A DNA stretch of 64,000 bases from Mobilibacterium timonense. GTDB taxonomy: Bacteria; Bacillota; Clostridia; Peptostreptococcales; Anaerovoracaceae. The notes below the pieces were generated by a model. It was not told where the DNA came from, searched no databases, and saw nothing but the letters and a program-made list of their open reading frames with translations. The translations under genes and the position numbers were made by a program. The stretch spans positions 76,178 through 140,177 of the forward strand of contig NZ_FUHN01000007.1 in the NCBI RefSeq assembly GCF_900155555.1, read 5' to 3'. Positions 1-64,000 of this stretch are shown piece after piece (the stretch's first letter is position 1; each line of letters opens with the position of its first letter).

Positions 1-754
1 CAAATCATAACCACCAGTTGAACTGGTGGTTTGTCCTTGCCCTAAAAGGGCCTGTTACTTGCAGGCGTCTTAAGACGCACCGAAATAGACTGCCAACCGC
101 ATCTCTATTTTCCGGCTGCGCCTAAGGGCGCTTTTTATTATGCCTTCGTATTCTTGCTACCCGTGAACGGGTCTATGTACTCCTTCAATGTTAATTGATC
201 ATTTGCGATATCTTCTTGCAGTTGGTTTCGTATGTATTCTGCGATTGCCTTTTTGTTTCTGCCAACTGTATCGACATAATAGCCACGGCACCAGAAATGC
301 CTGTTCCCATACCGATATTTCATATTCGCATGTCTGTCGAATATCATCAGTGAGCTTTTTCCCTTCAGATATCCCATCACTTGCGATACGCTGTATTTTG
401 GCGGAATTGATATCAGCATGTGTACATGATCAGGGCACAACTCCGCTTCTATTATTTCTATGCCTTTCTGATCACACAACTGCCTAAGTATCTTGCCAAT
501 ATCCTCTTTTATTTTTCCGTAGATAATTTGTCTCCTGTACTTCGGCGCAAACACTACGTGATACTGACACCGCCACTTCGAATGTGTTAAACTATTGATG
601 TCGGTTTTGGTAATATTACCCATCGATTTATTCCTCCTTTGTTACATGAGTGCGGTTGGAAGCCTCATTCATGATATCACAGGAGGTTTTTTCTTGAAGC
701 TAAAGCTTCTTACTCCACCGGCTTAGCCGGTGGTTTTTTTACACTAAAGATCAC
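1..754 (-). mobile_element. IS200-type insertion sequence, copy 1 (right end cut by window edge)
   Basis: This element is identical to the two tandem copies at 21170-22693, but in the opposite orientation. Its left end is marked by an imperfect palindrome at 715-733 and its right end by a palindrome at 9-31. Such subterminal hairpins are what Y1 transposases recognise in IS200/IS605 elements; there are no terminal inverted repeats. Comparison with the 762-base copies shows that only the last 8 bases of the right end lie outside the window. It carries a single gene, tnpA, with no tnpB. Confidence 0.92.
138..623 (-). CDS. tnpA: IS200/IS605-family Y1 transposase (copy 1)
   Basis: This 161-residue single-strand DNA transposase of the HUH/Y1 type cuts and rejoins hairpin-marked ends through a 5'-phosphotyrosine. 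The metal-binding HUH motif is His66-Val-His68 and the likely catalytic tyrosine is Tyr130 in AEYIRNQ. The length matches the family norm of about 150-160 residues. A GGAGG ribosome site precedes the ATG. Upstream, the left-end palindrome and a short hairpin lie in the leader; in IS200 such structures are known to keep transposase expression low, so the same may hold here. The protein is identical in all three copies, which suggests recent activity. Confidence 0.97.
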   Translation of the reverse strand: MGNITKTDINSLTHSKWRCQYHVVFAPKYRRQIIYGKIKEDIGKILRQLCDQKGIEIIEAELCPDHVHMLISIPPKYSVSQVMGYLKGKSSLMIFDRHANMKYRYGNRHFWCRGYYVDTVGRNKKAIAEYIRNQLQEDIANDQLTLKEYIDPFTGSKNTKA

Positions 755-838
755 AACAAAAATTCTGCTTATGAGACCATTAAAAAGAACTATGTGAATG
801 CAAACGGATTCATGCTGACGCTGGAAGCATTGCAATGA
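755..838 (+). pseudogene. C-terminal stub of a gene apparently interrupted by IS200 copy 1
   Basis: Directly beyond the left end of the IS an open frame reads about 27 codons to a TGA at 836-838, ending in the residues NANGFMLTLEALQ. It has no start codon of its own and abuts the insertion point exactly. The simplest reading is the tail of a coding sequence split by the element. The rest of the gene would lie left of the window. I do not recognise the family. It could also be chance open sequence, since it is short. Confidence 0.4.
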
Positions 839-903
839 CTGCAGACAATAAAAATAATATAGAGAAAATCAATATACGCAAGCGATGCTATTTGTCAATC
901 AAA

Positions 904-932
904 TTGCATATTGTATTTTTGATTTATATCAT
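904..932 (+). promoter_or_regulatory. Probable sigma-A promoter for the C_GCAxxG_C_C gene
   Basis: TTGCAT at 904-909 and TATCAT at 927-932 are separated by 17 bases, in an AT-rich stretch about 70 bases before the start codon at 1003. This is a plausible but imperfect sigma-A promoter. Nothing else between the IS and the gene suggests a regulator site. Confidence 0.4.
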
Positions 933-1002
933 GTGACGTGTCAGGGCCGGAAAGGCCTGATAAATAAGTCGTTTTGAACGAAATAGCACATTGGAGGGAA
1001 TT

Positions 1003-1545
1003 ATGGAAATCAAGGCAAAATCCATCGATCTGTCAAAGGTACAGGCAGAAGCTGAGGAGTCGTATCGCAGAGGATTCTTCTGCTGCGAAGCTGTTATGGA
1101 AGTGATCATGGACAACTTCCAGGTAGACATGCCTCATGAGATGATCAGGATGGCTTCCGGAATGGCTATCGGCGTTGGAAAGTCCGGATGCATCTGCGGA
1201 GCTCTCAACGGAGGAGTTCTGGCTATCGGAATGTTCTTCGGAAGAGACGAGCACAAGGGACCTAAGGACCCTAACGTTGTGAAGTGCATGAGCATGACAA
1301 ACGAGCTTCACGACTGGTTCAGGGACAACAACACAAAGCACGCCGCATGCTGCAGAGTCCTCACCAAGGAATTCGATATGAGCGTCGGTGCTCACAAGTC
1401 TCAATGTATTTACTATACAGGCATCTGTGCAGCAAAGACAGCAGAGATCCTGGCAAGGGAGCTGGGGATCCCTACAACAGGCGAGATCACGGTGCTGAGC
1501 CACGATGATTATCTGAAGACCAGAACGGCTCCTCTGGAGGCGTAA
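1003..1545 (+). CDS. C_GCAxxG_C_C family (redox-type) protein
   Basis: A 180-residue protein of the C_GCAxxG_C_C family, cysteine-rich proteins thought to be redox active or to bind metal, with no firmly assigned reaction. The signature is visible: a CC pair in GFFCCEAV, then GCICGALNGG, and later cysteines in CCRVL, SQCIYY and GICAA. The start is placed at ATG 1003 because GGAGGG lies 5 bases upstream. A TTG four codons earlier stays in frame but would swallow that ribosome site. The gene is followed 58 bases later by a TDT-type transporter on the same strand, so the two may be cotranscribed. Confidence 0.85.
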   Translation: MEIKAKSIDLSKVQAEAEESYRRGFFCCEAVMEVIMDNFQVDMPHEMIRMASGMAIGVGKSGCICGALNGGVLAIGMFFGRDEHKGPKDPNVVKCMSMTNELHDWFRDNNTKHAACCRVLTKEFDMSVGAHKSQCIYYTGICAAKTAEILARELGIPTTGEITVLSHDDYLKTRTAPLEA

Positions 1546-1603
1546 TGGATCTCATCTCCCGAGAGAGACCGGCTGAGTTCACTGCATAGAGAAAGGGTAT
1601 TTT

Positions 1604-2536
1604 ATGAAGCTTATCAAGAAGATTCCAATTCCTGTTTGCGGCGTGATCCTGGGCATGTTCGGTCTTGGCAACCTTCTCCAGTCCTATTCCGAGGGCGTGA
1701 GAATGTCATGCGGGGTCGTCGGCACCATACTGGGCGTTCTTTTCCTTATCAGCGTGTTCGCTGATTTCGGAAAGTTCAAGGAGAACATGCAGAACCCGAT
1801 CATGGCCAGTGTCTTCTGCACATTTCCCATGGCACTGATGCTCTTCAGCACCTATTTCATGCCGTGGTTCGGTCCTGCAGTATCAAAGGTGATCTGGTAC
1901 ATCGCCATCATCCTTCACATTGTCATGATCATATACTTCACGGTGAAGTTCATCTTCAAGTTTGATCTGAAGAAGGTGTTTGCGAGCTACTACATCGTCT
2001 ACGTCGGAATAGCCATGGCTTCCATGACGGCTCCTGCTTTCAACGCAACGGGTCTGGGAACGGCTGCATTCTGGTTCGGATTCGTGACGCTGATCATCCT
2101 TCTGATCATGGTGACCATCAGATACGCGAAGGTACCGGTGCCAGATCCTGCGAAGCCGCTGATCTGCATTTATTCTGCTCCAGTCAGCCTCTGCATCGCC
2201 GGATATATCCAGTCCGTGATGCCGAAGTCACTGCCATTCCTCACAGCAATGTGGGTACTGGGAACTGTGCTGTTCGTGTTCGCTTGCGTCAAGTTCGTGC
2301 AGTACATCAAGATGCCGTTCTTGCCTAGCTATGCGGCATACACATTCCCTATGGTCATCGCCGCCATCGCATCGAAGCAGCTCATGGTGTGCTCCGCTGC
2401 TATGGGAAGCCCTATGACTTTCCTGGCACCAATCGTGACCATCGAGACCATCATCGCTACGATCACAACACTCTATGCCCTGGTGCGTTACCTGGTGTTC
2501 CTATTCAGCACACCGAAGGAAGCGCCTCAGAAATAG
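1604..2536 (+). CDS. TDT-family transporter (TehA/SLAC1-like)
   Basis: A 310-residue integral membrane protein with about ten hydrophobic segments, resembling the tellurite-resistance/dicarboxylate transporter (TDT) family to which TehA and the plant anion channel SLAC1 belong. Members export or conduct anions; the substrate cannot be told from sequence. The first segment (GVILGMFGLGNLL) and the repeated hairpin layout are typical of the family, as is the length. An AAAGG ribosome site lies before the ATG. It follows the C_GCAxxG_C_C gene and ends right at a large inverted repeat that separates it from the convergent leu operon. Confidence 0.8.
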   Translation: MKLIKKIPIPVCGVILGMFGLGNLLQSYSEGVRMSCGVVGTILGVLFLISVFADFGKFKENMQNPIMASVFCTFPMALMLFSTYFMPWFGPAVSKVIWYIAIILHIVMIIYFTVKFIFKFDLKKVFASYYIVYVGIAMASMTAPAFNATGLGTAAFWFGFVTLIILLIMVTIRYAKVPVPDPAKPLICIYSAPVSLCIAGYIQSVMPKSLPFLTAMWVLGTVLFVFACVKFVQYIKMPFLPSYAAYTFPMVIAAIASKQLMVCSAAMGSPMTFLAPIVTIETIIATITTLYALVRYLVFLFSTPKEAPQK

Positions 2537-2599
2537 ACAGCAAAACCGCTCCATTCCAGCTCCGGATGATACCGGGACCGGATGGAGCGGTTTTGCTGT
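2537..2599. terminator. Bidirectional terminator-like inverted repeat between TDT gene and leuB
   Basis: The first base after the TDT stop codon begins an 18-base arm (ACAGCAAAACCGCTCCAT) whose exact complement lies at 2582-2599. The loop between them is about 27 bases and contains a second small palindrome. Arms rich in A at one end and T at the other would serve transcription from both sides, which fits the convergent genes. No long T run follows. Confidence 0.6.
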
Positions 2600-2647
2600 A
2601 TGATAAGTTTAGATAAGTAGAAAGCTTTGTAAATCGCCGGCTCGTTT

Positions 2648-3721
2648 CTATTTTATGAACGAAGCGATCAGATCGCCGGTTTCTTCAGTAGAGACGCTGT
2701 CCCTTCCGGCACCCGCGATGTCCGCGGTGCGATACCCTTTTTCCAGAAAAGCCTTTACGCTGTTCTCGATGGCGTCGGCCTCCGCCGTGAGGTCGAAGGA
2801 ATACCTGAGCATCATTCCTGCTGACAGGATGGTTGCGATAGGGTTCGCCTTGCCCTGGCCGGCGATGTCTGGAGCGGAACCGTGGACCGGCTCATACATG
2901 CCGAAGTTGCCGTCCGCCAGGCTGGCGGATGGGAGCATTCCTATGGAGCCTGTGATCTGGCTGGCCTCGTCAGAAAGAATGTCTCCGAACATGTTGCTGG
3001 TCACGAGGACGTCGAAGTGCTTCGGGTCCCTCACCAGCTGCATGGCGGCGTTGTCCACGTACATGTGGTCGAGCTCCACCTCGGGATATTCCGCGGAAAG
3101 CTCGGTCATCACCTTTCTCCACAGGCGGGAGCTGTCCAGGACGTTGGCCTTGTCAACGCTGGTGACTCTCTTGTTCCGCTTCATGGCGGACTCGAAGGCC
3201 TTGATGCCGATCCTGCGGATCTCGGACTCGCTGTATTCCTCCGTGTCTCTGGCCACCGTCTGGCCGTCCTGATCCACCGTCTCGTGCTTTCCAAAGTAGA
3301 TGCCGCCGGTGAGCTCCCTGACGATGAGGATGTCAAGGCCTGAGCCGAGGATCTCTTTTTTGAGAGGGGAGGCGTCCGCCAGCTCGGAAAAGATCATGGC
3401 AGGGCGCAGGTTCGCGTAGAGCCCGAGGCCCTTCCGAAGGCCGAGAAGCGCTCTTTCAGGTCTCTTATCTCCCGGAACGTCGTCCCACTTAGGGCCGCCC
3501 ACGGCACCCAGGAGGACAGCGTCAGCGGCCTTGCATCCGTCCAGTGTGGACTGGGGGAGGCATTCGCCGTACTCGTCTATGGCCGCGCCGCCGGCCAGAT
3601 GTTTTTCGTAGTGGAACTGATGGCCGTAGACTTCGCCGACCCTGTCCAGAACTTTTATGGCCTGACCGACCACCTCAGGGCCTATTCCATCCCCGGGAAC
3701 TGTTGCGATTCTGTATTCCAT
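2648..3721 (-). CDS. leuB: 3-isopropylmalate dehydrogenase
   Basis: Catalyses the NAD-dependent oxidation and decarboxylation of 3-isopropylmalate to 2-oxoisocaproate, the third step of leucine synthesis, in the cytoplasm. At 357 residues it has the family's usual size. The N-terminal nucleotide-binding start [13 protein letters not shown], the substrate arginines around GLYANLRP, the [10 protein letters not shown] segment and the metal-site GDILSDEAS are all present. It is the last gene of leuA-leuC-leuD-leuB. Its ATG overlaps the leuD stop by one base (TAATG), so translation is probably coupled. Expression should follow the T-box leader upstream of leuA. Confidence 0.97.
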
Positions 3722-4212
3722 TATTCCATGTCCTTTCTGATGCTGTTGAGGAGACCTCCGCAGTCGATTATGTGCTTTATCGAATCGGGGAAGGCTGCAG
3801 CCTGCCAGGTCTTTCCCTGAGTTATGTCGCGGATGATCCCATGCGAAAGGTCGATCTCCACCTGGTCTCCGTCCTCTATCTCGCGGCTCGCCTCAGGGCA
3901 TTCGAGGATCGGAAGTCCTATGTTGATGGAGTTCCTGTAAAAGATCCTGGCGAAGGTCTCTGCTATCACGCAGCTCACTCCCCGGCCTTTTATGGCGATA
4001 GGAGCGTGTTCTCGCGAGGAGCCACAGCCGAAGTTCTCCCCGGCAACTATGATGTCTCCCGTGTTTATTTTTTCCTTGAACTCCGGATCGTAGTCCTGCA
4101 TCAGGTGAGAGGCAAGCTCGTCCGGATCCTGGGTGTTCAGGTATCTGGCGGCTATGATCAGATCTGTGTCGATGTTGTTGCCTACCTTGTGAACCTTTCC
4201 TTTTACGTCCAT
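3721..4212 (-). CDS. leuD: 3-isopropylmalate dehydratase, small subunit
   Basis: The swivelling subunit of isopropylmalate isomerase, which pairs with LeuC to convert 2-isopropylmalate to 3-isopropylmalate. At 163 residues it is the short, archaeal/clostridial-type LeuD (enterobacterial ones are about 200). The family motif [14 protein letters not shown] and the C-terminal DGDQVEIDL are present. A GGGAGG ribosome site precedes the ATG. The gene starts 12 bases after leuC and overlaps leuB by one base. Confidence 0.96.
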
Positions 4213-4224
4213 TCTCTGCCTCCC

Positions 4225-5502
4225 TTAATCATCTGCCCCGTCCGTCACAGAGTACGGAGAGGCGATCTTTCCTGCAATTGCCGATGCTGCTGCGGTCTCC
4301 GGGCTGGCCAGATAGACCTCAGACTCCACGTGGCCCATGCGGCCCACGAAGTTCCTGTTTGTGGTGGAGACACATCTCTCTCCGGCTGCCAGGATACCCA
4401 TGTGCCCGCCGAGGCATGGTCCGCAGGTAGGAGGGGAGATGATGCACCCGGATTCGATGAAGTCCTCCAGGTATCCACGGCGCATGCTCTCCAGGTAGAT
4501 CGCCTGGGTGGCCGGCATTATTATGGCCCGGACACCAGGAGCGACGTGGTGTCCCTTCATGATGGCGTGTGCCTTCTCCATGTCGGAGATCCTTCCGTTG
4601 GTGCAGGAGCCGATGACCACCTGGTCGATAGGGATGTCAGGGATGTCATCGAAGGTCCTGGTATTAGAAGGAAGGTGAGGGAAGGACACAGTAGGCTGGA
4701 TCTCTCCCAGGTCTATGTCATAGACCGCATCGTATTCCGCATCTTCGTCCGCCTCGTATATCTTGAAGGCCCTGTCGACGCGGCCCTTCTCGTAGTCCAG
4801 AGTCACCTGATCCACAGGGAAGATGCCGTTCTTGGCACCTGCCTCGATGGCCATGTTGCATACGGTGAGCCTGTCGTCGATCGTGAGGCTGGCCACTCCC
4901 GGGCCGGCGAACTCCATGGACTTGTACAGGGCACCGTCTACTCCGATCATGCCGATGATGTGGAGGATGAGATCCTTTCCGCTGACGTGCTCTCTGAATG
5001 ATCCCGTGAGGTTGAACTTAAGAGCCGAAGGGACCTTGAACCAGGCCTTTCCGGTCACCATTGCCGCGGTCACGTCGGTCGATCCTACGCCCGTGGAAAA
5101 AGCGCCCAACGCCCCGTAGGTACACGTGTGGGAATCGGCGCCGATGATCGCCTCGCCGGGAGCAACGATGCCCTTTTCCGGGAGAAGAGCGTGCTCTATC
5201 CCCACGGCTCCCACGTCGTAGTAGTTGTCTATGTCGAACCTCCTTGCGAAGGTGCGGCACTTCTGACATTGCTCAGCGCTCTTTATGTCCTTGTTAGGAG
5301 TGAAGTGGTCCATCACCAGGGAGATCCTGGACTTGTCGAATACAGAATCGAATCCGGCTTTGTCGAACTCCTTTATGGATACGGGGCCGGTGATGTCGTT
5401 GGCCAGCACCATGTCCAGATCGGCGCTCAGGAGCTCCCCGGCCTTCACCTCTGGAAGGCCGGCATGAGCTGCAAGTATCTTCTGGGTCATCGTCATTCCC
5501 AT
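4225..5502 (-). CDS. leuC: 3-isopropylmalate dehydratase, large subunit
   Basis: The 425-residue catalytic subunit of isopropylmalate isomerase, an aconitase-fold enzyme holding a [4Fe-4S] cluster. Visible marks are [25 protein letters not shown] and [11 protein letters not shown], which supply the three cluster cysteines. The size fits the shorter class that pairs with a short LeuD. The ATG at 5502 has an AGGAGG site nine bases upstream; two further Met codons follow within five residues, so a slightly later start is possible. It lies 48 bases downstream of leuA. Confidence 0.96.
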
Positions 5503-5550
5503 GGGGAAAATCCTCCTTTATAACATGTTTTCCGATATGTGCTGAAGTCG

Positions 5551-7248
5551 CTACATGAACTTGATCTTCTTGTTCATCCTGTTGATGGCGCTCACCAGGG
5601 CGTTTACGGAAGCCAGGATGATATCGGCCTGCGTGCCTACGCCCCAGTACTTGTTGCCGTCAGGGCCCTGGATGCACACATACGCAGCTGCCTTGGAGTT
5701 GGAATCGGCGCTGATGGCGTTCTCCTGGTACGTCACGAAGTCGTACTTGAACTTGTAGTCCGTGTCGTTCAGGGCGTTTCTCACCGCGTCCAGACGGCCG
5801 TTTCCTTCTCCCGTCAGATTATATACTTTGTCGTGGATGACCACTCTCATCTTCACGCTGTAAACGTTTTCTTCCTTAGTAGAGGAGAAGTGGCTGAACA
5901 CCGCGTCGGTGATGTCCATCGGGTAAAAGTCGTTGATGTACTCCTTCTCGAATGCATCGTAGACCTCCTGAGGTGACAGCTCCTCGTGGCTCTTGTCGGA
6001 GATGTCCTTGATCATGTATCCGAGCTCGGCTCTCATGTCCTTAGGGATCAGGAAGCCGTAGTTCTGCTCCAGGACGTAGGCGACGCCTCCCTTTCCGGAC
6101 TGGCTGTTGATCCTGATGACGTCTCCGTCATACTTCCTTCCCACGTCGTGCGGATCGATAGGAAGGTAAGGGCAGGTCCACCTGTATTCGCCCTTTTCCT
6201 CTCTGTATTTCATGCCCTTGGCGATGGCGTCCTGGTGCGACCCGGAAAAGGCGGCGAAGACGAGTTCGCCTGAGTACGGCTGGCGAGGGCCTACGGTCAT
6301 GCGGGTGAACTTTTCGTACGCCTCGACGATCGAGCTCATATCCGAGAAGTCCAGCTCAGGGTCCACGCCGTGGGTGAACATGTTCATCGCTATAGTCACG
6401 ATGTCCGCATTTCCTGTTCTCTCACCGTTTCCGAAGAGAGTTCCCTCGATCCTGTCGGCTCCTGCCAGCATTCCAAGCTCTGCGTCGGCCACGCCGGTCC
6501 CCCTGTCGTTGTGAGGGTGCAGTGAGATGAGCACGCTGTCCCTCTTGTGGAGAGCTCTGTCCATGTACTCCACCTGATTTGCGAAGATGTGAGGAAGGGA
6601 CATCTCGACAGTGGCAGGGAGGTTGATGATGCACGGGTGATCCGGGGTAGGATCCCAGATGTCTATTACGGCGTTGCAGACCTCGGCCGCGTACTCCGGC
6701 TCCGTTCCCGTGAAGCTCTCAGGAGAGTACTCGAAGGTGAAGTCGGTCTCAGGATACTTTTCCTTATATTCGTTCATGAGAAGTGCACCGTCTATGGCGA
6801 TCTGCTTGATCTCGTCCTTAGACTTCCTGAAAACCTGCTCTCTCTGAGCCTTGGATGTGGAGTTGTACAGGTGGACGATGGCCTTCTTTGCGCCTTTGAG
6901 TGCTGCAAAAGTCTTATCTATTATATGCTTCCTGGACTGGGTGAGCACCTGTACTCTCACGTCGTCAGGGATCAGATCCTGTTCGATAAGGGTGCGGAGA
7001 AATTCGAACTCCGTTTCGGATGCAGCCGGGAAGCCCACCTCGATGTCCTTGAATCCTATATCCACCAGAACCTTGAAGAAGTTCAGCTTTTCCTCAAGAG
7101 ACATAGGCACCACCAGAGCCTGGTTGCCGTCCCGCAGATCCACGCTGCACCACAGAGGAGCTTTTTCAATATGATCCTTGTGCACCCACTTGTACTCGTT
7201 GACTGGCGGGTTGAAATATCCTGGGCTGTACTTTTTGTAGTTTTCCAT
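5551..7248 (-). CDS. leuA: 2-isopropylmalate synthase (long LeuA2-type)
   Basis: Condenses acetyl-CoA with 2-oxoisovalerate in the committed step of leucine synthesis. The catalytic DRE-TIM barrel is at the N-terminus (WCSVDLRDGNQA; metal-site HPHNDRGTG near residue 245). The C-terminal part (about 430-565) is the regulatory LeuA dimer domain that gives leucine feedback. At 565 residues, with the start KKYSPGYFNPP, it belongs to the LeuA2 group found in yeast, actinobacteria and many clostridia. The 2-oxoisovalerate substrate comes from the divergent ilv operon. The gene is first in the leu operon, behind a T-box leader. Confidence 0.96.
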   Translation of the reverse strand: MENYKKYSPGYFNPPVNEYKWVHKDHIEKAPLWCSVDLRDGNQALVVPMSLEEKLNFFKVLVDIGFKDIEVGFPAASETEFEFLRTLIEQDLIPDDVRVQVLTQSRKHIIDKTFAALKGAKKAIVHLYNSTSKAQREQVFRKSKDEIKQIAIDGALLMNEYKEKYPETDFTFEYSPESFTGTEPEYAAEVCNAVIDIWDPTPDHPCIINLPATVEMSLPHIFANQVEYMDRALHKRDSVLISLHPHNDRGTGVADAELGMLAGADRIEGTLFGNGERTGNADIVTIAMNMFTHGVDPELDFSDMSSIVEAYEKFTRMTVGPRQPYSGELVFAAFSGSHQDAIAKGMKYREEKGEYRWTCPYLPIDPHDVGRKYDGDVIRINSQSGKGGVAYVLEQNYGFLIPKDMRAELGYMIKDISDKSHEELSPQEVYDAFEKEYINDFYPMDITDAVFSHFSSTKEENVYSVKMRVVIHDKVYNLTGEGNGRLDAVRNALNDTDYKFKYDFVTYQENAISADSNSKAAAYVCIQGPDGNKYWGVGTQADIILASVNALVSAINRMNKKIKFM

Positions 7249-7350
7249 TTTTTTACCTCCGGCATTCTGTTGCTTTAAAACCTTCTGTTAAAAATATTTG
7301 CTGTACATATAATAAGTACACTGTTGCCCGGACTCCGGAAACGGAAGGAA

Positions 7351-7658
7351 TAAAAAAGCCCCTTCACACCTGAGAACAGGCCCTGAAGAGACGAATCTAC
7401 ATTAGATATCTGAATATCCAGTCAACATCCGCGGTACCACTCTTCTTGATCCGTCGTCTTTCTTATACATAAGAGAAGAGAACAGATCCACTCGATGAAT
7501 GTAAGCTCAGGGGTGAGACACCGAACCGAGTCTGCATCCTTCCAGCGACCGGATGCTCTCTGTAAGACTCTGCGGACGATTTATTCCCGTCACAGCTTTG
7601 AGATATTTAGTTTGTTCAACAGAGACGGACACGTCAGATGTCATCTCTTTGAGTTCTT
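7351..7658 (-). promoter_or_regulatory. T-box leader controlling the leu operon, with terminator
   Basis: Read on the minus strand, the leader of leuA contains the invariant T-box antiterminator sequence AAGAGTGGTACCGCGG (7429-7444). A Stem I apical region with AGAGAGCATCC and GCTGGAAGGATGC lies around 7526-7561. A terminator hairpin ends in GGGGCTTTTTT (7351-7387). T-boxes read uncharged tRNA and let transcription continue when the cognate amino acid is scarce. A CTC leucine codon at 7515-7517, followed by A, lies in the expected 3' side of Stem I and is the best specifier candidate; that assignment is an inference from position. Confidence 0.9.
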
Positions 7659-7664
7659 TAATAA

Positions 7665-7691
7665 TTTATACGAAAACAGGTGGTGTGTCAA
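7665..7691 (-). promoter_or_regulatory. leu operon promoter
   Basis: On the minus strand, TTGACA at 7686-7691 and TATAAA at 7665-7670 are 15 bases apart. The spacing is slightly short, though a one-base shift of the -35 (GTTGAC) gives 16. Transcription would begin near 7658, just before the T-box Stem I. Confidence 0.6.
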
Positions 7692-7753
7692 CACGAAAAT
7701 TGTGCTTATACAAAAACTTAACAAAAGTATTTGTAATAAAACACAAAAAGTCA

Positions 7754-7781
7754 TTGACAATTTTTCGCGTGCTTATATAAT
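7754..7781 (+). promoter_or_regulatory. ilv operon promoter
   Basis: TTGACA at 7754-7759 and TATAAT at 7776-7781 with a 16-base spacer form a near-consensus sigma-A promoter about 70 bases before ilvB. It is divergent from the leu promoter, with about 60 bases between the two -35 boxes. The short transcript leader contains a perfect 8-base-pair hairpin at 7793-7812 (GTGAGCAA / TTGCTCAC) beginning near the likely transcription start. No T-box is seen on this side. Confidence 0.75.
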
Positions 7782-7851
7782 TACTGTACCGCGTGAGCAA
7801 GTGTTTGCTCACCGAAAACACCTTGCATATCATAAATGGAGGAAACGGTTT

Positions 7852-9513
7852 ATGAAGTTAACAGGATCTCAGATAGTTGCTGAGGTACTGCTGGAACACG
7901 GTGTAGATGTTGTATTCGGTTACCCGGGTGGCACAGCTCTGAATATATACGACGAGTTGTACAAGTACAGCGATCGTATCAGACACGTTCGTACGGCAGA
8001 CGAGCAGGGCGCGTCATACGCGGCCGACGGATATGCCAGAGCCACAGGTAAGACCGGAGTTATGATGTCTACCAGCGGACCCGGAGCCACCAACCTGGTA
8101 ACGGGCCTGGCGACCGCGTTCATGGACAGCGTACCTGTAGTAGCTATTACTTCCAACGTTCCTGACTCCCTTATAGGAAAGGATTCCTTTCAGGAGATCA
8201 GCATCACGAACGTGACGATGTCTATCACCAAGCACAATTTCTTCGTCAACAGGATCGAAGATCTTGCGGACAGCCTCAGGGATGCGTTCCGCATCGCCCA
8301 GAGCGGACGCAAGGGACCTGTGCTTGTGGACATTACAAAGGATGTTACCGCTGCTACTATAGAATATGAAAAGAAGGAACCGCTTCCTCTGAAGGCGAAG
8401 CCTGATGTGAACGAGGAGCAGGTGAGAGCGGCAGCGCAGCTGATCAACGAGGCGGAGCGTCCGGTGATCTACGCGGGAGGCGGAGTGATCTCCTCCGAGG
8501 CGGAGATACTTTTGCAGGAGCTGGCCCACAAGGCCGACATCCCTGTGGTACACACGCTCATGGCCTGCGGTGTTCTGAGCAGTGACGATCCTCTCAATCT
8601 CGGGATGATCGGAATGCATGGATCTATTGCAGCTAACAGGGCGGTGGATCACGCCGATCTGGTCATCGCTCTCGGCGCCAGATTCAGTGACAGGGTCGCC
8701 TTGAATCCTAAGAAGTTTGCCAGGAGGGCGAAGATCCTCCAGGTGGATGTGGACAGGTCAGAGGTGGACAAGAACGTCATGGTGGACATGGCAGTTATCG
8801 CCGACGACAGATCCTTCCTCGAAGCGCTCACACCGTACGTGAGGGAAGCAAAGCACGACGAATGGCATGAAAGAGTCCTGAACTGGGAGACGAAGCACAG
8901 ATATCCTGAAGAGGGAGATGCGGATATGCACCCTTCCGATATCATGAGAGTCATCAGCGAGAACTGCGATCCGGATGCTTACTTCGTCACGGACGTAGGA
9001 CAGCACCAGATGTGGGCGGCCCAGTATCTCAACCACAGGAAGGCCAGAAGGTTCATCACCAGCGGCGGCCTTGGTACCATGGGATACGGCTACGGTGCGG
9101 CCATAGGGACCAAGATCGGCAGGCCGGACAACCAGGTCATCATGATCACCGGAGACGGATCCTTCAATATGGATCTGAACGAGGTCATCACCGCCTGCAA
9201 GGAGAAGCTGCCTATCATCACAGTACTGGTGAACAACAGCGTTCTCGGAATGGTATACCAGTGGCAGACCATCTTCTACGACAAGCGCTATTCTACTACT
9301 CTGAACGACAACGGCATCGATTACGTCAAGGTGGCGGAGGGCTTCGGAGCAAAGGGATATAAGTGCACGACTCCGGAGGAGTTCGAGAAGGCGTTCAACG
9401 AGGCGCAGAAGGCAGACGGCCCAGTGTGGATCGAATGCATCATCTCCTCGGAGGAGAGAGTGCTCCCGATGATCCCGGGCGGCAAGTCGGTGGATGACAT
9501 GATCATCAACTAA
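7852..9513 (+). CDS. ilvB: Acetolactate synthase, large (catalytic) subunit
   Basis: Thiamine-diphosphate enzyme that joins two pyruvates to acetolactate, or pyruvate with 2-oxobutyrate, opening valine/leucine and isoleucine synthesis. The open frame extends back to 7495, but that part overlaps the promoter and the leu leader. The real start is ATG 7852 (KLTGSQIVAEVLLEHGVD) with GGAGG upstream, giving 553 residues, the family norm. The thiamine-diphosphate motif runs from GDGSFNMDLNEV to VLVNN, and the catalytic Glu lies in RTADEQGASYAADG. It is first in ilvB-ilvN-ilvC-ilvD-ilvA, 11 bases before ilvN. Confidence 0.96.
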   Translation: MKLTGSQIVAEVLLEHGVDVVFGYPGGTALNIYDELYKYSDRIRHVRTADEQGASYAADGYARATGKTGVMMSTSGPGATNLVTGLATAFMDSVPVVAITSNVPDSLIGKDSFQEISITNVTMSITKHNFFVNRIEDLADSLRDAFRIAQSGRKGPVLVDITKDVTAATIEYEKKEPLPLKAKPDVNEEQVRAAAQLINEAERPVIYAGGGVISSEAEILLQELAHKADIPVVHTLMACGVLSSDDPLNLGMIGMHGSIAANRAVDHADLVIALGARFSDRVALNPKKFARRAKILQVDVDRSEVDKNVMVDMAVIADDRSFLEALTPYVREAKHDEWHERVLNWETKHRYPEEGDADMHPSDIMRVISENCDPDAYFVTDVGQHQMWAAQYLNHRKARRFITSGGLGTMGYGYGAAIGTKIGRPDNQVIMITGDGSFNMDLNEVITACKEKLPIITVLVNNSVLGMVYQWQTIFYDKRYSTTLNDNGIDYVKVAEGFGAKGYKCTTPEEFEKAFNEAQKADGPVWIECIISSEERVLPMIPGGKSVDDMIIN

Positions 9514-9524
9514 GGAGGCACGGG

Positions 9525-10043
9525 ATGTACAGACCATTAACAAAGAATATCGTCAGCGTCCTGGTGCAGAACAAGGCCAATGTCCTTGCAAGAGTTGTGA
9601 ACATGTTCGGCCAGAGGGGATTCAACATCGATTCCCTGACGGTGTCAGCCACGAACGACCCTAAGATATCCAGGATCACCATAGTATTCGACGCTACAGA
9701 GACTTCCATGCAGCAGATCATCACCCAGACGGAGAAGCTTGAGGTGGTGGAGAGCGTGACAGTCCTCAACAGGCAGAACGGACTTTACCGCGACATGCTG
9801 CTGATGAGAGTAAGCGCCGGGCCTGAAGACAGAGAGGCTATTAAAAATATCGTTGACATTTATAGAGGTAAGATCGTTGATCTTTCAAGGGACAGCCTTA
9901 TAATCGAGCTGACTGGAACGCCTCAGAAAATAAATGGATTTATTGATGTTATGGAGGATTTCAGCATTGCGGAGGTATGCCGCACTGGGATCACCGCTAT
10001 CGAAGTTGCCGACAATGTCGGAGAAGGAGACAGAGATGATTAA
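9525..10043 (+). CDS. ilvN: Acetolactate synthase, small regulatory subunit
   Basis: The 172-residue regulatory partner of IlvB, with an N-terminal ACT domain (about residues 6-75; [21 protein letters not shown]) that binds valine in this family and a C-terminal ALS_ss domain. It activates the large subunit and usually confers valine feedback. The length fits the longer IlvH-like class. AAGGAGG lies just before the ATG. Its last 8 bases overlap the start of ilvC, indicating translational coupling. Confidence 0.95.
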
Positions 10044-11046
10044 GAAGTATTACGACCAGGATTGCAATTTGGGACTGTTGGACGGAAAGACGGTCGCCAT
10101 CATCGGATTCGGAAGCCAGGGCCACGCCCATGCTGAGAACCTCCATGAGAGCGGCGTCAACGTTGTAGTAGGACTGAGACCTGGTTCGAGACACGTAGCC
10201 ATGGCGGAGAAGGCCGGACTTAAGGTAATGGGCATCGAGGAGGCCGCCGAGGCTGGTGATTTCGTAATGATCCTGACTCCTGACGAGCTTCAGGCACAGA
10301 TCTACAAGGAGCAGGTCGCTCCGCATCTGCACGCAGGAAACGTTCTGATGTTCGCTCATGGATTCAACATCCACTTTAAGCAGATCATCCCTCCTGCTGA
10401 TGTAGATGTAGTAATGGTAGCTCCTAAGGGACCTGGCCACATCGTAAGAGACATGTATACACAGGGACAGGGAGTTCCATCACTGATCGCTGTATATCAG
10501 GACGCTTCCGGCAAGGCCAAGGATTACGCTCTGGCATATGCATCCGGTATCGGCGCAGGAAGAGCAGGTATCCTGGAAACCACATTCAAGGAAGAGACAG
10601 AGACAGACCTGTTCGGCGAGCAGGCTGTTCTGTGCGGAGGTGTGTGCGAGCTGATGAAGGCCGGATTCGACACTCTGACAGAGGCTGGTTACGCTCCTGA
10701 GATGGCATACTTCGAGTGCATCCACGAGATGAAGATGATCATAGACCTGATCTACTCCAAGGGATTCGAGATGATGAGATGCTCCATCTCCAACACTGCC
10801 GAGTACGGCGACTACATCACCGGCCCTAAGGTGATCACAAAGGAGAGCAGAGAAGGCATGAAGAAGGTGCTGTCCGACATCCAGGACGGAACTTTTGCCA
10901 GCAACTTCATCCAGGAGTTCAACGCAGGCGGAAAGGCCAACTTCTATGCAATGAGAGCTAAGCAGGCCGAGCACCCTACAACTGAGGTAGGCAAGGAGCT
11001 GAGGTCCATGATGAGCTGGCTCAACGACGAGAAGGAAGTAAACTAA
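10036..11046 (+). CDS. ilvC: Ketol-acid reductoisomerase
   Basis: Isomerises and reduces acetolactate or acetohydroxybutyrate with Mg2+ and NAD(P)H. The Rossmann motif [13 protein letters not shown] is near the N-terminus and the cofactor-loop residues read GLRPGSRH, whose Arg and Ser suggest NADPH. Metal-site residues sit in [13 protein letters not shown] and the later CIHEMK segment. The frame is open from 9934, but ATG 10036 ([12 protein letters not shown]) has a GGAG site 5 bases upstream and gives 336 residues, the usual class I length. It overlaps ilvN by 8 bases. Confidence 0.96.
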
Positions 11047-11068
11047 TATTAGTTCCTTTAGATCCAAT

Positions 11069-11100
11069 GGTCAGGGCTGTGTTTACGGTCCTGGCCTTTT
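11069..11100 (+). terminator. Terminator-like hairpin between ilvC and ilvD
   Basis: A 7-base-pair stem (GGTCAGG with CCTGGCC, one G-U pair) is followed at once by TTTT and further Ts. Lying inside an operon, it would reduce rather than stop transcription into ilvD and ilvA, or leave ilvD to another promoter. A longer gap of 105 bases here also marks a break in the operon. Confidence 0.5.
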
Positions 11101-11151
11101 CTCAGTTTTTAACAGCAATACAGACATCGTGATATCGATCAGGAGAAAGAA

Positions 11152-12816
11152 ATGTCAATGATAAGCGATAACGTAACTAAGGGTGTGGAAAGAGCTCCTA
11201 ACCGTAGCCTTTTCTACGCCATGGGATATACGAAGGAGGAGCTGGACAGGCCGCTGATCGGTGTGGTCTCAGCTCATTCTGAGATAGTTCCGGGACACAT
11301 GCATCTGGACAAGATCACTGAGGCCGTCAAGGCCGGCATCAGGATGGCGGGTGGCACCCCGATAATGGTGCCGGCCATCGGAGTCTGCGACGGCATCGCC
11401 ATGGGACATGTGGGAATGAAGTATTCACTTCCGAGCAGAGAACTCATAGCGGACAGCGTGGAGACAATGGCGAGGGCTCATGCTTTTGACGGCCTGGTGC
11501 TCGTACCGAATTGCGATAAGGTCGTGCCTGGCATGCTCATGGGTGCATGCCGCATAAATATTCCGACCGTTCTGTGTTCTGGCGGCCCGATGATGAGCGG
11601 ACACGTGAACGGGGAAGAGGTCTCTCTTTCAAAAATGTTCGAGGCGGTAGGTGCCAGAAAAGCCGGATTCATCGATGACGATCAGCTCCGCGTCTACGAG
11701 GAGAACACCTGTCCTGGATGCGGATCGTGCTCCGGTATGTACACTGCGAACTCCATGAACTGTCTGTCCGAGGCCATCGGCATCGCTCTTCCTGGAAACG
11801 GCACCATCCCTGCCGTCCAGGGCAGGAGGATCATGCTGGCAAAGCATGCGGGCATGGCGGTCATGGATATGGTGGAAAAGGACATCAAACCAAGAGACAT
11901 TATCAACGAGAAGACCGTGAGGAACGCTCTCACCTGCGACATGGCACTGGGCTGTTCCACCAACACGGTCCTTCATCTCCTCGCCATCGCCCACGAGGCG
12001 AAGGTCGATGTGGACCTCAAGATGTTCAACGAGGTAAGCGCAAAGACTCCTAACCTGTGCCACCTTGCGCCGGCGGGGGGCACTCACATGCACGACCTGG
12101 ACAGAGCCGGGGGCATCCCTGCGGTAATGGCAGAGCTGAACAAGCTGGGACTTCTTGACACAACTCAGCTCAACGTCAACTGCCACACCGTTGCCGAGAA
12201 CATCGCCGGAAAAGAGCCTGTGGACAGGAAGGCCATCAGGAGCGTGGAGGAGCCTTACAGCAAGACAGGTGGGCTGATGATACTCTGGGGCAACATCGCG
12301 AAGGACGGCTGCGTGGTGAAGAGGAGCGCGGTAGCTCCCGAGATGCTGGTGCACTCCGGATCTGCCAGGGTCTTCAACAGCGAGGACGAGGCGATCGACG
12401 CCATCTACAACGGCAGGATAAACAAAGGCGACGTCGTTGTGATCAGATACGAGGGACCTAAGGGTGGTCCGGGAATGAGAGAGATGCTGAATCCTACCAG
12501 CGCGCTGGCCGGGATGAAGCTGGACAAGGACGTTGCTCTGATCACAGACGGACGGTTCAGCGGCGCCAGCAGGGGAGCGGCCATCGGGCACATCTCACCT
12601 GAGGCGGCTCTTGGCGGTGCCATCGGCCTGATCAAGGAAGGAGACATCATCGATATCGATATTCCGGGAGCATCCATCAACGTGAGAGTCGATGATGCAG
12701 AGCTTGATGAGAGGCGCAAGGGCTGGGAGCCTGAGCCGCCGAAGATCACCGAGGGATGGCTCGCCCGCTACGCAAGACTCGTGGCATCCTCCTCAAAGGG
12801 AGCTATACTCGAATAA
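11152..12816 (+). CDS. ilvD: Dihydroxy-acid dehydratase
   Basis: Dehydrates 2,3-dihydroxyisovalerate and its isoleucine-pathway homologue to the 2-oxo acids, using an iron-sulfur cluster. At 554 residues it is full length. Cluster cysteines are in [21 protein letters not shown] and [14 protein letters not shown]. The C-terminal GRFSGASRG segment is conserved. Two Met codons (residues 1 and 3) are candidate starts. The upstream GAGAAAG site is modest. The gene's 3' end, stop codon included, has been duplicated in tandem (see 12801-12836). Confidence 0.96.
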
Positions 12817-12836
12817 GAAGCTATGCTCGAATAAAG
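12801..12836 (+). repeat. 18-base tandem duplication of the ilvD 3' end
   Basis: AGCTATACTCGAATAA (12801-12816, ending in the ilvD stop) recurs as AGCTATGCTCGAATAA (12819-12834) with one change. The second copy starts 18 bases after the first. It lies wholly after the stop codon, so ilvD is unchanged. It looks like replication slippage. Confidence 0.8.
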
Positions 12837-12872
12837 CTTTTTTCCAGATAAAGAAGATAAGGGAAAGAAAAA

Positions 12873-14084
12873 ATGTTGACATTAGAAGATTTCGAAAAGG
12901 CCACCGAGACGGTCCAGAAGGTCACCCGGCCGACGCACCTGGTATACAGCGACTACTTTTCAGAGCAGAGTGGCAACAAGGTCTATCTTAAGCCGGAGAA
13001 CATGCAGCTCACCGGTGCCTACAAGATAAGAGGTGCCTATTACAAGATAAGCACGCTCAGCGATGAAGAGAGAAACAAGGGGCTGATCACGGCTTCCGCA
13101 GGGAACCATGCTCAGGGTGTGGCATATGCGGCAAAGGCCTACGGCGTTCCTGCCACTATCGTGATGCCTACCACGACGCCTCTCATCAAGGTGAACAGGA
13201 CCGAGAGCTATGGCGCAAAGGTGATCCTGAAGGGTGACGTGTACGACGAGGCTGCTGAATACGCTATGAAGCTCGCCGAGGAAAAGGGGATGACGTTCAT
13301 CCATCCTTTTGACGACCCTGTGGTAGCCACAGGTCAGGGCACCATCGCCATGGAGATCATCAAGGATCTCCCGCTTGTTGATGCGATACTGGTACCTGTC
13401 GGCGGAGGCGGTCTGGCCACCGGTATCTCCGTGCTGGCAAAACAGCTTAAACCGAACATCAAGATCATCGCCGTCGAGCCTGCCGGGGCAAATTCGCTGC
13501 AGAGATCCTTTGAGGCCGGCAAGGTGGTGACCATGAAAGACGTGCACACCATAGCTGACGGCACCGCAGTAAAAACTCCGGGGAAAAATGTTTTTCCATA
13601 TCTCCAGAAGAACATCGACGAGATAATCACCGTAGAGGACGACGAGCTCGTTGTGGCCTTCCTGGACATGGTGGAAAACCACAAGATGGTGGTGGAGAAC
13701 TCCGGACTTCTGACCGTAGCGGCACTCAAGCACCTGTCTTTCAAGGACAAGAAGGTCGTCTCCATCCTGAGCGGCGGTAACATCGATATCATAACAATGT
13801 CAAACGTGGTACAGCACGGCCTGATCATGAGGGACAGGATCTTCACCGTCTCCGTGATGCTGCCAGACAAGCCGGGCGAGCTGGTCAAGGTGGCTCAGAG
13901 CGTGGCATCTTCTCAGGGCAACGTTGTGCGTCTGGAGCACAATCAGTTCGTGAGCATCGACAGGAACCACAAGGTGGAGCTGAAGCTTACCATCGAGGCT
14001 TTCGGCACAGAGCACAAGAACAAGATCATCGACGATCTGAAGTCCAAGGGCTACGACGCAAACGAAACAGACGTGATGATGTAG
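12873..14084 (+). CDS. ilvA: Threonine ammonia-lyase (threonine deaminase) with C-terminal ACT domain
   Basis: PLP enzyme that converts threonine to 2-oxobutyrate and ammonia, feeding isoleucine synthesis. The PLP lysine is Lys51 in GAYKIRGA and the phosphate loop is VGGGGLATG. At 403 residues it has a single ACT domain from about residue 325. This is the shorter class shared by many Bacillota and archaea, rather than the 514-residue E. coli IlvA with its doubled regulatory domain. Its position at the end of the ilv operon supports a biosynthetic role. The ribosome site (AAGGGAAAG) is modest. Confidence 0.94.
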   Translation: MLTLEDFEKATETVQKVTRPTHLVYSDYFSEQSGNKVYLKPENMQLTGAYKIRGAYYKISTLSDEERNKGLITASAGNHAQGVAYAAKAYGVPATIVMPTTTPLIKVNRTESYGAKVILKGDVYDEAAEYAMKLAEEKGMTFIHPFDDPVVATGQGTIAMEIIKDLPLVDAILVPVGGGGLATGISVLAKQLKPNIKIIAVEPAGANSLQRSFEAGKVVTMKDVHTIADGTAVKTPGKNVFPYLQKNIDEIITVEDDELVVAFLDMVENHKMVVENSGLLTVAALKHLSFKDKKVVSILSGGNIDIITMSNVVQHGLIMRDRIFTVSVMLPDKPGELVKVAQSVASSQGNVVRLEHNQFVSIDRNHKVELKLTIEAFGTEHKNKIIDDLKSKGYDANETDVMM

Positions 14085-14108
14085 GTTTTGCAGTGAGGAG
14101 GCGCGTTC

Positions 14109-14729
14109 ATGATCGATACGGTCATCTTTGACATCGGAAGGGTACTTCTGGGATTCGAATGGATGGACTATGTGCACAGGCTTTTCAACGACCCGGAGAC
14201 GGAGGAAGCCGTGACGAAGGCCACATTCCGGAGCGGCATCTGGAATGAGATGGACCGAGGGATCTGGACCGAGGAAGAGGTCCTGGAAAGGTTTTACGAA
14301 AAGGATCCTGGTCACAAGGAGCAGATCTGGAAAGCTTTTGATAGCGTGGGTGACTGTGCCGAGCGTACGGACTACGCGATCCCGTGGATAGAGGAGCTGA
14401 AGACAGATGGATACAGGGTGCTGTATCTTTCGAATTACTCTGAGCATGTGAAGCGGAGAACGCTGCACGCTATGGATTTCCTGGGGCATATGGACGGCGG
14501 GATATTTTCCTACGAGGTCCATTCCATCAAGCCGGAGAAGGAGATATATGAAAAGCTCATAGAAAAATACGGCCTCGTGCCTGAGAGATGCGTCTTCATC
14601 GACGACAATAAGAAGAACATCAGCGCCGCGGAGGATATCGGCTTCAAAGCTATCGGATTTGAAAGTTACGAGCAGGCCCACGGTGAACTTATGAGCCTGC
14701 TGGACGTGTGCAGCAGAATACACAACTGA
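14109..14729 (+). CDS. HAD-superfamily phosphatase (YihX-like)
   Basis: A 206-residue haloacid dehalogenase-type hydrolase. Motif I reads FDIGRVLLGF, with the nucleophile Asp but Gly where many HAD enzymes have the second Asp, as in the YihX sugar-phosphate phosphatase group. Motif II is in LYLSNYSE, the lysine in HSIKPEKEIYE, and motif IV is VFIDDNKKN. Phosphatase activity on a small phosphorylated metabolite is likely, but the substrate is unknown. GAGGAGG precedes the ATG and the gene sits 24 bases after ilvA, so it is probably the last gene of the ilv operon. Confidence 0.85.
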   Translation: MIDTVIFDIGRVLLGFEWMDYVHRLFNDPETEEAVTKATFRSGIWNEMDRGIWTEEEVLERFYEKDPGHKEQIWKAFDSVGDCAERTDYAIPWIEELKTDGYRVLYLSNYSEHVKRRTLHAMDFLGHMDGGIFSYEVHSIKPEKEIYEKLIEKYGLVPERCVFIDDNKKNISAAEDIGFKAIGFESYEQAHGELMSLLDVCSRIHN

Positions 14730-14748
14730 CAGAGCGGATAACCGACAC

Positions 14749-14797
14749 AAAACGAGTGGCCGTCGCATTTGAACAAAATGCGACGGCCACTCGTTTT
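14749..14797. terminator. Bidirectional terminator (22-base perfect stem)
   Basis: AAAACGAGTGGCCGTCGCATTT at 14749-14770 is matched perfectly by its complement at 14776-14797, with a 5-base loop. The A-rich and T-rich ends make it a terminator in both directions, closing the rightward ilv operon and the leftward DUF815 gene. Confidence 0.9.
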
Positions 14798-14877
14798 ATG
14801 AGACCTGTTTTTATGAGCGAATCAAGTCTGCGCGCCGAACGACAGCCTCTGTGAGCGGTACATTTCCAGCTAAATGA

Positions 14878-16089
14878 TCACAGCCCTATCGAGGCGAGTA
14901 TCACGAACTGTTTCGCCGTCCTCGGCGACCTGCCGTTAGACCTGATCGCAAAGGCTTCTGCTTTTCTGAAGAGCTCTTCCTCGCTGTCGTACTTCAGGCC
15001 GCGCTCGTCCGCCAGCTGTTTCACGATCTCAAGGTAGAGGTCTTTTGCAGGCTTCTGGAAGGTGATCGTGAGGCCGAACCTTGCGGAAAGGCTCATGGTC
15101 TCCTGGAGCGTGTCGTTCACGTGGAGGTCTGTGCCCGCACGGTCCTCGGCCGATTCCTTTATGAGATGCCGGCGATTGCTCGTGGCATAGATGACTATGT
15201 TGTTGCAGCGGCCCGCAACGCTTCCCTCCAGGATCCCCTTGAGTGCGGTGTAATTGTCGTCGTTCTTGTCGAATGTCAGATCGTCGATGAAAAAAATGAA
15301 TTTAAGAGGGTTGTTCTGGAGCTCTTCCACTATATCGGTGATCATCGTTACACGGTTCTTGTTCATCTCGATCAGCCTGACACCCTTGTCGAAATAGGCC
15401 GCGGCGCAGGCCTTGACCGTTGATGATTTTCCAGTACCCGCATCGCCGTAGAGGAGCACGTTGCTGGCATCCCGCCCCTCGGCCAGGGCCTTGGTATTCA
15501 TAAGTACCTTTGAACGCTCCAGCTCGTAGCCGTAAAGCTGGTCAAGTGTCTGATATTCCGGATCCTTGACCGGGACAAGCTTTCCGTTCTTCTCCTTGAA
15601 CATGCCGTACTGGGCGAATTTGCCGAAGCCTCTGGTGAAAAGGTTTTCCAGCAGCTGGTTGTAGGTCTCGCGAATGTCCACATCTTCGGTGTCGAAGTCT
15701 GGGAGGTAAACGTCGGCGTTGATGCACCTGGCTATGTCCATGTCGGTGATCTCGCTCACATCCTGGAGCGTGTCAAGCTCTCTGTAGAGGGTCTTCACCA
15801 GGGCCTTGGAAGGAGTCATCTTCCGCAGGCGGAGCTGGATAAGAGCGTCGTCTCCGTGGAGCACGCTGTCTCTTACGAAAAGGCTGAGATTACCGCCATT
15901 GCAGTAAAGAGCCTGACAGAAGGCTCCGTACTTGCTGATCTTTTCCTCCATCGTGTCGCTGGAATCCTCCTGGATCGACTTGAGCAACGTTATGAGACTC
16001 TGGTATACAGGATCCTCCAGCAGAGTGCGCATTGCGGAGAAGCCGCAGAGGCGGCGGCAAATCTTCTTGATCTTTTCGCTGTTATACAT
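14878..16089 (-). CDS. DUF815-family AAA ATPase
   Basis: A 403-residue cytoplasmic P-loop ATPase of the DUF815 family. The Walker A motif is GDAGTGKSS (about 215-223) and Walker B is FFIDDL (about 266-271). A further conserved run, YATSNRRHLIKE, follows, and a C-terminal helical lid ends in RSPRTAKQF. Residues 1-180 are helical and carry no recognised domain. Family members are widespread in Bacillota and proteobacteria without a firm role. A GGAG ribosome site lies upstream of the ATG. It stands alone between a bidirectional terminator and the divergent secG gene. Confidence 0.88.
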   Translation of the reverse strand: MYNSEKIKKICRRLCGFSAMRTLLEDPVYQSLITLLKSIQEDSSDTMEEKISKYGAFCQALYCNGGNLSLFVRDSVLHGDDALIQLRLRKMTPSKALVKTLYRELDTLQDVSEITDMDIARCINADVYLPDFDTEDVDIRETYNQLLENLFTRGFGKFAQYGMFKEKNGKLVPVKDPEYQTLDQLYGYELERSKVLMNTKALAEGRDASNVLLYGDAGTGKSSTVKACAAAYFDKGVRLIEMNKNRVTMITDIVEELQNNPLKFIFFIDDLTFDKNDDNYTALKGILEGSVAGRCNNIVIYATSNRRHLIKESAEDRAGTDLHVNDTLQETMSLSARFGLTITFQKPAKDLYLEIVKQLADERGLKYDSEEELFRKAEAFAIRSNGRSPRTAKQFVILASIGL

Positions 16090-16320
16090 CGTGTGACTCC
16101 TTTTATTGTTTACGCTTAAGACGTAAAACGATGAGAATGTAATTTATGTATTAAATTTAGTATTTTGTCTGAATAATCAGGTATTTTATTCAGACGATTG
16201 TATATATTCCATAACAATATAGCACTTTCTTGGTGAAATGTCACAAGAAACAGTTGCCAAATTATGTTCGGAAACAACGACAATCCTTGAAAAATAAAGC
16301 TTTTCCCGTTCTCAACGCTG

Positions 16321-16349
16321 TTGACACAACATAATGTGTATGTTAGAAT
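16321..16349 (+). promoter_or_regulatory. Promoter for secG
   Basis: TTGACA at 16321-16326 and TAGAAT at 16344-16349 with a 17-base spacer form a good sigma-A promoter about 67 bases upstream of secG. Confidence 0.75.
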
Positions 16350-16372
16350 CATCGGCGCTATAAGGATTTACC

Positions 16373-16400
16373 TATTGGGCGTTCAGTCCAATATTTTTTT
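16373..16400 (+). terminator. Attenuator-like hairpin in the secG leader
   Basis: A 7-base-pair stem (TATTGGG at 16373-16379 with TCCAATA at 16387-16393, one G-U) is followed directly by a run of seven Ts. It lies between the promoter and the AGGAGG site of secG. A short stem with a T run inside a leader suggests partial termination. No ligand-binding structure is recognised. Confidence 0.4.
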
Positions 16401-16415
16401 CAGGAGGTTTTCTAC

Positions 16416-16649
16416 ATGCATACCGTACTCATGGTAATTCTGCTGTTTGCAAGCATTTTCATGATCGTCAGTATTCTGCTTCAGACCAGCAAGAGCGACG
16501 GCCTTTCCGGATCCATCGCAGGAGGCGCCGAGCAGCTTTTCGGAAAGAAGAAGAGCAACACATACGACATGATGCTCTCCAGAGTTACCACTGTAAGCTC
16601 TATTGTATATATCGTTCTGGTTTTGGCAATAGTTACAGTATTTAACTAA
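16416..16649 (+). CDS. secG: Preprotein translocase subunit SecG
   Basis: A 77-residue membrane protein that joins SecY and SecE in the translocation channel. Two transmembrane segments (about 3-21 and 53-75) flank the conserved cytoplasmic loop with LLQTSKSDGLSGSIAGG, and the size is typical. AGGAGG lies upstream of the ATG. In many Bacillota secG is followed by rnr and smpB. Here it is followed by a membrane pyrophosphatase instead. A perfect 9-base-pair hairpin (16658-16679) without a T run lies between them. Confidence 0.95.
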   Translation: MHTVLMVILLFASIFMIVSILLQTSKSDGLSGSIAGGAEQLFGKKKSNTYDMMLSRVTTVSSIVYIVLVLAIVTVFN

Positions 16650-16784
16650 GTTGGCTGCAGCATTTCTCCTGAAATGCTGATGCTTCGGAAGACTGGGTGG
16701 ATGTTTGTACTTTTCCCCCCGGGACTTCCTATTTTATTTTATCAATTTTTAGAAAGAACATAACTTAAAGGAGGTTTGTACCAA

Positions 16785-18800
16785 ATGCAAACTTGGATCA
16801 TCCCGGTAATTGCACTTATCGGACTGCTGGTCGCATTTGCTCTCGCTTCTTACGTGAGCAGGGCAGACGCCGGCAACGAGAGGATGCAGGAGATTTCCGG
16901 ATTCATCAGAGAGGGAGCTTTCGCTTTTCTCACCAGAGAATACAAGACGATGGCCATCGTTATCGTTGCGCTTTTCCTGATCATCGGATTTGCCATCAAC
17001 TGGACATCTGGAGTTCTGTATGTGTTCGGAGCGCTGCTCTCCGTACTGGCAGGATTCTTCGGAATGAACGTCGCCACAAAGGGTAACGTGAGGACAGCTA
17101 ACGCTGCCATGACATCCGGAATGCCTAAGGCGCTGAAGATAGCCTTCCGCAGCGGTGCTGTAATGGGACTGTGCGTAGCAGGCCTCGGTCTCTTCGGACT
17201 CGGCGTAGTATTCGTAGTACTCGACATGGCCACCATTCAGGAGTGCGTGACGAGCTTCGGACTTGGAGCTTCCTCCATGGCGCTCTTCGGACGTGTGGGC
17301 GGCGGAATTTATACAAAGGCTGCAGACGTAGGAGCTGATCTGGTAGGTAAGGTCGAGGCGGGAATTCCTGAGGATGACCCTAGAAACCCTGCCGTTATCG
17401 CCGACAACGTTGGAGACAACGTGGGCGACGTTGCAGGAATGGGTTCCGACCTCTTCGAGTCTTATGTAGGTTCTATCATTTCCGCAGTGACATTGGCAGC
17501 GGTAGCCGTTGATGCTTCTGGCATCCAGGGGACATTCTCCGCGAGGACAGCAGCCATCTTCCCTCTGATTATCTCAGCTCTCGGGATCGTTGCTTCCGTT
17601 ATCGGAGTCCTCTCTGTAAGAGGTTCCGAGAAGGTGAGCCCGGCAAAATCCATGAACGTCGGAACATACGTTGGCGGCATCATCGTGATCGTGGGTTCTC
17701 TGTTCTTCAGTAACAGAATGCTGGGATCCTATACATATGCTTATGCTATCATCGCAGGACTGATCGTAGGTATCATCATCGGTCAGCTCACAGAGATCTA
17801 CACTTCTGATTCTCACAAGCACGTTAAGAGGATCGCTGAGGAGTCTCAGACCGGTTCTGCTACTACTATTATTTCCGGACTGGCTGTAGGAATGGAGTCC
17901 ACTGTATGGCCTATCCTCTTCATCGGTCTGGGCATCATCATCGCATATAACTTTGCAGGACTTTACGGTATCGCTCTGGCTGCCGTCGGAATGCTTTCCA
18001 ACACGGGAATGACTGTAGCCGTTGACGCTTACGGACCGGTTTCCGACAACGCCGGTGGTATCGCAGAGATGTCTGAGCTTCCTGAGAACGTAAGAAACAT
18101 CACTGATACACTCGACTCCGTAGGAAATACCACAGCTGCTATTGGTAAAGGATTTGCCATCGGTTCTGCTGCACTTACAGCACTGGCCCTGTTTGCATCC
18201 TTCTCTCAGGCTGCAAAGGTGAGCACCATCAGTCTGCTGGATCCAATGGTGATCGTAGGACTGTTCATCGGAGCAATGCTGCCATTCCTGTTCTCAGCTA
18301 TGACAATGAGCTCTGTAGGAAAGGCTGCCAACCAGATGATCCAGGAGGTAAGAAGACAGTTCCACGAGGACAAGGGCATCCTGGAGGGAACATCTAAGCC
18401 TGATTACAAGAGATGCGTAAGCATTTCCACAGCTGCTGCTCTTAAGGAGATGATCGCCCCTGGTCTTCTCGCTATCATCGCTCCAGTTGCAGTGGGACTG
18501 CTCCTGGGCGTAGAGGCACTGGGCGGAATGCTGGCCGGATCTCTTGCATGCGGCGTTCTCTTGGCCATCATGATGGCTAACGCCGGCGGCGCATGGGACA
18601 ACGCCAAGAAGTTCATCGAGGGCGGTGCCTTCGGTGGAAAGGGCTCTGATACCCATAAGGCAGCTGTTGTAGGAGATACCGTTGGTGACCCATTCAAGGA
18701 TACATCCGGTCCTTCCATCAACATCCTGATCAAGCTGATGACTATCGTTTCACTGGTATTCGCTCCGCTGTTCGTACAGTTCGGAGGCATCCTGTTCTAG
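16785..18800 (+). CDS. hppA: Membrane-bound ion-translocating pyrophosphatase, K+-dependent type
   Basis: An integral membrane enzyme that hydrolyses pyrophosphate and pumps H+ or Na+ across the membrane. The pyrophosphate-binding signature [11 protein letters not shown] lies near residues 181-191, followed by [19 protein letters not shown]. At the site that separates the two classes the protein reads [10 protein letters not shown] (from 448), with Ala and Gly, as in K+-dependent enzymes, which may pump Na+, H+ or both. It has about 16 membrane segments and 671 residues. The start is ATG 16785, with AAAGGAGG ten bases upstream. A TTG at 16776 overlaps that site and is rejected. Confidence 0.95.
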
Positions 18801-18827
18801 TCATCAGGAGATAATGAAAAAACACGA

Positions 18828-18862
18828 GGCACCGCTGGATCTATATCCGGCAGTGCCTTTTT
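18828..18862 (+). terminator. Terminator after hppA
   Basis: A 12-base arm GGCACCGCTGGA pairs with TCCGGCAGTGCC (one C-A mismatch and one G-U pair) around a 6-base loop, followed by five Ts. It ends the hppA transcript. It lies inside the longest possible frame of the next gene, which argues for that gene's later start. Confidence 0.85.
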
Positions 18863-18906
18863 CTGATATACTCGAAAAAACAAATGTGAAAGATGAGGAG
18901 CGATCC

Positions 18907-19821
18907 ATGAGTAAAGAAACCGAGAAGATATTTAAGGAAGTTCAAAAATATATTGATGAGAATACGGATGGTGAACCTACGGAAGAGGAACTTAATGAGT
19001 TGATCAGAAAGTTTGTTGATGACTATAATGGCCAGATCCCGGGCCCGTTAACTCCGGATAATGCGGAGGACGCTGAGGATTATCTGGAGCTGGCTTACAG
19101 TTCCGACAATGCGAAAGACGCATTGAAGTATGCAAAGCAGGCCCTGAAGCTCGATCCCTTCAATTACGATGCGGAGGCGTTGGTCATAGAGTTCAAGAGC
19201 ACAGATGTTACAAAGCTCGTTCGAGATTATGAGAAGGCCGTAAAGAATGCTACAAAGCATATGGATGAAGAAGGGTACTTCGAGGAAGAGAATATCGGTG
19301 ATTTCTGGGCTATCCTTGAAACAAGGCCATACATGCGGCTTCGCAGGGCATACCTCGATGCACTCGTGAACTGCCGCATGATGAGACGGGCAGAGGAGGA
19401 ATGCAAGGAACTGCTGAGACTCTGCGAAAATGACAACATGGGAGTTCGGTTCGTTCTGATGCACATTTATGCGTATTTTGAAGACGAGGCTGGAGCTCTT
19501 GAACTTAGTGAGAAATACGGCGGATATGATAATACTCAGATCCTGCTGCCGATGTCCGTTATATTCTATAAGAAGGGAAACTACGTAAAGTCACGCCAGT
19601 ATTTGAAAAGGCTTGTCAGCAGAAACAAGGATTTCGTCAGATTTGCTAAGATGTTAGTGGGCGACAGCTCAGATGAACTGGATGACATTGACGTGAGTTA
19701 TTCATATACTCCGAATACTATTGAAGAGCTCGTAATCGAAATGCAGGATAATTTATACCTGTTCGTTGACCTGATCCCGTATTTTGACTGGGCGCTCAGG
19801 GAGGCAAAGAAGTTTAAATGA
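18907..19821 (+). CDS. Tetratricopeptide-like helical repeat protein (ST7-like)
   Basis: A 304-residue, largely helical, acidic cytoplasmic protein. Segments such as AKDALKYAKQALKLDPFNYDA and the later ETRPYMRLRRAYLDALV / RAEEECKELLRLCENDNMGVR are tetratricopeptide-like. The latter pattern is shared with bacterial proteins annotated as ST7-like, whose job is unknown. The start is ATG 18907 with GAGGAG upstream. The frame is open from 18814, but that would run through the hppA terminator. An IS30 element has since inserted between this gene and its apparent terminator at 21138. Confidence 0.65.
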   Translation: MSKETEKIFKEVQKYIDENTDGEPTEEELNELIRKFVDDYNGQIPGPLTPDNAEDAEDYLELAYSSDNAKDALKYAKQALKLDPFNYDAEALVIEFKSTDVTKLVRDYEKAVKNATKHMDEEGYFEEENIGDFWAILETRPYMRLRRAYLDALVNCRMMRRAEEECKELLRLCENDNMGVRFVLMHIYAYFEDEAGALELSEKYGGYDNTQILLPMSVIFYKKGNYVKSRQYLKRLVSRNKDFVRFAKMLVGDSSDELDDIDVSYSYTPNTIEELVIEMQDNLYLFVDLIPYFDWALREAKKFK

Positions 19822-19880
19822 ATAAAGGGATCGTCATACTGTGCGCCGCGGCTGCCCTGACGAGAAGCAGGAGAGAAAAA

Positions 19881-19894
19881 CAATAAAACCAGAC
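19881..19894. repeat. Left 14-base direct repeat flanking the IS30 element
   Basis: CAATAAAACCAGAC here is repeated exactly at 21110-21123 on the other side of the IS30 element. This is what a target-site duplication looks like, but it is much longer than the 2-3 bases usually given for IS30. Confidence 0.7.
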
Positions 19895-21109
19895 TATAAA
19901 TTGCAATTCCAACTTGAACACTAGCGTAAAATTAAGCACTTTGAACTTTGACAACTGAATACACTTGATCGAGAAATTCGTCGAAGAGCTCTTCTGGTGT
20001 AAAGTATCCAAGACGTTTTCGCGGCAAAGCGTTCATCTCATCGGCAAAACTCAGTATTTGATCTGCAGAATATTTGTCGATGGACACTCCTTTCGGAATG
20101 TATCTGCGAAAGAGACGGTTGTGTCGCTCGTTCTGACCTCTTTCCCAGGATGAGTACGGATGAGCAAAGTAGACGCCTACACCCCAATCCTTTAGTTCAG
20201 AGAGCCTTTCAAATTCAGGTCCGTTATCTGCGGTGATGGTCTTGAAGATCTCTGAAAAATGTGTGTCACCATATTCTTCTCTAAGGGTCTCCATTGCAGC
20301 CATTACCGAGTCAGAGTCTTTGCCGGGAATCTTTATAGCCAGATAGAAATCAGTGACTTTTTCAACCAGAGTGAGAACCACTGATTCCTTGCCAGCTCGT
20401 TTGCCCACTACTGTGTCTATTTCCCAATGACCGCACACGATGCGCATGGATGCTTCCTCTGGACGATCATCTATGCTCTTGCCGAGGACCTTCTTGTTCT
20501 TGCGAGTATGGGCCTTCTTCGACTTGCGGGAGAGAACTTCAGGCAAGTCGAATGGTGAGAGAGGCAGATTACCGGCCCACAGCTCACGGTATAGCGTCTT
20601 TGTGCAGACGATATACTCGCTTGGAAACAGCTTCTTACGTCTGGCGTACCCTACACAGCAATCCAATGACCAGTGCTTTTCTCGCACCTGCTTGACCATC
20701 CAATCGATAAAAGGATTTTCTTCTTCTAGTTTGTGCGGCTTGTGACAGCGGGTCCGGTTAGTTTCATAATTTGCCTGCCCCCTTTTAGCTGAATACTCAG
20801 GGAACCTCCCACGATTGCCTTTGCGCTTTCCTGTACCGCGGCGCAACTCATTGAGTACAGTGGATGCAGAACAGTTTACAACTTCGGCAGTTTTGCGTAG
20901 AGACATCCCCAACTTCTTGCAGGTCTTGATGCTGCATCTGTCTTCGAATCCGAGATGCTGTCCTCTTTCTCTTTCAGGTGTGGTAGAATTGTCACGATCC
21001 ATGGTGATCTCCTTTGGTGATTTTGTGTGGTGACTTAATTCTACCAAAGATAGGTCCTGTGGATCTTCTTTTATTTAGTTTTAGTGTTCAACTTCATATT
21101 ACAATTAAC
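19895..21109 (-). mobile_element. IS30-family insertion sequence
   Basis: A 1.2-kb element with one transposase gene. Its ends form an imperfect inverted repeat of about 28 bases. Read inward, the left end and the right end share the pattern T-AATTG-AAT followed by TTGAACACTA. The element lies between two copies of a 14-base direct repeat. It sits between the helical-repeat gene and a rho-independent terminator that probably once ended it. Confidence 0.85.
19932..21002 (-). CDS. IS30-family transposase
   Basis: A DDE transposase of the IS30 family. An N-terminal helix-turn-helix region (about residues 15-60; KLGMSLRKTAEVVNCSASTV) is followed by the RNase H-fold catalytic core. The core carries Asp in GHWEIDTVVG, Asp in TADNGPEF and Glu in ERGQNERHN, with the family-typical FRRYIPKG after it. 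The start is ATG 21002, preceded by AAAGGAG, giving 356 residues. The frame is open to 21047, but those codons lie upstream of the ribosome site. The gene is intact. Confidence 0.95.
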   Translation of the reverse strand: MDRDNSTTPERERGQHLGFEDRCSIKTCKKLGMSLRKTAEVVNCSASTVLNELRRGTGKRKGNRGRFPEYSAKRGQANYETNRTRCHKPHKLEEENPFIDWMVKQVREKHWSLDCCVGYARRKKLFPSEYIVCTKTLYRELWAGNLPLSPFDLPEVLSRKSKKAHTRKNKKVLGKSIDDRPEEASMRIVCGHWEIDTVVGKRAGKESVVLTLVEKVTDFYLAIKIPGKDSDSVMAAMETLREEYGDTHFSEIFKTITADNGPEFERLSELKDWGVGVYFAHPYSSWERGQNERHNRLFRRYIPKGVSIDKYSADQILSFADEMNALPRKRLGYFTPEELFDEFLDQVYSVVKVQSA

Positions 21110-21123
21110 CAATAAAACCAGAC
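21110..21123. repeat. Right 14-base direct repeat flanking the IS30 element
   Basis: This is the exact second copy of CAATAAAACCAGAC (first at 19881-19894), abutting the right inverted repeat of IS30. Confidence 0.7.
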
Positions 21124-21137
21124 ATGATCGTGTTCAG

Positions 21138-21169
21138 CGCTTCGGGTGAAGATCCGAGGCGTTTTTTTT
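21138..21169 (+). terminator. Rho-independent terminator cut off from its gene by IS30
   Basis: An 8-base-pair stem (CGCTTCGG with CCGAGGCG, one G-U) and 8-base loop are followed by eight Ts. No gene precedes it except the IS30 transposase on the other strand. With the IS removed it would lie about 75 bases after the helical-repeat gene ending at 19821, so it is probably that gene's terminator. An IS200 copy is inserted directly at the end of its T run. Confidence 0.8.
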
Positions 21170-21931
21170 GTGATCTTTAGTGTAAAAAAACCACCGGCTA
21201 AGCCGGTGGAGTAAGAAGCTTTAGCTTCAAGAAAAAACCTCCTGTGATATCATGAATGAGGCTTCCAACCGCACTCATGTAACAAAGGAGGAATAAATCG
21301 ATGGGTAATATTACCAAAACCGACATCAATAGTTTAACACATTCGAAGTGGCGGTGTCAGTATCACGTAGTGTTTGCGCCGAAGTACAGGAGACAAATTA
21401 TCTACGGAAAAATAAAAGAGGATATTGGCAAGATACTTAGGCAGTTGTGTGATCAGAAAGGCATAGAAATAATAGAAGCGGAGTTGTGCCCTGATCATGT
21501 ACACATGCTGATATCAATTCCGCCAAAATACAGCGTATCGCAAGTGATGGGATATCTGAAGGGAAAAAGCTCACTGATGATATTCGACAGACATGCGAAT
21601 ATGAAATATCGGTATGGGAACAGGCATTTCTGGTGCCGTGGCTATTATGTCGATACAGTTGGCAGAAACAAAAAGGCAATCGCAGAATACATACGAAACC
21701 AACTGCAAGAAGATATCGCAAATGATCAATTAACATTGAAGGAGTACATAGACCCGTTCACGGGTAGCAAGAATACGAAGGCATAATAAAAAGCGCCCTT
21801 AGGCGCAGCCGGAAAATAGAGATGCGGTTGGCAGTCTATTTCGGTGCGTCTTAAGACGCCTGCAAGTAACAGGCCCTTTTAGGGCAAGGACAAACCACCA
21901 GTTCAACTGGTGGTTATGATTTGCGCTTTTC
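21170..21931 (+). mobile_element. IS200-type insertion sequence, copy 2
   Basis: A 762-base element from GTGATCTTTAG to GCGCTTTTC with subterminal palindromes at 21191-21209 (left) and 21893-21915 (right). It encodes only tnpA. It is joined head-to-tail, without a spacer, to an identical copy. The ends are inferred by comparing all three copies, so the boundary could be a few bases shorter. Confidence 0.92.
21301..21786 (+). CDS. tnpA: IS200/IS605-family Y1 transposase (copy 2)
   Basis: Identical in protein sequence to the copies at 138-623 and 22063-22548, with the same HUH (His66, His68) and Tyr130 residues. AGGAGG precedes the ATG. Short palindromes follow the gene (21793-21806, 21846-21859 and 21873-21885) and could act as terminators or shield the element from outside transcription. 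Confidence 0.97.
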   Translation: MGNITKTDINSLTHSKWRCQYHVVFAPKYRRQIIYGKIKEDIGKILRQLCDQKGIEIIEAELCPDHVHMLISIPPKYSVSQVMGYLKGKSSLMIFDRHANMKYRYGNRHFWCRGYYVDTVGRNKKAIAEYIRNQLQEDIANDQLTLKEYIDPFTGSKNTKA

Positions 21932-22693
21932 GTGATCTTTAGTGTAAAAAAACCACCGGCTAAGCCGGTGGAGTAAGAAGCTTTAGCTTCAAGAAAAAAC
22001 CTCCTGTGATATCATGAATGAGGCTTCCAACCGCACTCATGTAACAAAGGAGGAATAAATCGATGGGTAATATTACCAAAACCGACATCAATAGTTTAAC
22101 ACATTCGAAGTGGCGGTGTCAGTATCACGTAGTGTTTGCGCCGAAGTACAGGAGACAAATTATCTACGGAAAAATAAAAGAGGATATTGGCAAGATACTT
22201 AGGCAGTTGTGTGATCAGAAAGGCATAGAAATAATAGAAGCGGAGTTGTGCCCTGATCATGTACACATGCTGATATCAATTCCGCCAAAATACAGCGTAT
22301 CGCAAGTGATGGGATATCTGAAGGGAAAAAGCTCACTGATGATATTCGACAGACATGCGAATATGAAATATCGGTATGGGAACAGGCATTTCTGGTGCCG
22401 TGGCTATTATGTCGATACAGTTGGCAGAAACAAAAAGGCAATCGCAGAATACATACGAAACCAACTGCAAGAAGATATCGCAAATGATCAATTAACATTG
22501 AAGGAGTACATAGACCCGTTCACGGGTAGCAAGAATACGAAGGCATAATAAAAAGCGCCCTTAGGCGCAGCCGGAAAATAGAGATGCGGTTGGCAGTCTA
22601 TTTCGGTGCGTCTTAAGACGCCTGCAAGTAACAGGCCCTTTTAGGGCAAGGACAAACCACCAGTTCAACTGGTGGTTATGATTTGCGCTTTTC
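21932..22693 (+). mobile_element. IS200-type insertion sequence, copy 3 (tandem with copy 2)
   Basis: An exact 762-base direct repeat of copy 2, with palindromes at 21953-21971 and 22655-22677. The sequence after its right end (AAATTTTTGGGG) differs from that after copy 2, which sets the right boundary. Both copies look fully intact. Confidence 0.92.
22063..22548 (+). CDS. tnpA: IS200/IS605-family Y1 transposase (copy 3)
   Basis: The third identical 161-residue Y1 transposase, with its own complete leader including the left-end palindrome and AGGAGG site. There is no sequence drift between copies, so the duplication must be recent. Confidence 0.97.
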   Translation: MGNITKTDINSLTHSKWRCQYHVVFAPKYRRQIIYGKIKEDIGKILRQLCDQKGIEIIEAELCPDHVHMLISIPPKYSVSQVMGYLKGKSSLMIFDRHANMKYRYGNRHFWCRGYYVDTVGRNKKAIAEYIRNQLQEDIANDQLTLKEYIDPFTGSKNTKA

Positions 22694-22854
22694 AAATTTT
22701 TGGGGGATGGAATTGCAAGGCGCGATATGCTGAGCGATGGCACGAACTGATGCCAATGTGGAACCTTATGATGTTCTTGTCGGGATGTGAATCTGGTATC
22801 CTTTCAACTGTCATGAGGACAGGGGGCCGGAACGGACCGGCTCGAAGAAAATGA
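22694..22854 (+). pseudogene. Open C-terminal fragment beyond the tandem IS200 pair, unrecognised
   Basis: Immediately after copy 3 one frame stays open for about 53 codons to a TGA at 22852-22854. It includes the tryptophan- and methionine-rich run ERWHELMPMWNLMMF. It has no start of its own outside the IS. The aromatic-rich pattern is loosely like a transposase tail, but I cannot assign it. It may be the end of a gene cut by the IS insertion, or chance. The rest of the gap up to 22925 holds only the ribosome site of the next gene. Confidence 0.35.
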
Positions 22855-22925
22855 TAAACAAAGGTTTCAACTGCAAATTACCAACTCAAGCTATTCAACA
22901 CATTAAACAATGGGAGGAAGGAACG

Positions 22926-23723
22926 ATGAAGAACACAGCACTGATCACAGGGTCCTACGGCGGACTGGGAAAATGCTTTGTGAAGATCCACGGAGAAAAG
23001 GGTGGAGACATGATCCTTGTGGGAAGGAGCCAGGACAAGCTGGACGCTCAGGCGAAGGAAGCTTCTGAGAAATACGAAGTGGAGATCCACACCATAGCTG
23101 TGGATCTGTCAAAGCCAGAGGCTGCCCAGACCATCTACGATACATGCAAGGCCAGCGGCTGGCTGCCTGACATCATCATCAACAACGCCGGATTCGGAGG
23201 CCAGGGAGATTTTGCCAGAGAGAGGAGATCCATGGAGCAGGACATGTCCATGATCGCTGTAAACGTAGAGACACCGACGAGAATACTGAAGCTTTTCCTG
23301 AAGGACATGATCGAGAGAGGAAGCGGAAAAGTGTTGAACGTAAGCTCCACTGCAGCGGCTATGCCGGGACCTCTTCAGGCCGTGTATTACGCGACAAAGT
23401 CCTATGTTACGAGCTGGTCCAACGCCCTGTGGAGAGAGCTCCAGGGAACGGGTGTAACAGTCACGGCACTGATGCCTGGAGCAATGCAGACTGGATTTGC
23501 CAGCACCGGCGGACTCACCGACACGAAGCTCTTCGCAAACGCCGTTGAACCATATCAGGTGGCGCTGGACGGATACAATGCCATGCTCAAGGGCGAGCTC
23601 AACTGCATCTCAGGCCTGCCGGGGATCCAGAAGCCATTCATGTCGCTGGCGCCTATGTTCCCTAAGAAGACCATGCTGAATTTCGTTTACAACCAGCAGA
23701 TAGCAGGGAGCGCAAACAGGTAA
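22926..23723 (+). CDS. Short-chain dehydrogenase/reductase
   Basis: A 265-residue NAD(P)-dependent oxidoreductase of the classical SDR family. The cofactor motif is TGSYGGLGK (residues 8-16), NNAG follows in IINNAGFGG, and the active-site Ser and YYATK (Tyr-x-x-x-Lys) are present. The C-terminal tail after residue 200 resembles SDRs acting on large hydrophobic or steroid-like substrates, but the substrate is unknown. The start is ATG 22926 with GGGAGGAAGG before it; the frame is open from 22851 without a good ribosome site. It is the first intact gene after the IS cluster. Confidence 0.88.
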   Translation: MKNTALITGSYGGLGKCFVKIHGEKGGDMILVGRSQDKLDAQAKEASEKYEVEIHTIAVDLSKPEAAQTIYDTCKASGWLPDIIINNAGFGGQGDFARERRSMEQDMSMIAVNVETPTRILKLFLKDMIERGSGKVLNVSSTAAAMPGPLQAVYYATKSYVTSWSNALWRELQGTGVTVTALMPGAMQTGFASTGGLTDTKLFANAVEPYQVALDGYNAMLKGELNCISGLPGIQKPFMSLAPMFPKKTMLNFVYNQQIAGSANR

Positions 23724-23790
23724 TTCTTTCATGCTGCCGGTCTCTGGATGGAAACTTCCGGAGGCCGGCTCTACATCAAAAGGAACTGAT

Positions 23791-23913
23791 ATGATATTCT
23801 ATTTTTCAGGCACGGGTAATTCCCTTGCCGCAGCAAAGAGACTGCTCCTTCCCGGCGAACAGCTTGTGAACATGGCGGGCCGCAGGCGGTACGTGAATCC
23901 TGTTCTGAAGTGA
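23791..23913 (+). pseudogene. N-terminal stub of an EFR1-type flavodoxin/ferredoxin protein
   Basis: ATG 23791 opens a 40-codon frame beginning MIFYFSGTGNSLAAAKRLL. This is the FMN phosphate-binding start of EFR1-family flavodoxin-ferredoxin proteins, which are normally around 250 residues. After about 17 codons the match is lost and the frame stops at 23911-23913. The remainder of the gene, including any [4Fe-4S] CxxCxxC motifs, is absent. The fragment is a deletion remnant between the SDR and AraC genes. Confidence 0.7.
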
Positions 23914-23947
23914 TGATGCGGGGAGCAGAATTTTAAGAGGTATTGAA

Positions 23948-24946
23948 ATGAATCATTTTGTTGTGGATGGAAGGTACGAGGACCTTCTGAAATATTTCGG
24001 GCTTGACCCTGAGGCGGTGCTGAAGAAAGCCAGGCTGCCGGAGGATACATTCAGGCGGAAGATCGTCACCATGAAGGAGGAAGAGTACTACCGCTTCATG
24101 GAGGCAATCGGGAAACTGAGCACTGACAGCCAGCTCCCAATTAACATGTCTACGGTGAATCAGATAGAGTCATTTTCGCCGCCGATCTTTGCATCCTGGT
24201 GCAGCAGGAACGGGGAGATCTGCATAGACAGGCTGACGCGTTATAAGAAGCTCATCGGACCTATGAGGTTTCTTGTCTCCAAGGAGGAAGACCAGGAGAC
24301 GATCCGGCTTGTGCCGGGAGATGAGACGCTGGAGATACCTTCTTTTCTGGTGCAGTCTGAGTTCGCTTTTCTGATCGGGATGTTCCGCAGGGCTACTCAC
24401 GAGGACATCAATCCTATGAAGATCAGCATGACGGAACTTCCGAAAGACGACTCATTTGCGGATTTCGCAGGAATCGCCCCGGAACATGGAGAAGAAAACT
24501 ACATCGTTTTTTCCAGAAAAGACCTGAACGAGCCGTTCATATCCTTCAATGACGCCATGTGGAGCTACTTCGAACCGGAGTTGGCAAAGAGGCTGGCTGA
24601 GGTTGAGGTTGATGACTCCGTCAGCGCCAGGGTGCGCAGCGCCCTGACTGAGCTTTTGCCGGGAGGCGCAGGAACCATCGAGGACGTGTCTGAAAAGCTC
24701 GGGATGTCACGCCGCACTCTCCAGCGGAAGCTGTCTCAGGAGGATACGACTTTTCAGAAGCAACTGAACAACACCAGGGAGATACTGGCCATACGCTACA
24801 TCCGTAACACGGATATGACCACAAACGACATGGCCTATCTGCTGGGGTATGCGGAGCTGAATTCGTTCCTCAGGGCCTTTTCTGTTTGGACCGGGAAGAC
24901 CATTACGGAGTACCGGAAGGAAATGGAAAAGGAAGAAGATAAGTAG
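23948..24946 (+). CDS. AraC-family transcriptional regulator
   Basis: A 332-residue regulator with an N-terminal arabinose-binding-like domain of the OruR/ArgR-type group (about 10-190) and a C-terminal double helix-turn-helix (about 230-325). The latter contains EDVSEKLGMSRRTLQRKL and the family-typical IRNTDMTTNDMAYLLGYAELNSFLRAF. Relatives sense small metabolites and activate nearby catabolic genes. The neighbouring SDR gene is the natural candidate target, an inference from position only. The ribosome site (TTAAGAGG) is moderate. Confidence 0.9.
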   Translation: MNHFVVDGRYEDLLKYFGLDPEAVLKKARLPEDTFRRKIVTMKEEEYYRFMEAIGKLSTDSQLPINMSTVNQIESFSPPIFASWCSRNGEICIDRLTRYKKLIGPMRFLVSKEEDQETIRLVPGDETLEIPSFLVQSEFAFLIGMFRRATHEDINPMKISMTELPKDDSFADFAGIAPEHGEENYIVFSRKDLNEPFISFNDAMWSYFEPELAKRLAEVEVDDSVSARVRSALTELLPGGAGTIEDVSEKLGMSRRTLQRKLSQEDTTFQKQLNNTREILAIRYIRNTDMTTNDMAYLLGYAELNSFLRAFSVWTGKTITEYRKEMEKEEDK

Positions 24947-24982
24947 CAGAGTCGGTCCGTGGTAGAATACAGGACATATAGG

Positions 24983-25014
24983 GCTGCCGGAAGTGATCCG
25001 GCGGCTTTTTTTTT
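24983..25014 (+). terminator. Terminator after the AraC gene
   Basis: The stem GCTGCCGGA pairs with TCCGGCGGC around a 5-base loop and is followed by nine Ts, a strong rho-independent terminator. Confidence 0.9.
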
Positions 25015-25106
25015 GGACCGCGGTCACATTCAACTCTGTGGTATAGTGTAAGAAAAACCGGCGCATCGAGGCGTTTCATTCAAGACAGATCATAAGGGTG
25101 CTTTGT

Positions 25107-26876
25107 ATGGATCAGGGTTTACAGAAAAAGAAGAAGATCATCGCAGTTGCGGCGGGCAGGGAGCCTGCGGATCTGGTGATGAAGAATGCGACTTTCGTAA
25201 ATGTGTTTACGGGGAAGCTGCAGGAAGGGGACATTGCTATCACTCAGGGGGTGATCGCAGGCATCGGCAGTTCCGCGGGTGCCGGCACGACCGGAGATGC
25301 CGTCAGCTACCACGGAAGGAGAGAGATAGACATGGCAGGAAGGGTGATATGCCCTGGCCTGATAGATGCACACATTCATCTGGAGAGTTCCCTGGTGGCG
25401 CCGGTGGAATTCGCGAAAGCGGTGATCCCACACGGTACCACCGCAGTTGTCACGGATCCCCACGAGATAGCCAACGTCATGGGCACCGCCGGGATCGACT
25501 ACATGATGGAAGCCACGAGGGGCCTGCCTCTTGACGTGTTTTTCATGCTCCCGTCCTGTGTTCCCGCCACGCCTATGGACGAATCGGGAGCACTGCTCAG
25601 CAGCAGTGACATCAAAAAATACTACAGAGATCCGAGAGTGCTGGGCCTGGCGGAGATGATGGACTTTTTCGGGGTGGTAAAGGAAGACGAACAGTGCCTT
25701 CTCAAGATCGACGACGCGGAGGTGTGTGGCAGGAAGATAGACGGCCATGCGCCGGGGCTTTCGGGAAAAGACCTGAACGCTTACGTCGCTGCCGGTATCT
25801 CCACCGACCACGAATGTGCGGATATTGACGAGGCCATTGCGAAGATAGAGCGGGGCCAGATGGTGATGATCCGGGAGGGCACGGCTGCTCACAACCTGGA
25901 TGCGCTGATCCCGCTGCTCACCTCAGGATATGCTGACAGGTGCATGTTCTGCTCGGATGACAAACACCCGTCGGATCTCCTGCACAAAGGGCATATTGAC
26001 GAGCTAATCAGGCGGTCGGTGGCCGCAGGAGCAGATCCGGTCCTCGCTATTAAGACGGGCAGCTTCAACGCAGCCAGACATTTCCAGCTAAACGACAGAG
26101 GGGCCGTCGCCCCGGGATATCTCGCAGACCTGACGGTGGTGGACGATCTTGAAGATCTCAACATAGTTCAGGTATACAAGAATGGACGGCTGGTGTTCGA
26201 TGAGGCCGGCAATGATGTGAGTGGATCGATCGGCGCGGGTCAGCTGGTGGATATCGTTCCACCGGCGATCAACAAAAGCCTGGACATTGCCGCTCATGAC
26301 ACATTCCGAAACCACTTTTTCCTGGAAAAAGACTTCCACGACAGCGGGACGAGGGCGGTCATCGGAACGGTGGACGGAGAGATAACGACGACACGCCAGG
26401 GCTTCTCCCAGAGTATACAGGTGGATAAGGATATCCTGAAGGTGGCCGTCATCGAGAGGCATCATGGCACCGGTCACGTGGGAATCGGATATCTCAATGG
26501 ATACGGGCTTCGATCCGGAGCGGTGGCCACGAGCTTTTCCCACGATTCTCACAATATCATCGTGGTGGGTACCAGCGACGGGGACATGGCACTTGCCGTC
26601 AACAGGCTCACGGAAAACCGCGGAGGCATCGTTGTGGAAAGCGGCGGAGAGATCCTGGGAGAGGTGAAGCTCGGGATCGCGGGGCTCATGTCGGACGAGT
26701 CCCTTGAGACTGTGGATCTGGAGCTTGAGACCGCAAGGACGGCTGCCAGGAGCCTCGGGGTGAACCCTGAGATCGACCCGTTCATGACCTTGAGTTTTCT
26801 CAGCCTGCCGGTGATACCGGAGCTGAGGATCACCACGAGGGGCGTTTTCGACGTAACTGAACAGAAATACATTTAA
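25107..26876 (+). CDS. ade: Adenine deaminase
   Basis: Converts adenine to hypoxanthine and ammonia for purine salvage. It is a metal-dependent amidohydrolase. The N-terminal barrel carries the metal site GLIDAHIHLESS, and DPHEIANVMG, IDGHAPGL and CSDDKHPSDL hold further metal and substrate residues. The C-terminal adenine-deaminase domain contains HHGTGHVGIGY and SHDSHNI. At 589 residues it is full length. I use ATG 25107 because AAGGG lies eight bases before it; a GTG at 25098 overlaps that site. It has a single-gene layout, 30 bases before an alcohol dehydrogenase. Confidence 0.95.
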   Translation: MDQGLQKKKKIIAVAAGREPADLVMKNATFVNVFTGKLQEGDIAITQGVIAGIGSSAGAGTTGDAVSYHGRREIDMAGRVICPGLIDAHIHLESSLVAPVEFAKAVIPHGTTAVVTDPHEIANVMGTAGIDYMMEATRGLPLDVFFMLPSCVPATPMDESGALLSSSDIKKYYRDPRVLGLAEMMDFFGVVKEDEQCLLKIDDAEVCGRKIDGHAPGLSGKDLNAYVAAGISTDHECADIDEAIAKIERGQMVMIREGTAAHNLDALIPLLTSGYADRCMFCSDDKHPSDLLHKGHIDELIRRSVAAGADPVLAIKTGSFNAARHFQLNDRGAVAPGYLADLTVVDDLEDLNIVQVYKNGRLVFDEAGNDVSGSIGAGQLVDIVPPAINKSLDIAAHDTFRNHFFLEKDFHDSGTRAVIGTVDGEITTTRQGFSQSIQVDKDILKVAVIERHHGTGHVGIGYLNGYGLRSGAVATSFSHDSHNIIVVGTSDGDMALAVNRLTENRGGIVVESGGEILGEVKLGIAGLMSDESLETVDLELETARTAARSLGVNPEIDPFMTLSFLSLPVIPELRITTRGVFDVTEQKYI

Positions 26877-26906
26877 CATATCATCTGAAAGAAAGAGGCG
26901 AATATC

Positions 26907-28088
26907 ATGGATGAGAAGAACAGACAGTTCGTATATTACATTCCGACTAAAGTCTATTTCGGGCCCGACCAGATCGGCCATCTCGGCGGGGAGCTGAAAA
27001 AATGGGGCAGCAGGGTCCTCCTGTGCTACGGCGGCGGTTCCATCAAGAGGAGCGGCCTGTACGACAGGATCGTGGAGTCGGTGAAGGACAGCGGCCTCGA
27101 GCTCTTTGAGCTCGGCGGGATCGCTCCGAACCCGAGGATCGACTCCGTGCGAAAGGGTGCGGAGATCTGCCGCCGGGAAAAAATAGATGTCGTCCTTGCG
27201 GCAGGTGGCGGCTCGGTCATCGACTGCGCCAAGTTCATCGCCTCCGCCACGTTTTACGACGGCGATGCCTGGGATCTCCTGTCGAAACAGGTGAGGACCG
27301 AAAAGTGCCTGCCAGTATTCTCCGTTCTGACCGCTGCGGCCACCGGGTCCGAGATGGATGCGGGAGGTGTCATCAGCAATCCCGAGACTCAGGATAAGCT
27401 GGGGGGAGGAGCGCCGGGGATGCTTCCTAAGGTCTCATTCCTTGATCCGACCGTGACATACTCGGTCTCCCCGAAGCAGACCGCCTGCGGCAGCGCTGAC
27501 ATTCTCTCTCATCTCTATGAGATCTATTTCGTTCCAGAGGGCGAGAGCATGTACATGCTGGACAGATTCATGGAGGGAATGATGAGGTCCGTGATCAAAT
27601 ACGCGCCGATCGCCCTCAAGGAGCCGGACAACTATGAGGCCAGGGAAAACCTCATGTGGACCAGCTCCTGGGCGATCAACGGTTTTGCCGGTGCCAAGCA
27701 GCAGTGCGACTGGAGCTGCCATCCGATCGAGCACGAGGTATCGGCGATCTACGACATCACCCACGGGCTGGGGCTCGCCATCATAACACCGAGGTGGATG
27801 AGGTACATACTTGATGAGACGACGGCCCCGAAGTTCAGGGAATACGGCGTGAACGTATTCGGGCTTGATTCGTCCATGGACACCATGGAGGCCGCGGAAA
27901 AGAGCATTTCCCTGACCGAGGACTTCCTGTTCGACGCGCTCGGGATACCGTCATCTTTCTCCGAGATAGGCATCGGAGACGAGAATATCCCGGTCATGGC
28001 GGAAAAAGCCTGCGGAGGCGACGTGCTGTACGGCTACAGGCCGCTGAAAAAGGACGACATAGAGAAAATACTGAGAGCGTGCCTGTAG
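26907..28088 (+). CDS. Iron-containing alcohol dehydrogenase (butanol dehydrogenase-like)
   Basis: A 393-residue group III, iron- or zinc-dependent alcohol dehydrogenase closest to the YqhD/BdhA butanol dehydrogenases that reduce aldehydes with NADPH. The GGGS nucleotide motif is in AAGGGSVIDCAKF. Metal ligands are expected in GSADILSHLYE, HPIEHEVSA and THGLGLAI. The start PTKVYFG and end GYRPLKKDDIEKIL are typical. It lies 30 bases after ade and may be cotranscribed, though the functions are unrelated. AAGAGGCG is the ribosome site. Confidence 0.9.
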   Translation: MDEKNRQFVYYIPTKVYFGPDQIGHLGGELKKWGSRVLLCYGGGSIKRSGLYDRIVESVKDSGLELFELGGIAPNPRIDSVRKGAEICRREKIDVVLAAGGGSVIDCAKFIASATFYDGDAWDLLSKQVRTEKCLPVFSVLTAAATGSEMDAGGVISNPETQDKLGGGAPGMLPKVSFLDPTVTYSVSPKQTACGSADILSHLYEIYFVPEGESMYMLDRFMEGMMRSVIKYAPIALKEPDNYEARENLMWTSSWAINGFAGAKQQCDWSCHPIEHEVSAIYDITHGLGLAIITPRWMRYILDETTAPKFREYGVNVFGLDSSMDTMEAAEKSISLTEDFLFDALGIPSSFSEIGIGDENIPVMAEKACGGDVLYGYRPLKKDDIEKILRACL

Positions 28089-28177
28089 GCTGCAGCGCTC
28101 TTTTGAATTGAGATATCTTACTAGATGCGCCGGGAAAAGGTTCCTGCACTCTGGATGTGTCAGCGAGGGGTGACGAC

Positions 28178-28333
28178 ATGAATGAGATAAGTACGGGTAT
28201 GTCAGGACGGGAGCACCAACTGCAGGCGCAGTGCCGGCAATATTATGACCTGATAGATGGAGGGATCTGTTTTGTTCTGCCGGATGAAACGGAACGGATC
28301 GTTTTTGCAAACGAGACAAATGATCAGACTTAG
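28178..28333 (+). pseudogene. N-terminal stub of a PAS-domain signalling protein
   Basis: A 51-codon frame with a good GAGGGG ribosome site reads QYYDLIDGGICFVLPDE and then TERIVFANE. This is the opening of a PAS domain of the kind that precedes GGDEF or EAL output domains. The frame stops at 28331-28333 and no PAS core or output domain follows. The metallo-hydrolase gene begins inside its last codons in another frame. It looks like a deletion junction. Confidence 0.6.
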
Positions 28334-28889
28334 ATACGGAAATACTAATACTTTTTTCATTGAAGGCAGTCATGGGGGCATTCTCTTCGACACCGATTAT
28401 GCCGGCACGCTGCATGATTTTTATAAGGCGGTGAAGAAGGCTGAGATACAGGTCAGGGATATAAGGTTTGTCCTGGCATCTCATTATCATCCGGATCATA
28501 TGGGACTGATAGGAGACCTCCAGAGACAAGGGGTACGGCTTCTATTAATGGACATACAGAAAGACTATGTCCATGCGTCGGATCACATCTTCGAAAGGGA
28601 GAAGTCACCTTTTACGCCGGTGGATGAGGACTATGCAACCGTTATATCATGCCTGGAAAGCAGGGACTTTCTTCATGAAATGGGCATTGAGGGGGAGGTC
28701 CTCCATACCCCGAGCCACAGTGAAGACAGCGTTTCACTGATACTGGACAGCGGGGAATGTTTCCTTGGAGACATCACCCCGTTTGAACTTATCGAAGGAT
28801 ACGAGGACAACAGGGCTCTGAAGAATGACTGGGAACTGATCAATTCATATCGGCCGAGGAAATTCTTCTACGCTCACGGACCCGAGTAA
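28320..28889 (+). CDS. Metallo-beta-lactamase-fold hydrolase
   Basis: A 189-residue MBL-fold protein. The zinc motif SHYHPDHMG (His55, His57, Asp59, His60) is intact, a further His lies in LHTPSHSEDS, and the Asp in CFLGDITP completes the site. The C-terminal His is in FFYAHGPE. The substrate is unknown. The frame is open from ATG 28257, but those codons overlap the PAS stub in another frame and look non-native, so ATG 28320 (IRLRYGNTNTFFIEG) is preferred. No strong ribosome site precedes it, so translation may depend on coupling to the stub. Confidence 0.8.
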   Translation: MIRLRYGNTNTFFIEGSHGGILFDTDYAGTLHDFYKAVKKAEIQVRDIRFVLASHYHPDHMGLIGDLQRQGVRLLLMDIQKDYVHASDHIFEREKSPFTPVDEDYATVISCLESRDFLHEMGIEGEVLHTPSHSEDSVSLILDSGECFLGDITPFELIEGYEDNRALKNDWELINSYRPRKFFYAHGPE

Positions 28890-29017
28890 AATACTTGAGA
28901 CGGCAAGAGGGATCCTGTGAAATGCAGCAAATGAGCTTTTTCGGGTGATTCTCGCTTTATGTCCTGTTCTCGGACAGGCTTTTTTCTTATTCTGTCGATG
29001 AAAGGAGGGATGCAGTT

Positions 29018-29701
29018 ATGGATCAGATAAAAACAGGAGCTTTTCTGAAGGCATTGCGCAGGGAGAAAAACCTCACGCAGGAGGACCTGGCCGAAGAGCT
29101 TAATGTTTCTTCCAAGACTGTTTCCCGGTGGGAGACCGGGAGAAATCTGCCGGACATCAGCCTGTTGGTGTGCCTTGCAGCGTTTTACCACGTCAGCATT
29201 CCTGAGATCATCGATGGAGAAAGGAAAAGTGATGTCATGAGACAGGAAACCAGGGAGACCGCCGTCAAAATGGCGGAGTACAGCAAGAAGGAGTCTGCTG
29301 CAAAAAAACAGAAGACCGCTGGAGTTATGCTCGCGGCCTTCGGGGTGTTCATCATTATTTCAGCGTTAGGTATCTTCCCGGCGGACAGCAGCTGGGGCGG
29401 GATATATTCAATACTTGGAGGTGTGATCCTGATAGCAGGACTGGCAGTTTTACTGAGGTCAATAATGGTAAAAAGACACGTCAGGATCCTGGCATGTGTC
29501 ATATGTGCAGTCATTCTCGCCGGGGCATTCGCCGTCAGCGATTACGTCGCAGTGACCCGGTTCAACCAGGTCCCGCGTTTTTCCTATGAAAAGGAATGGT
29601 CCTCGGAACACCCGGATCAGGTGATATATAAAACACTGTTTTTCACCGCGGTCCAGAAGCACCGCGACACCGTACAGGAGAAAGTTGAGATCGTAAAATG
29701 A
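29018..29701 (+). CDS. XRE-family regulator with membrane-spanning C-terminus
   Basis: A 227-residue protein with an N-terminal Cro/C1-type helix-turn-helix (about 8-62; LTQEDLAEELNVSSKTVSRWE). A charged linker follows, then three hydrophobic segments (about 99-118, 126-146 and 152-172) and a short outer tail. Many Clostridia carry such membrane-tethered XRE proteins, probably sensing envelope state, with no fixed target. AAAGGAGG lies upstream of the ATG. The last 4 bases overlap the phosphoesterase gene (ATGA), so the two are translated together. Confidence 0.85.
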   Translation: MDQIKTGAFLKALRREKNLTQEDLAEELNVSSKTVSRWETGRNLPDISLLVCLAAFYHVSIPEIIDGERKSDVMRQETRETAVKMAEYSKKESAAKKQKTAGVMLAAFGVFIIISALGIFPADSSWGGIYSILGGVILIAGLAVLLRSIMVKRHVRILACVICAVILAGAFAVSDYVAVTRFNQVPRFSYEKEWSSEHPDQVIYKTLFFTAVQKHRDTVQEKVEIVK

Positions 29702-30450
29702 AGGTATTGATAATTCCGGACGTCCACCTCAAGCCTTGGATGTTCAGGGACGCAGAAAGGATATTCCTGGAGAAGAAGGCAGACAGGGCGATATGTCTCG
29801 GGGATCTCCTGGATGACTGGGGATGTGAGTACGATGACCAGCTGTACTGGGACACGATGGATGCGGCCGTGGACTTTGCCACCCGCTACCCAGACACATT
29901 GTGGTGCCACGGGAACCACGACCTTGCATACGTCTGGAATACCTGGGTCTCTGGAACATCCTCGGATCCGCTTGCGAGGCAGGCGGCGGGCAATGGACTG
30001 AAGGATCTCTTCAGCGCCATTCCTGACGGTAACCTCGCATACGTCCACAGGATCGATAACGTTCTTTTTTCCCACGGGGGGATCTCCCGGAGATTCGTGA
30101 AGAAGCGGGTGGACGAAAGCCTGGAAGAGGACGTGGACGATGTCATTTCTAAGATCAACAAAATGAAGCTGGAGGACATGTGGGGAGACGATTCCCCGCT
30201 ATGGCTCCGGCCCCAGAGAGAGTTCGCGCGCTACCCGGTCGAGATGTACCGGGATGACATGCTCCAGGTGGTGGGGCATTCGCCAATGAAAGAGATCACA
30301 CGGGAAAACAACCTGCTGTCCTGCGATGTCTTCTCACTGGACTGGGAGCGGCAACCACTTGGGACGCAGGAGTTCTGCCTTCTGGATACTGTTACGTGGG
30401 AGTGGGAGGGAGTAGGTGACCAGGAGTCAGAAAACCAGAGTTTCGAATAG
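29698..30450 (+). CDS. Calcineurin-like metallophosphoesterase
   Basis: A 250-residue phosphoesterase with all family motifs: DVH (residues 8-10), GDLLDDWG, GNHDLAY, then HGGIS and VGHSPMKE for the two-metal centre. The substrate is unknown; it could be a nucleotide, a protein phosphate or a dinucleotide. It is coupled by an ATGA overlap to the membrane-bound XRE regulator. Its last 24 bases overlap the 3' end of the convergent Fic gene, so the two transcripts are antisense at their ends. Confidence 0.9.
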   Translation: MKVLIIPDVHLKPWMFRDAERIFLEKKADRAICLGDLLDDWGCEYDDQLYWDTMDAAVDFATRYPDTLWCHGNHDLAYVWNTWVSGTSSDPLARQAAGNGLKDLFSAIPDGNLAYVHRIDNVLFSHGGISRRFVKKRVDESLEEDVDDVISKINKMKLEDMWGDDSPLWLRPQREFARYPVEMYRDDMLQVVGHSPMKEITRENNLLSCDVFSLDWERQPLGTQEFCLLDTVTWEWEGVGDQESENQSFE

Positions 30451-31341
30451 CTCCAGCAGCCTCCGGAACGTATCCTGGCCATCGAGGCAGGTGCCTTCCA
30501 GGTATCCTCTTTCATGATCCCATTCTGACAGTCCACGGTAGTAATAGAGCTTTTTGCTGTCTTCGATTATAAACGGAACCACATTCCACTTGAGGCACTC
30601 TTTCAATGCGACAAGGCGGCCGACACGCCCGTTCCCAGCCTGAAATGGGTGTATTTTTTCGAACTCCGCGTGAAATGCGATGATGTCATATATAGTGACG
30701 CTTTCTCTGGAGTTGTAGGCGCGGAGAAGATCGTTCATCTTTCCCGGGACGTCATTGGGTCTGGTGGTCTCGTGTCCACCGACAACGTTTGGCCTGCGTT
30801 TGTAGTCTCCCACAGCAAACCAGGACAGGGATGCATCCTGCGTATCGTGCTTCAGGATGTAGTGCAGTTCCTTGATGATCTCCTCGGTCAGGATATCTTC
30901 GGCATGGTCGATGCAGAAGTCAATTGCCCTGAAGTGATGTACAGTCTCCAGAATGTCATCGACAGGTATTCCGTCTTCTGCGTCAATGGTGCTGGTCTCG
31001 AAGATCAGCCTTGTCTGCTCTTCGGAAAGTGCGCTGCCCTCCATATGGTTGGAATTGTATGTCATCCTGACCTGGAGCTCGTGGTAGAGGCCTCCGGAGA
31101 TCCCTGCGCTTTTCTCATCACGAAGGACCTGCAATACCGGGTTTTCTGAAATGACACGAAAAAGCTCACTGGCATCGCAGTTAAGAAAAGCTGCGATCTT
31201 GTTCAGAGTCTTCTGAGAAAGCCTTTCGCCCTTGCTGATCCTGGCAACAGTTCTTGAAGACAGCCCAAGTTCTCTGGTGAGATCGACACGGCTTTTTCCA
31301 GACTCTGCAAGCTTATTTTCCAAGCCCTCATACGAATACAT
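30427..31341 (-). CDS. Fic-domain protein with N-terminal XRE helix-turn-helix
   Basis: A 304-residue fusion. Residues 1-60 form a Cro/C1-type helix-turn-helix (RVDLTRELGLSSRTVARISKGE) and the rest is a Fic fold. The Fic core HPFQAGNGRVGR (231-242) is complete, with the catalytic His and phosphate-binding residues. Such proteins usually transfer AMP to hydroxyls of target proteins. Upstream, SNHMEG (97-102) fits the inhibitory [S/T]xxxE[G/N] motif of class II Fic proteins, whose Glu blocks the active site. No separate antitoxin gene is seen beside it. It may regulate its own promoter through the helix-turn-helix. Confidence 0.92.
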   Translation of the reverse strand: MYSYEGLENKLAESGKSRVDLTRELGLSSRTVARISKGERLSQKTLNKIAAFLNCDASELFRVISENPVLQVLRDEKSAGISGGLYHELQVRMTYNSNHMEGSALSEEQTRLIFETSTIDAEDGIPVDDILETVHHFRAIDFCIDHAEDILTEEIIKELHYILKHDTQDASLSWFAVGDYKRRPNVVGGHETTRPNDVPGKMNDLLRAYNSRESVTIYDIIAFHAEFEKIHPFQAGNGRVGRLVALKECLKWNVVPFIIEDSKKLYYYRGLSEWDHERGYLEGTCLDGQDTFRRLLELFETLVF

Positions 31342-31453
31342 GCTTCACCTCCGGACACAAATCTTTACATAATGATACCTGAAATCAGGAAAAAAGTAAA
31401 GATTTCAGCTCTTCCTGCTCCGGAAAAGTAAAGGTCTGTCGTCCTGGCATGAT

Positions 31454-32143
31454 CTACTCCGGGTCGTGGGCCGTGTGACCGCTGGCCAGCTCGAAGTGGC
31501 ACTTTACGATGCCCAGGTCTGTCTTCGAGAAAAAGCCCCTGCCGTTGACCCTTGCCGTGAGGTCTTTTCCATCCCAGGAGATCAGGAACTTCTGCTGGTT
31601 CACCGCGGTAGGGGCCAGGAGAGCGCCCTCCATGCCTGCCCTGAACCAGTCAGGCATCTCACCGGCGACCTTGCACAGCTGTTCTATCGCCTTTGTTTTA
31701 CGGGTGACACCCTGGTTTTCGCCGTATCCCAGGGAGACCACGATCACCTGTTTCTCTCCGCGGTCTATTTCTGCGTGGCTCTTTCCGTGGGTCAATCCCA
31801 CCCAGCAGCTGTTCAAACCGAGGCTCTGGGCCAGCAGGACGATCTTCTCACCGTAATATCCGGCCTTTTCCTCCAGGTCAGCCGACTTCTTTCCGACGAT
31901 CGCCAGGTAATTCCTCACGCCGGTGAATTTTCCGTAGTGGGCCATCGCGGAATCGAAGCACTCCGGCTCGTCAAAGAAGAGCTGCATGTGGAGGCCGCTC
32001 TCACGGTTCAGCCGTGCCATCTCTGTCAGCAGCTGCTCGCGGATATCCTGAGGGATCGGCCGGTCCGTATACTGGCGCACGCTGTGGCGTTTTTTCATGA
32101 GCTCTATGATCTCTGATCTCTCCATGTTTTCGATGTTTTCCAT
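31454..32143 (-). CDS. Nitroreductase-family protein (TM1586-like)
   Basis: A 229-residue flavin-dependent oxidoreductase-like protein. The start RHSVRQYTDRPIP is the FMN-binding opening of the nitroreductase fold. The middle GLNSCWVGLTHG and the late LLAPTAVNQQ repeat motifs seen in the two-lobed TM1586 group. The natural substrate is unknown. The start is ATG 32143 with GGAG upstream; the open frame to 32329 is upstream non-coding sequence. It is divergent from a marR gene 212 bases away, and MarR proteins often control such neighbours. Confidence 0.88.
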   Translation of the reverse strand: MENIENMERSEIIELMKKRHSVRQYTDRPIPQDIREQLLTEMARLNRESGLHMQLFFDEPECFDSAMAHYGKFTGVRNYLAIVGKKSADLEEKAGYYGEKIVLLAQSLGLNSCWVGLTHGKSHAEIDRGEKQVIVVSLGYGENQGVTRKTKAIEQLCKVAGEMPDWFRAGMEGALLAPTAVNQQKFLISWDGKDLTARVNGRGFFSKTDLGIVKCHFELASGHTAHDPE

Positions 32144-32288
32144 ATCTATCGTCTCCTTTATGTATCCGTTCATCTGTTTATGTGCTTGAACAAATTGTAG
32201 CAAATAAAAACGAAGATAACACATCCGTAAAGAAAGTCGAGACGGAGTCTTGCTTGAGCACCGTGATGTCTGCCTGGATACAAAGATA

Positions 32289-32330
32289 TTGACAAAACAA
32301 TATTTCGGAATAAAACGTTGACAAAACAAT
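32289..32330 (+). promoter_or_regulatory. 13-base direct repeat in the marR/nitroreductase divergent region
   Basis: TTGACAAAACAAT occurs at 32289-32301 and again at 32318-32330, 29 bases apart centre to centre, just before the marR ribosome site. Each copy contains a consensus -35 TTGACA. The first, with TAAAAC 16 bases on, could be the marR promoter. The second would then overlap the start of transcription and may be an operator. The pair is a candidate binding site for the adjacent MarR protein. Confidence 0.5.
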
Positions 32331-32355
32331 TTCTCGCAGGAGGGAAGAGCCGATA

Positions 32356-32829
32356 ATGGATGGGAGATTCGAGAAGTTCACGAGCGACATTGGCAGGTTG
32401 TACCGCTGTATACAGAAGATAAAGAAGCTGGAAATGGAGGAGTTCGGACTCAAAGGCAGGACGGTGATGTGCCTTTTTTACCTCTATCAGCAGGAGGAAG
32501 GCATGACCGTTTCGGAGCTGTCCCAGAAGGCGGACGAGGACATGGCGTCTGTATCAAGGGCGGTGCAGGATCTGAGGGACCACGGTATGGCGGAGTTTGA
32601 AACGCATGGAAAAGGCAATAAATACCGTGCCAGGGTGGTACTCACGGAGAAGGGGCGGGAGACCGCAGCTTCCGTGAACAGGAAAGCCGCAAAGGCCGTA
32701 GAGACTGGAGGGTCGGAGCTGAACGAACGGGAAAGAGTCCTTTTTTACAGGATGATGGGCTCCATCGCGGAAAACCTCGAGGCATATACGGAAGAGATGG
32801 AGAGAGAAAGAGAAGGAAAGAGATCATGA
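32356..32829 (+). CDS. MarR-family transcriptional regulator
   Basis: A 157-residue winged-helix repressor. The recognition region is MTVSELSQKADEDMASVSRAVQDL split across helices 3-4, with the wing at KGNKYRARVVLTEKG. MarR proteins typically repress themselves and a nearby gene and are released by small phenolic or oxidising compounds. GGAGGG precedes the ATG. It overlaps the next gene by 4 bases (ATGA), a truncated alcohol dehydrogenase, and faces the divergent nitroreductase. Confidence 0.9.
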   Translation: MDGRFEKFTSDIGRLYRCIQKIKKLEMEEFGLKGRTVMCLFYLYQQEEGMTVSELSQKADEDMASVSRAVQDLRDHGMAEFETHGKGNKYRARVVLTEKGRETAASVNRKAAKAVETGGSELNERERVLFYRMMGSIAENLEAYTEEMEREREGKRS

Positions 32830-33248
32830 ACGTTTTATATAAGGCGTATTGCAGGACGTACCAGACTATACTCAGGATGGCTCTACCCGCGCTTCCGTAC
32901 AGGACTCCAGAGATCCTCAGGTCTGCCGGAGAGATCCTCAGGTCTGCCGGAGAGATCCCGGGGCTGCTGGGAAAAAACGCCCCTGGCCGGGCTCTCATAG
33001 TCACCGACAGGGGGTGTGTGCAGGCGGGGCTGCTGAAGATCCTCACGGACGCCCTTAAGGAAGGAGACCAGCAGTATACCGTATTTGACGGTGTGGTCTC
33101 GAATCCCACGACAGATACTGTGGATCAGGCTCTCGGCAAGTTCACCCGGGAAAAGTGCGTTTCGCTCATCGGGCTCGGCGGAGGGTCCTCCATGGACTGC
33201 GCTAAGGCTGTAGGAGCCAGGATCGCCAGCAGATATCCATCGCGATGA
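32826..33248 (+). pseudogene. Truncated iron-containing alcohol dehydrogenase
   Basis: The 140-codon frame matches only the N-terminal nucleotide-binding part of iron-dependent alcohol dehydrogenases, which are normally about 380-400 residues. It has KNAPGRALIVTD, VVSNPTTDTVDQAL and the GGGSS motif in LIGLGGGSSMDCAKAVGARIA, then stops at ASRYPSR. The metal-binding half is missing, so it cannot be an active dehydrogenase. A 21-base tandem duplication (32911-32952) also inserts a second copy of EILRSAG. It is translationally coupled to marR, which suggests the full gene was once a MarR target. Confidence 0.8.
32911..32952 (+). repeat. 21-base in-frame tandem duplication in the truncated dehydrogenase
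   Basis: AGATCCTCAGGTCTGCCGGAG occurs twice in direct succession (32911-32931 and 32932-32952) with no difference. A third partial copy (AGATCC) follows. It adds seven residues in frame and looks recent. Confidence 0.9.
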
Positions 33249-33286
33249 AGGCAGACCGGTCTGAAAATAATGCATCGGCGGATAAA

Positions 33287-33322
33287 AAAACAGCGGCGGG
33301 ATCTTAGTCCTTCCGCTGTTTT
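33287..33322. terminator. Bidirectional terminator
   Basis: AAAACAGCGG (33287-33296) pairs perfectly with CCGCTGTTTT (33313-33322) around a 16-base loop, between the convergent dehydrogenase stub and phosphatase-family gene. Confidence 0.75.
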
Positions 33323-33371
33323 AAACTGCCGTAATTTCATTTCGACGGGTGGGCTCAGATCATGCCGTGCA

Positions 33372-34475
33372 CTATTGCTCGTTCAGCGTAAGTTTTATCA
33401 CGACAGGGTTGTGATCTGAGTTCCTGAAGCCGAGATCCTGGGTCTGCAGAGAGTTTACAGTGATGTTGCTGGATACGATAAAGCCGTCGATAATGTAATA
33501 CTGGAAGTCCTCTGGTGATCTGGACTTTGCCGTGTCAAGGGCTTTGTCAAGAGAGCGGCAGCTCGGCGTGCCGTTGTCCATGTAGAACTGCAGGCTGTCG
33601 TTGAAGTCGCTGGTGTCGATGGCACCGGCCTTCCACATTCCGTCGAGAACCGGATACGGATTTTCCACGCTGGAAAAGATCTGGTTGAAGTCTCCGGCTG
33701 CGATGACGTAATTCCCTTTTGCCGTTTCTTTCTGAAGAATGTTCCTGAGCATCTCGGTCTGCTTTTTCTTGCCCTCGCCATTGTCGTATGCTTCGAGGTG
33801 AAGGTTCACAAGCACCAGTTCCTTGTCAGAATCCTCCAGCTTAACGCGGTTCACGGACAGACATCTCTTAAGGTTGCCGAGGCGTACCGGCCAGGAGAAG
33901 GGACAAGGGAGCTGTATCCTCGTGGCATCAGCGATACCGTAGCGGCTGAATGTCTGGATACCGCTGTTGACCTTGCCGATCATAGGCAGGGGATAAGGTA
34001 TCCATGCAACCTTGAAATTCGTTGCAAATGTAGTATCGTATCCGTCAAAGGCCTTGTTCAGCATTTTCGATTCGTCAATGTAGTTTGAGCGGGTGGAATT
34101 CTGATCCACCTCCTGAAAAAATCCCACATCCGGGTCCACCGACTGGATCTCATCAGTGATGCCCTTCATGTTCTCGTTCAGGCGGTCTTTGTCCGCCGTC
34201 TTCACGGAGCTTCCGCCGTCCATGAAGAAATCAGCGTTGTCTCCCAGAGCACCGTATCCGATGTTCCAGGTCATTGCCGTGATCTGATCGCCCTCAGATA
34301 TCTCCGCTGAAGATGAGCCGTTTACTTTCAAGGACTCTCTTTCCGCCGGCCTGTATTCCGTAGCGGTGAGAAAACCGAGAAAAGCAACGAAAGCTAGCGC
34401 TATACAGATAATAATTATCAGTATAACACGCAGGACCCTCTGCCAGGGCTTCAAAGGCTTCGTCGTGCCTGTCAT
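33372..34475 (-). CDS. Membrane-anchored endonuclease/exonuclease/phosphatase-family protein
   Basis: A 367-residue protein with one N-terminal transmembrane segment (about 14-38) and an outward-facing catalytic domain of the DNase I-like fold. Motifs are TWNIGYG, FFQEVD, NLHLEAYDNGEG, AAGDFNQ and the C-terminal SDHNPVVIKL. Family members cleave phosphodiesters in nucleic acids, sphingolipids or inositol phosphates. The membrane anchor suggests an external substrate, but which one is unclear. It is a single gene between a bidirectional terminator and the pheS upstream region. Confidence 0.88.
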   Translation of the reverse strand: MTGTTKPLKPWQRVLRVILIIIICIALAFVAFLGFLTATEYRPAERESLKVNGSSSAEISEGDQITAMTWNIGYGALGDNADFFMDGGSSVKTADKDRLNENMKGITDEIQSVDPDVGFFQEVDQNSTRSNYIDESKMLNKAFDGYDTTFATNFKVAWIPYPLPMIGKVNSGIQTFSRYGIADATRIQLPCPFSWPVRLGNLKRCLSVNRVKLEDSDKELVLVNLHLEAYDNGEGKKKQTEMLRNILQKETAKGNYVIAAGDFNQIFSSVENPYPVLDGMWKAGAIDTSDFNDSLQFYMDNGTPSCRSLDKALDTAKSRSPEDFQYYIIDGFIVSSNITVNSLQTQDLGFRNSDHNPVVIKLTLNEQ

Positions 34476-34774
34476 ATTAAGTTACCTCCAAACCATTATT
34501 CAAGTCGTTCATCTCCCAGTGAACGATATCATTAAGTGTAACAATGTTTTGCTATCAATACAATGAATATTCTCCAGCCGCGCTATTACGATACTGACTC
34601 GACAAAATATGATCTCTCGCGTTTCGAAACGTTTTTTTTTACAAAACAATCCGTATTTTTTGTTGATCCATCACATTTCGCGATTGAGGAAAATCGCACA
34701 ACATGTTAAACTTAACAAGTTACTTTTAGAATGCATATTTGGCAAAAAATTTGCTGCAAGAAGGGAGAATCAAT
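34476..34774 (+). other. Upstream region of pheST
   Basis: This AT-rich 299-base gap was searched for a T-box, common upstream of aminoacyl-tRNA synthetase genes, and none was seen. It contains a small palindrome CGTTTCGAAACG followed by nine Ts at 34620-34640, which is terminator-like but has a very short stem. Several inverted segments (TTTCGCGATTGAGGAAAATCG) and the pheS ribosome site AGAAGGGAG follow. Confidence 0.45.
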
Positions 34775-35812
34775 ATGCTGGACAGATTAGAGAAGATCCG
34801 TCAGGAGGGTCTCGAGAAGATCGAAGAGGCGGCAAGCGTTGAATCGCTGCAGGAGGTCCGCCGCGAGCTCACAGGTAAGAAGGGGCAGCTAACAGATGTG
34901 CTGAAGAGCCTGAAGACGCTTGAGCCTGACATGAAGAGACAGGTTGGCATGAAGGCCAACGAGATCAAGGAGTTTTTCTCAGAAAAGATAAAGGAAAGAG
35001 AAGAGGAGATCGTTGCTTCGGAGTCCGCACTGGATGAGGAGATCGACCTTACGCTTCCTGGCAATGCTCCACAGGGCGGAGCGCTGCACCCTATAACACA
35101 GATGTGCTATGACCTGAATGACGCCTTTCTCTCCCTGGGCTTTGAGGTCTTTAGCGAGGACGACATCAGCAGTGAAAAATTTGCTTTTGATAACCTGAAT
35201 TTTGCCATGGACCACCCGGCAAGGGCCACCATGGACACATACTGGATCGAAGGCACCGAGAACCTGTCAGGCAACGAGAGACTTTGCCTGAGACCGCACC
35301 TCACCGGAGGATCCGTGCGCTACCTGATGAAGCACGGCGCACCAGCGAGATTCGTGTACCCTGGCAGGGTGTTCAGAAACGAGAACACCGACGCAAGGCA
35401 TGAAAGAGCTTTTTTCCAGTACGAAGCGCTTATTGTTGACAAGGACCTCAGCTTTTCCTCGGGAAAAGTAATGATCCAGACGATCCTCGAGAAGGTGTTC
35501 GGCAGGAAGATCAACGTCCGCATGAGAGAGGGCTTCTTCCCGTTCACAGAGCCGGGCTATGAGATTGACATGGAGTGTCTGGTGTGCGGCGGAAAGGGCT
35601 GCAGGGTCTGCAACGGAAACGGCTGGATCGAGGTCATGCCTGGCGGAGTCATCCATCCGAACGTACTGAGAGCTGCCGGTCTGGATCCGGATGTATATTC
35701 CGGATTCTACACGAACATCGGTCTGGACAGACTGGTCATGATGAGATACGGAGTGGACGACGTAAGGTTGTTCCACAGCGCCGATCTCAGATTCCTGAGG
35801 CAGTTCAAGTAG
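34775..35812 (+). CDS. pheS: Phenylalanyl-tRNA synthetase, alpha subunit
   Basis: The catalytic subunit of the heterotetrameric class II synthetase that charges tRNA-Phe. Residues 1-85 form the coiled-coil tRNA-binding arm; the catalytic core follows. Class II motif 2 is near RVFRNENTDARHERAFFQYE and motif 3 near the C-terminal GLDRLVMMRYGVDDVR. The ATG at 34775 has AAGGGAG seven bases before it, giving 345 residues. The frame is open from 34739 without a ribosome site. A CxxC pair cluster (CLVCGGKGCRVCNGNG) sits in the insertion common to bacterial PheS. Confidence 0.97.
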   Translation: MLDRLEKIRQEGLEKIEEAASVESLQEVRRELTGKKGQLTDVLKSLKTLEPDMKRQVGMKANEIKEFFSEKIKEREEEIVASESALDEEIDLTLPGNAPQGGALHPITQMCYDLNDAFLSLGFEVFSEDDISSEKFAFDNLNFAMDHPARATMDTYWIEGTENLSGNERLCLRPHLTGGSVRYLMKHGAPARFVYPGRVFRNENTDARHERAFFQYEALIVDKDLSFSSGKVMIQTILEKVFGRKINVRMREGFFPFTEPGYEIDMECLVCGGKGCRVCNGNGWIEVMPGGVIHPNVLRAAGLDPDVYSGFYTNIGLDRLVMMRYGVDDVRLFHSADLRFLRQFK

Positions 35813-35831
35813 TGTAAGGAGGTTTGGAATA

Positions 35832-38252
35832 ATGAAAGTATCACTGAATTGGGTCAAGAAATACGTCCAGCTTTCTGAGGATCTCACAAATGAGCAGCTG
35901 GCATACGATCTCACCATGCGCACGGTGGAGGTCGAGAACGTAGAGAGCAGCGCGGATAAATTCAAAAACATAGTAGTAGGAGTGATCAGATCCGTCGAGC
36001 CGCATCCGGATGCAGACAGGCTGAGAGTCTGCATGGTGGACGTAGGTGACGGAGAGGACAAGCAGATCGTATGCGGAGGCTCAAATCTCTACGAAGGGGA
36101 AAAAGTAGTCGTATCCAAGCCGGGTGCAATGGTGTACTGGCACGGCGAAGGCGAGCCTGTTGCCATCAAAGAGACGAAGATGAGGGGCGTAAAGTCCTAC
36201 GGCATGATCTGCGGAGCAACAGAGGTCTACCTGGAGGATTACTATCCGCCGTCAGACGAGAGAGAGATCGTGGATCTCGGAGACACGGACTGCTATCCGG
36301 GTGAAAATCTTGCTGAAGTCATCGGGATGGACGACACCATCCTGGAGATCGACAACAAGTCACTGACCAACAGGCCTGACCTGTGGGGCCACTACGGTAT
36401 AGCAAGAGAGCTGGCCGCCATATACAAGGTGCCGCTCAAGCCTCTTTCCCAGGAAAAGCCTGATCCTTCTCTGCCAGGCTATCAGGTGGACATCCAGGTC
36501 CCTGACAAGTGCAGACGCTTTGCCGCCATCGTCATCGATGGTGTCGACAGCAGGCCTTCTCCGAACTGGATGAAGACCGCCGTTACGAACGGAGGAATGA
36601 GACCGATCAACGCCATCGTAGATATAACCAACTACATCATGATGGCCGTAGGACAGCCTACACACGGATACGATTTTTCCCACGTTGAAGACCACATCAT
36701 CGTCAGAAACGCGAAGCCGGGAGAGAAGCTGATCCTCCTGGATCAGAGCGACCTGGATCTCACCGAGAGCGATCTGGTCATCTGCGACGTGGAGGAGCCT
36801 ATCAGCCTTGCGGGCATCAGGGGAGGAAGAAAGGATTCGATCCTTCCTGACACCAGAAAGATCGTCCTGGAGTTGGCCAACTTCAGCGCCGAGACCATCA
36901 GAAAGACGGGAAAGCGCTTCGACCAGAAGACCGATGCTTCCATCAGGTACGAAAAGGGCATCGACACACAGAGAGTGGATCAGGGAATTTCCCTGGCCAT
37001 GGAGCTTTTCAGGGAGATCTTCCCTGAGTCCAGGATCCTGGCCTACGGAGATACATATCCGGTGAAGACGGAGCAGTCGGTGATCCAGGTGGACAGGGGA
37101 CTGCTCGATCGCCGTCTCGGAAAGGTGTTCCCGGATGCCGAGATCGAGGACACACTCACCAGACTTGGATATGATGTGCAGTGGAATGAAAAGGGGTTCC
37201 TTGCGACTGCTCCAACGTGGAGATCCACGGGAGATGTGTCCATGTGGGACGACGTCATGGGAGACCTTGCGAGGATATGGTCCTTCGAGAGCTTCGAGGC
37301 TACACCTCTCCCTGTGAACTTCGAAAATGCAGTCCACCAGCCAGTTCAGGATCTTGACAGGAAGCTGAGAGAGCATCTGGCCTTCCGCTGCGGATTCAAC
37401 GAGATCTTCACTTACCCATGGGTAGAGGAGAAGTACATCGACGCCGCAGGCATCGATAAGACCGATGCCGTTCGGCTGGCTACACCTCCGGCACCTGACA
37501 TGGTGAACCTGAGGCAGTCCCTCGTTCCGGGCATGCTGGAATCGGTGATGAAAAACCTGAGATACTTCGAGGACTTCAAACTCTTCGAGATGGCACAGGT
37601 GTACCACAAGGGCGAGTACCACGAGAGCACCGAGGAGGAGACGCTGCCTGTACAGAAGTTGACCCTCTGCGGAGCAGTAGTAGGTAAGGATGGAAAAAAT
37701 GACTTCTTCGATGCCAAGGGTGCGGTGGAGTCGCTGGCGAGGTACTGCCAGATGGAGCCGCTTACACTGAAGCAGGTTGAGAAGCCGTCCTGGGCAGATG
37801 AAAAGGTATACCTGAACATCCTCCGCGGAAAGAAAGTCATCGGAGCGCTGGGACTGGTATCCGTACAGGCTATGAACGCTGCCGGCATCAAGAGGACGAA
37901 CATGGCCGTATTCGAGCTGGATGAGACGGCTCTGGAGCCTCTCGCATCCAGAGACAACAAGTTCGAGCACCTGCCTCTGTATCCTGAGGTGGATGAAGAC
38001 CTGTCCATCCTGGTGGATGAGGGCATCAAGTGGGCCGACATCGCAGAGGCCATCAAGCATCACTGCAAGGACCTGAGGTTCGTCGAGGAATACAGAGGAC
38101 AGCAGGTACCTGAGGGAAAGAAGTCCGTCACCCTGAGCCTGACCATTGGATCGGACAAGGGCACAATGGATTCCAAGGCGATCGACAAGAGAATGAACAA
38201 GATCATCAAGACACTGGAGAACAAGGTAGGCGCCGAGCTGAGAGAGGGCTAG
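35832..38252 (+). CDS. pheT: Phenylalanyl-tRNA synthetase, beta subunit
   Basis: The 806-residue partner of PheS, with the normal domain order. An EMAP-like tRNA-binding domain lies near 40-150 (with MRGVKSYGMICG), followed by the B3/B4 editing domain around 210-390 that removes mischarged Tyr, the B5 domain around 400-470, the core, and a C-terminal ferredoxin-like anticodon-binding domain from about 715. AAGGAGG lies before the ATG, 19 bases after pheS. The gene ends before a hairpin (38255-38300) and a strong terminator. Confidence 0.97.
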   Translation: MKVSLNWVKKYVQLSEDLTNEQLAYDLTMRTVEVENVESSADKFKNIVVGVIRSVEPHPDADRLRVCMVDVGDGEDKQIVCGGSNLYEGEKVVVSKPGAMVYWHGEGEPVAIKETKMRGVKSYGMICGATEVYLEDYYPPSDEREIVDLGDTDCYPGENLAEVIGMDDTILEIDNKSLTNRPDLWGHYGIARELAAIYKVPLKPLSQEKPDPSLPGYQVDIQVPDKCRRFAAIVIDGVDSRPSPNWMKTAVTNGGMRPINAIVDITNYIMMAVGQPTHGYDFSHVEDHIIVRNAKPGEKLILLDQSDLDLTESDLVICDVEEPISLAGIRGGRKDSILPDTRKIVLELANFSAETIRKTGKRFDQKTDASIRYEKGIDTQRVDQGISLAMELFREIFPESRILAYGDTYPVKTEQSVIQVDRGLLDRRLGKVFPDAEIEDTLTRLGYDVQWNEKGFLATAPTWRSTGDVSMWDDVMGDLARIWSFESFEATPLPVNFENAVHQPVQDLDRKLREHLAFRCGFNEIFTYPWVEEKYIDAAGIDKTDAVRLATPPAPDMVNLRQSLVPGMLESVMKNLRYFEDFKLFEMAQVYHKGEYHESTEEETLPVQKLTLCGAVVGKDGKNDFFDAKGAVESLARYCQMEPLTLKQVEKPSWADEKVYLNILRGKKVIGALGLVSVQAMNAAGIKRTNMAVFELDETALEPLASRDNKFEHLPLYPEVDEDLSILVDEGIKWADIAEAIKHHCKDLRFVEEYRGQQVPEGKKSVTLSLTIGSDKGTMDSKAIDKRMNKIIKTLENKVGAELREG

Positions 38253-38318
38253 GAACGAGCCGGGACCAGTCCGCTTTTACGCTTGCGGAGGGGGCTCGGA
38301 ATACAAAAAAACAGAAGC

Positions 38319-38344
38319 GGGGCTGCTCACAAAGCAGCCCCTTT
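38319..38344. terminator. Bidirectional terminator between pheT and thiN
   Basis: GGGGCTGCT pairs perfectly with AGCAGCCCC around a 5-base loop. On the plus strand three Ts follow. On the minus strand the hairpin is followed by GCTTCTGTTTTTTT, so it serves the thiN transcript well. Confidence 0.85.
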
Positions 38345-38394
38345 CACATATGCTGAGATATCTGCACGCAGCTTTGACATTCAGCGAAGAGCGC

Positions 38395-39039
38395 CTACTT
38401 CTCTTCGATGTCGCTGGACCTTGCTATGAGGAGAGAGCCTTTTTTTACAGAGACCCTGGCCGCATCTCCGGAGACCTCGTTGCTGATACCCAGCGTCGAA
38501 GCGCGCTTCATGTCAACATTGGAGAGCTGGTATTTCGCGCCTGATATGGTGACGCCCCTGGCCTCACGGTCCAGTGGCACAACACCGAAATACTGGTACC
38601 GCAGGGATTTCGGGAGGACGATCGAGCTGTTTGTGATCATGGTCAGGTAGTTCCGGTCGTCCATGAATCTCAGCTTTATCTTGTCGCTGTACTTGCTGAG
38701 GATGGAGATGTTCCCGAGCATGTGGTCCAGGCGTCCGCCTATGCCGCCGTAGCAGGTGACGTCGTCGCAGCCCATCTCCACCGCATGGTTGAGGCTTGCC
38801 TCGGCGTCGGTGATGTCCTTTTCGGCGGGGTAGGTGATGTAAAGACAGTCGAATTTCTCGTCGATGCTGGTGGAATCGAAGTCGCCGATGACTACGTCTG
38901 GAAGTATGTTGTAGCTTCTGGCGATCATCTGTCCGCCGTCGGCGCATATGATGTAGTCGGCCTCTTCTGTGAGCTGGTACAGAAGCTGGTCGGACGGGTA
39001 GTTAACATAGGATAGAATTATCAGACATTTTTTGCTCAT
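38395..39039 (-). CDS. thiN: Thiamine pyrophosphokinase
   Basis: Transfers pyrophosphate from ATP to thiamine, making thiamine diphosphate, the cofactor needed among others by the acetolactate synthase encoded in this window. The motifs CADGG, GDFDS, EKDITDAE and GGIGGRLDH are all present, and the C-terminal half is the thiamine-binding beta domain. At 214 residues it is normal length. CAGGAGG lies upstream of the ATG. It is a single gene, convergent with pheST. Confidence 0.95.
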   Translation of the reverse strand: MSKKCLIILSYVNYPSDQLLYQLTEEADYIICADGGQMIARSYNILPDVVIGDFDSTSIDEKFDCLYITYPAEKDITDAEASLNHAVEMGCDDVTCYGGIGGRLDHMLGNISILSKYSDKIKLRFMDDRNYLTMITNSSIVLPKSLRYQYFGVVPLDREARGVTISGAKYQLSNVDMKRASTLGISNEVSGDAARVSVKKGSLLIARSSDIEEK

Positions 39040-39206
39040 GGTTATTGCCTCCTGATAACTGGATTATACACCACAGGGGGTTGTGCAAAAACACCGGTAG
39101 AATATAATAGTTTTCACGCTCTCATCATTTTGCTTTGTATACTTGTGAGATGTATAGGAACGATGAAAGGTCAGAGTAAGGGTATTGTTTATAGAGGGGA
39201 GTTTCG

Positions 39207-40208
39207 ATGAGGGTTCCGTATGATAATCTGGAATACCGTCAGTTTATGGACACGACAGTCAGGAAGTGGCTGGACGAAAAGGTGGCCGAGGGCAGGGTCA
39301 CAACGCCCGACGACATGGAGCTGCAGTATTTCAAGGCCGTTCAGGATGATGACGTTGAAAATAAGGGAAATATTGTTATAATACACGGGCACAGCGAGTT
39401 TTTCGGGAAGTACCACGAGGTGGCCTATGATTTCTACGACATGGGGTATTCGGTGTATTTCCTGCAGCTCAGAGGCCACGGGAAGTCCATGCACGTCTCT
39501 CACGACCCGGAGTACATCCACGTGAAAAGCTTCCTTGAATACGTCACGGACATCAAGACCTTCATGGACGAAGTGGTGCTGAAGGACGGCAATGCCGGTC
39601 CACGCATACTCTTCGCCCACTCCATGGGAGGCTGCGCCTCCGGTCTTTTCCTGGAGAGACACCCCGGATACTTCCACTACGGGATCCTGTGCTCGCCGCT
39701 GTGCAAGCTCAGCTTCCCTAAGGACCCTTACTGGAGGGGCAGGATAAAGCTCTTCTATTCGGGCGTCATGGGCTGGGAGGACGAGGCCGTGGAGGGGATG
39801 AAGCGCTTCGACGAGAAAAAGATAAGGTGCATCCCCGTGAATTTTTCGGCGGTGCGGTACGAGTATCAGTTCAGGCAGAGGGTGGAGGTGCCGGAATACC
39901 GGGCACACATGACCACCTATTCCTGGATCCGTGCGGCCTACCAGGCCAGCAGTGAGCTGATGGCGAAGTGCAGTGTGATACAGATCCCGCTGCTTCTGCT
40001 GAGCGGCACTGCGGATCACATGCTGGACCGCCAGGGACACTTCGATTTCGCCGAGAGGACCGGAAACACGAAACTGGTTGAGATAGAGAACGCCAGCCAC
40101 GATATTTACTCCTGTGCGCCGGAGATACTGGAGGATTTCTGGGACGCCATAGACAGCTTCCTGGAAGAGATGGAACGCAGTTTCAACAGCGATAAGGCTA
40201 AAATTTGA
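39207..40208 (+). CDS. Alpha/beta hydrolase (lysophospholipase-like)
   Basis: A 333-residue serine hydrolase resembling PldB/monoglyceride lipase proteins. The oxyanion-hole start IVIIHGHSEFFGKY, the cap opening LRGHGKS, the nucleophile Ser139 in AHSMGG, the Asp in LLSGTADHML and the His in ENASHDIYS make a complete triad. No signal peptide is seen, so it should act in the cytoplasm, probably on lysophospholipids or monoglycerides. It is 8 bases from the next membrane-protein gene, so they form an operon. Confidence 0.88.
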   Translation: MRVPYDNLEYRQFMDTTVRKWLDEKVAEGRVTTPDDMELQYFKAVQDDDVENKGNIVIIHGHSEFFGKYHEVAYDFYDMGYSVYFLQLRGHGKSMHVSHDPEYIHVKSFLEYVTDIKTFMDEVVLKDGNAGPRILFAHSMGGCASGLFLERHPGYFHYGILCSPLCKLSFPKDPYWRGRIKLFYSGVMGWEDEAVEGMKRFDEKKIRCIPVNFSAVRYEYQFRQRVEVPEYRAHMTTYSWIRAAYQASSELMAKCSVIQIPLLLLSGTADHMLDRQGHFDFAERTGNTKLVEIENASHDIYSCAPEILEDFWDAIDSFLEEMERSFNSDKAKI

Positions 40209-40216
40209 GGTAAAAG

Positions 40217-41455
40217 ATGAACAACAGATACATTGTGAGAGAGCCCAACGGACTTATACGAGTTCTGACACAAAGGCACCTGGACGGCCACATGGCCAAC
40301 TATTTCCTGGGGATATTCATATTCATGCTCCTGGACGAGTGGATCCCCAACATCCTGGGAGTGTTTATCCCAAGGTCGTATTTCGACGTGCTGGGATACA
40401 CCCAGAACATGCCGGCCGACGTGATACAGAACCTCCCGCGGCTGCCCTTCGTGATGCTGGTGTATGCGGTGCTCATGGGCGGCGTGCTGGTCATGGGAAG
40501 GTGTATCTACACTTTGTATTTTCTCCGCAACCGCTCGGTGTCACTGCCTTCGCTTTTTGACGGCTTTCAGTTTTATCTGAAGGCGCTTGGGCTGTACTTC
40601 ATACAAGTGCTGATCATCTCGGCCATGACCATGCTCTTCATATTCCCGGGCGTGATAGCCTATTTCATGTTCAGCCAGTCGTTCTTCATACTGGCGGATG
40701 ACCCTTCGAAAGGGATCTTCCAGATCCTGGCAGAGAGCCGTCTCCGCATGGCCGGCAACAAGATGAAGCTCTTTTCCTTCGACATGACATATCTGCTGCT
40801 GATAATGCTCTGTCTGATACCTTCATACGCGATTCAGTACTACAGTGGATTCGATTCTTCGACGCTTCTGTGGACGGTGATCTATCTGGTCTTAAGGCTC
40901 CCGATGGTCTACGCCATGGGACAGCTGTACCTCGGTCAGACCGTGTTTTACGAACTGCTGATCACCGGCGGATTCAGGAGGTTCGAGTACAGGGGTGAGA
41001 GCACGTTCAGGGACGCCTTCGACCAGGCCCCGAACATGTCAGGGTATCCGTTCGGCATGGGACGTCAGGACCAGGGGCAGAGTGGGTATTACGGAGGTGT
41101 GCAGAGCGATCGGAATGAGCAGAACGGACAGACAACTCAGGACGTGAACTACGAACAGCAACCGTATAGAGACACTCAGCCAGATGATAAAGCGGCCGGT
41201 AACGAGAACGCCGGGACTGAGGATACGGAAAAAACAGGATACACCGAGGCGAAGGATCCCGTATCTGCGGAGAATTCCAGTCCTGCCGACGCCGATAGCT
41301 GTGCTGACGAGTCTGTAACGGAAAACTACCAGGTGGATGAGACTGCTGATGCCGGCCAGCCGGTGGAGGATGTGGATGGAAGCGTAGATGAAGTATCTCA
41401 GGGAGACTTAGACGATCCTTTCGGCGACGAGGATGACGACGGATTCCAGAACTGA
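40217..41455 (+). CDS. DUF975-like membrane protein with long acidic tail
   Basis: A 412-residue protein. Residues 1-260 contain about five or six hydrophobic segments in the arrangement of DUF975-type proteins, with a conserved-looking middle SFFILADDPSKGIFQILAES. Residues 270-412 form a disordered, strongly acidic tail rich in Asp, Glu, Asn and Gln and poor in hydrophobics. The function is unknown. It follows the lysophospholipase-like gene by 8 bases, hinting at a membrane-lipid role. The tail is much more acidic than anything else in the window. Confidence 0.7.
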   Translation: MNNRYIVREPNGLIRVLTQRHLDGHMANYFLGIFIFMLLDEWIPNILGVFIPRSYFDVLGYTQNMPADVIQNLPRLPFVMLVYAVLMGGVLVMGRCIYTLYFLRNRSVSLPSLFDGFQFYLKALGLYFIQVLIISAMTMLFIFPGVIAYFMFSQSFFILADDPSKGIFQILAESRLRMAGNKMKLFSFDMTYLLLIMLCLIPSYAIQYYSGFDSSTLLWTVIYLVLRLPMVYAMGQLYLGQTVFYELLITGGFRRFEYRGESTFRDAFDQAPNMSGYPFGMGRQDQGQSGYYGGVQSDRNEQNGQTTQDVNYEQQPYRDTQPDDKAAGNENAGTEDTEKTGYTEAKDPVSAENSSPADADSCADESVTENYQVDETADAGQPVEDVDGSVDEVSQGDLDDPFGDEDDDGFQN

Positions 41456-41655
41456 CACCGTCCTCATCCCGAGAGCCTCGGCGGTCTCGCCTGTGCTGCA
41501 TTCCACGATAGGCTGGTAGTAGACCTTGAGCCACTGATTTCTGACCGTCCTGTCCACATTTGCCAGCACGTGCGTCCGTATTTTCTCGTTCAGCTCCAGC
41601 TCCTCATCGTAATAGAGGAGCCGGATCCAGTTGATGCCGATTCCTTTTTCTATTG
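41456..41655 (-). pseudogene. EAL-domain (cyclic-di-GMP phosphodiesterase) remnant
   Basis: On the minus strand, between the rluA stop and the convergent membrane-protein gene, one frame reads INWIRLLYYDEELELNEKI and further on QWLKVYYQPIVECSTGETA then EAL. The YYQPIV and EAL pattern is the opening of an EAL domain, preceded by a helical linker like that found after GGDEF or PAS modules. There is no start codon and the domain breaks off after EAL. It is the decayed middle of a c-di-GMP signalling gene. Confidence 0.65.
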
Positions 41656-42564
41656 TTATTTTATCTGATCCCGCAGCCCTGCTATGAGCCCTGCCATGTC
41701 GTCAGGCAGAGGGGCCGTGATGTCCAGAATGTCCCCGGAGACCGGGTGGTGTATCACTATGCGGGTAGAGTGGAGAGCCTGCCGGTCCAGCATCCCGTCA
41801 CCGGTCCCGTAGAGTGGGTCTCCCACCAGCGGGTATCCGATATGAGCCATGTGCACCCTGATCTGGTGAGTACGTCCAGTGTGAAGAGTCAGGCGTACCA
41901 GCGTGGTGTCCCGAAACCTTTCGAGAACGTGGACATCGGTGACCGCCGGCTTTCCATCAGGCAGGACTGCCCTGTGTATGTTGTCGTCCACCGGGCGGCC
42001 GATCGGAAGGTCGATGGTGAAGTCTCTCTGATCCTCAGGGATGACTCCGTGGACCACCGCCGTGTATTCCTTTATAACGTTTCTCGCCCGGAGCTGTGTG
42101 GATATCTCGTTTTGGGCGTTGGAATTCTTTGCGACTATCACGATGCCCGTGGTGTCCATGTCGATCCTGTTGGCGAAGCGTATCTTGAAGCTCTGGTGGG
42201 TGTCCTCCATGTACTTCTGGATCCCGTTTGCCAGGGTGTGATACGGATGTCCCTTTGTCGGATGGACCGTGATCCCCGGCTGCTTGTTCACTATCAGGAG
42301 ATCGTCGTCCTCGAAAAGAACGCTTATCGGAATGTCCTCGGGAGGAAAATCGCTCTTTTCCTCCGGGAGCCTTATGGAAATGATGTCTCCGGGGTGGACC
42401 ACTGTGTGGCCTGGGACAGGCTGCCCGTTAAGGTCGACCAGCTTGTCGAATTTCATCCTGGTCCTGAACCGGTGGGAAAATTTAAACTCCGACCGCAGGA
42501 GCTCTGCTACTCTCTTGCCGTCGTCTCCGGTGGTAACTGTGTATTTGTATTTTGCCTTGTTCAT
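41656..42564 (-). CDS. RluA-family pseudouridine synthase
   Basis: A 302-residue enzyme that isomerises uridine in structured RNA. An S4 RNA-binding domain (about 15-70) precedes the catalytic domain. The catalytic motif reads NRIDMDTTG (132-140) with Asp135, where most family members have HRLDxxTSG. The downstream GRTHQIRVHMAHIGYPLVGD block is intact. Which RNA position it modifies cannot be told. It lies 20 bases after nadK in a leftward pepF-nadK-rluA operon. The ribosome site is weak. Confidence 0.9.
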   Translation of the reverse strand: MNKAKYKYTVTTGDDGKRVAELLRSEFKFSHRFRTRMKFDKLVDLNGQPVPGHTVVHPGDIISIRLPEEKSDFPPEDIPISVLFEDDDLLIVNKQPGITVHPTKGHPYHTLANGIQKYMEDTHQSFKIRFANRIDMDTTGIVIVAKNSNAQNEISTQLRARNVIKEYTAVVHGVIPEDQRDFTIDLPIGRPVDDNIHRAVLPDGKPAVTDVHVLERFRDTTLVRLTLHTGRTHQIRVHMAHIGYPLVGDPLYGTGDGMLDRQALHSTRIVIHHPVSGDILDITAPLPDDMAGLIAGLRDQIK

Positions 42565-42584
42565 CTCGATATCTGAAGTTTCTC

Positions 42585-43388
42585 CTATAGAAGTTTGGAC
42601 TTGAGTTTCTCCCAGTAGTTGTAGGACTCGAGCCGGATCAGATCCACCGTTATCGGTGACTGGGTTATTCGGATCTCGTGCACGTTATTGAAAACTCCGC
42701 TCAGCCCGTCGTACACCACCTCTATCTTGTCCCTCGACGTCCTCTCGCTGGCCTTGAGGGTGAGCTTCATGTCTGCAGGATAGAGTATGCTGGACCTGAA
42801 GCACCTGTAGGCGTTGGTGTTCATTGGCGCTATCGGGGTGAGCTGCAATGCGTCAAGCTCGGGTGCGGCCAGGGCGCCACCAAGCGAATAGTTGTATGCT
42901 GTGGAACCGGCAGACGTGGATACCAGAACGCCGTCGCCGCTGAAATCCTGGATGTCCGTGTCTCCCATCTGGATCGTGAAGTGGGTGAGGTGGGTGTATG
43001 GTCCCCGGAAAAGGACCTCATTCAGCCCCAGCACCGTTGTCTCACCACGGCTGGAGACGATGCAGGCGCTGACAGGGTGGAGCTTCTGTATGGTGAAGCG
43101 GTCTTCACTGATTATCCTGTGGAAGGACTTGATGTGCTGTGCCCTGAGCTCCTGAAAAAAGCCAAGGTGCCCCGTGTTTATGCCCACGATGGGCTGGCGG
43201 GGGAAGCCGCAGGCGTGGACGAAGCGGAGGAACGCGCCGTCTCCGCCGATGCACACCAGAATGTCCGCCTCGCCGTAGTTAGAGGTGACTTCGACACCCT
43301 GGGACTCCATGACATCACGAAATTTTTCCGCGGCCTCGGCAGAGGCCTTATTGTTGTTTTTGTAAATATAGACCTTGTTCAGTTCCAT
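42585..43388 (-). CDS. nadK: NAD kinase
   Basis: Phosphorylates NAD to NADP, the only route to NADP in the cell. The motifs are clear: GGDGAFLR (48-55), GLNEVLF with the NE pair at 123-124, and GDGVLVSTSAGSTAYN (151-166). The frame is open to 43664, but that stretch is antisense to, and inside, pepF. The real start is ATG 43388, five bases after the pepF stop, with GGAG nearby, giving 267 residues. It is coupled to pepF and followed by rluA. Confidence 0.95.
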   Translation of the reverse strand: MELNKVYIYKNNNKASAEAAEKFRDVMESQGVEVTSNYGEADILVCIGGDGAFLRFVHACGFPRQPIVGINTGHLGFFQELRAQHIKSFHRIISEDRFTIQKLHPVSACIVSSRGETTVLGLNEVLFRGPYTHLTHFTIQMGDTDIQDFSGDGVLVSTSAGSTAYNYSLGGALAAPELDALQLTPIAPMNTNAYRCFRSSILYPADMKLTLKASERTSRDKIEVVYDGLSGVFNNVHEIRITQSPITVDLIRLESYNYWEKLKSKLL

Positions 43389-43393
43389 TTCAT

Positions 43394-45217
43394 CTACTCC
43401 ATGAGCTGATCCAGCTGGTCCACCAGGCCGCTGAACACCTTGAGCGCGGAATCCACAGGCTCTGGAGTGCTCATATCCACACCTGCGACCTTGAGAAGCT
43501 CTATCGGATAGTCGGAATCTCCGAGCGTCAGGAACCTGAGGTAGTCCTGTTTTTCCTTTTCCCCGCCCGAGAGGATGCGCTGAGAGATGGCTGTGGCCGC
43601 AGAGTACCCCGTGGCGTATTGGTAAACGTAGAAGTCCCTGTAAAAATGAGGGATCCTTGACCACTCGTATTTGATCAGGTCGCTGTGCTCCATATCCGGG
43701 CCAAAGTACTGAGTGTTCAGCTCGTCGTAGATGGTGTTGCAGGTCTCAGGTGTCAGGGAGCCGCCTTCAGATACGATCTTGTGGGTCTCCCTTTCGAATT
43801 CCGCAAACATGGTCTGGCGGAAAAGTGTGGCCTTGAATTCGTCTATGTAGAAGTTGATCAGGTATTTTTTCAGCTCAAGGTCTCCAGATGCTTCGGCCTC
43901 GCCGAGGAGATACCTGATAAGCAGGGACTCGTTGACCGTGCTTGCCACCTCTGCTGTGAAAATGGAGTGCCCGGCGTAGATGTACGGCTGGGTCTTCCGG
44001 GTGTAGTAGGAGTGCATGGAGTGCCCGCCCTCGTGGACGAGGGTGAAAATGTCGTTTAGGCGCCCCGTGAAGTTCATGAGTATATACGGGAAGCTGTCGT
44101 AGGAACCGAAAGAGTAGGCGCCAGATGTCTTTCCTTTGTTTTCGTAAACGTCCACCCAGCCTTCCTCGAGAAGACCCTTGCGCAGCGTGGTTACGTATTC
44201 TTTTCCCAGCGGCTGCAGGGCTTTGCAGGCCACGTCAACGGCCTCTTCAAAAGTGTATTCCAGCCCTGAAGGTTCGACCAGAGGGCGGTACACGTCGTAC
44301 ATCTCCAGCTTGTCGAGACCAAGCACCCTCTTTCGGATACACACGTAGCGGTACATGGCCGGGAGGTACTCGTGGACCGTCGAAATGAGGCCATCGTATA
44401 CCCGGATCGGGATCATCTCGGGAGACATGGCCTGATCCAGAGGAGACTCATAGTGTCTGAGCCTGGAGATCACAGCGTCCTCTTTGACACTGTAGTTGTA
44501 GGCGGTGGCAATGGTGTTGTTCAGCTTGCTGTATTCGCCGTAGACCCTTTCGAATGTGTTCTTCCTGAGTGTCCTGTCCTCGTCCTCCATGAGGCGTATG
44601 AACGAGCCGTGGGTGAGCTGGTGCTTCCCACCATCGGAGTCCTCTACCGAGCCGAAGTCCATGTCGGCATCGTTGAGCATGGAAAAGATTTCTCCCGGTG
44701 CGCCGAGAGAGTCACTCAGTGCGGAGAGAATATGCTCGGATTCCTTGCCCAGCACGTGAGGCTGCTGGTGTATGATCTGCTGGAGCATGAAGCGATATGT
44801 CTCAAGAGCGGGTTCCTCGTCCACGTATTCCATGATCTGATCCGGATCTCCAGACAGGAGCTCCGGTACCATGAAGGAAAGGGCTGCGGAGATCTGTGCA
44901 GCCGCCGTCATGGCCTTCTGGTTCATCTCCAGGTATTTGCTGTTGCCGTTGTCCTCGTCCTGCTTCATGTGGGAGTAGACGATGGCGTGGGAAAGCTTCC
45001 TGGATATCCGGCACTCGGTCTCCAGGGCATCAAGGAGGCTGGAAGGGGAGTCCATGATATGGCCCTGGAAACGGCCGAAGCTCTCGCTCATCTCCAGAGC
45101 ATCTTTTACATCCTGGTGCCAGGCGGCCTCATCCGGGTACATGGCCTGGATATTCCATTTATATTCACTGCTTATTTCATCTCTTTTTTTATTTCTCTGT
45201 TCATTATCTTTCTCCAT
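43394..45217 (-). CDS. pepF: Oligoendopeptidase F (M3 peptidase)
   Basis: A 607-residue cytoplasmic zinc peptidase that degrades short peptides. The zinc motif HEGGH is at 395-399, with the third ligand Glu in IFTAEVASTVNE, and the late PHFYRDFYVYQYATG segment lines the substrate channel. Length and start (SEYKWNIQAMYPDEAAW) match the family. It is first in pepF-nadK-rluA. The promoter should lie within 45218-45300, which it shares with the rightward macromolecular-synthesis operon. Confidence 0.95.
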   Translation of the reverse strand: MEKDNEQRNKKRDEISSEYKWNIQAMYPDEAAWHQDVKDALEMSESFGRFQGHIMDSPSSLLDALETECRISRKLSHAIVYSHMKQDEDNGNSKYLEMNQKAMTAAAQISAALSFMVPELLSGDPDQIMEYVDEEPALETYRFMLQQIIHQQPHVLGKESEHILSALSDSLGAPGEIFSMLNDADMDFGSVEDSDGGKHQLTHGSFIRLMEDEDRTLRKNTFERVYGEYSKLNNTIATAYNYSVKEDAVISRLRHYESPLDQAMSPEMIPIRVYDGLISTVHEYLPAMYRYVCIRKRVLGLDKLEMYDVYRPLVEPSGLEYTFEEAVDVACKALQPLGKEYVTTLRKGLLEEGWVDVYENKGKTSGAYSFGSYDSFPYILMNFTGRLNDIFTLVHEGGHSMHSYYTRKTQPYIYAGHSIFTAEVASTVNESLLIRYLLGEAEASGDLELKKYLINFYIDEFKATLFRQTMFAEFERETHKIVSEGGSLTPETCNTIYDELNTQYFGPDMEHSDLIKYEWSRIPHFYRDFYVYQYATGYSAATAISQRILSGGEKEKQDYLRFLTLGDSDYPIELLKVAGVDMSTPEPVDSALKVFSGLVDQLDQLME

Positions 45218-45316
45218 TGTGCTATAATGTAGGTTACGCCAGAATACCTCTATGTATTTTATATACAGGCCTTCCGACGCCGTAATGATAACACAAATGA
45301 CTTGAAAGGTGAACGC

Positions 45317-45943
45317 ATGAGCAGAAGCGGGCTTTACGACATCGTTGACATAGACGGACCAGAGGACTTCAAATACTTCGAGAACGTGGCAGACCTCCTG
45401 GAGACTGACGAGTATATCGATGATGGTGAGCTGAGGGTGCTCCTGGCGCAGGTGGACAAGAAGGACCTGCTGGAGCTCCTGGACAGCTACTTCGATGAGG
45501 TCCAGGGGATGATACCCCAGGAGGAGACGGACTTCTTCGTGACTGTTGACACGATAAGAAGATCCATCATCGGCACAGTCACGGAGAACGCAGAAGGGGG
45601 AGACGCCGGTGCCATGACAGATGCGATCCAGACCTTCAGGAAATGGTATCTGAGGAACGACAATGTCTTTGACATGAACGACGGCTCAGAGCTTTCCGTC
45701 AGGGATGCGCTGTTCAACCTGAGGGCGGCAAAGATCACGGGAGATGACCTGAAGTACGATTTCAGGACAGCTCTCGATTACAGCGCCGACAGCTACGGAG
45801 TCCTGGTACAGGATCTGGTGCAGGAGGAGCTCGCATCCGATGACGGAGAGGGTACAGATATGGGGTATGTTCCCGACAATCCTTACTCCGGCCTTTCAGA
45901 GGATGAGATAACAGAGATGCTTGACCAGGAGGAAAGGAGATAG
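45317..45943 (+). CDS. Acidic protein of unknown function
   Basis: A 208-residue, very acidic, soluble, mostly helical protein with no motif I recognise. The start is ATG 45317 (SRSGLYDIVDIDG), with AAAGGTGA before it; a TTG at 45302 overlaps that site. Its stop is followed directly by the ATG of the M16 peptidase, so it is the first gene of the dut-dnaG-rpoD operon. It might be a partner of the peptidase, but that rests only on position. Confidence 0.6.
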   Translation: MSRSGLYDIVDIDGPEDFKYFENVADLLETDEYIDDGELRVLLAQVDKKDLLELLDSYFDEVQGMIPQEETDFFVTVDTIRRSIIGTVTENAEGGDAGAMTDAIQTFRKWYLRNDNVFDMNDGSELSVRDALFNLRAAKITGDDLKYDFRTALDYSADSYGVLVQDLVQEELASDDGEGTDMGYVPDNPYSGLSEDEITEMLDQEERR

Positions 45944-47170
45944 ATGGCAGAGATCACGGTACTCGATTCAGGAGTAAGACTGATAACAGAGAAAATGGAA
46001 GGTGTGAGATCGGTGTCCGTCGGCATCTGGTGCGACACGGGATCGGTCTACGAAAAGCCTGAGGAATTCGGCATGTCTCACTACATAGAACACATGCTTT
46101 TCAAGGGCACGGAGACCAGGTCGGCGTTTCAGATCGCGGACGAGATCGACCGCATAGGCGGACAGATGAACGCCTTTACCGGAAAGGAAAACACCTGCTT
46201 TTACATAAAATCCCTTGACCGCCACTTCCGGGAGATAGCCGATGTGCTGACTGACATGATAGAGCACCCGGCCTTCGATCCACAGGAGATGGAGAGAGAA
46301 AAACAGGTGGTCATTGAGGAGATCAACATGAACGCCGACGACCCTGATGACGTTGCTCTGGACTCGCTGGAATCCATGATGAGCAGGGGGTCCGGCCTGG
46401 CACATCCGGTGCTTGGGTACAAGGACACGGTGTCATCGTTCACGAGAGCCATGGTGACGGACTACTATTACAGCCACTACACGACCGACGCCATCGTGGT
46501 CTCGGTAGCCGGATCCTTCGACTACCAGGAGGTGAAGGATTACTTTTCCGGGAAGTTCGCGGGACTCGGGAAAAAGAGAGACGTTGAACAGTCTCAGGCC
46601 GTGGAGAACCCGGGCGAGAGCGTCACAGTGGTGAAGGACATCGATCAGGCCCACCTGGCCATGGGCGTGAAAGCGATCCCAGTCACAGATGACAGGAGAT
46701 ATGCCCTGTCGATACTCAGCAGCGTCATGGGAGGCGGGATGTCGTCCCGGCTTTTCCAGTCAGTGAGGGAGAAGAAGGGCCTCGCCTATTCCGTATACAC
46801 GATGACGGGATACTACCGGGAGACCGGCATGTTCGTGATCGCCGCCGGCGTGGGGAAGGACAGGGTCGACGAGGCTTTGGGCGCCATCCGCGAGGAGCTG
46901 GACAAGCTCAGGAACGGAGAGGTCACACAGGATGAGCTGGACAGCTCGAGAGAGCAGCTGAAGTCCATGTTCATCTTCGGCCAGGAGAGCGTTCAGACGC
47001 GTATGATCAGCAACGGCAGGGACGTCCTGGCCAGGGGGTACTGTCCGTCACAGGACGAGATCCTGTCCCGTTTCGACGATGTGACGCTGAAAGACCTGGA
47101 AGAGGTCAAGACTCTCATATGCGATCTGGATCAGTACGGTATTGTAAACGTCACGGGAAAGGCTGAATAG
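45944..47170 (+). CDS. M16-family zinc peptidase (processing-peptidase-like)
   Basis: A 408-residue, two-lobed peptidase of the pitrilysin/mitochondrial processing peptidase type. The inverted zinc motif HYIEH (46-50) and the downstream Glu in VVIEEINM (about 126) are intact in the N-terminal lobe. The C-terminal lobe carries [18 protein letters not shown]. Bacterial relatives (YmxG/PqqL-like) have an unclear role in peptide turnover. GGAGAT lies directly before the ATG, with no gap from the preceding gene. Confidence 0.92.
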
Positions 47171-47174
47171 TCAC

Positions 47175-47603
47175 ATGAAGATCAAGATGATATCCAAGAG
47201 CGGTGTGATCCCTGAATACAAGACGGAAGGAGCTTCCGGCATGGACATCAGGGCGTACCTGGACGGTCCGCTGGTGATGCATCCGATGGAGAGGATGCTG
47301 GTGCCTACGGGACTTTTCATAGAGCTCCCTCCGGGGTACGAAGCCCAGACCAGGGCGAGATCCGGACTTGCCGTGAAATACGGCATAGGTCTTGTGAACG
47401 GCATCGGGACCATCGATTCGGACTACAGAGGAGAGCTTAAGGTGCCGCTGATCAACTGGGGCAGCGAGGACTTCGTGATAAACAACGGAGACAGGATCGC
47501 ACAGATGGTCATCGCAAAATACGAAAAGGTGGAGATAGAGCTTACGGACTCCCTTGAAGAGACGGAAAGGGGAACCGGCGGTTTCGGCCACACCGGGATA
47601 TAG
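47175..47603 (+). CDS. dut: dUTP diphosphatase
   Basis: Hydrolyses dUTP to dUMP, keeping uracil out of DNA and feeding thymidylate synthesis. The five trimeric dUTPase motifs are visible: [35 protein letters not shown] and [10 protein letters not shown]. At 142 residues it is normal length. It begins 4 bases after the peptidase stop, and the ribosome site GGAAAGG lies in the end of that gene. Confidence 0.96.
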
Positions 47604-47645
47604 GAAAAGTTTGTAACAACTTCAGGATGCGCAGCGGAGGGGGCC

Positions 47646-48671
47646 ATGCAGTTCAGGACAGATCTTGAAAAAAACGAATATCTTAGACTGGATCCCAGGG
47701 CATGCAAGGCGGCGGATTCCCGCGGAAGGAAGGATCCGGAGGAGAAGTGCCAGTTTCGCACGGATTTTCAGCGGGACAGGGACAGGATCGTCCACTCCAA
47801 GGCCTTCAGGAGGCTGATGCACAAGACGCAGGTATTCCTGTCGCCGGAGGGGGATCACTACAGGACCAGGCTCACCCACACCCTCGAGGTGGCGCAGGTG
47901 GCAAGGACGATCGCCAGGATTCTGAACTACAACGAGGATCTGACCGAGGCCATCGCCCTCGGCCACGACCTCGGGCATACGCCCTTCGGCCACAGCGGTG
48001 AAGCCGTGCTGAACAGGATATACCCCGGTGGTTTCAAGCACAACGAACAGAGCCTCAGGGTGGTGGACAGGCTGGAGGAGACCTCGAAGCGGACCGGACT
48101 CAACCTCACCGAAGAGGTGAGGAACGGGATCCTGTGCCACAGCGGAGACCTCAAGGCCTTTACTCTTGAGGGGCAGATCGTTGGCATAAGCGACAGGATC
48201 GCATATATCAACCACGACATCGACGATGCCATAAGAGGCGGCGTTCTCAGCCCGGAGGACCTTCCGGCAGAGGAGATAAGAGTGCTTGGTAGCACGCACA
48301 GCAGCAGGATAAACAACCTTATACGCGACCTCGCCGAGAACAGCAGCGGCAGGGATGAGATCCGGCAGAGCCCTGAGTTCAGGGAGGCCCTGATGGATCT
48401 TCGCCGGTTCATGTTCAGGAACGTCTACAACAGTCAGAAGGTCAAGGACGTGGAGGATCTGGAAAAGGTGGAGAGGATAGTCGAGTCTCTTTACGGATAC
48501 TATCTCGATCGCCCGGAGGAGATGCCTGAGTTCTACTTCAGGATAGCTGAAGACGACGGACCGGCAGCTGCCGCCAGAGACTACGTCTCCGGAATGACGG
48601 ATCACTTCGCGTCGGCGCTGTACGGAGTGCTTTTCGAAGGGAAAATGCCTGAGCAAAGGGGCGTGATCTGA
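47646..48671 (+). CDS. dGTPase-like HD-domain triphosphohydrolase
   Basis: A 341-residue HD-domain protein of the dGTPase family, which releases triphosphate from deoxynucleotides. The metal site comprises RLTHTLEVAQVAR (His78) and the HD pair in ALGHDLGHTPFGH (His107-Asp108), with a later Asp in YINHDIDDA. The N-terminal DRDRIVHSKAFRRLMHKTQV is typical. It overlaps dnaG by one base pair (TGATG). Together with dut it suggests nucleotide-pool control beside the primase. Confidence 0.93.
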   Translation: MQFRTDLEKNEYLRLDPRACKAADSRGRKDPEEKCQFRTDFQRDRDRIVHSKAFRRLMHKTQVFLSPEGDHYRTRLTHTLEVAQVARTIARILNYNEDLTEAIALGHDLGHTPFGHSGEAVLNRIYPGGFKHNEQSLRVVDRLEETSKRTGLNLTEEVRNGILCHSGDLKAFTLEGQIVGISDRIAYINHDIDDAIRGGVLSPEDLPAEEIRVLGSTHSSRINNLIRDLAENSSGRDEIRQSPEFREALMDLRRFMFRNVYNSQKVKDVEDLEKVERIVESLYGYYLDRPEEMPEFYFRIAEDDGPAAAARDYVSGMTDHFASALYGVLFEGKMPEQRGVI

Positions 48672-50452
48672 TGACCCTGAACAACGATTTCGTAGACGAG
48701 CTGAAGATGCGGATAAATATAGTCGACGTCATAGGAAGGGACGTGGATCTGAAAAAGGCCGGCTCCGGATATAAGGGGCTCTGTCCTTTCCACAACGAGA
48801 AGACACCGAGCTTTTCCGTCAACGAGAAGGATCAGTATTTCCACTGCTTCGGCTGCCACGCTAAGGGCGACGTGATCACCTATGTGATGAAAAAACAGGG
48901 ACTCACGTTCATGGAGGCCGTGGAGAAACTGGCGGACGAATACGGCATCAAGATGCCGGAGCGTACCGGGCGAAGAGAGGACTTCAGCCGCTTTTACAAC
49001 ATAAACAAGATGGCGGCGAGATACTTTTTCCACGAGCTCACAGCGAGGCCGAACATGGGCCTCAAATACCTGCGGGACAGGCAGGTGAAGGACAGCACAA
49101 TAGCGAAGTTCGGACTCGGGTACAGCAGTTCTTCGTACGAGGGCCTCTACGAGCATCTGAAGTCTCAGGGTGTGTCCGATGAGGACATGCTGCGCCTCGG
49201 CCTTGTGAAGCAGGGAAAAAGAGGACCTTATGACAAGTACCGCAGCCGCGTTATGTTCCCGATCTTCGATACCACGGGACGGGTCATAGGCTTCGGCGGA
49301 AGGAAGATAAACAACGACGACAGGGGACCGAAATACCTGAATTCCTCGGAGAGCGAGATCTTTCTGAAGAAGAACAATCTTTTCGGCCTGAACATTACCA
49401 AGTCCGACATAAGCAGGGCAGATCAGGTGCTCATAGTCGAGGGATACATGGACATGATCTCCCTCTGGCAGAACGGAGTCACCAACGTGGTAGCCTCGCT
49501 TGGGACTGCACTTACAGAAAACCAAGTTAGATTGGTGACAAGATTTACAAAAAACGTGATCCTGTCGTATGATTCTGATGAGGCCGGGATCAGGGCTGCC
49601 CTGAGAGGTATAGAGGTTTTCGATGGATCCGGGGCCAACGTTCGGATACTCCAGGTCACCGGCGGTAAGGATCCGGACGAATACGTGAAGAAATACGGCG
49701 GAAAGGCGTTTCAGAAGCTCGTTCAGGATGCCCTTCCCGCCGCTGAATTCAGATTCAAGGCCATGGTCAGAGGCAGGGACCTCACCGACGAGAGGCAGCT
49801 TCTGAGCTACATCAGGGACATCATCCCTTTCATGAGGAAGATGGATCCGCTGGAACAGGAGATATACATCAAGAAACTGCACCGCGACTACGGCATCGGT
49901 GAGATGGCGCTTCAGTCGCAGCTCAGGCTTCCAGAGGATGCCGGAAGCCCGAAATACGACAGGCGCCGGGAGCACATAAACGTGATCCAGAAGGAACCCG
50001 ATGACAGGAAGCTGCGGCTCGAGCTCTCTCTGGCATCCTTGATGATGTCGAACCGCAGGTACATTAACAGAGCCCGTGAGGACGGGATAACATTCGAGAC
50101 CGCTCTCGGCAGCAGGGTGGTCGCCGAGACAGAAAAGCTGGCAGAGACCTGGGGAGATGGAAGAGTCATCACCCTGGACGACATCTGCTCCAGGCTCGAC
50201 CCGGATGAGGAGAGCCGCGTAAGGAAGTTGATCAGGCCGGTCGGCCCGGAAGAGGAAGAATACTATCTGCAATGCAGGGCGGAATACCAGCTCGACAAGC
50301 TGGATGAAAAGCGCGCCGAATACCAACACAGGATAGTTGACCTCGAGATGGGCGGATCGGATGAGGATAAAGAAGAAATTGAAGCACTCGCCCGCGCTGT
50401 CGTGGAGATAGACGGGGAGAAGAACAGAATCAGGGGGAGTTTGAATGCCTAA
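48671..50452 (+). CDS. dnaG: DNA primase
   Basis: Makes RNA primers for DNA replication. The N-terminal zinc finger has Cys38, His41, Cys59 and Cys62. The TOPRIM catalytic core follows, with VLIVEGYMD and [10 protein letters not shown] carrying the metal-binding acidic residues. The C-terminal helicase-binding region (about 440-593) is helical. At 593 residues it is normal. The ATG overlaps the dGTPase stop, and the gene's end overlaps rpoD by 8 bases, as in the classic macromolecular-synthesis operon. Confidence 0.97.
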
Positions 50453-51653
50453 GAAGAAATCAGCAAGCACGAATATTGAAGACAAGATCAAGAAAATCGA
50501 ATCTGACAGAGAGCTTGATTCTGATGAAAAGGAAAAACTGATAAAGCAGGAAAAGACCCTGGAGATGAGGGACAGGTACGTTGCCGACCTGGTGGAGGCC
50601 GCCAGGAAGTCCAACAATGTCATCACCACAGGTGAGGTTGGAGACTATCTGTCCGACCTCAAGCTCTCCGTAGAGGAGATCGAAGGTGCCTACGACATGC
50701 TTGAGAAGGAAGGGGTCACCATCGTCAACAACAGAGACGAGGTTCCGGACCTCGATGAGGAGGACGGAGTGGTGCTGGACGAGAACGGTGGCATCGACGT
50801 AGAGAAGACCGTTCCGAAGAGCGTTCCTACTGACGACCCGGTGAGGATGTACCTCAAGGAGATCGGTAAAGTTCCCCTGCTCACGGCTGAGGAAGAGCGC
50901 GAGCTCGCCATCCGCATGCAGAACGGAGACGAGGAGGCCAAGAACAAGCTGTGCGAGTCCAACCTCAGGCTGGTGGTAAGCATAGCCAAGAGATACCTGA
51001 ACAGAGGACTCACGTTCCTCGACCTCATTCAGGAAGGAAATCTCGGACTCATCAAGGCAGTGGACAAGTTCGACTACACAAAGGGATTCAAGTTCTCCAC
51101 CTATGCAACATGGTGGATAAGACAGGCGATCACCAGGTCCATCGCCGACCAGGCCAGGACGATCAGGATCCCTGTCCACATGGTGGAGACGATCAACAAG
51201 CTCATCAGGATACAGAGGCAGCTGCTCCAGGAGCTGGGCCGCGAGCCTACCGCCGAGGAGATCGCCAAGGAGATGGGCATAACCGTGGAAAAGGTGAGAG
51301 AGATCAAGAAGATATCCCAGGATCCTGTTTCCCTGGAGACGCCTATCGGTGAGGAGGAGGATTCCCACCTCGGAGACTTCATCCCTGACGACGACGTTCC
51401 GGCGCCTGTGGACGCTGCGGCGTACTCAATGCTGAAGGAACAGCTCATGGAGGTGCTGGACACCCTTTCGGAGAGGGAGAAGAAGGTCCTCATGCTCAGA
51501 TTTGGCCTCGAGGACGGCAGGCCGAGGACTCTCGAGGAAGTTGGAAAAGAGTTCAACGTCACCCGCGAGAGGATCAGGCAGATCGAGGCAAAGGCCCTGA
51601 GGAAGCTGAGACATCCGTCCAGGAGCAAGAAGCTGAGAGACTATCTGGAGTAG
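50445..51653 (+). CDS. rpoD: Primary sigma factor RpoD/SigA
   Basis: The housekeeping sigma factor, 402 residues. Region 1.1 occupies about 35-90, an acidic spacer follows, and region 1.2 starts at [12 protein letters not shown]. Region 2 includes [14 protein letters not shown] and the -10-recognising [14 protein letters not shown]. Region 3 lies around [10 protein letters not shown]. Region 4.2 has the helix-turn-helix [21 protein letters not shown]. Its specificity fits the TTGACA/TATAAT promoters in this window. A lysine-rich N-terminus (PKKKS) is present. Confidence 0.98.
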
Positions 51654-51656
51654 CCC

Positions 51657-52412
51657 ATGAAGCTCAGCCCCAGATTGTTAGCGATGTATGGCCAGATAGG
51701 AAAGGGTGAACGGGTCGCCGACATAGGCACTGACCACGCTTACATCCCGATCCTGCTGATGAAAAACGGAATATCACCTATGGTGATCATGTCTGACATC
51801 AGCGCTGGCTCCATGAAAAAAGCAAAAGGCAATTGCATTGAACAGGGGTTTGATTTTCCAGCCCCCTGTTTCAGAGTTGGAGACGGCCTTTCCACCATCC
51901 TTCCGGGAGAGGTGGACACGGTCGTTATCGGAGGCCTCGGAGGCCGTACCATAGCAGGCATCCTGGCCGCCGACCAGAAGAGGACGAACTCCTTCAGGAA
52001 ACTCGTGCTCCAGCCGAGGAACAACAGCGGAGAGCTCAGGCTCTATCTCCATCTGACCGGGTGGAGGATCGCACGGGAAACGCTCGCTCCGGAGGGCAAG
52101 TTCATCTGTGAGATAATAACGGCCCTTGCACCGGAAAAAGGAAATGAGTTTTTTCCGGAGTTTTCCGGGGAGGATGGACTGGTGCGGCTCCTCGAAGAGG
52201 GGAGAAACTGCCGCTGGCGGTACCCCGAGTCTTTTCGGGAGCTTCCGCCGGACCAGAAAAGGCTTTTACAAAAAAGGCTCGACTGGAAATTCGAAAGCAT
52301 CCGCCAGGAGATAGAGAACCTCGGGAGGAGCACGGGAGATTGGAATGACAGAATAGCAGAGCTGGAAGAGGAAAGAGAGTATCTCACATGGATAGGGGAA
52401 AACTTAACGTGA
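51657..52412 (+). CDS. trmK: tRNA (adenine(22)-N1)-methyltransferase TrmK
   Basis: An S-adenosylmethionine-dependent enzyme that methylates N1 of A22 in tRNA. The SAM-binding motif is VADIGTDHAYIPI, with the acidic SDIS loop, and the catalytic-site region is VIGGLGGRTIAGIL. At 251 residues it is slightly longer than usual because of a coiled-coil C-terminus (about 200-251) that is also a family feature. It starts 3 bases after rpoD, the usual position in Bacillota. Confidence 0.93.
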   Translation: MKLSPRLLAMYGQIGKGERVADIGTDHAYIPILLMKNGISPMVIMSDISAGSMKKAKGNCIEQGFDFPAPCFRVGDGLSTILPGEVDTVVIGGLGGRTIAGILAADQKRTNSFRKLVLQPRNNSGELRLYLHLTGWRIARETLAPEGKFICEIITALAPEKGNEFFPEFSGEDGLVRLLEEGRNCRWRYPESFRELPPDQKRLLQKRLDWKFESIRQEIENLGRSTGDWNDRIAELEEEREYLTWIGENLT

Positions 52413-53467
52413 TACAGGTCGCCGTGATGTACATCGGAGTCATCATGGGTGCCGGTTTTGCGTCGGGAAGAGAGACATGGCAGTTCTTTGGTGTGTTCGG
52501 AAAGGACGGCATAAAGGGGATCCTGCTGGCGACCGTTTGTTTCGTGGTCTTCGGACACATGATCAGCTACATCGCCATCAGCAAGGACACACAGGAACTG
52601 GGGAAGGTGGTGTCGCCTTTCAACAGCAAGGTAGTGGACGACGTCATCGGATGGGTCCTTGCCATAATATACTATTCCATGATAATCGCCATGTCCGCTG
52701 CCGGAGGCTCTCTCCTCGAATACCAGTTCGGAGTGAACAAGATAGTCGGCGGGACGATCATTGTCGTTCTTACCGTCGCTACCGCCGCAGGAGACTTCCA
52801 GAGGATCTCCGGTGTTTTCAGGACTCTGATCCCCATCACGTTTACTGTGGTGATGATAGCCATAGTCATGGTGCTCATGAAGGGGCAGGACCAGAGCGGC
52901 CCGGTATCCGGATACCAGCCAGGGTCCATGACACCGACTCCGTGGATCGCAGCGCTGGTGTTTGTATCTTACGATTGCCTGGGCATGATAACCATGGCCG
53001 CAGCTACCGCGATACGGGCGAAAAACAGAAAGACTGCTTTTGCAGGATCTCTTCTTGGGACCCTGCTCCTTGGTGTTCTGACCCTGTCGCTCCTCCTCGT
53101 GATACTCACGGATATGAACCTGGCCAGCAGGCTGGACCTGCCGATGCTGGGATACGCCATGAAGGTGTCACCGGTACTCAACGTGGTGTACGCCGTGGTG
53201 CTTTATGTTGCGGTATATTCGACTGCCGCCAGCACCTTCTACGGTTTCAGCACGAAGCTGAAGGAAGGAAAGTCCAAGATCTGGATCATGGTGGTCAGCG
53301 CCGCCATAGGTCTGGTCGTCGGACTCAGCGGATTCAAGACCATCGTCGAGATACTCTATCCGATACAGGGATACATCGGATTTGCGGTATTGCTGCTGAT
53401 CGCCGTGAATTACGGCAATGAGGTCAGGAAGAACAGAAAAAAATCCCTTGCACATAGTGGTAAATAA
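52388..53467 (+). CDS. YkvI-like membrane transporter
   Basis: A 359-residue integral membrane protein with about ten segments, related to the YkvI family within the amino-acid/sodium symporter superfamily. The first segment MYIGVIMGAGFASGRE with its GAGFASG break is the family signature, as is FVSYDCLGMITMAAA in segment 6. The substrate is unknown. It overlaps trmK by 25 bases. In many Clostridia this operon position is held by a Nif3-like gene instead, so the transporter is a local replacement. Confidence 0.8.
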   Translation: MDRGKLNVIQVAVMYIGVIMGAGFASGRETWQFFGVFGKDGIKGILLATVCFVVFGHMISYIAISKDTQELGKVVSPFNSKVVDDVIGWVLAIIYYSMIIAMSAAGGSLLEYQFGVNKIVGGTIIVVLTVATAAGDFQRISGVFRTLIPITFTVVMIAIVMVLMKGQDQSGPVSGYQPGSMTPTPWIAALVFVSYDCLGMITMAAATAIRAKNRKTAFAGSLLGTLLLGVLTLSLLLVILTDMNLASRLDLPMLGYAMKVSPVLNVVYAVVLYVAVYSTAASTFYGFSTKLKEGKSKIWIMVVSAAIGLVVGLSGFKTIVEILYPIQGYIGFAVLLLIAVNYGNEVRKNRKKSLAHSGK

Positions 53468-53479
53468 AGGTGTTTCAGC

Positions 53480-53507
53480 TTGACAAAAGGCGTTTAACAC
53501 TTATAAT
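53480..53507 (+). promoter_or_regulatory. rnpB promoter
   Basis: TTGACA at 53480-53485 and TATAAT at 53502-53507 with 16 bases between them are both full consensus, just before the first paired base of RNase P RNA. Confidence 0.85.
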
Positions 53508-53510
53508 AAC

Positions 53511-53860
53511 CTAGCGGGTAAACCAGACGATCGCGTGCAGTATGCATGAGGAAAGTCCGGGCTCCACAGGGCGAGGATGCCAGATAACGTCTGGCGTAGG
53601 TAACTATAGGGAAAGTGCAACAGAAACATTCCGCCGAAACGGGTAATGCCGTGGTAAGGTTGAAATGGTGAGGTAAGAGCTCACCGGCGCAATGGAGACA
53701 TTGCGGCCGTGTAAACCCCATCCGGAGCAAGACTAAGACAGGGTTTGTAGTGCAGTGGCCCGCTGCCCCCGAGAGGTAAGTCGCTGGAGGCTGTCAGCAA
53801 TGGCAGTCGTAGATGGATGATCGTTTAATACAGAACCCGGCTTACGGTTTGCCCGTTATC
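53511..53860 (+). ncRNA. rnpB: RNase P RNA (A-type)
   Basis: The catalytic RNA that cleaves 5' leaders from tRNA precursors. The universally conserved GAGGAAAGTCCGGGCTCC block begins near 53550, and its partner ACAGAACCCGGCTTAC lies near the 3' end. The terminal helix P1 is visible: CGGGTAAACC (53515-53524) pairs with GGTTTGCCCG (53846-53855). The length of about 345 bases and the layout are A-type, as in Clostridia, not the B-type of Bacilli. The exact 5' and 3' ends are estimated. Confidence 0.97.
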
Positions 53861-53874
53861 TATTTTTGACTTTG

Positions 53875-53911
53875 AAAAATTCGTAAGAGCCACATGGCCT
53901 TGCGGATTTTT
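53875..53911 (+). terminator. rnpB terminator
   Basis: A 13-base-pair stem (AAAAATTCGTAAG with CTTGCGGATTTTT, using G-U pairs) and an 11-base loop, ending in five Ts. Confidence 0.85.
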
Positions 53912-53931
53912 ATTCTATTCAAGAGGTTTTT

Positions 53932-56900
53932 ATGAGATTAGGAATCGACGTAGGATCCACGACAGTAAAGCTGATCATACTTGATGACGACAACAACATC
54001 GTCTATTCCAGGTATGAGAGGCACATGTCCAACGTGTTCGACAAGGTGAAGGAGCTGCTGGAGGATCTGGAGAAAAAGGAAGGAGATCTCAAGGTAAAGG
54101 CTGTGATCACCGGCTCCGGTGGAATGTCCCTTGCTGATCTCTTCGGCATCAGGTTCGAGCAGGAGGTCATCTCCTGCAGCCGTGCGGTGGAGGAACTGAT
54201 CCCGGAGACCGATGTTTCCATTGAGCTGGGCGGAGAGGACGCAAAGATCACTTACTACGGTTCAACCGTCGAGCAGAGGATGAACGGCACCTGCGCAGGA
54301 GGCACGGGCGCTTTCATCGACCAGATGGCAGTTCTCCTGAACACCGACGCCCAGGGCCTCAACGAGGCCGCAAAGGGTATGAAGATGATCTATCCGATCG
54401 CTTCCCGGTGCGGAGTGTTTGCCAAGACCGATATCCAGCCTCTCATCAACGACGGTGCGAGGGTGGAGGACATCGCTGCATCTGTTTTTCAGGCCGTGGC
54501 GAACCAGACCATAAGCGGGCTTGCCTGCGGACATCCGATCAAGGGGCACGTGGCATTTCTCGGTGGACCTCTCACATATCTGTCCGAGCTGAGGAAGCGT
54601 TTCATCGAGACGCTCCACCTGAAGCCGGAGGAGATCGTTTTTCCTGAAAACTCCAAGTACTTCGTCGCCATCGGCGCGGCATACCTGGCCGGAAAGGAGA
54701 AGGACTCCGACGAGGTCAGCATCTCGCAGCTCATCAAGAGGATCGAGAACGCTGATCCTGACAAGCTGTCGGGTACAAAGTACATCCAGCCTCTCTTCAA
54801 GGATGAGCAGGAGCTGCAGGAGTTCAGGGACAGGCACAGCAAGGCTAAGATCAAGCGTGGAGATATCTCGAAGGCAAAGGGACCGGTTTTCCTGGGGATC
54901 GACGCAGGCTCTACGACCACAAAGGCCACCGTCATAAACAACGACAAGGAGCTGATATTCGAGCACTACCAGAGCAACGAGGGAAATCCTCTCAAGGTCG
55001 TTAGAAATATACTTGAGGAACTGTATTCTCAGCTCCCGGAGGACGCCTATATCGGAAGGTCCGTGGCTACCGGCTACGGAGAGGGTCTCATCAAGGCAGC
55101 CTACAAGATAGACGAAGGTGAGATCGAGACCATGGCCCACTACAAGGCCGCTGAGGAGTTCCTGCCAGGAGTTACGTTCATCCTGGACATAGGCGGACAG
55201 GACATGAAGTGCATGAAGGTAAAGGACGGCGCCATCAACAGTATCATGCTGAACGAGGCATGCTCCTCTGGATGCGGTTCTTTCCTGGAGACCTATGCAA
55301 AATCCGTTGGCATGGAGGTGCCGGAGTTCGCGGAGGCGGCTCTGGAATCCAGAAGGCCTGTGGATCTGGGCACCAGGTGCACTGTGTTCATGAACTCAAA
55401 GGTAAAGCAGGCCCAGAAGGAAGGTGCCACCATCGAGGACATCTCCGCCGGACTGTCGCTTTCGGTAATAAAGAATGCCCTGTACAAGGTCATCAAGCTC
55501 AGGAATCCTAATGAGACCGGTGACAAGATCGTGGTCCAGGGAGGAACGTTCCTGAACGACGCAGTCCTGAGATCCATCGAGCTGGTCCTCGGAAAGAACG
55601 TCGTGAGGCCTGACATTTCAGGACTCATGGGCGCTTTCGGTGCATCGATAATCGCGAGGGAGAACTACGTCGAGGGCGAGCGCTCCGCTACACTCACCGC
55701 GGACAAGCTTTCTGATTTTTCCGTACACACGGAAAACGGGCGCTGCGGCAAGTGCGGAAACAACTGCATGCTGACCATATCCACCTTTTCCGACGGAAGC
55801 AGATACGTGACGGGAAACCGCTGCGAGAGAGGTGCCGGTGAAGAAAAGAAGAAGAACGACCTGCCGAATCTCTACCAGGAAAAGTACAAGCTTATTTTCG
55901 GCAGGAAGATACTCAGCCGGGACGAGGCCTGGAGAGGTGAGATTGGGATGCCCAGGGTGCTTAACATTCACGAGGACTACCCGTTTTGGAACGCCTTTTT
56001 CAACAAGCTCGGATTCAGGATCGTTCTGAGTCCGCCGAGCAGCAAGAAGATCTACGAGGAGGGGATGGACACCATCGCTTCAGATACGGCCTGCTACCCG
56101 GCGAAGCTGGTCCACGGCCACATCAAGTGGCTGGTGAACAAGGGCGTGAAGCGGATATTCTATCCGTGCATCCAGTATGAGGTGGTGGAGGACCCGACCG
56201 CTGCAAACCACTACAACTGCCCGATCGTGGCCACCTATCCTGAGGTCATCGACAAGAACATGGCCGATATTTTCTACGACAACGGCGTGGAATTCTACCA
56301 TCCGTTCATCCCGTTCGACAGGGACGACCGCTTCGTGGAGGAGATGTACAAGTTCTTCAACGGCAAGCGGGAGATCGACAACGAGGCCCTTGAAAACATA
56401 AACAAGACCTACGATTTCAAGGATGACAAGAGAGATTATTCACTCATCCACAGCGGGATCACGAAAGAAGAGCTCAGGGAGGCCGTTAAGGCCGGCAGAG
56501 AGAGTTACCGGGCGTTCAAGGACAGGATGAGCCAGCTGGGGACCGAGACTCTGAAATACATGGAGGAAAACGATGTCAAGGGCATCATCCTCTCCGGCCG
56601 TCCATATCACATCGACCCGGAGATCAACCACGGCATAGATTCCGTGATCACATCTCTTGGCATGGCGGTCCTCACCGAGGATTCCGTGGCTGACAAGGTG
56701 AAGATAGCAAGGGACATCAGGGTGCTGGATCAGTGGATGTTCCACTCGCGCCTCTACAGAGCGGCGGTATTCGCAGGAGAGCGGGACGACGTTGAGCTGG
56801 TACAGCTCTTCTCCTTCGGTTGCGGTCTCGACGCCGTCACCACCGATGAGGTCAACGAGCTCCTTGACGAGAACAACAAGCTTTATACGCAGCTCAAGAT

Positions 56901-58305
56901 AGACGAGGGCTCTAACCTGGGCGCCGCAAAGATCAGGATCCGTTCCCTCAAGGCGGCCATGATGGAGAGAAAGAAAAACGGCACCCACGCCAAGGGGATC
57001 AACGAGCCGTACAAGAGGGTCGAGTTCACAAAGGAGATGAAGAAGGAGGGATACACGCTCCTGATACCTCAGATGTCTCCGATCCACTTCCAGTACTTCG
57101 CACCGATCCTCCAGGCGGCCGGATACAACGCTGTACTGCTGCCACCTGTTACTAAGTCTTCGGACGAGGAGGGCCTGAGGTACATCAACAACGATGCGTG
57201 CTACCCGACGATCGTCACGCTCGGGCAGATCATCTCCGCGCTGAAGTCGGGAGAGTACGACCTCGACCGCACCGGGGTTTTCATGTCTCAGACCGGAGGC
57301 GGATGCAGAGCCAGCAATTACGTTGCCCTGCTGAGAAAAGCTCTTAAGGACCTTGGAATGGAGCAGGTGCCGGTCATTTCGTTCAACATGGCCGGACTGG
57401 AGAAGAACTCCGGGTTCAAGATAACCATCAACATGGCACTCAGCCTTGTATACGCCGTGGTCTACGGCGACCTGATCATGAAGTGCCTCTACAGGACGAG
57501 GCCTTATGAAAAGGTGAAAGGCAGTGCCAACGCCATCATGGACTCGTGGTACGACAGGATCATCGAGAACGTACTTGATCACAATCTGAGGCGGTTCAAG
57601 AGGAACATCAACGACATCGTGGATGCCTACGATAACCTGCCGATATACGAGGACATAAAGAAGCCTAAGATCGGTGTTGTGGGAGAGATACTGGTCAAGT
57701 ATCATCCGAACGCCAACAACAACCTGGTGGACGTCATCGAGGAAGAGGGAGGCGAGGCAGTCGTTCCGGCCTTCATTGACTTCTTCGAGTATTCAATGCT
57801 CAACAAGATCTACGACTACCAGCACCTCTCCGGTACCAGGAGCGAGATGCGGAAGAACCGCTTTTCCCTCAGGTTCGTGGAGCATTTCCGCGAATTCGCC
57901 AGGGAGGCCTGCAGGAGGAGCAAGCGGTTCTACACCGACGAGTATATTGAAAACACAGCGGAGAACGCATCCAAGATAATCTCCATCGGCAACCAGTGCG
58001 GCGAGGGGTGGCTCCTCACAGGAGAAATGGTGGACCTCATCGATAATGGGGTAAAGAACATCCTCTGCCTTCAGCCATTCGCATGCCTTCCTAACCATGT
58101 GGTAGGAAAGGGCATGATCAAGGCTCTCAGGACATACGACGAGGATGCCAACATAGTGGCCATCGACTACGATCCGGGCGCCAGCAACGTCAACCAGATG
58201 AACAGGATAAAGATGATGATGGCCACGGCCTTCAAAAATCTGGAAAAGGAGGAGAATTCCTCTGATGTCGATCCCGACGCCGGCCGGGAAAAGAAGATGG
58301 CGTAG
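53932..58305 (+). CDS. 2-hydroxyacyl-CoA dehydratase activase-like protein (double ASKHA plus DUF2229)
   Basis: A 1457-residue protein. Two BadF/HgdC-type ATPase domains lie in tandem, starting LGIDVGSTTVKL (residue 3) and FLGIDAGSTTTKA (about 321). Each has the iron-sulfur cysteines of dehydratase activases: GTCAGGTGAF and SRCGVFAK in the first, EACSSGCGSF and GTRCTVFM in the second. A CGKCGNNC cluster follows near 605, then the DUF2229/HgdB-like half with DTACYPAKLVHGH and NNDACYPTIVTLGQ. Relatives occur throughout Clostridia with no proven substrate. An ATP-driven, low-potential electron-transfer role is likely. Confidence 0.9.
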   Translation: MRLGIDVGSTTVKLIILDDDNNIVYSRYERHMSNVFDKVKELLEDLEKKEGDLKVKAVITGSGGMSLADLFGIRFEQEVISCSRAVEELIPETDVSIELGGEDAKITYYGSTVEQRMNGTCAGGTGAFIDQMAVLLNTDAQGLNEAAKGMKMIYPIASRCGVFAKTDIQPLINDGARVEDIAASVFQAVANQTISGLACGHPIKGHVAFLGGPLTYLSELRKRFIETLHLKPEEIVFPENSKYFVAIGAAYLAGKEKDSDEVSISQLIKRIENADPDKLSGTKYIQPLFKDEQELQEFRDRHSKAKIKRGDISKAKGPVFLGIDAGSTTTKATVINNDKELIFEHYQSNEGNPLKVVRNILEELYSQLPEDAYIGRSVATGYGEGLIKAAYKIDEGEIETMAHYKAAEEFLPGVTFILDIGGQDMKCMKVKDGAINSIMLNEACSSGCGSFLETYAKSVGMEVPEFAEAALESRRPVDLGTRCTVFMNSKVKQAQKEGATIEDISAGLSLSVIKNALYKVIKLRNPNETGDKIVVQGGTFLNDAVLRSIELVLGKNVVRPDISGLMGAFGASIIARENYVEGERSATLTADKLSDFSVHTENGRCGKCGNNCMLTISTFSDGSRYVTGNRCERGAGEEKKKNDLPNLYQEKYKLIFGRKILSRDEAWRGEIGMPRVLNIHEDYPFWNAFFNKLGFRIVLSPPSSKKIYEEGMDTIASDTACYPAKLVHGHIKWLVNKGVKRIFYPCIQYEVVEDPTAANHYNCPIVATYPEVIDKNMADIFYDNGVEFYHPFIPFDRDDRFVEEMYKFFNGKREIDNEALENINKTYDFKDDKRDYSLIHSGITKEELREAVKAGRESYRAFKDRMSQLGTETLKYMEENDVKGIILSGRPYHIDPEINHGIDSVITSLGMAVLTEDSVADKVKIARDIRVLDQWMFHSRLYRAAVFAGERDDVELVQLFSFGCGLDAVTTDEVNELLDENNKLYTQLKIDEGSNLGAAKIRIRSLKAAMMERKKNGTHAKGINEPYKRVEFTKEMKKEGYTLLIPQMSPIHFQYFAPILQAAGYNAVLLPPVTKSSDEEGLRYINNDACYPTIVTLGQIISALKSGEYDLDRTGVFMSQTGGGCRASNYVALLRKALKDLGMEQVPVISFNMAGLEKNSGFKITINMALSLVYAVVYGDLIMKCLYRTRPYEKVKGSANAIMDSWYDRIIENVLDHNLRRFKRNINDIVDAYDNLPIYEDIKKPKIGVVGEILVKYHPNANNNLVDVIEEEGGEAVVPAFIDFFEYSMLNKIYDYQHLSGTRSEMRKNRFSLRFVEHFREFAREACRRSKRFYTDEYIENTAENASKIISIGNQCGEGWLLTGEMVDLIDNGVKNILCLQPFACLPNHVVGKGMIKALRTYDEDANIVAIDYDPGASNVNQMNRIKMMMATAFKNLEKEENSSDVDPDAGREKKMA

Positions 58306-58447
58306 CTCGAATCACTGCGGCATCGAGGCAAATTACGCAGAGCCGCAGGCTTGTGAGCCGCGACTACTTGCCATATGCGCCTGAGAGGTGTATAATTCAT
58401 TGGATTTTTGAGGAAAAATAAATTTTTGCTATATAAGGAGGTACCCG

Positions 58448-59170
58448 GTGGGTAGACACGGCACGATCGCAGGGAGGAAATCTGCACAGGACGCAAAGCG
58501 TTCCGCAATGTTCACAAAGTATACGAGACAGATCATAGTTGCGGCAAAGGACGGAGGAGATCCTGAATTCAACTTCACTCTCAGAGCCGCGATCGACAAG
58601 GCCAAGTCCATTGGAATGCCGGGAGCCAACATCGAAAGAGCCATCAAGAAGGGAACTGGAGAGCTGGAGGGCGAGTCCTACGAAGAGCTGACATTCGAGG
58701 GCTACGGTCCGTCCGGCGTGGCCATCATCGTGGAGGCGCTCACAGACAACAAGAACAGGACGGCTTCCTTTATCAGATCCACCTTTGACAAGAACGGAGG
58801 AAACCTTGGAACACCTGGATGCGTTTCCTACATGTTCTCCAGAAAGGGCGTCATTCTGGTGGAAAAGACAGATGATATCGACGAGGACGAGATCATGATG
58901 GCTGCTCTGGATGCAGGAGCCGAGGACATGAAGGTCGAGGATGACGCCTTCGAGATCCTCTGTGATCCGGGAGACCTCAAGGCCGTGACCGATGGAGTCA
59001 AAGAGGCGGGTTATGAGGTAGCTCAGTCCGAGGTGGAGTTCGTCGCATCAATCGATGCATCTGTCGCTCCTGACGACATGAAGTCACTGAGGAAGCTCAT
59101 CGACACTCTGGAAGATAATGATGACGTTCAGAAGGTGGCATTCAATTGTGACCTTCCTGAGGAGGAATAA
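58448..59170 (+). CDS. YebC/PmpR-family protein
   Basis: A 240-residue protein of the YebC/TACO1 family. The family start GRHGTIAGRKSAQDAKRS is present, with the later FEGYGPSGVAIIVEALTDN and DKNGGNLG. Members were described as DNA-binding regulators. More recent work shows that some help ribosomes through proline-rich stretches. It begins with GTG at 58448, supported by an AGGAGGT site seven bases upstream. It is a single gene with its own promoter region at 58306-58447. Confidence 0.94.
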   Translation: MGRHGTIAGRKSAQDAKRSAMFTKYTRQIIVAAKDGGDPEFNFTLRAAIDKAKSIGMPGANIERAIKKGTGELEGESYEELTFEGYGPSGVAIIVEALTDNKNRTASFIRSTFDKNGGNLGTPGCVSYMFSRKGVILVEKTDDIDEDEIMMAALDAGAEDMKVEDDAFEILCDPGDLKAVTDGVKEAGYEVAQSEVEFVASIDASVAPDDMKSLRKLIDTLEDNDDVQKVAFNCDLPEEE

Positions 59171-59185
59171 AATCAGATCTGCGAC

Positions 59186-59214
59186 GTTGAAATCCTCGTG
59201 GAATGAAACTATAA
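59186..59214 (+). promoter_or_regulatory. Promoter of the 6S-like RNA
   Basis: TTGAAA at 59186-59191 and TATAAT at 59209-59214 with an ideal 17-base spacer predict transcription from about 59220, with no open frame downstream. Confidence 0.75.
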
Positions 59215-59219
59215 TGAAT

Positions 59220-59410
59220 CAAGGGGTTTCCTGGGGTATGCGTTGGAGGCTTTTAATTGAACCTACACTTCTTCATCGGGATTCTTAGGACTGACTGCCA
59301 ATGACCTGCCGCCTGCGAGCGGACTTCAGCGGCTGAGGAGAGAAGTACCCACCCTTATCTATTGATAGGGCGTCAATTAATACTCTGACGGTACTTTGGG
59401 GCCAACATAA
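59220..59410 (+). ncRNA. Structured non-coding RNA, probably 6S RNA
   Basis: About 190 bases lie between a strong promoter and a strong terminator without a coding frame. The two halves fold on each other as one long rod: GTTGGAG with CTCTGAC, TTAATTGA with TCAATTAA, ACTTCTT with GAGAAGT, CTTAG with CTGAG, and a small CCGC/GCGG hairpin in the middle. A single broken rod of this length with an open centre is the shape of 6S RNA, which binds RNA polymerase holding the housekeeping sigma factor. I identify it by shape and size only; it could be another small RNA. Confidence 0.5.
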
Positions 59411-59415
59411 AAATC

Positions 59416-59450
59416 AGCGCTTTTCGGTTTATCCGAAGGGCGCTTTTTTT
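59416..59450 (+). terminator. Terminator of the 6S-like RNA
   Basis: A 12-base-pair stem (AGCGCTTTTCGG with CCGAAGGGCGCT, with G-U pairs) around a 5-base loop, ending in a run of seven Ts. Confidence 0.9.
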
Positions 59451-59566
59451 CGTGTATCGATATCATGTCCCGAATTTGTCTCATATGGATTTCTATAATG
59501 TGATCAGAAACTAAGAAATGAAATGTGAGATGCGGTCCGATCGCCGCAGGTGTGAAGGAGACCAGT

Positions 59567-60118
59567 ATGGAAAAACAGAAAACATCAGTTGGTGAAAGCA
59601 TTACGGAATGCGATGTTATCTGCGGGCCGTCATGCGGAATTGGGAGCAGGGTCGCATATGGTGTTTACGGCGTGAGGGACAGAAAAGCCGGGCGCATACG
59701 CATCCCTCAGGAATACAACGGGCATTTAGTAATAAACATCCGACCTGGAGCGTTCAGGAGCAACAACAGGTTAAAGGAGGTGATCCTGAACAAATACATC
59801 AGCGAGATCCCGGAGGATTGCTTCGCGGGATGCACTCACCTGGAGAGGGTCATCATTCCCAGAAAGCTCTATAGTATAGAGGATGGGGCCTTCAGGGGAT
59901 GCATATCTCTTAAAGAGATATATTTTGGCGGCACATACGACGAATGGAAGGCGATAAAGATAAAGGAGTTCATCCGCTGCGTGGAGACCAGCGGCAGATG
60001 CCAGCCTGGCAGACCGGTGGAGGATGTCACGAAGGACGTGCTGATACCAGTCACGGGCAACGAGGCCTTGAGGAGGGCGACGATATACTTCAGGTACAGC
60101 ATGGAACAGCAGGAATAA
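59567..60118 (+). CDS. Small leucine-rich-repeat (BspA-type) protein
   Basis: A 183-residue protein with two to three LRR_5-type repeats around residues 50-115, e.g. GAFRSNNRLKEVILNKYI, CFAGCTHLERVIIP and GAFRGCISLKEIYFGG. BspA repeats usually occur on secreted proteins, but no signal peptide or anchor is visible here, so it should be cytoplasmic. The start is ATG 59567 with AAGGAG before it; the frame is open from a GTG at 59525. It is first in a cluster with an unknown protein and an FtsH-like protease, and could present substrates to the latter (inference). A TATAAT at 59494-59499 may be its -10. Confidence 0.75.
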   Translation: MEKQKTSVGESITECDVICGPSCGIGSRVAYGVYGVRDRKAGRIRIPQEYNGHLVINIRPGAFRSNNRLKEVILNKYISEIPEDCFAGCTHLERVIIPRKLYSIEDGAFRGCISLKEIYFGGTYDEWKAIKIKEFIRCVETSGRCQPGRPVEDVTKDVLIPVTGNEALRRATIYFRYSMEQQE

Positions 60119-60171
60119 TTGAAATAACTGAAATACCTGAATTACAGGTGATGAGTAAACCAGGTGAAAGG

Positions 60172-60621
60172 ATGAATGACATGGATATAAGCGGAGCATT
60201 GGAGCTGCTCAGGAGAGATGTGAAAGACGTGAACTCCGACATTCACGAATTCGTGATGGACGGAACGAACATGAGTGAAGAGGAATTCTTGTCGACAATG
60301 GAAAAGAACATCGAATGGGCGTCGAGGGTCCGGCTGAACGAGTGCGACGGCGAACTGTACGCCGCATATACTTTCGTGGATGGCCGCCAGGTGTATTTCA
60401 AGTTTATGGCCTGCGATGATGAGATGGAGGATGCACTGGGGAATTTTACTATCTTCCTGGACCTTTACAGAGGGGGCATCTCGCTCTCTGACCTCGGTGC
60501 CGCCGTTCTGGCGGACAGAGCACTGCCTTTTTACTACCTGGAGTTCGGCGTCTTTTCAAAAGAACTCTCGGAGGAACCGTCGGTCAGGAAGTGGGGCGGG
60601 TTCAGCGTCTCGAGAGATTGA
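60172..60621 (+). CDS. Acidic protein of unknown function, between LRR and protease genes
   Basis: A 149-residue acidic protein without recognised motifs. The N-terminal half is helical (ALELLRRDVKDVNSDIHEFV). The second half has alternating strand-like segments (GELYAAYTFVDGRQVYFKF). No signal peptide or membrane segment is seen. Several Met codons are possible starts (60151, 60172 and 60181). I chose 60172 because GGTGAAAGG directly precedes it. It lies 53 bases after the LRR gene and 57 before the protease gene, in one apparent operon. Confidence 0.6.
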   Translation: MNDMDISGALELLRRDVKDVNSDIHEFVMDGTNMSEEEFLSTMEKNIEWASRVRLNECDGELYAAYTFVDGRQVYFKFMACDDEMEDALGNFTIFLDLYRGGISLSDLGAAVLADRALPFYYLEFGVFSKELSEEPSVRKWGGFSVSRD

Positions 60622-60678
60622 TGAGTACGGGCGCAGAGCGACAGAACTGATAATGAGATCTATAGAGAGGAGAGCCAG

Positions 60679-61953
60679 ATGAGTGCATTTGACAAGGTGA
60701 TAGGTTACGAGCCCATCAAAGAAGAACTTATACAGATATGCGACATGATACATAACAGGGAGGCATACGAGAGGCTGGGCGCAAGAATGCCTCAGGGTAT
60801 CCTTCTCCACGGGGCACCGGGCGTAGGAAAAACACTGATGGCAAGATGCTTTGTGGAGGAGGCGGGACTTACTAGCTTCGTGATACGCCGTGACAAAGGG
60901 AGCGACGACTTTATTAAACATATTGTGGAGACCTTTGAGGAGGCCGGAAAAAACCAGCCGTGTATCGTGTTCCTGGACGATATGGACAAGTTTGCAAACG
61001 AGGACAGGACACACCAGGATGCAGAGGAATATGTCGCCGTCCAGGCATGTATAGACGGGGCCAGAGATTCCGGGGTCACGGTCATCGCCACGGCGAACGA
61101 CATCGACAAGCTGCCGGGTTCCCTGATACGCACAGGAAGGTTCGACAGGAGAATAATGGTCCATCGCCCCGCAGAGGACGAGGCTGAGGCCATAATCAGT
61201 CACTACCTGTCTGATAAACCGGTGGACAGTTCAGTGAACATGGAGGATCTTACAAAAATGATCAGATACAGGTCGTGTGCGGAACTTGAGACGATCCTGA
61301 ACGAGGCGGCCATCAGCGCAGCTTCGGCGAGAAAGGAACTGATAGAAATGGATGATTTTCTCAAGGCGGTACTCAGGCTGCAGTACGGGACCACCGAGAC
61401 GGTCAGAGACAGGTCAGAAGAAAAGATGAGAAAAGTGGCTCTTCACGAGGCCGGACACCTTGTGGCGGCAGAGGTGCTCTACAAGGGGAGCATCGGGCTC
61501 GCTTCGATAAGACCAGTCGGATATGGAGACGGCTGCGGGTTCGTTAACAGGTGCAGCGTCATATACAGGAGACCGCACATGGTCATGGTGTATCTGGCAG
61601 GAAAAGCCGCGGTGGAGATGTACTACTCCGAGGCCGTGGCCAGCGGCTGTGGCGAGGACCTTTCAAATGCCGCAGAAGTCATTGAGGAGGGTATCATTGA
61701 AAGCGGTACTCTGGGGCTCCATATGATATCGAGTGGCAGAAGCTCGAGTATGCCCGATGGATACAGGGCTCAAATCAGGGCGGGGGTCGCATCTGAGATG
61801 GAAAGACTGATGCTCCAGACGAGGGAGCTCCTGCTGAACAACAGGAAATTCCTGGAAAAGGCGGCAGAGCAGCTGCTAAAAAAAGAGACGCTCCTCTACT
61901 CTGAGATAAGGGCGATAAGAGAGAGCTGTGTCACCGGGGACGTTTCTCACTGA
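60679..61953 (+). CDS. Soluble FtsH-like AAA/M41 metalloprotease
   Basis: A 424-residue protein with both halves of FtsH: an AAA ATPase (about 5-235) and an M41 peptidase (about 245-420). Walker A is GAPGVGKT (45-52). Walker B reads IVFLDD (96-101), with Asp in place of the usual second-position Glu. The arginine-finger region is RTGRFDRR. The zinc motif HEAGH is at 256-260, with the likely third ligand Asp327 in GCGEDLSNA. FtsH is normally about 600-650 residues with two N-terminal membrane segments; here these are absent, so it should be cytosolic. AGAGAGGAG precedes the ATG. Confidence 0.88.
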   Translation: MSAFDKVIGYEPIKEELIQICDMIHNREAYERLGARMPQGILLHGAPGVGKTLMARCFVEEAGLTSFVIRRDKGSDDFIKHIVETFEEAGKNQPCIVFLDDMDKFANEDRTHQDAEEYVAVQACIDGARDSGVTVIATANDIDKLPGSLIRTGRFDRRIMVHRPAEDEAEAIISHYLSDKPVDSSVNMEDLTKMIRYRSCAELETILNEAAISAASARKELIEMDDFLKAVLRLQYGTTETVRDRSEEKMRKVALHEAGHLVAAEVLYKGSIGLASIRPVGYGDGCGFVNRCSVIYRRPHMVMVYLAGKAAVEMYYSEAVASGCGEDLSNAAEVIEEGIIESGTLGLHMISSGRSSSMPDGYRAQIRAGVASEMERLMLQTRELLLNNRKFLEKAAEQLLKKETLLYSEIRAIRESCVTGDVSH

Positions 61954-61976
61954 CACGCATACGCATGGAACAATTG

Positions 61977-62010
61977 AAAAAGCCGGGGGAACAACATCCT
62001 CCGGCTTTTT
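61977..62010. terminator. Terminator between the protease and OPT genes
   Basis: AAAAGCCGGGGGA pairs with TCCTCCGGCTTTT (one G-U) around a 6-base loop, ending in five Ts on the plus strand and an A/T-rich end on the minus strand. It can serve both convergent genes. Confidence 0.9.
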
Positions 62011-62020
62011 GTATCAGCGT

Positions 62021-63640
62021 CTACAGAGCTTGAAGCGCCAGCACTATCGATATGATGACTCCTATTATCGCCTCGCCGCCAAGGCAGCCTGAAGCGATAA
62101 GAGTCCCTTTTTCCACGGCCTTGCTCTCCGGAACTTTTTTTACTCTCCTGTTCACGAAGAACCTGATCAGTCCTCCGAGAGAAGCTGTCAGCGAAAGATA
62201 CGCAGGAAGATAAACTCCGAGTCCAAGAGTCATGACCGGAAGACCCAGGCAGTAGAGGACTGTTGCTGCTACGATGCCGACTATGAACGCCGGCACGTTT
62301 GAGATGCCGGATACCATGGAAGCCACGGCCGCCGCCTGTGCGGCAGGAAACTCGGGACCGCCTATGGCCTCCGGGCCGTAGGCCGTGTACACCGCCATCA
62401 GCGCTGCCGCTGCGGCGACGGCACCGGCGATTCCGCCTACTGCCTCGGCGATCCACTGGGCCTTCGGGCTCGTGCCAAAGGAATATCCAACCTTAAAATC
62501 GTTCATCACGTCGCCGACCAGGCCGGCCGCCACGGCCACGACTGCGGCCACGTAGAACGACTCGACCGAACCGACTGTCGTGATAGCCCGGGCGCAGAGC
62601 ATCACCAGCATTCCGAAGATCTCCATCGGATTTACGCCCGTGGTGCCCACGCTCTCAGATGACATGTAGACCGCAAGCCAGGCGCCGACTATGGTGATCA
62701 CCGATGCTCCGATGCCCATGTTGCAGACCGTCGCGAAGACTGCGGCGATCACGATGACCAGAACACCGGTCATCGAAGGTCTGAGGGAGATGTCGTCGCT
62801 GCTCTGAGCGGAAAACGATGCTGTGAAAATATCCTTAAGCTTGGGGAGGATACCCTTAATGATTATGCCGAGGCCGCAGCCCACCATCATCCCGATACCG
62901 AGAGATGCCTTGAGAGAGACGGCTGCTGGCGTTGTGAGGAATCCTCCTTTTACCCCGAGAAAGAGGATGCCGAAGTCGCCGAGGACTGCGCCAAGGAACC
63001 AGATGAAGATGAGCGAAGGTCCAAGCAGAAATCCCACTCCGATCATCATTGGGGAGAACCATATTCCCGCCGACGAACCGTATGCCGCAGCCTTCTTGCT
63101 CATCCACGCGGCTGGTATCTTGTGGAGCCAGTCGCGGAAAACGGTGAACACCGCGGTGATACCCATGGCTGTGAAAAGAGTCTTCGCCTTCTGGCCGCCC
63201 TCATCTCCTGCGCGCAGGGTGTCCGCCGCCGCCTGACCCATGGGGTATTCAAGTCCCTTTTCTTCTACGAAATACTTGCGGATAAAAACTGTGAAGATCA
63301 GCCCCAGCACCGTGCCGCCGACCGAAATGGCGAGGATCACGGGGAAAGAGGGCTTCTCGTCCGGCATAAGCATCCATATGCCTGGGATAGTGAATGCCAG
63401 GCCGCCGGACACCATGGCCCCGGCCGACATTGCGGTATGTGTTACGTTGATCTCATTTAGATTGGTATTTCCCATGAGCTTGAGGGAAAACATAGATGCC
63501 AGGGCCACGAATACTATCGGCCACGGCAGAGAACTGAGCCTCAATGCGATGAACATCGAGCTCATGGTGATGATAACTGATCCGATGACGCCTATAACAA
63601 GGCTTCTTACGGTCAGCTGTCTCTGATCTGAACTATTCAT
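62021..63640 (-). CDS. OPT-family oligopeptide transporter
   Basis: A 539-residue membrane protein with about 14 hydrophobic segments, of the bacterial OPT family, proton-driven importers of small peptides or of metal chelates. Family features include the N-terminal LTVRSLVIGVIGSVIITMSSM, the NLNEINVTHTAMSAGAM segment and the repeated glycine-rich helices, e.g. GDVMNDFKVGYSFGTSPKAQ. The substrate is not predictable. A GGAG site lies 8 bases before the ATG. It stands alone between a terminator and a 300-base upstream region. Confidence 0.9.
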   Translation of the reverse strand: MNSSDQRQLTVRSLVIGVIGSVIITMSSMFIALRLSSLPWPIVFVALASMFSLKLMGNTNLNEINVTHTAMSAGAMVSGGLAFTIPGIWMLMPDEKPSFPVILAISVGGTVLGLIFTVFIRKYFVEEKGLEYPMGQAAADTLRAGDEGGQKAKTLFTAMGITAVFTVFRDWLHKIPAAWMSKKAAAYGSSAGIWFSPMMIGVGFLLGPSLIFIWFLGAVLGDFGILFLGVKGGFLTTPAAVSLKASLGIGMMVGCGLGIIIKGILPKLKDIFTASFSAQSSDDISLRPSMTGVLVIVIAAVFATVCNMGIGASVITIVGAWLAVYMSSESVGTTGVNPMEIFGMLVMLCARAITTVGSVESFYVAAVVAVAAGLVGDVMNDFKVGYSFGTSPKAQWIAEAVGGIAGAVAAAAALMAVYTAYGPEAIGGPEFPAAQAAAVASMVSGISNVPAFIVGIVAATVLYCLGLPVMTLGLGVYLPAYLSLTASLGGLIRFFVNRRVKKVPESKAVEKGTLIASGCLGGEAIIGVIISIVLALQAL

Positions 63641-63942
63641 TTGTAAACTCCATTCTGGGGACGCACCCCTTTTTCAAGTACATGTTTCCTTAAAAGGAAA
63701 TCACATCTTCTCTCCGATGGATTTCGGAGGAGCGCAGAGCACCGTCTGAAATTCTAAAACAAACTGCATGAGATTTCAATAATGTAAACTTTTTCAAACA
63801 AAATGACCGACGGTCTTTACTATGTGTGCTCAGTGGAATACCATGTGACAGTATGTGTTTTTTGCGACACGGAACAAGCACGGGGCGACAGCAGACAGAA
63901 TTTGACAGATCAGAAGAAGCGTGCCGGAAACGGAGATTGGTC
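63641..63942. other. Divergent region between the OPT transporter and the gene at the right edge
   Basis: About 300 bases with no convincing gene. It contains the OPT ribosome site, a small hairpin (GGGGACGCACCCC near 63657), a palindrome CCTTAAAAGG, and the operator-like palindrome at 63805-63815. The stretch 63750-63860 is AT-rich and probably holds the promoters. Confidence 0.5.
63805..63815. promoter_or_regulatory. Operator-like palindrome GACCGACGGTC
   Basis: A perfect 5-1-5 palindrome sits in the AT-rich divergent region between the OPT gene and the next gene. Sites of this form are bound by TetR/AcrR-type repressors, so it may control one or both neighbours. No such regulator is encoded within the window. 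Confidence 0.35.
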
Positions 63943-64000
63943 ATGACGACAGATGGAAAAAACAAAAATAACAGCAAGCTGAGCAATTTCGTGGCGAGCG
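63943..64000 (+). CDS. Start of a gene cut by the window edge
   Basis: ATG 63943, with GGAG nine bases upstream, opens a frame reading a hydrophilic, Asn- and Lys-rich start (TTDGKNKNNSKLSNFVAS) to the end of the window. Only 19 codons are visible, too few to assign a family. The start is supported by the ribosome site and by the promoter-like region before it. Confidence 0.5.
   Translation, partial: MTTDGKNKNNSKLSNFVAS

Follow-up and report, generated by a model that had tools for sequence, protein, structure and literature searches.

FtsH is known from the literature as a membrane-anchored AAA+ protease (PMC8943139, PMC9020784). Together with the i-AAA and m-AAA proteases (MEROPS M41; TIGR01241; 3kds, 2ce7), it provides the comparison for ORF3, the last of three genes forming a cassette in a window of 64,000 nucleotides from Mobilibacterium timonense (the whole stretch of DNA that was analyzed). 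ORF3 shares with these enzymes an AAA domain followed by an M41 domain in one chain, the HExxH...D zinc site, the sensor and arginine-finger region, and the predicted fold. It differs from FtsH in having no N-terminal membrane part, in a Walker B motif that ends in DD rather than DE, and in the loss of the F-V-G pore motif. The FtsH of jumbo phage (Callisto) was considered as a soluble precedent, but its coding sequence of 1731 bp (about 576 aa) includes an N-terminal part, and it is a different thing.

Another described relative is IetA, which in the IetAS anti-phage system pairs with the subtilase-like IetS. IetA models match ORF3 (PADLOC, 9.7e-23; NCBIfam IteA, 66.5 bits against a cut-off of 510), but only over its AAA part, and its neighbors are an LRR_5 protein and an orphan rather than an adjoining IetS. 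On the side of genomic context, conflict neighborhoods with WYL, ARG, phosphatase, and vWA genes have been proposed (PMC9503650), with examples reported among actinobacteria, planctomycetes, proteobacteria, and other lineages; the main text of that paper names no FtsH, AAA, LRR, or protease component in them. Similarly, loci of the protease family described below carry genes for WYL, ADP-ribosylglycohydrolase, calcineurin-like phosphatase, HD, macro, and vWA proteins. Finally, the product of the first gene, ORF1, resembles the BspA-type LRR_5 proteins of gut Clostridia in its LRR_5 repeats and its 'GGT.DEW' and 'GNEAL..A' ending, whereas its own subfamily is short (about 180-240 aa), has a conserved 'PG.PV' insertion, is rare, and often lies beside M41 genes. 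Unlike BspA-like surface LRR proteins, ORF1 has neither a signal nor an anchor.

Our proposal, at roughly even confidence, is that ORF3 works in solution as an AAA+/M41 protease that forms rings and is a horizontally spread module of a WYL-regulated stress/conflict network, with the LRR protein as its probable targeting partner.

An FtsH-like protease without a membrane segment

The AAA domain of ORF3 (Pfam, 2.1e-23) is followed by Peptidase_M41 (2.4e-11, 44.3 bits; cut-off 29.9), both exceeding the Pfam cut-offs. A PDB profile match to FtsH covers the full length (2dhr, 3-413), an AlphaFold2 model (pLDDT 88.9) has FtsH as its best PDB matches (3kds, E 4e-27), and the NCBIfam equivalog TIGR01241 gives 208.7 bits, under its cut-off of 600. 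The original prediction had placed an LRR protein and an acidic protein upstream, on the same strand, of an AAA protein with an intact M41 zinc site and a DD Walker B, and all of these reading frames and motifs are present (Table 1). It had also claimed that FtsH's N-terminal membrane segments are missing. No such transmembrane segment was found in a hydropathy scan of ORF3 or in the in-frame upstream sequence as far as the stops: the peak 19-residue hydropathy is 1.05, compared with about 1.9-2.95 in most of the canonical FtsHs compared, and two in-frame stops lie 18 codons 5' of M1 (VRAQSDRTDNEIYREESQ). A hidden in-frame FtsH N-terminus is therefore excluded. Because full-length relatives with 40-60% identity occur in dozens of genomes, ORF3 is not a chance reading frame; nor is it a truncated housekeeping FtsH, since the same genome has two other M41 genes, with frames of 713 and 614 codons, that are its ordinary FtsHs. 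The idea of a cytosolic protease distinct from the membrane FtsHs was thus borne out. Judged by homology, ORF3 is an M41 AAA+ protease but not a canonical FtsH, from which its anchor, Walker B, and pore set it apart.

Table 1. Features of the cassette and of its surroundings, in window coordinates.
Feature	Position	Strand	Remarks
RNase P RNA, class A	53515-53859	+	275.5 bits
Promoter-like TTGAAA-17-TATAAT of 6S candidate	59187-59215
6S RNA candidate	59225-59406	+	between yebC and cassette
Terminator-like hairpin of 6S candidate	59416-59444
Leader/promoter region of cassette	59456..59566	+	in sister species G001, conserved together with ORF1 but at another locus
ORF1, cytosolic LRR_5 (BspA-type), 183 aa	59567..60118	+	LRR_5 1.7e-13; 'PG.PV...GNEAL..A' C-terminal cap
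ORF2, acidic orphan, 146 aa from ATG 60181	60181..60621	+	no significant family hit; homologue in G001 only
ORF3, soluble AAA+/M41 metalloprotease, 424 aa	60679..61953	+	Pfam, alignment, AF2 model
Walker A GAPGVGKT, residues 45-52	60811..60834	+	G45, P47, G48, G50, K51 invariant in alignment
Pore-loop-1 region, rebuilt, IRRDKGSDDFIKHIV, residues 68-82	60880..60924	+	FtsH F-V-G-V-G-A-S-R absent, Phe78 retained
Walker B FLDDMDKF, Asp-Asp replacing Asp-Glu	60970..60993	+	DD in 83/83 aligned family members
Zinc site HEAGH, residues 256-260	61444..61458	+	H256, E257, H260 invariant in 42 members
Third zinc ligand Asp327	61657..61659	+	invariant in 42 members; aligned with canonical FtsH zinc-ligand Asp
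Terminator-like hairpin 3' of ORF3	61985..62001	+	~30 bp past M41 stop, ahead of convergent OPT transporter gene

A family of short M41 proteins scattered across Clostridia

A search of 61 whole genomes gave one real orthologue of ORF3 (42%, genome G004), everything else being ordinary FtsH at ~30%, while a two-sequence alignment run against 84,980 species brought out 188 relatives, 80 of which were fetched. The family proteins are ~420 aa long and have stops near their starts (in-frame residues before M1: median 16, maximum 96). A clearly hydrophobic stretch near the start of the frame was seen in 1 of 82 members (L095), possibly as part of a non-coding upstream frame. In a phylogenetic tree, a long branch of 1.5 substitutions per site parts them from canonical FtsH, with modest support for the split (0.60). 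They form a coherent, apparently undescribed family of soluble M41 proteins: no description of such ~420-aa proteins was found in the literature on FtsH, M41, WYL, RtcB, or defense, and we could not find one of the family's genomic context in the papers and libraries searched. Within the bacterial family of the window genome, it is present in 13 of 350 genomes, a sporadic distribution that fits horizontal transfer. The viral scan returned a single related contig (L129), so that in the collection searched the short M41 proteins do not belong to phages as a family.

Conserved residues distinguish the family further. Walker B takes the form [hydrophobic]DD[ML]DK[FY], where the canonical FtsHs shown have DE. 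Bias toward the DD motif was built into the scan patterns, but the 11 members inspected from the whole-protein search all carried DD too. The pore motif F/Y/W-V-G is found in 2 of 83 members versus 26 of 30 canonical FtsHs; a shorter stretch, in which basic R-[RK]-x-K precedes D-F-[VI], takes its place, and Phe78 is conserved in more than 90% of the aligned members. The arginine-finger region is conserved in the alignment, as are all the zinc ligands, whose invariance implies selection for catalysis. From these residues we infer that ORF3 is an active protease in which ATP hydrolysis and substrate grip would have been retuned.

Two family members lie in tandem at locus L150 of genome G140 (4197-5510 and 5503-6906). 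The second (467 aa) keeps LMDDMDKF but has no HExxH; the two may thus form a pair of one catalytic and one non-catalytic subunit.

WYL regulators and RNA-repair genes around the short M41 genes

A survey of neighbors had been put forward with the original prediction, and clustering of 870 neighboring proteins from 92 family loci returned WYL regulators as the largest recurrent group. WYL genes occurred at 45 of the 92 M41 loci compared with 2 of 40 random 13-kb regions searched with the same HMMs (Fisher p = 2e-7; 51 versus 3.8 per Mb). Eight genomes belonging to the family and order of the window supplied the control regions, with the caveat that they are not the genomes that carry the M41 loci. 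As a counter-control, ABC transporters were depleted at the M41 loci relative to the controls. Sixteen WYL genes were located directly 3' of M41 on the same strand (82 loci). Cultured carriers with a WYL-linked locus include Schwartzia succinivorans DSM 10502 (L093) and Butyrivibrio sp. VCD2006 (L099). Other recurrent neighbors were AAA_lid_6 ATPases, SLOG (YspA), calcineurin-like phosphatases, cREC, RtcB, vWA/DUF2201, ADP-ribosylglycohydrolase, macro, DUF2779, and helicases; each of these types was found in 0 of 40 controls, with several comparisons reaching only near p = 0.05. PPP phosphatase and HD genes were also present, and the G004 locus has a small DUF6273 protein as a neighbor. Apart from WYL, few known defense proteins were detected beside the M41 genes with PADLOC. 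No WYL, RtcB, or ARG neighbor was found at the window locus, the two WYL genes of that genome being on other contigs, so that the network role proposed for ORF3 is carried over from its relatives. A role of the family in conflict is plausible.

The main alternative, which we regard as possible though somewhat doubtful, is that the protease serves general cytosolic proteostasis, clearing damaged proteins under stress without any part in conflict, and that the WYL and RNA-repair neighbors reflect common stress control. The chaperone-like vWA/DUF2201 proteins, AAA_lid_6 ATPases, RtcB, and phosphatases would suit stress repair, as would the rarity of classical defense genes. However, the patchy presence of the family and its changing neighbors fit an accessory module better than a housekeeping one, and the window genome is already equipped with two canonical FtsHs.

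Two further observations concern these loci. An AAA ATPase with AAA_lid_6 (CbbX/SpoVK-like, 670-690 aa) stands beside the short M41 gene in nine loci, among them L050:1440-3503, L051:3915-5915, L054:3951-5957, L059:5832-7853, and L145:5260-7272, and often immediately upstream, giving two AAA machines per locus. A cREC (cyclic-phosphate processing receiver) gene is near M41 in L055-L058, L059, and L114, in most of them with SLOG as well, pointing to nucleotide-derived signals.

The LRR protein recurs beside the protease, and ORF2 does not

The original prediction described ORF1 as an LRR protein without a secretion signal, in agreement with the absence of a hydrophobic N-terminus from its hydropathy profile (maximum 0.88). 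Its subfamily consists of short LRR_5 proteins that share the conserved C-terminal cap and the 'PG.PV' insertion. Among 394 genomes sampled from the order, two carried this subfamily, the window genome and its sister species (G001), and it was detected in one further genome of the bacterial family (G269). Nevertheless, an ORF1-type LRR gene lies within 6 kb of M41 in 6 of the 80 fetched loci in addition to the window, 5' of M41 in L049, L050, and L059 and 3' in L080, L081, and L120; L049/L050 and L080/L081 are close pairs, so that, the window apart, roughly four of the cases are independent. When 26 M41-bearing genomes, a set that deliberately included known positives, were checked whole, six had the LRR subfamily and in five of these it adjoined M41. 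The M41 protein of the window groups in the tree with L079/L080 (0.90), inside a clade that also holds the LRR-linked L049 and L059. The LRR-M41 link is therefore real but partial, a recurrent pairing beyond chance expectation. The LRR gene has no M41 beside it in G001, G269, and G555; since G001 keeps it with ORF2 but without the protease, and G555 has it away from the fetched M41 locus, the LRR protein can also work alone. The LRR gene beside M41 in L049 (3727-4366) is in two overlapping frames and is intact in the close relative L050, reflecting either recent inactivation or an assembly error.

ORF2 was anticipated to be an acidic protein of no known family. Its pI is 4.3, no significant match was found in Pfam, NCBIfam, PADLOC, or PHROGs, and its start may be any of ATG 60151, 60172, and 60181. 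Of the 350 genomes searched from the bacterial family, just two, both of one genus, contain it, and no homology was seen to a 197-aa protein located between the LRR and M41 genes in L050. In G001, the ORF1-ORF2 pair and the sequence just upstream of it, corresponding to window 59456 to about 60646, are found on another contig, adjoining what looks like tilS. DNA identity over window positions 59456-60106 is 88%, and the G001 ORF2 is shortened N-terminally by a deletion. No relative of the short M41 family was found in the G001 genome, which is 93% complete; a possible degenerate M41 remnant near the pair was not convincing (best tblastn E 0.006, upstream of it). Comparison with G001 gave a dN/dS of 0.125 for ORF1 (dS 0.41) and 0.21 for ORF2 (dS 0.69), ratios by which both genes are under purifying selection. 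As the dS of yebC, the one control gene, is 2.1 and far above these values, a recent exchange of the cassette between lineages is suggested.

The notion of two dedicated small partners found no support in that form, given the narrow distribution of ORF2. A dedicated trio is the weaker part of the original prediction: ORF1 and ORF2 persist in G001 without M41, most family members have other neighbors, chiefly WYL, and the full trio is not adjacent in other genomes, although LRR and M41 are. It is nonetheless unlikely that the cassette consists of three unrelated accessory genes caught between the 6S RNA and OPT, with the LRR protein and ORF2 unconnected to the protease. Such an accident would accommodate the separate ORF1-ORF2 pair of G001, the contiguity there of yebC, a 6S-like RNA, and OPT with no cassette in between, and the intergenic gaps of about 57-62 bp in the window trio, which are not tight. 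On the other hand, it would not be expected to bring so rare an LRR subfamily next to M41, on either side, in six further genomes, or to place the window M41 in a clade with other LRR-linked members.

A possible mechanism

Under the proposal of a soluble, partner-directed protease, a divergent offshoot of FtsH would have lost its membrane anchor to give ORF3, which would assemble in the cytosol into a ring, probably hexameric by homology with FtsH, and cut cytosolic targets picked by partner proteins. The DD motif suggests that its ATP hydrolysis is slow or gated. The LRR protein would most likely act as an adaptor, binding a substrate or damage signal and handing it to the ring, and ORF2 would be a lineage-specific accessory. 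At other loci, the controlling neighbor may be a WYL ligand-sensing regulator or a small protein such as DUF6273. The module would have spread horizontally within a variable WYL-regulated network linked to RNA repair and to ADP-ribose/cyclic-nucleotide chemistry, and would act in stress or conflict.

ImmA/IrrE are repressor-cleaving metalloproteases, and by analogy the main substrate could be the adjoining regulator, WYL in most loci, with LRR or ORF2 taking its place here. The 16 WYL genes directly 3' of M41 would suit such a switch, but we consider it quite unlikely: the window operon is without a regulator, WYL proteins are usually ligand-responsive, and no sequence evidence points to cleavage. 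Very unlikely, finally, is an ATPase or remodeling machine with vestigial proteolysis, which would explain the pore motif lost in 81 of 83 members, the DD in all of them, and the L150 tandem member without HExxH, but not zinc ligands that are invariant in 42 aligned members.

Returning to the partner-directed protease, we tentatively suggest that the short M41 proteins of Clostridia are an undescribed, adaptor-gated soluble M41 class, one that supplies proteolysis to WYL-controlled conflict systems of the RNA-repair/ADP-ribose type and whose recognition partners (LRR, DUF6273, and others) are interchangeable. A widespread anchorless clade with family-wide changes to Walker B and the pore loop, in a genomic context of its own, makes it testable what the anchor and the F-V-G pore loop serve, and likewise whether WYL-regulated stress or phage-conflict systems count AAA+ proteolysis among their arms. 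The pairing with LRR turns the adaptor idea into a concrete hypothesis about just two proteins.

Other elements in the window

The leader of the cassette begins right after the terminator-like hairpin of the 6S RNA candidate, and a class A RNase P RNA lies farther upstream (Table 1). Against the Rfam 6S model, the candidate gave an E value of 0.0013, but its 30.6 bits fall short of the gathering score (46.4); at that cut-off the Rfam model seems not to recognize this lineage. The candidate is strongly conserved and in the same place in G001.
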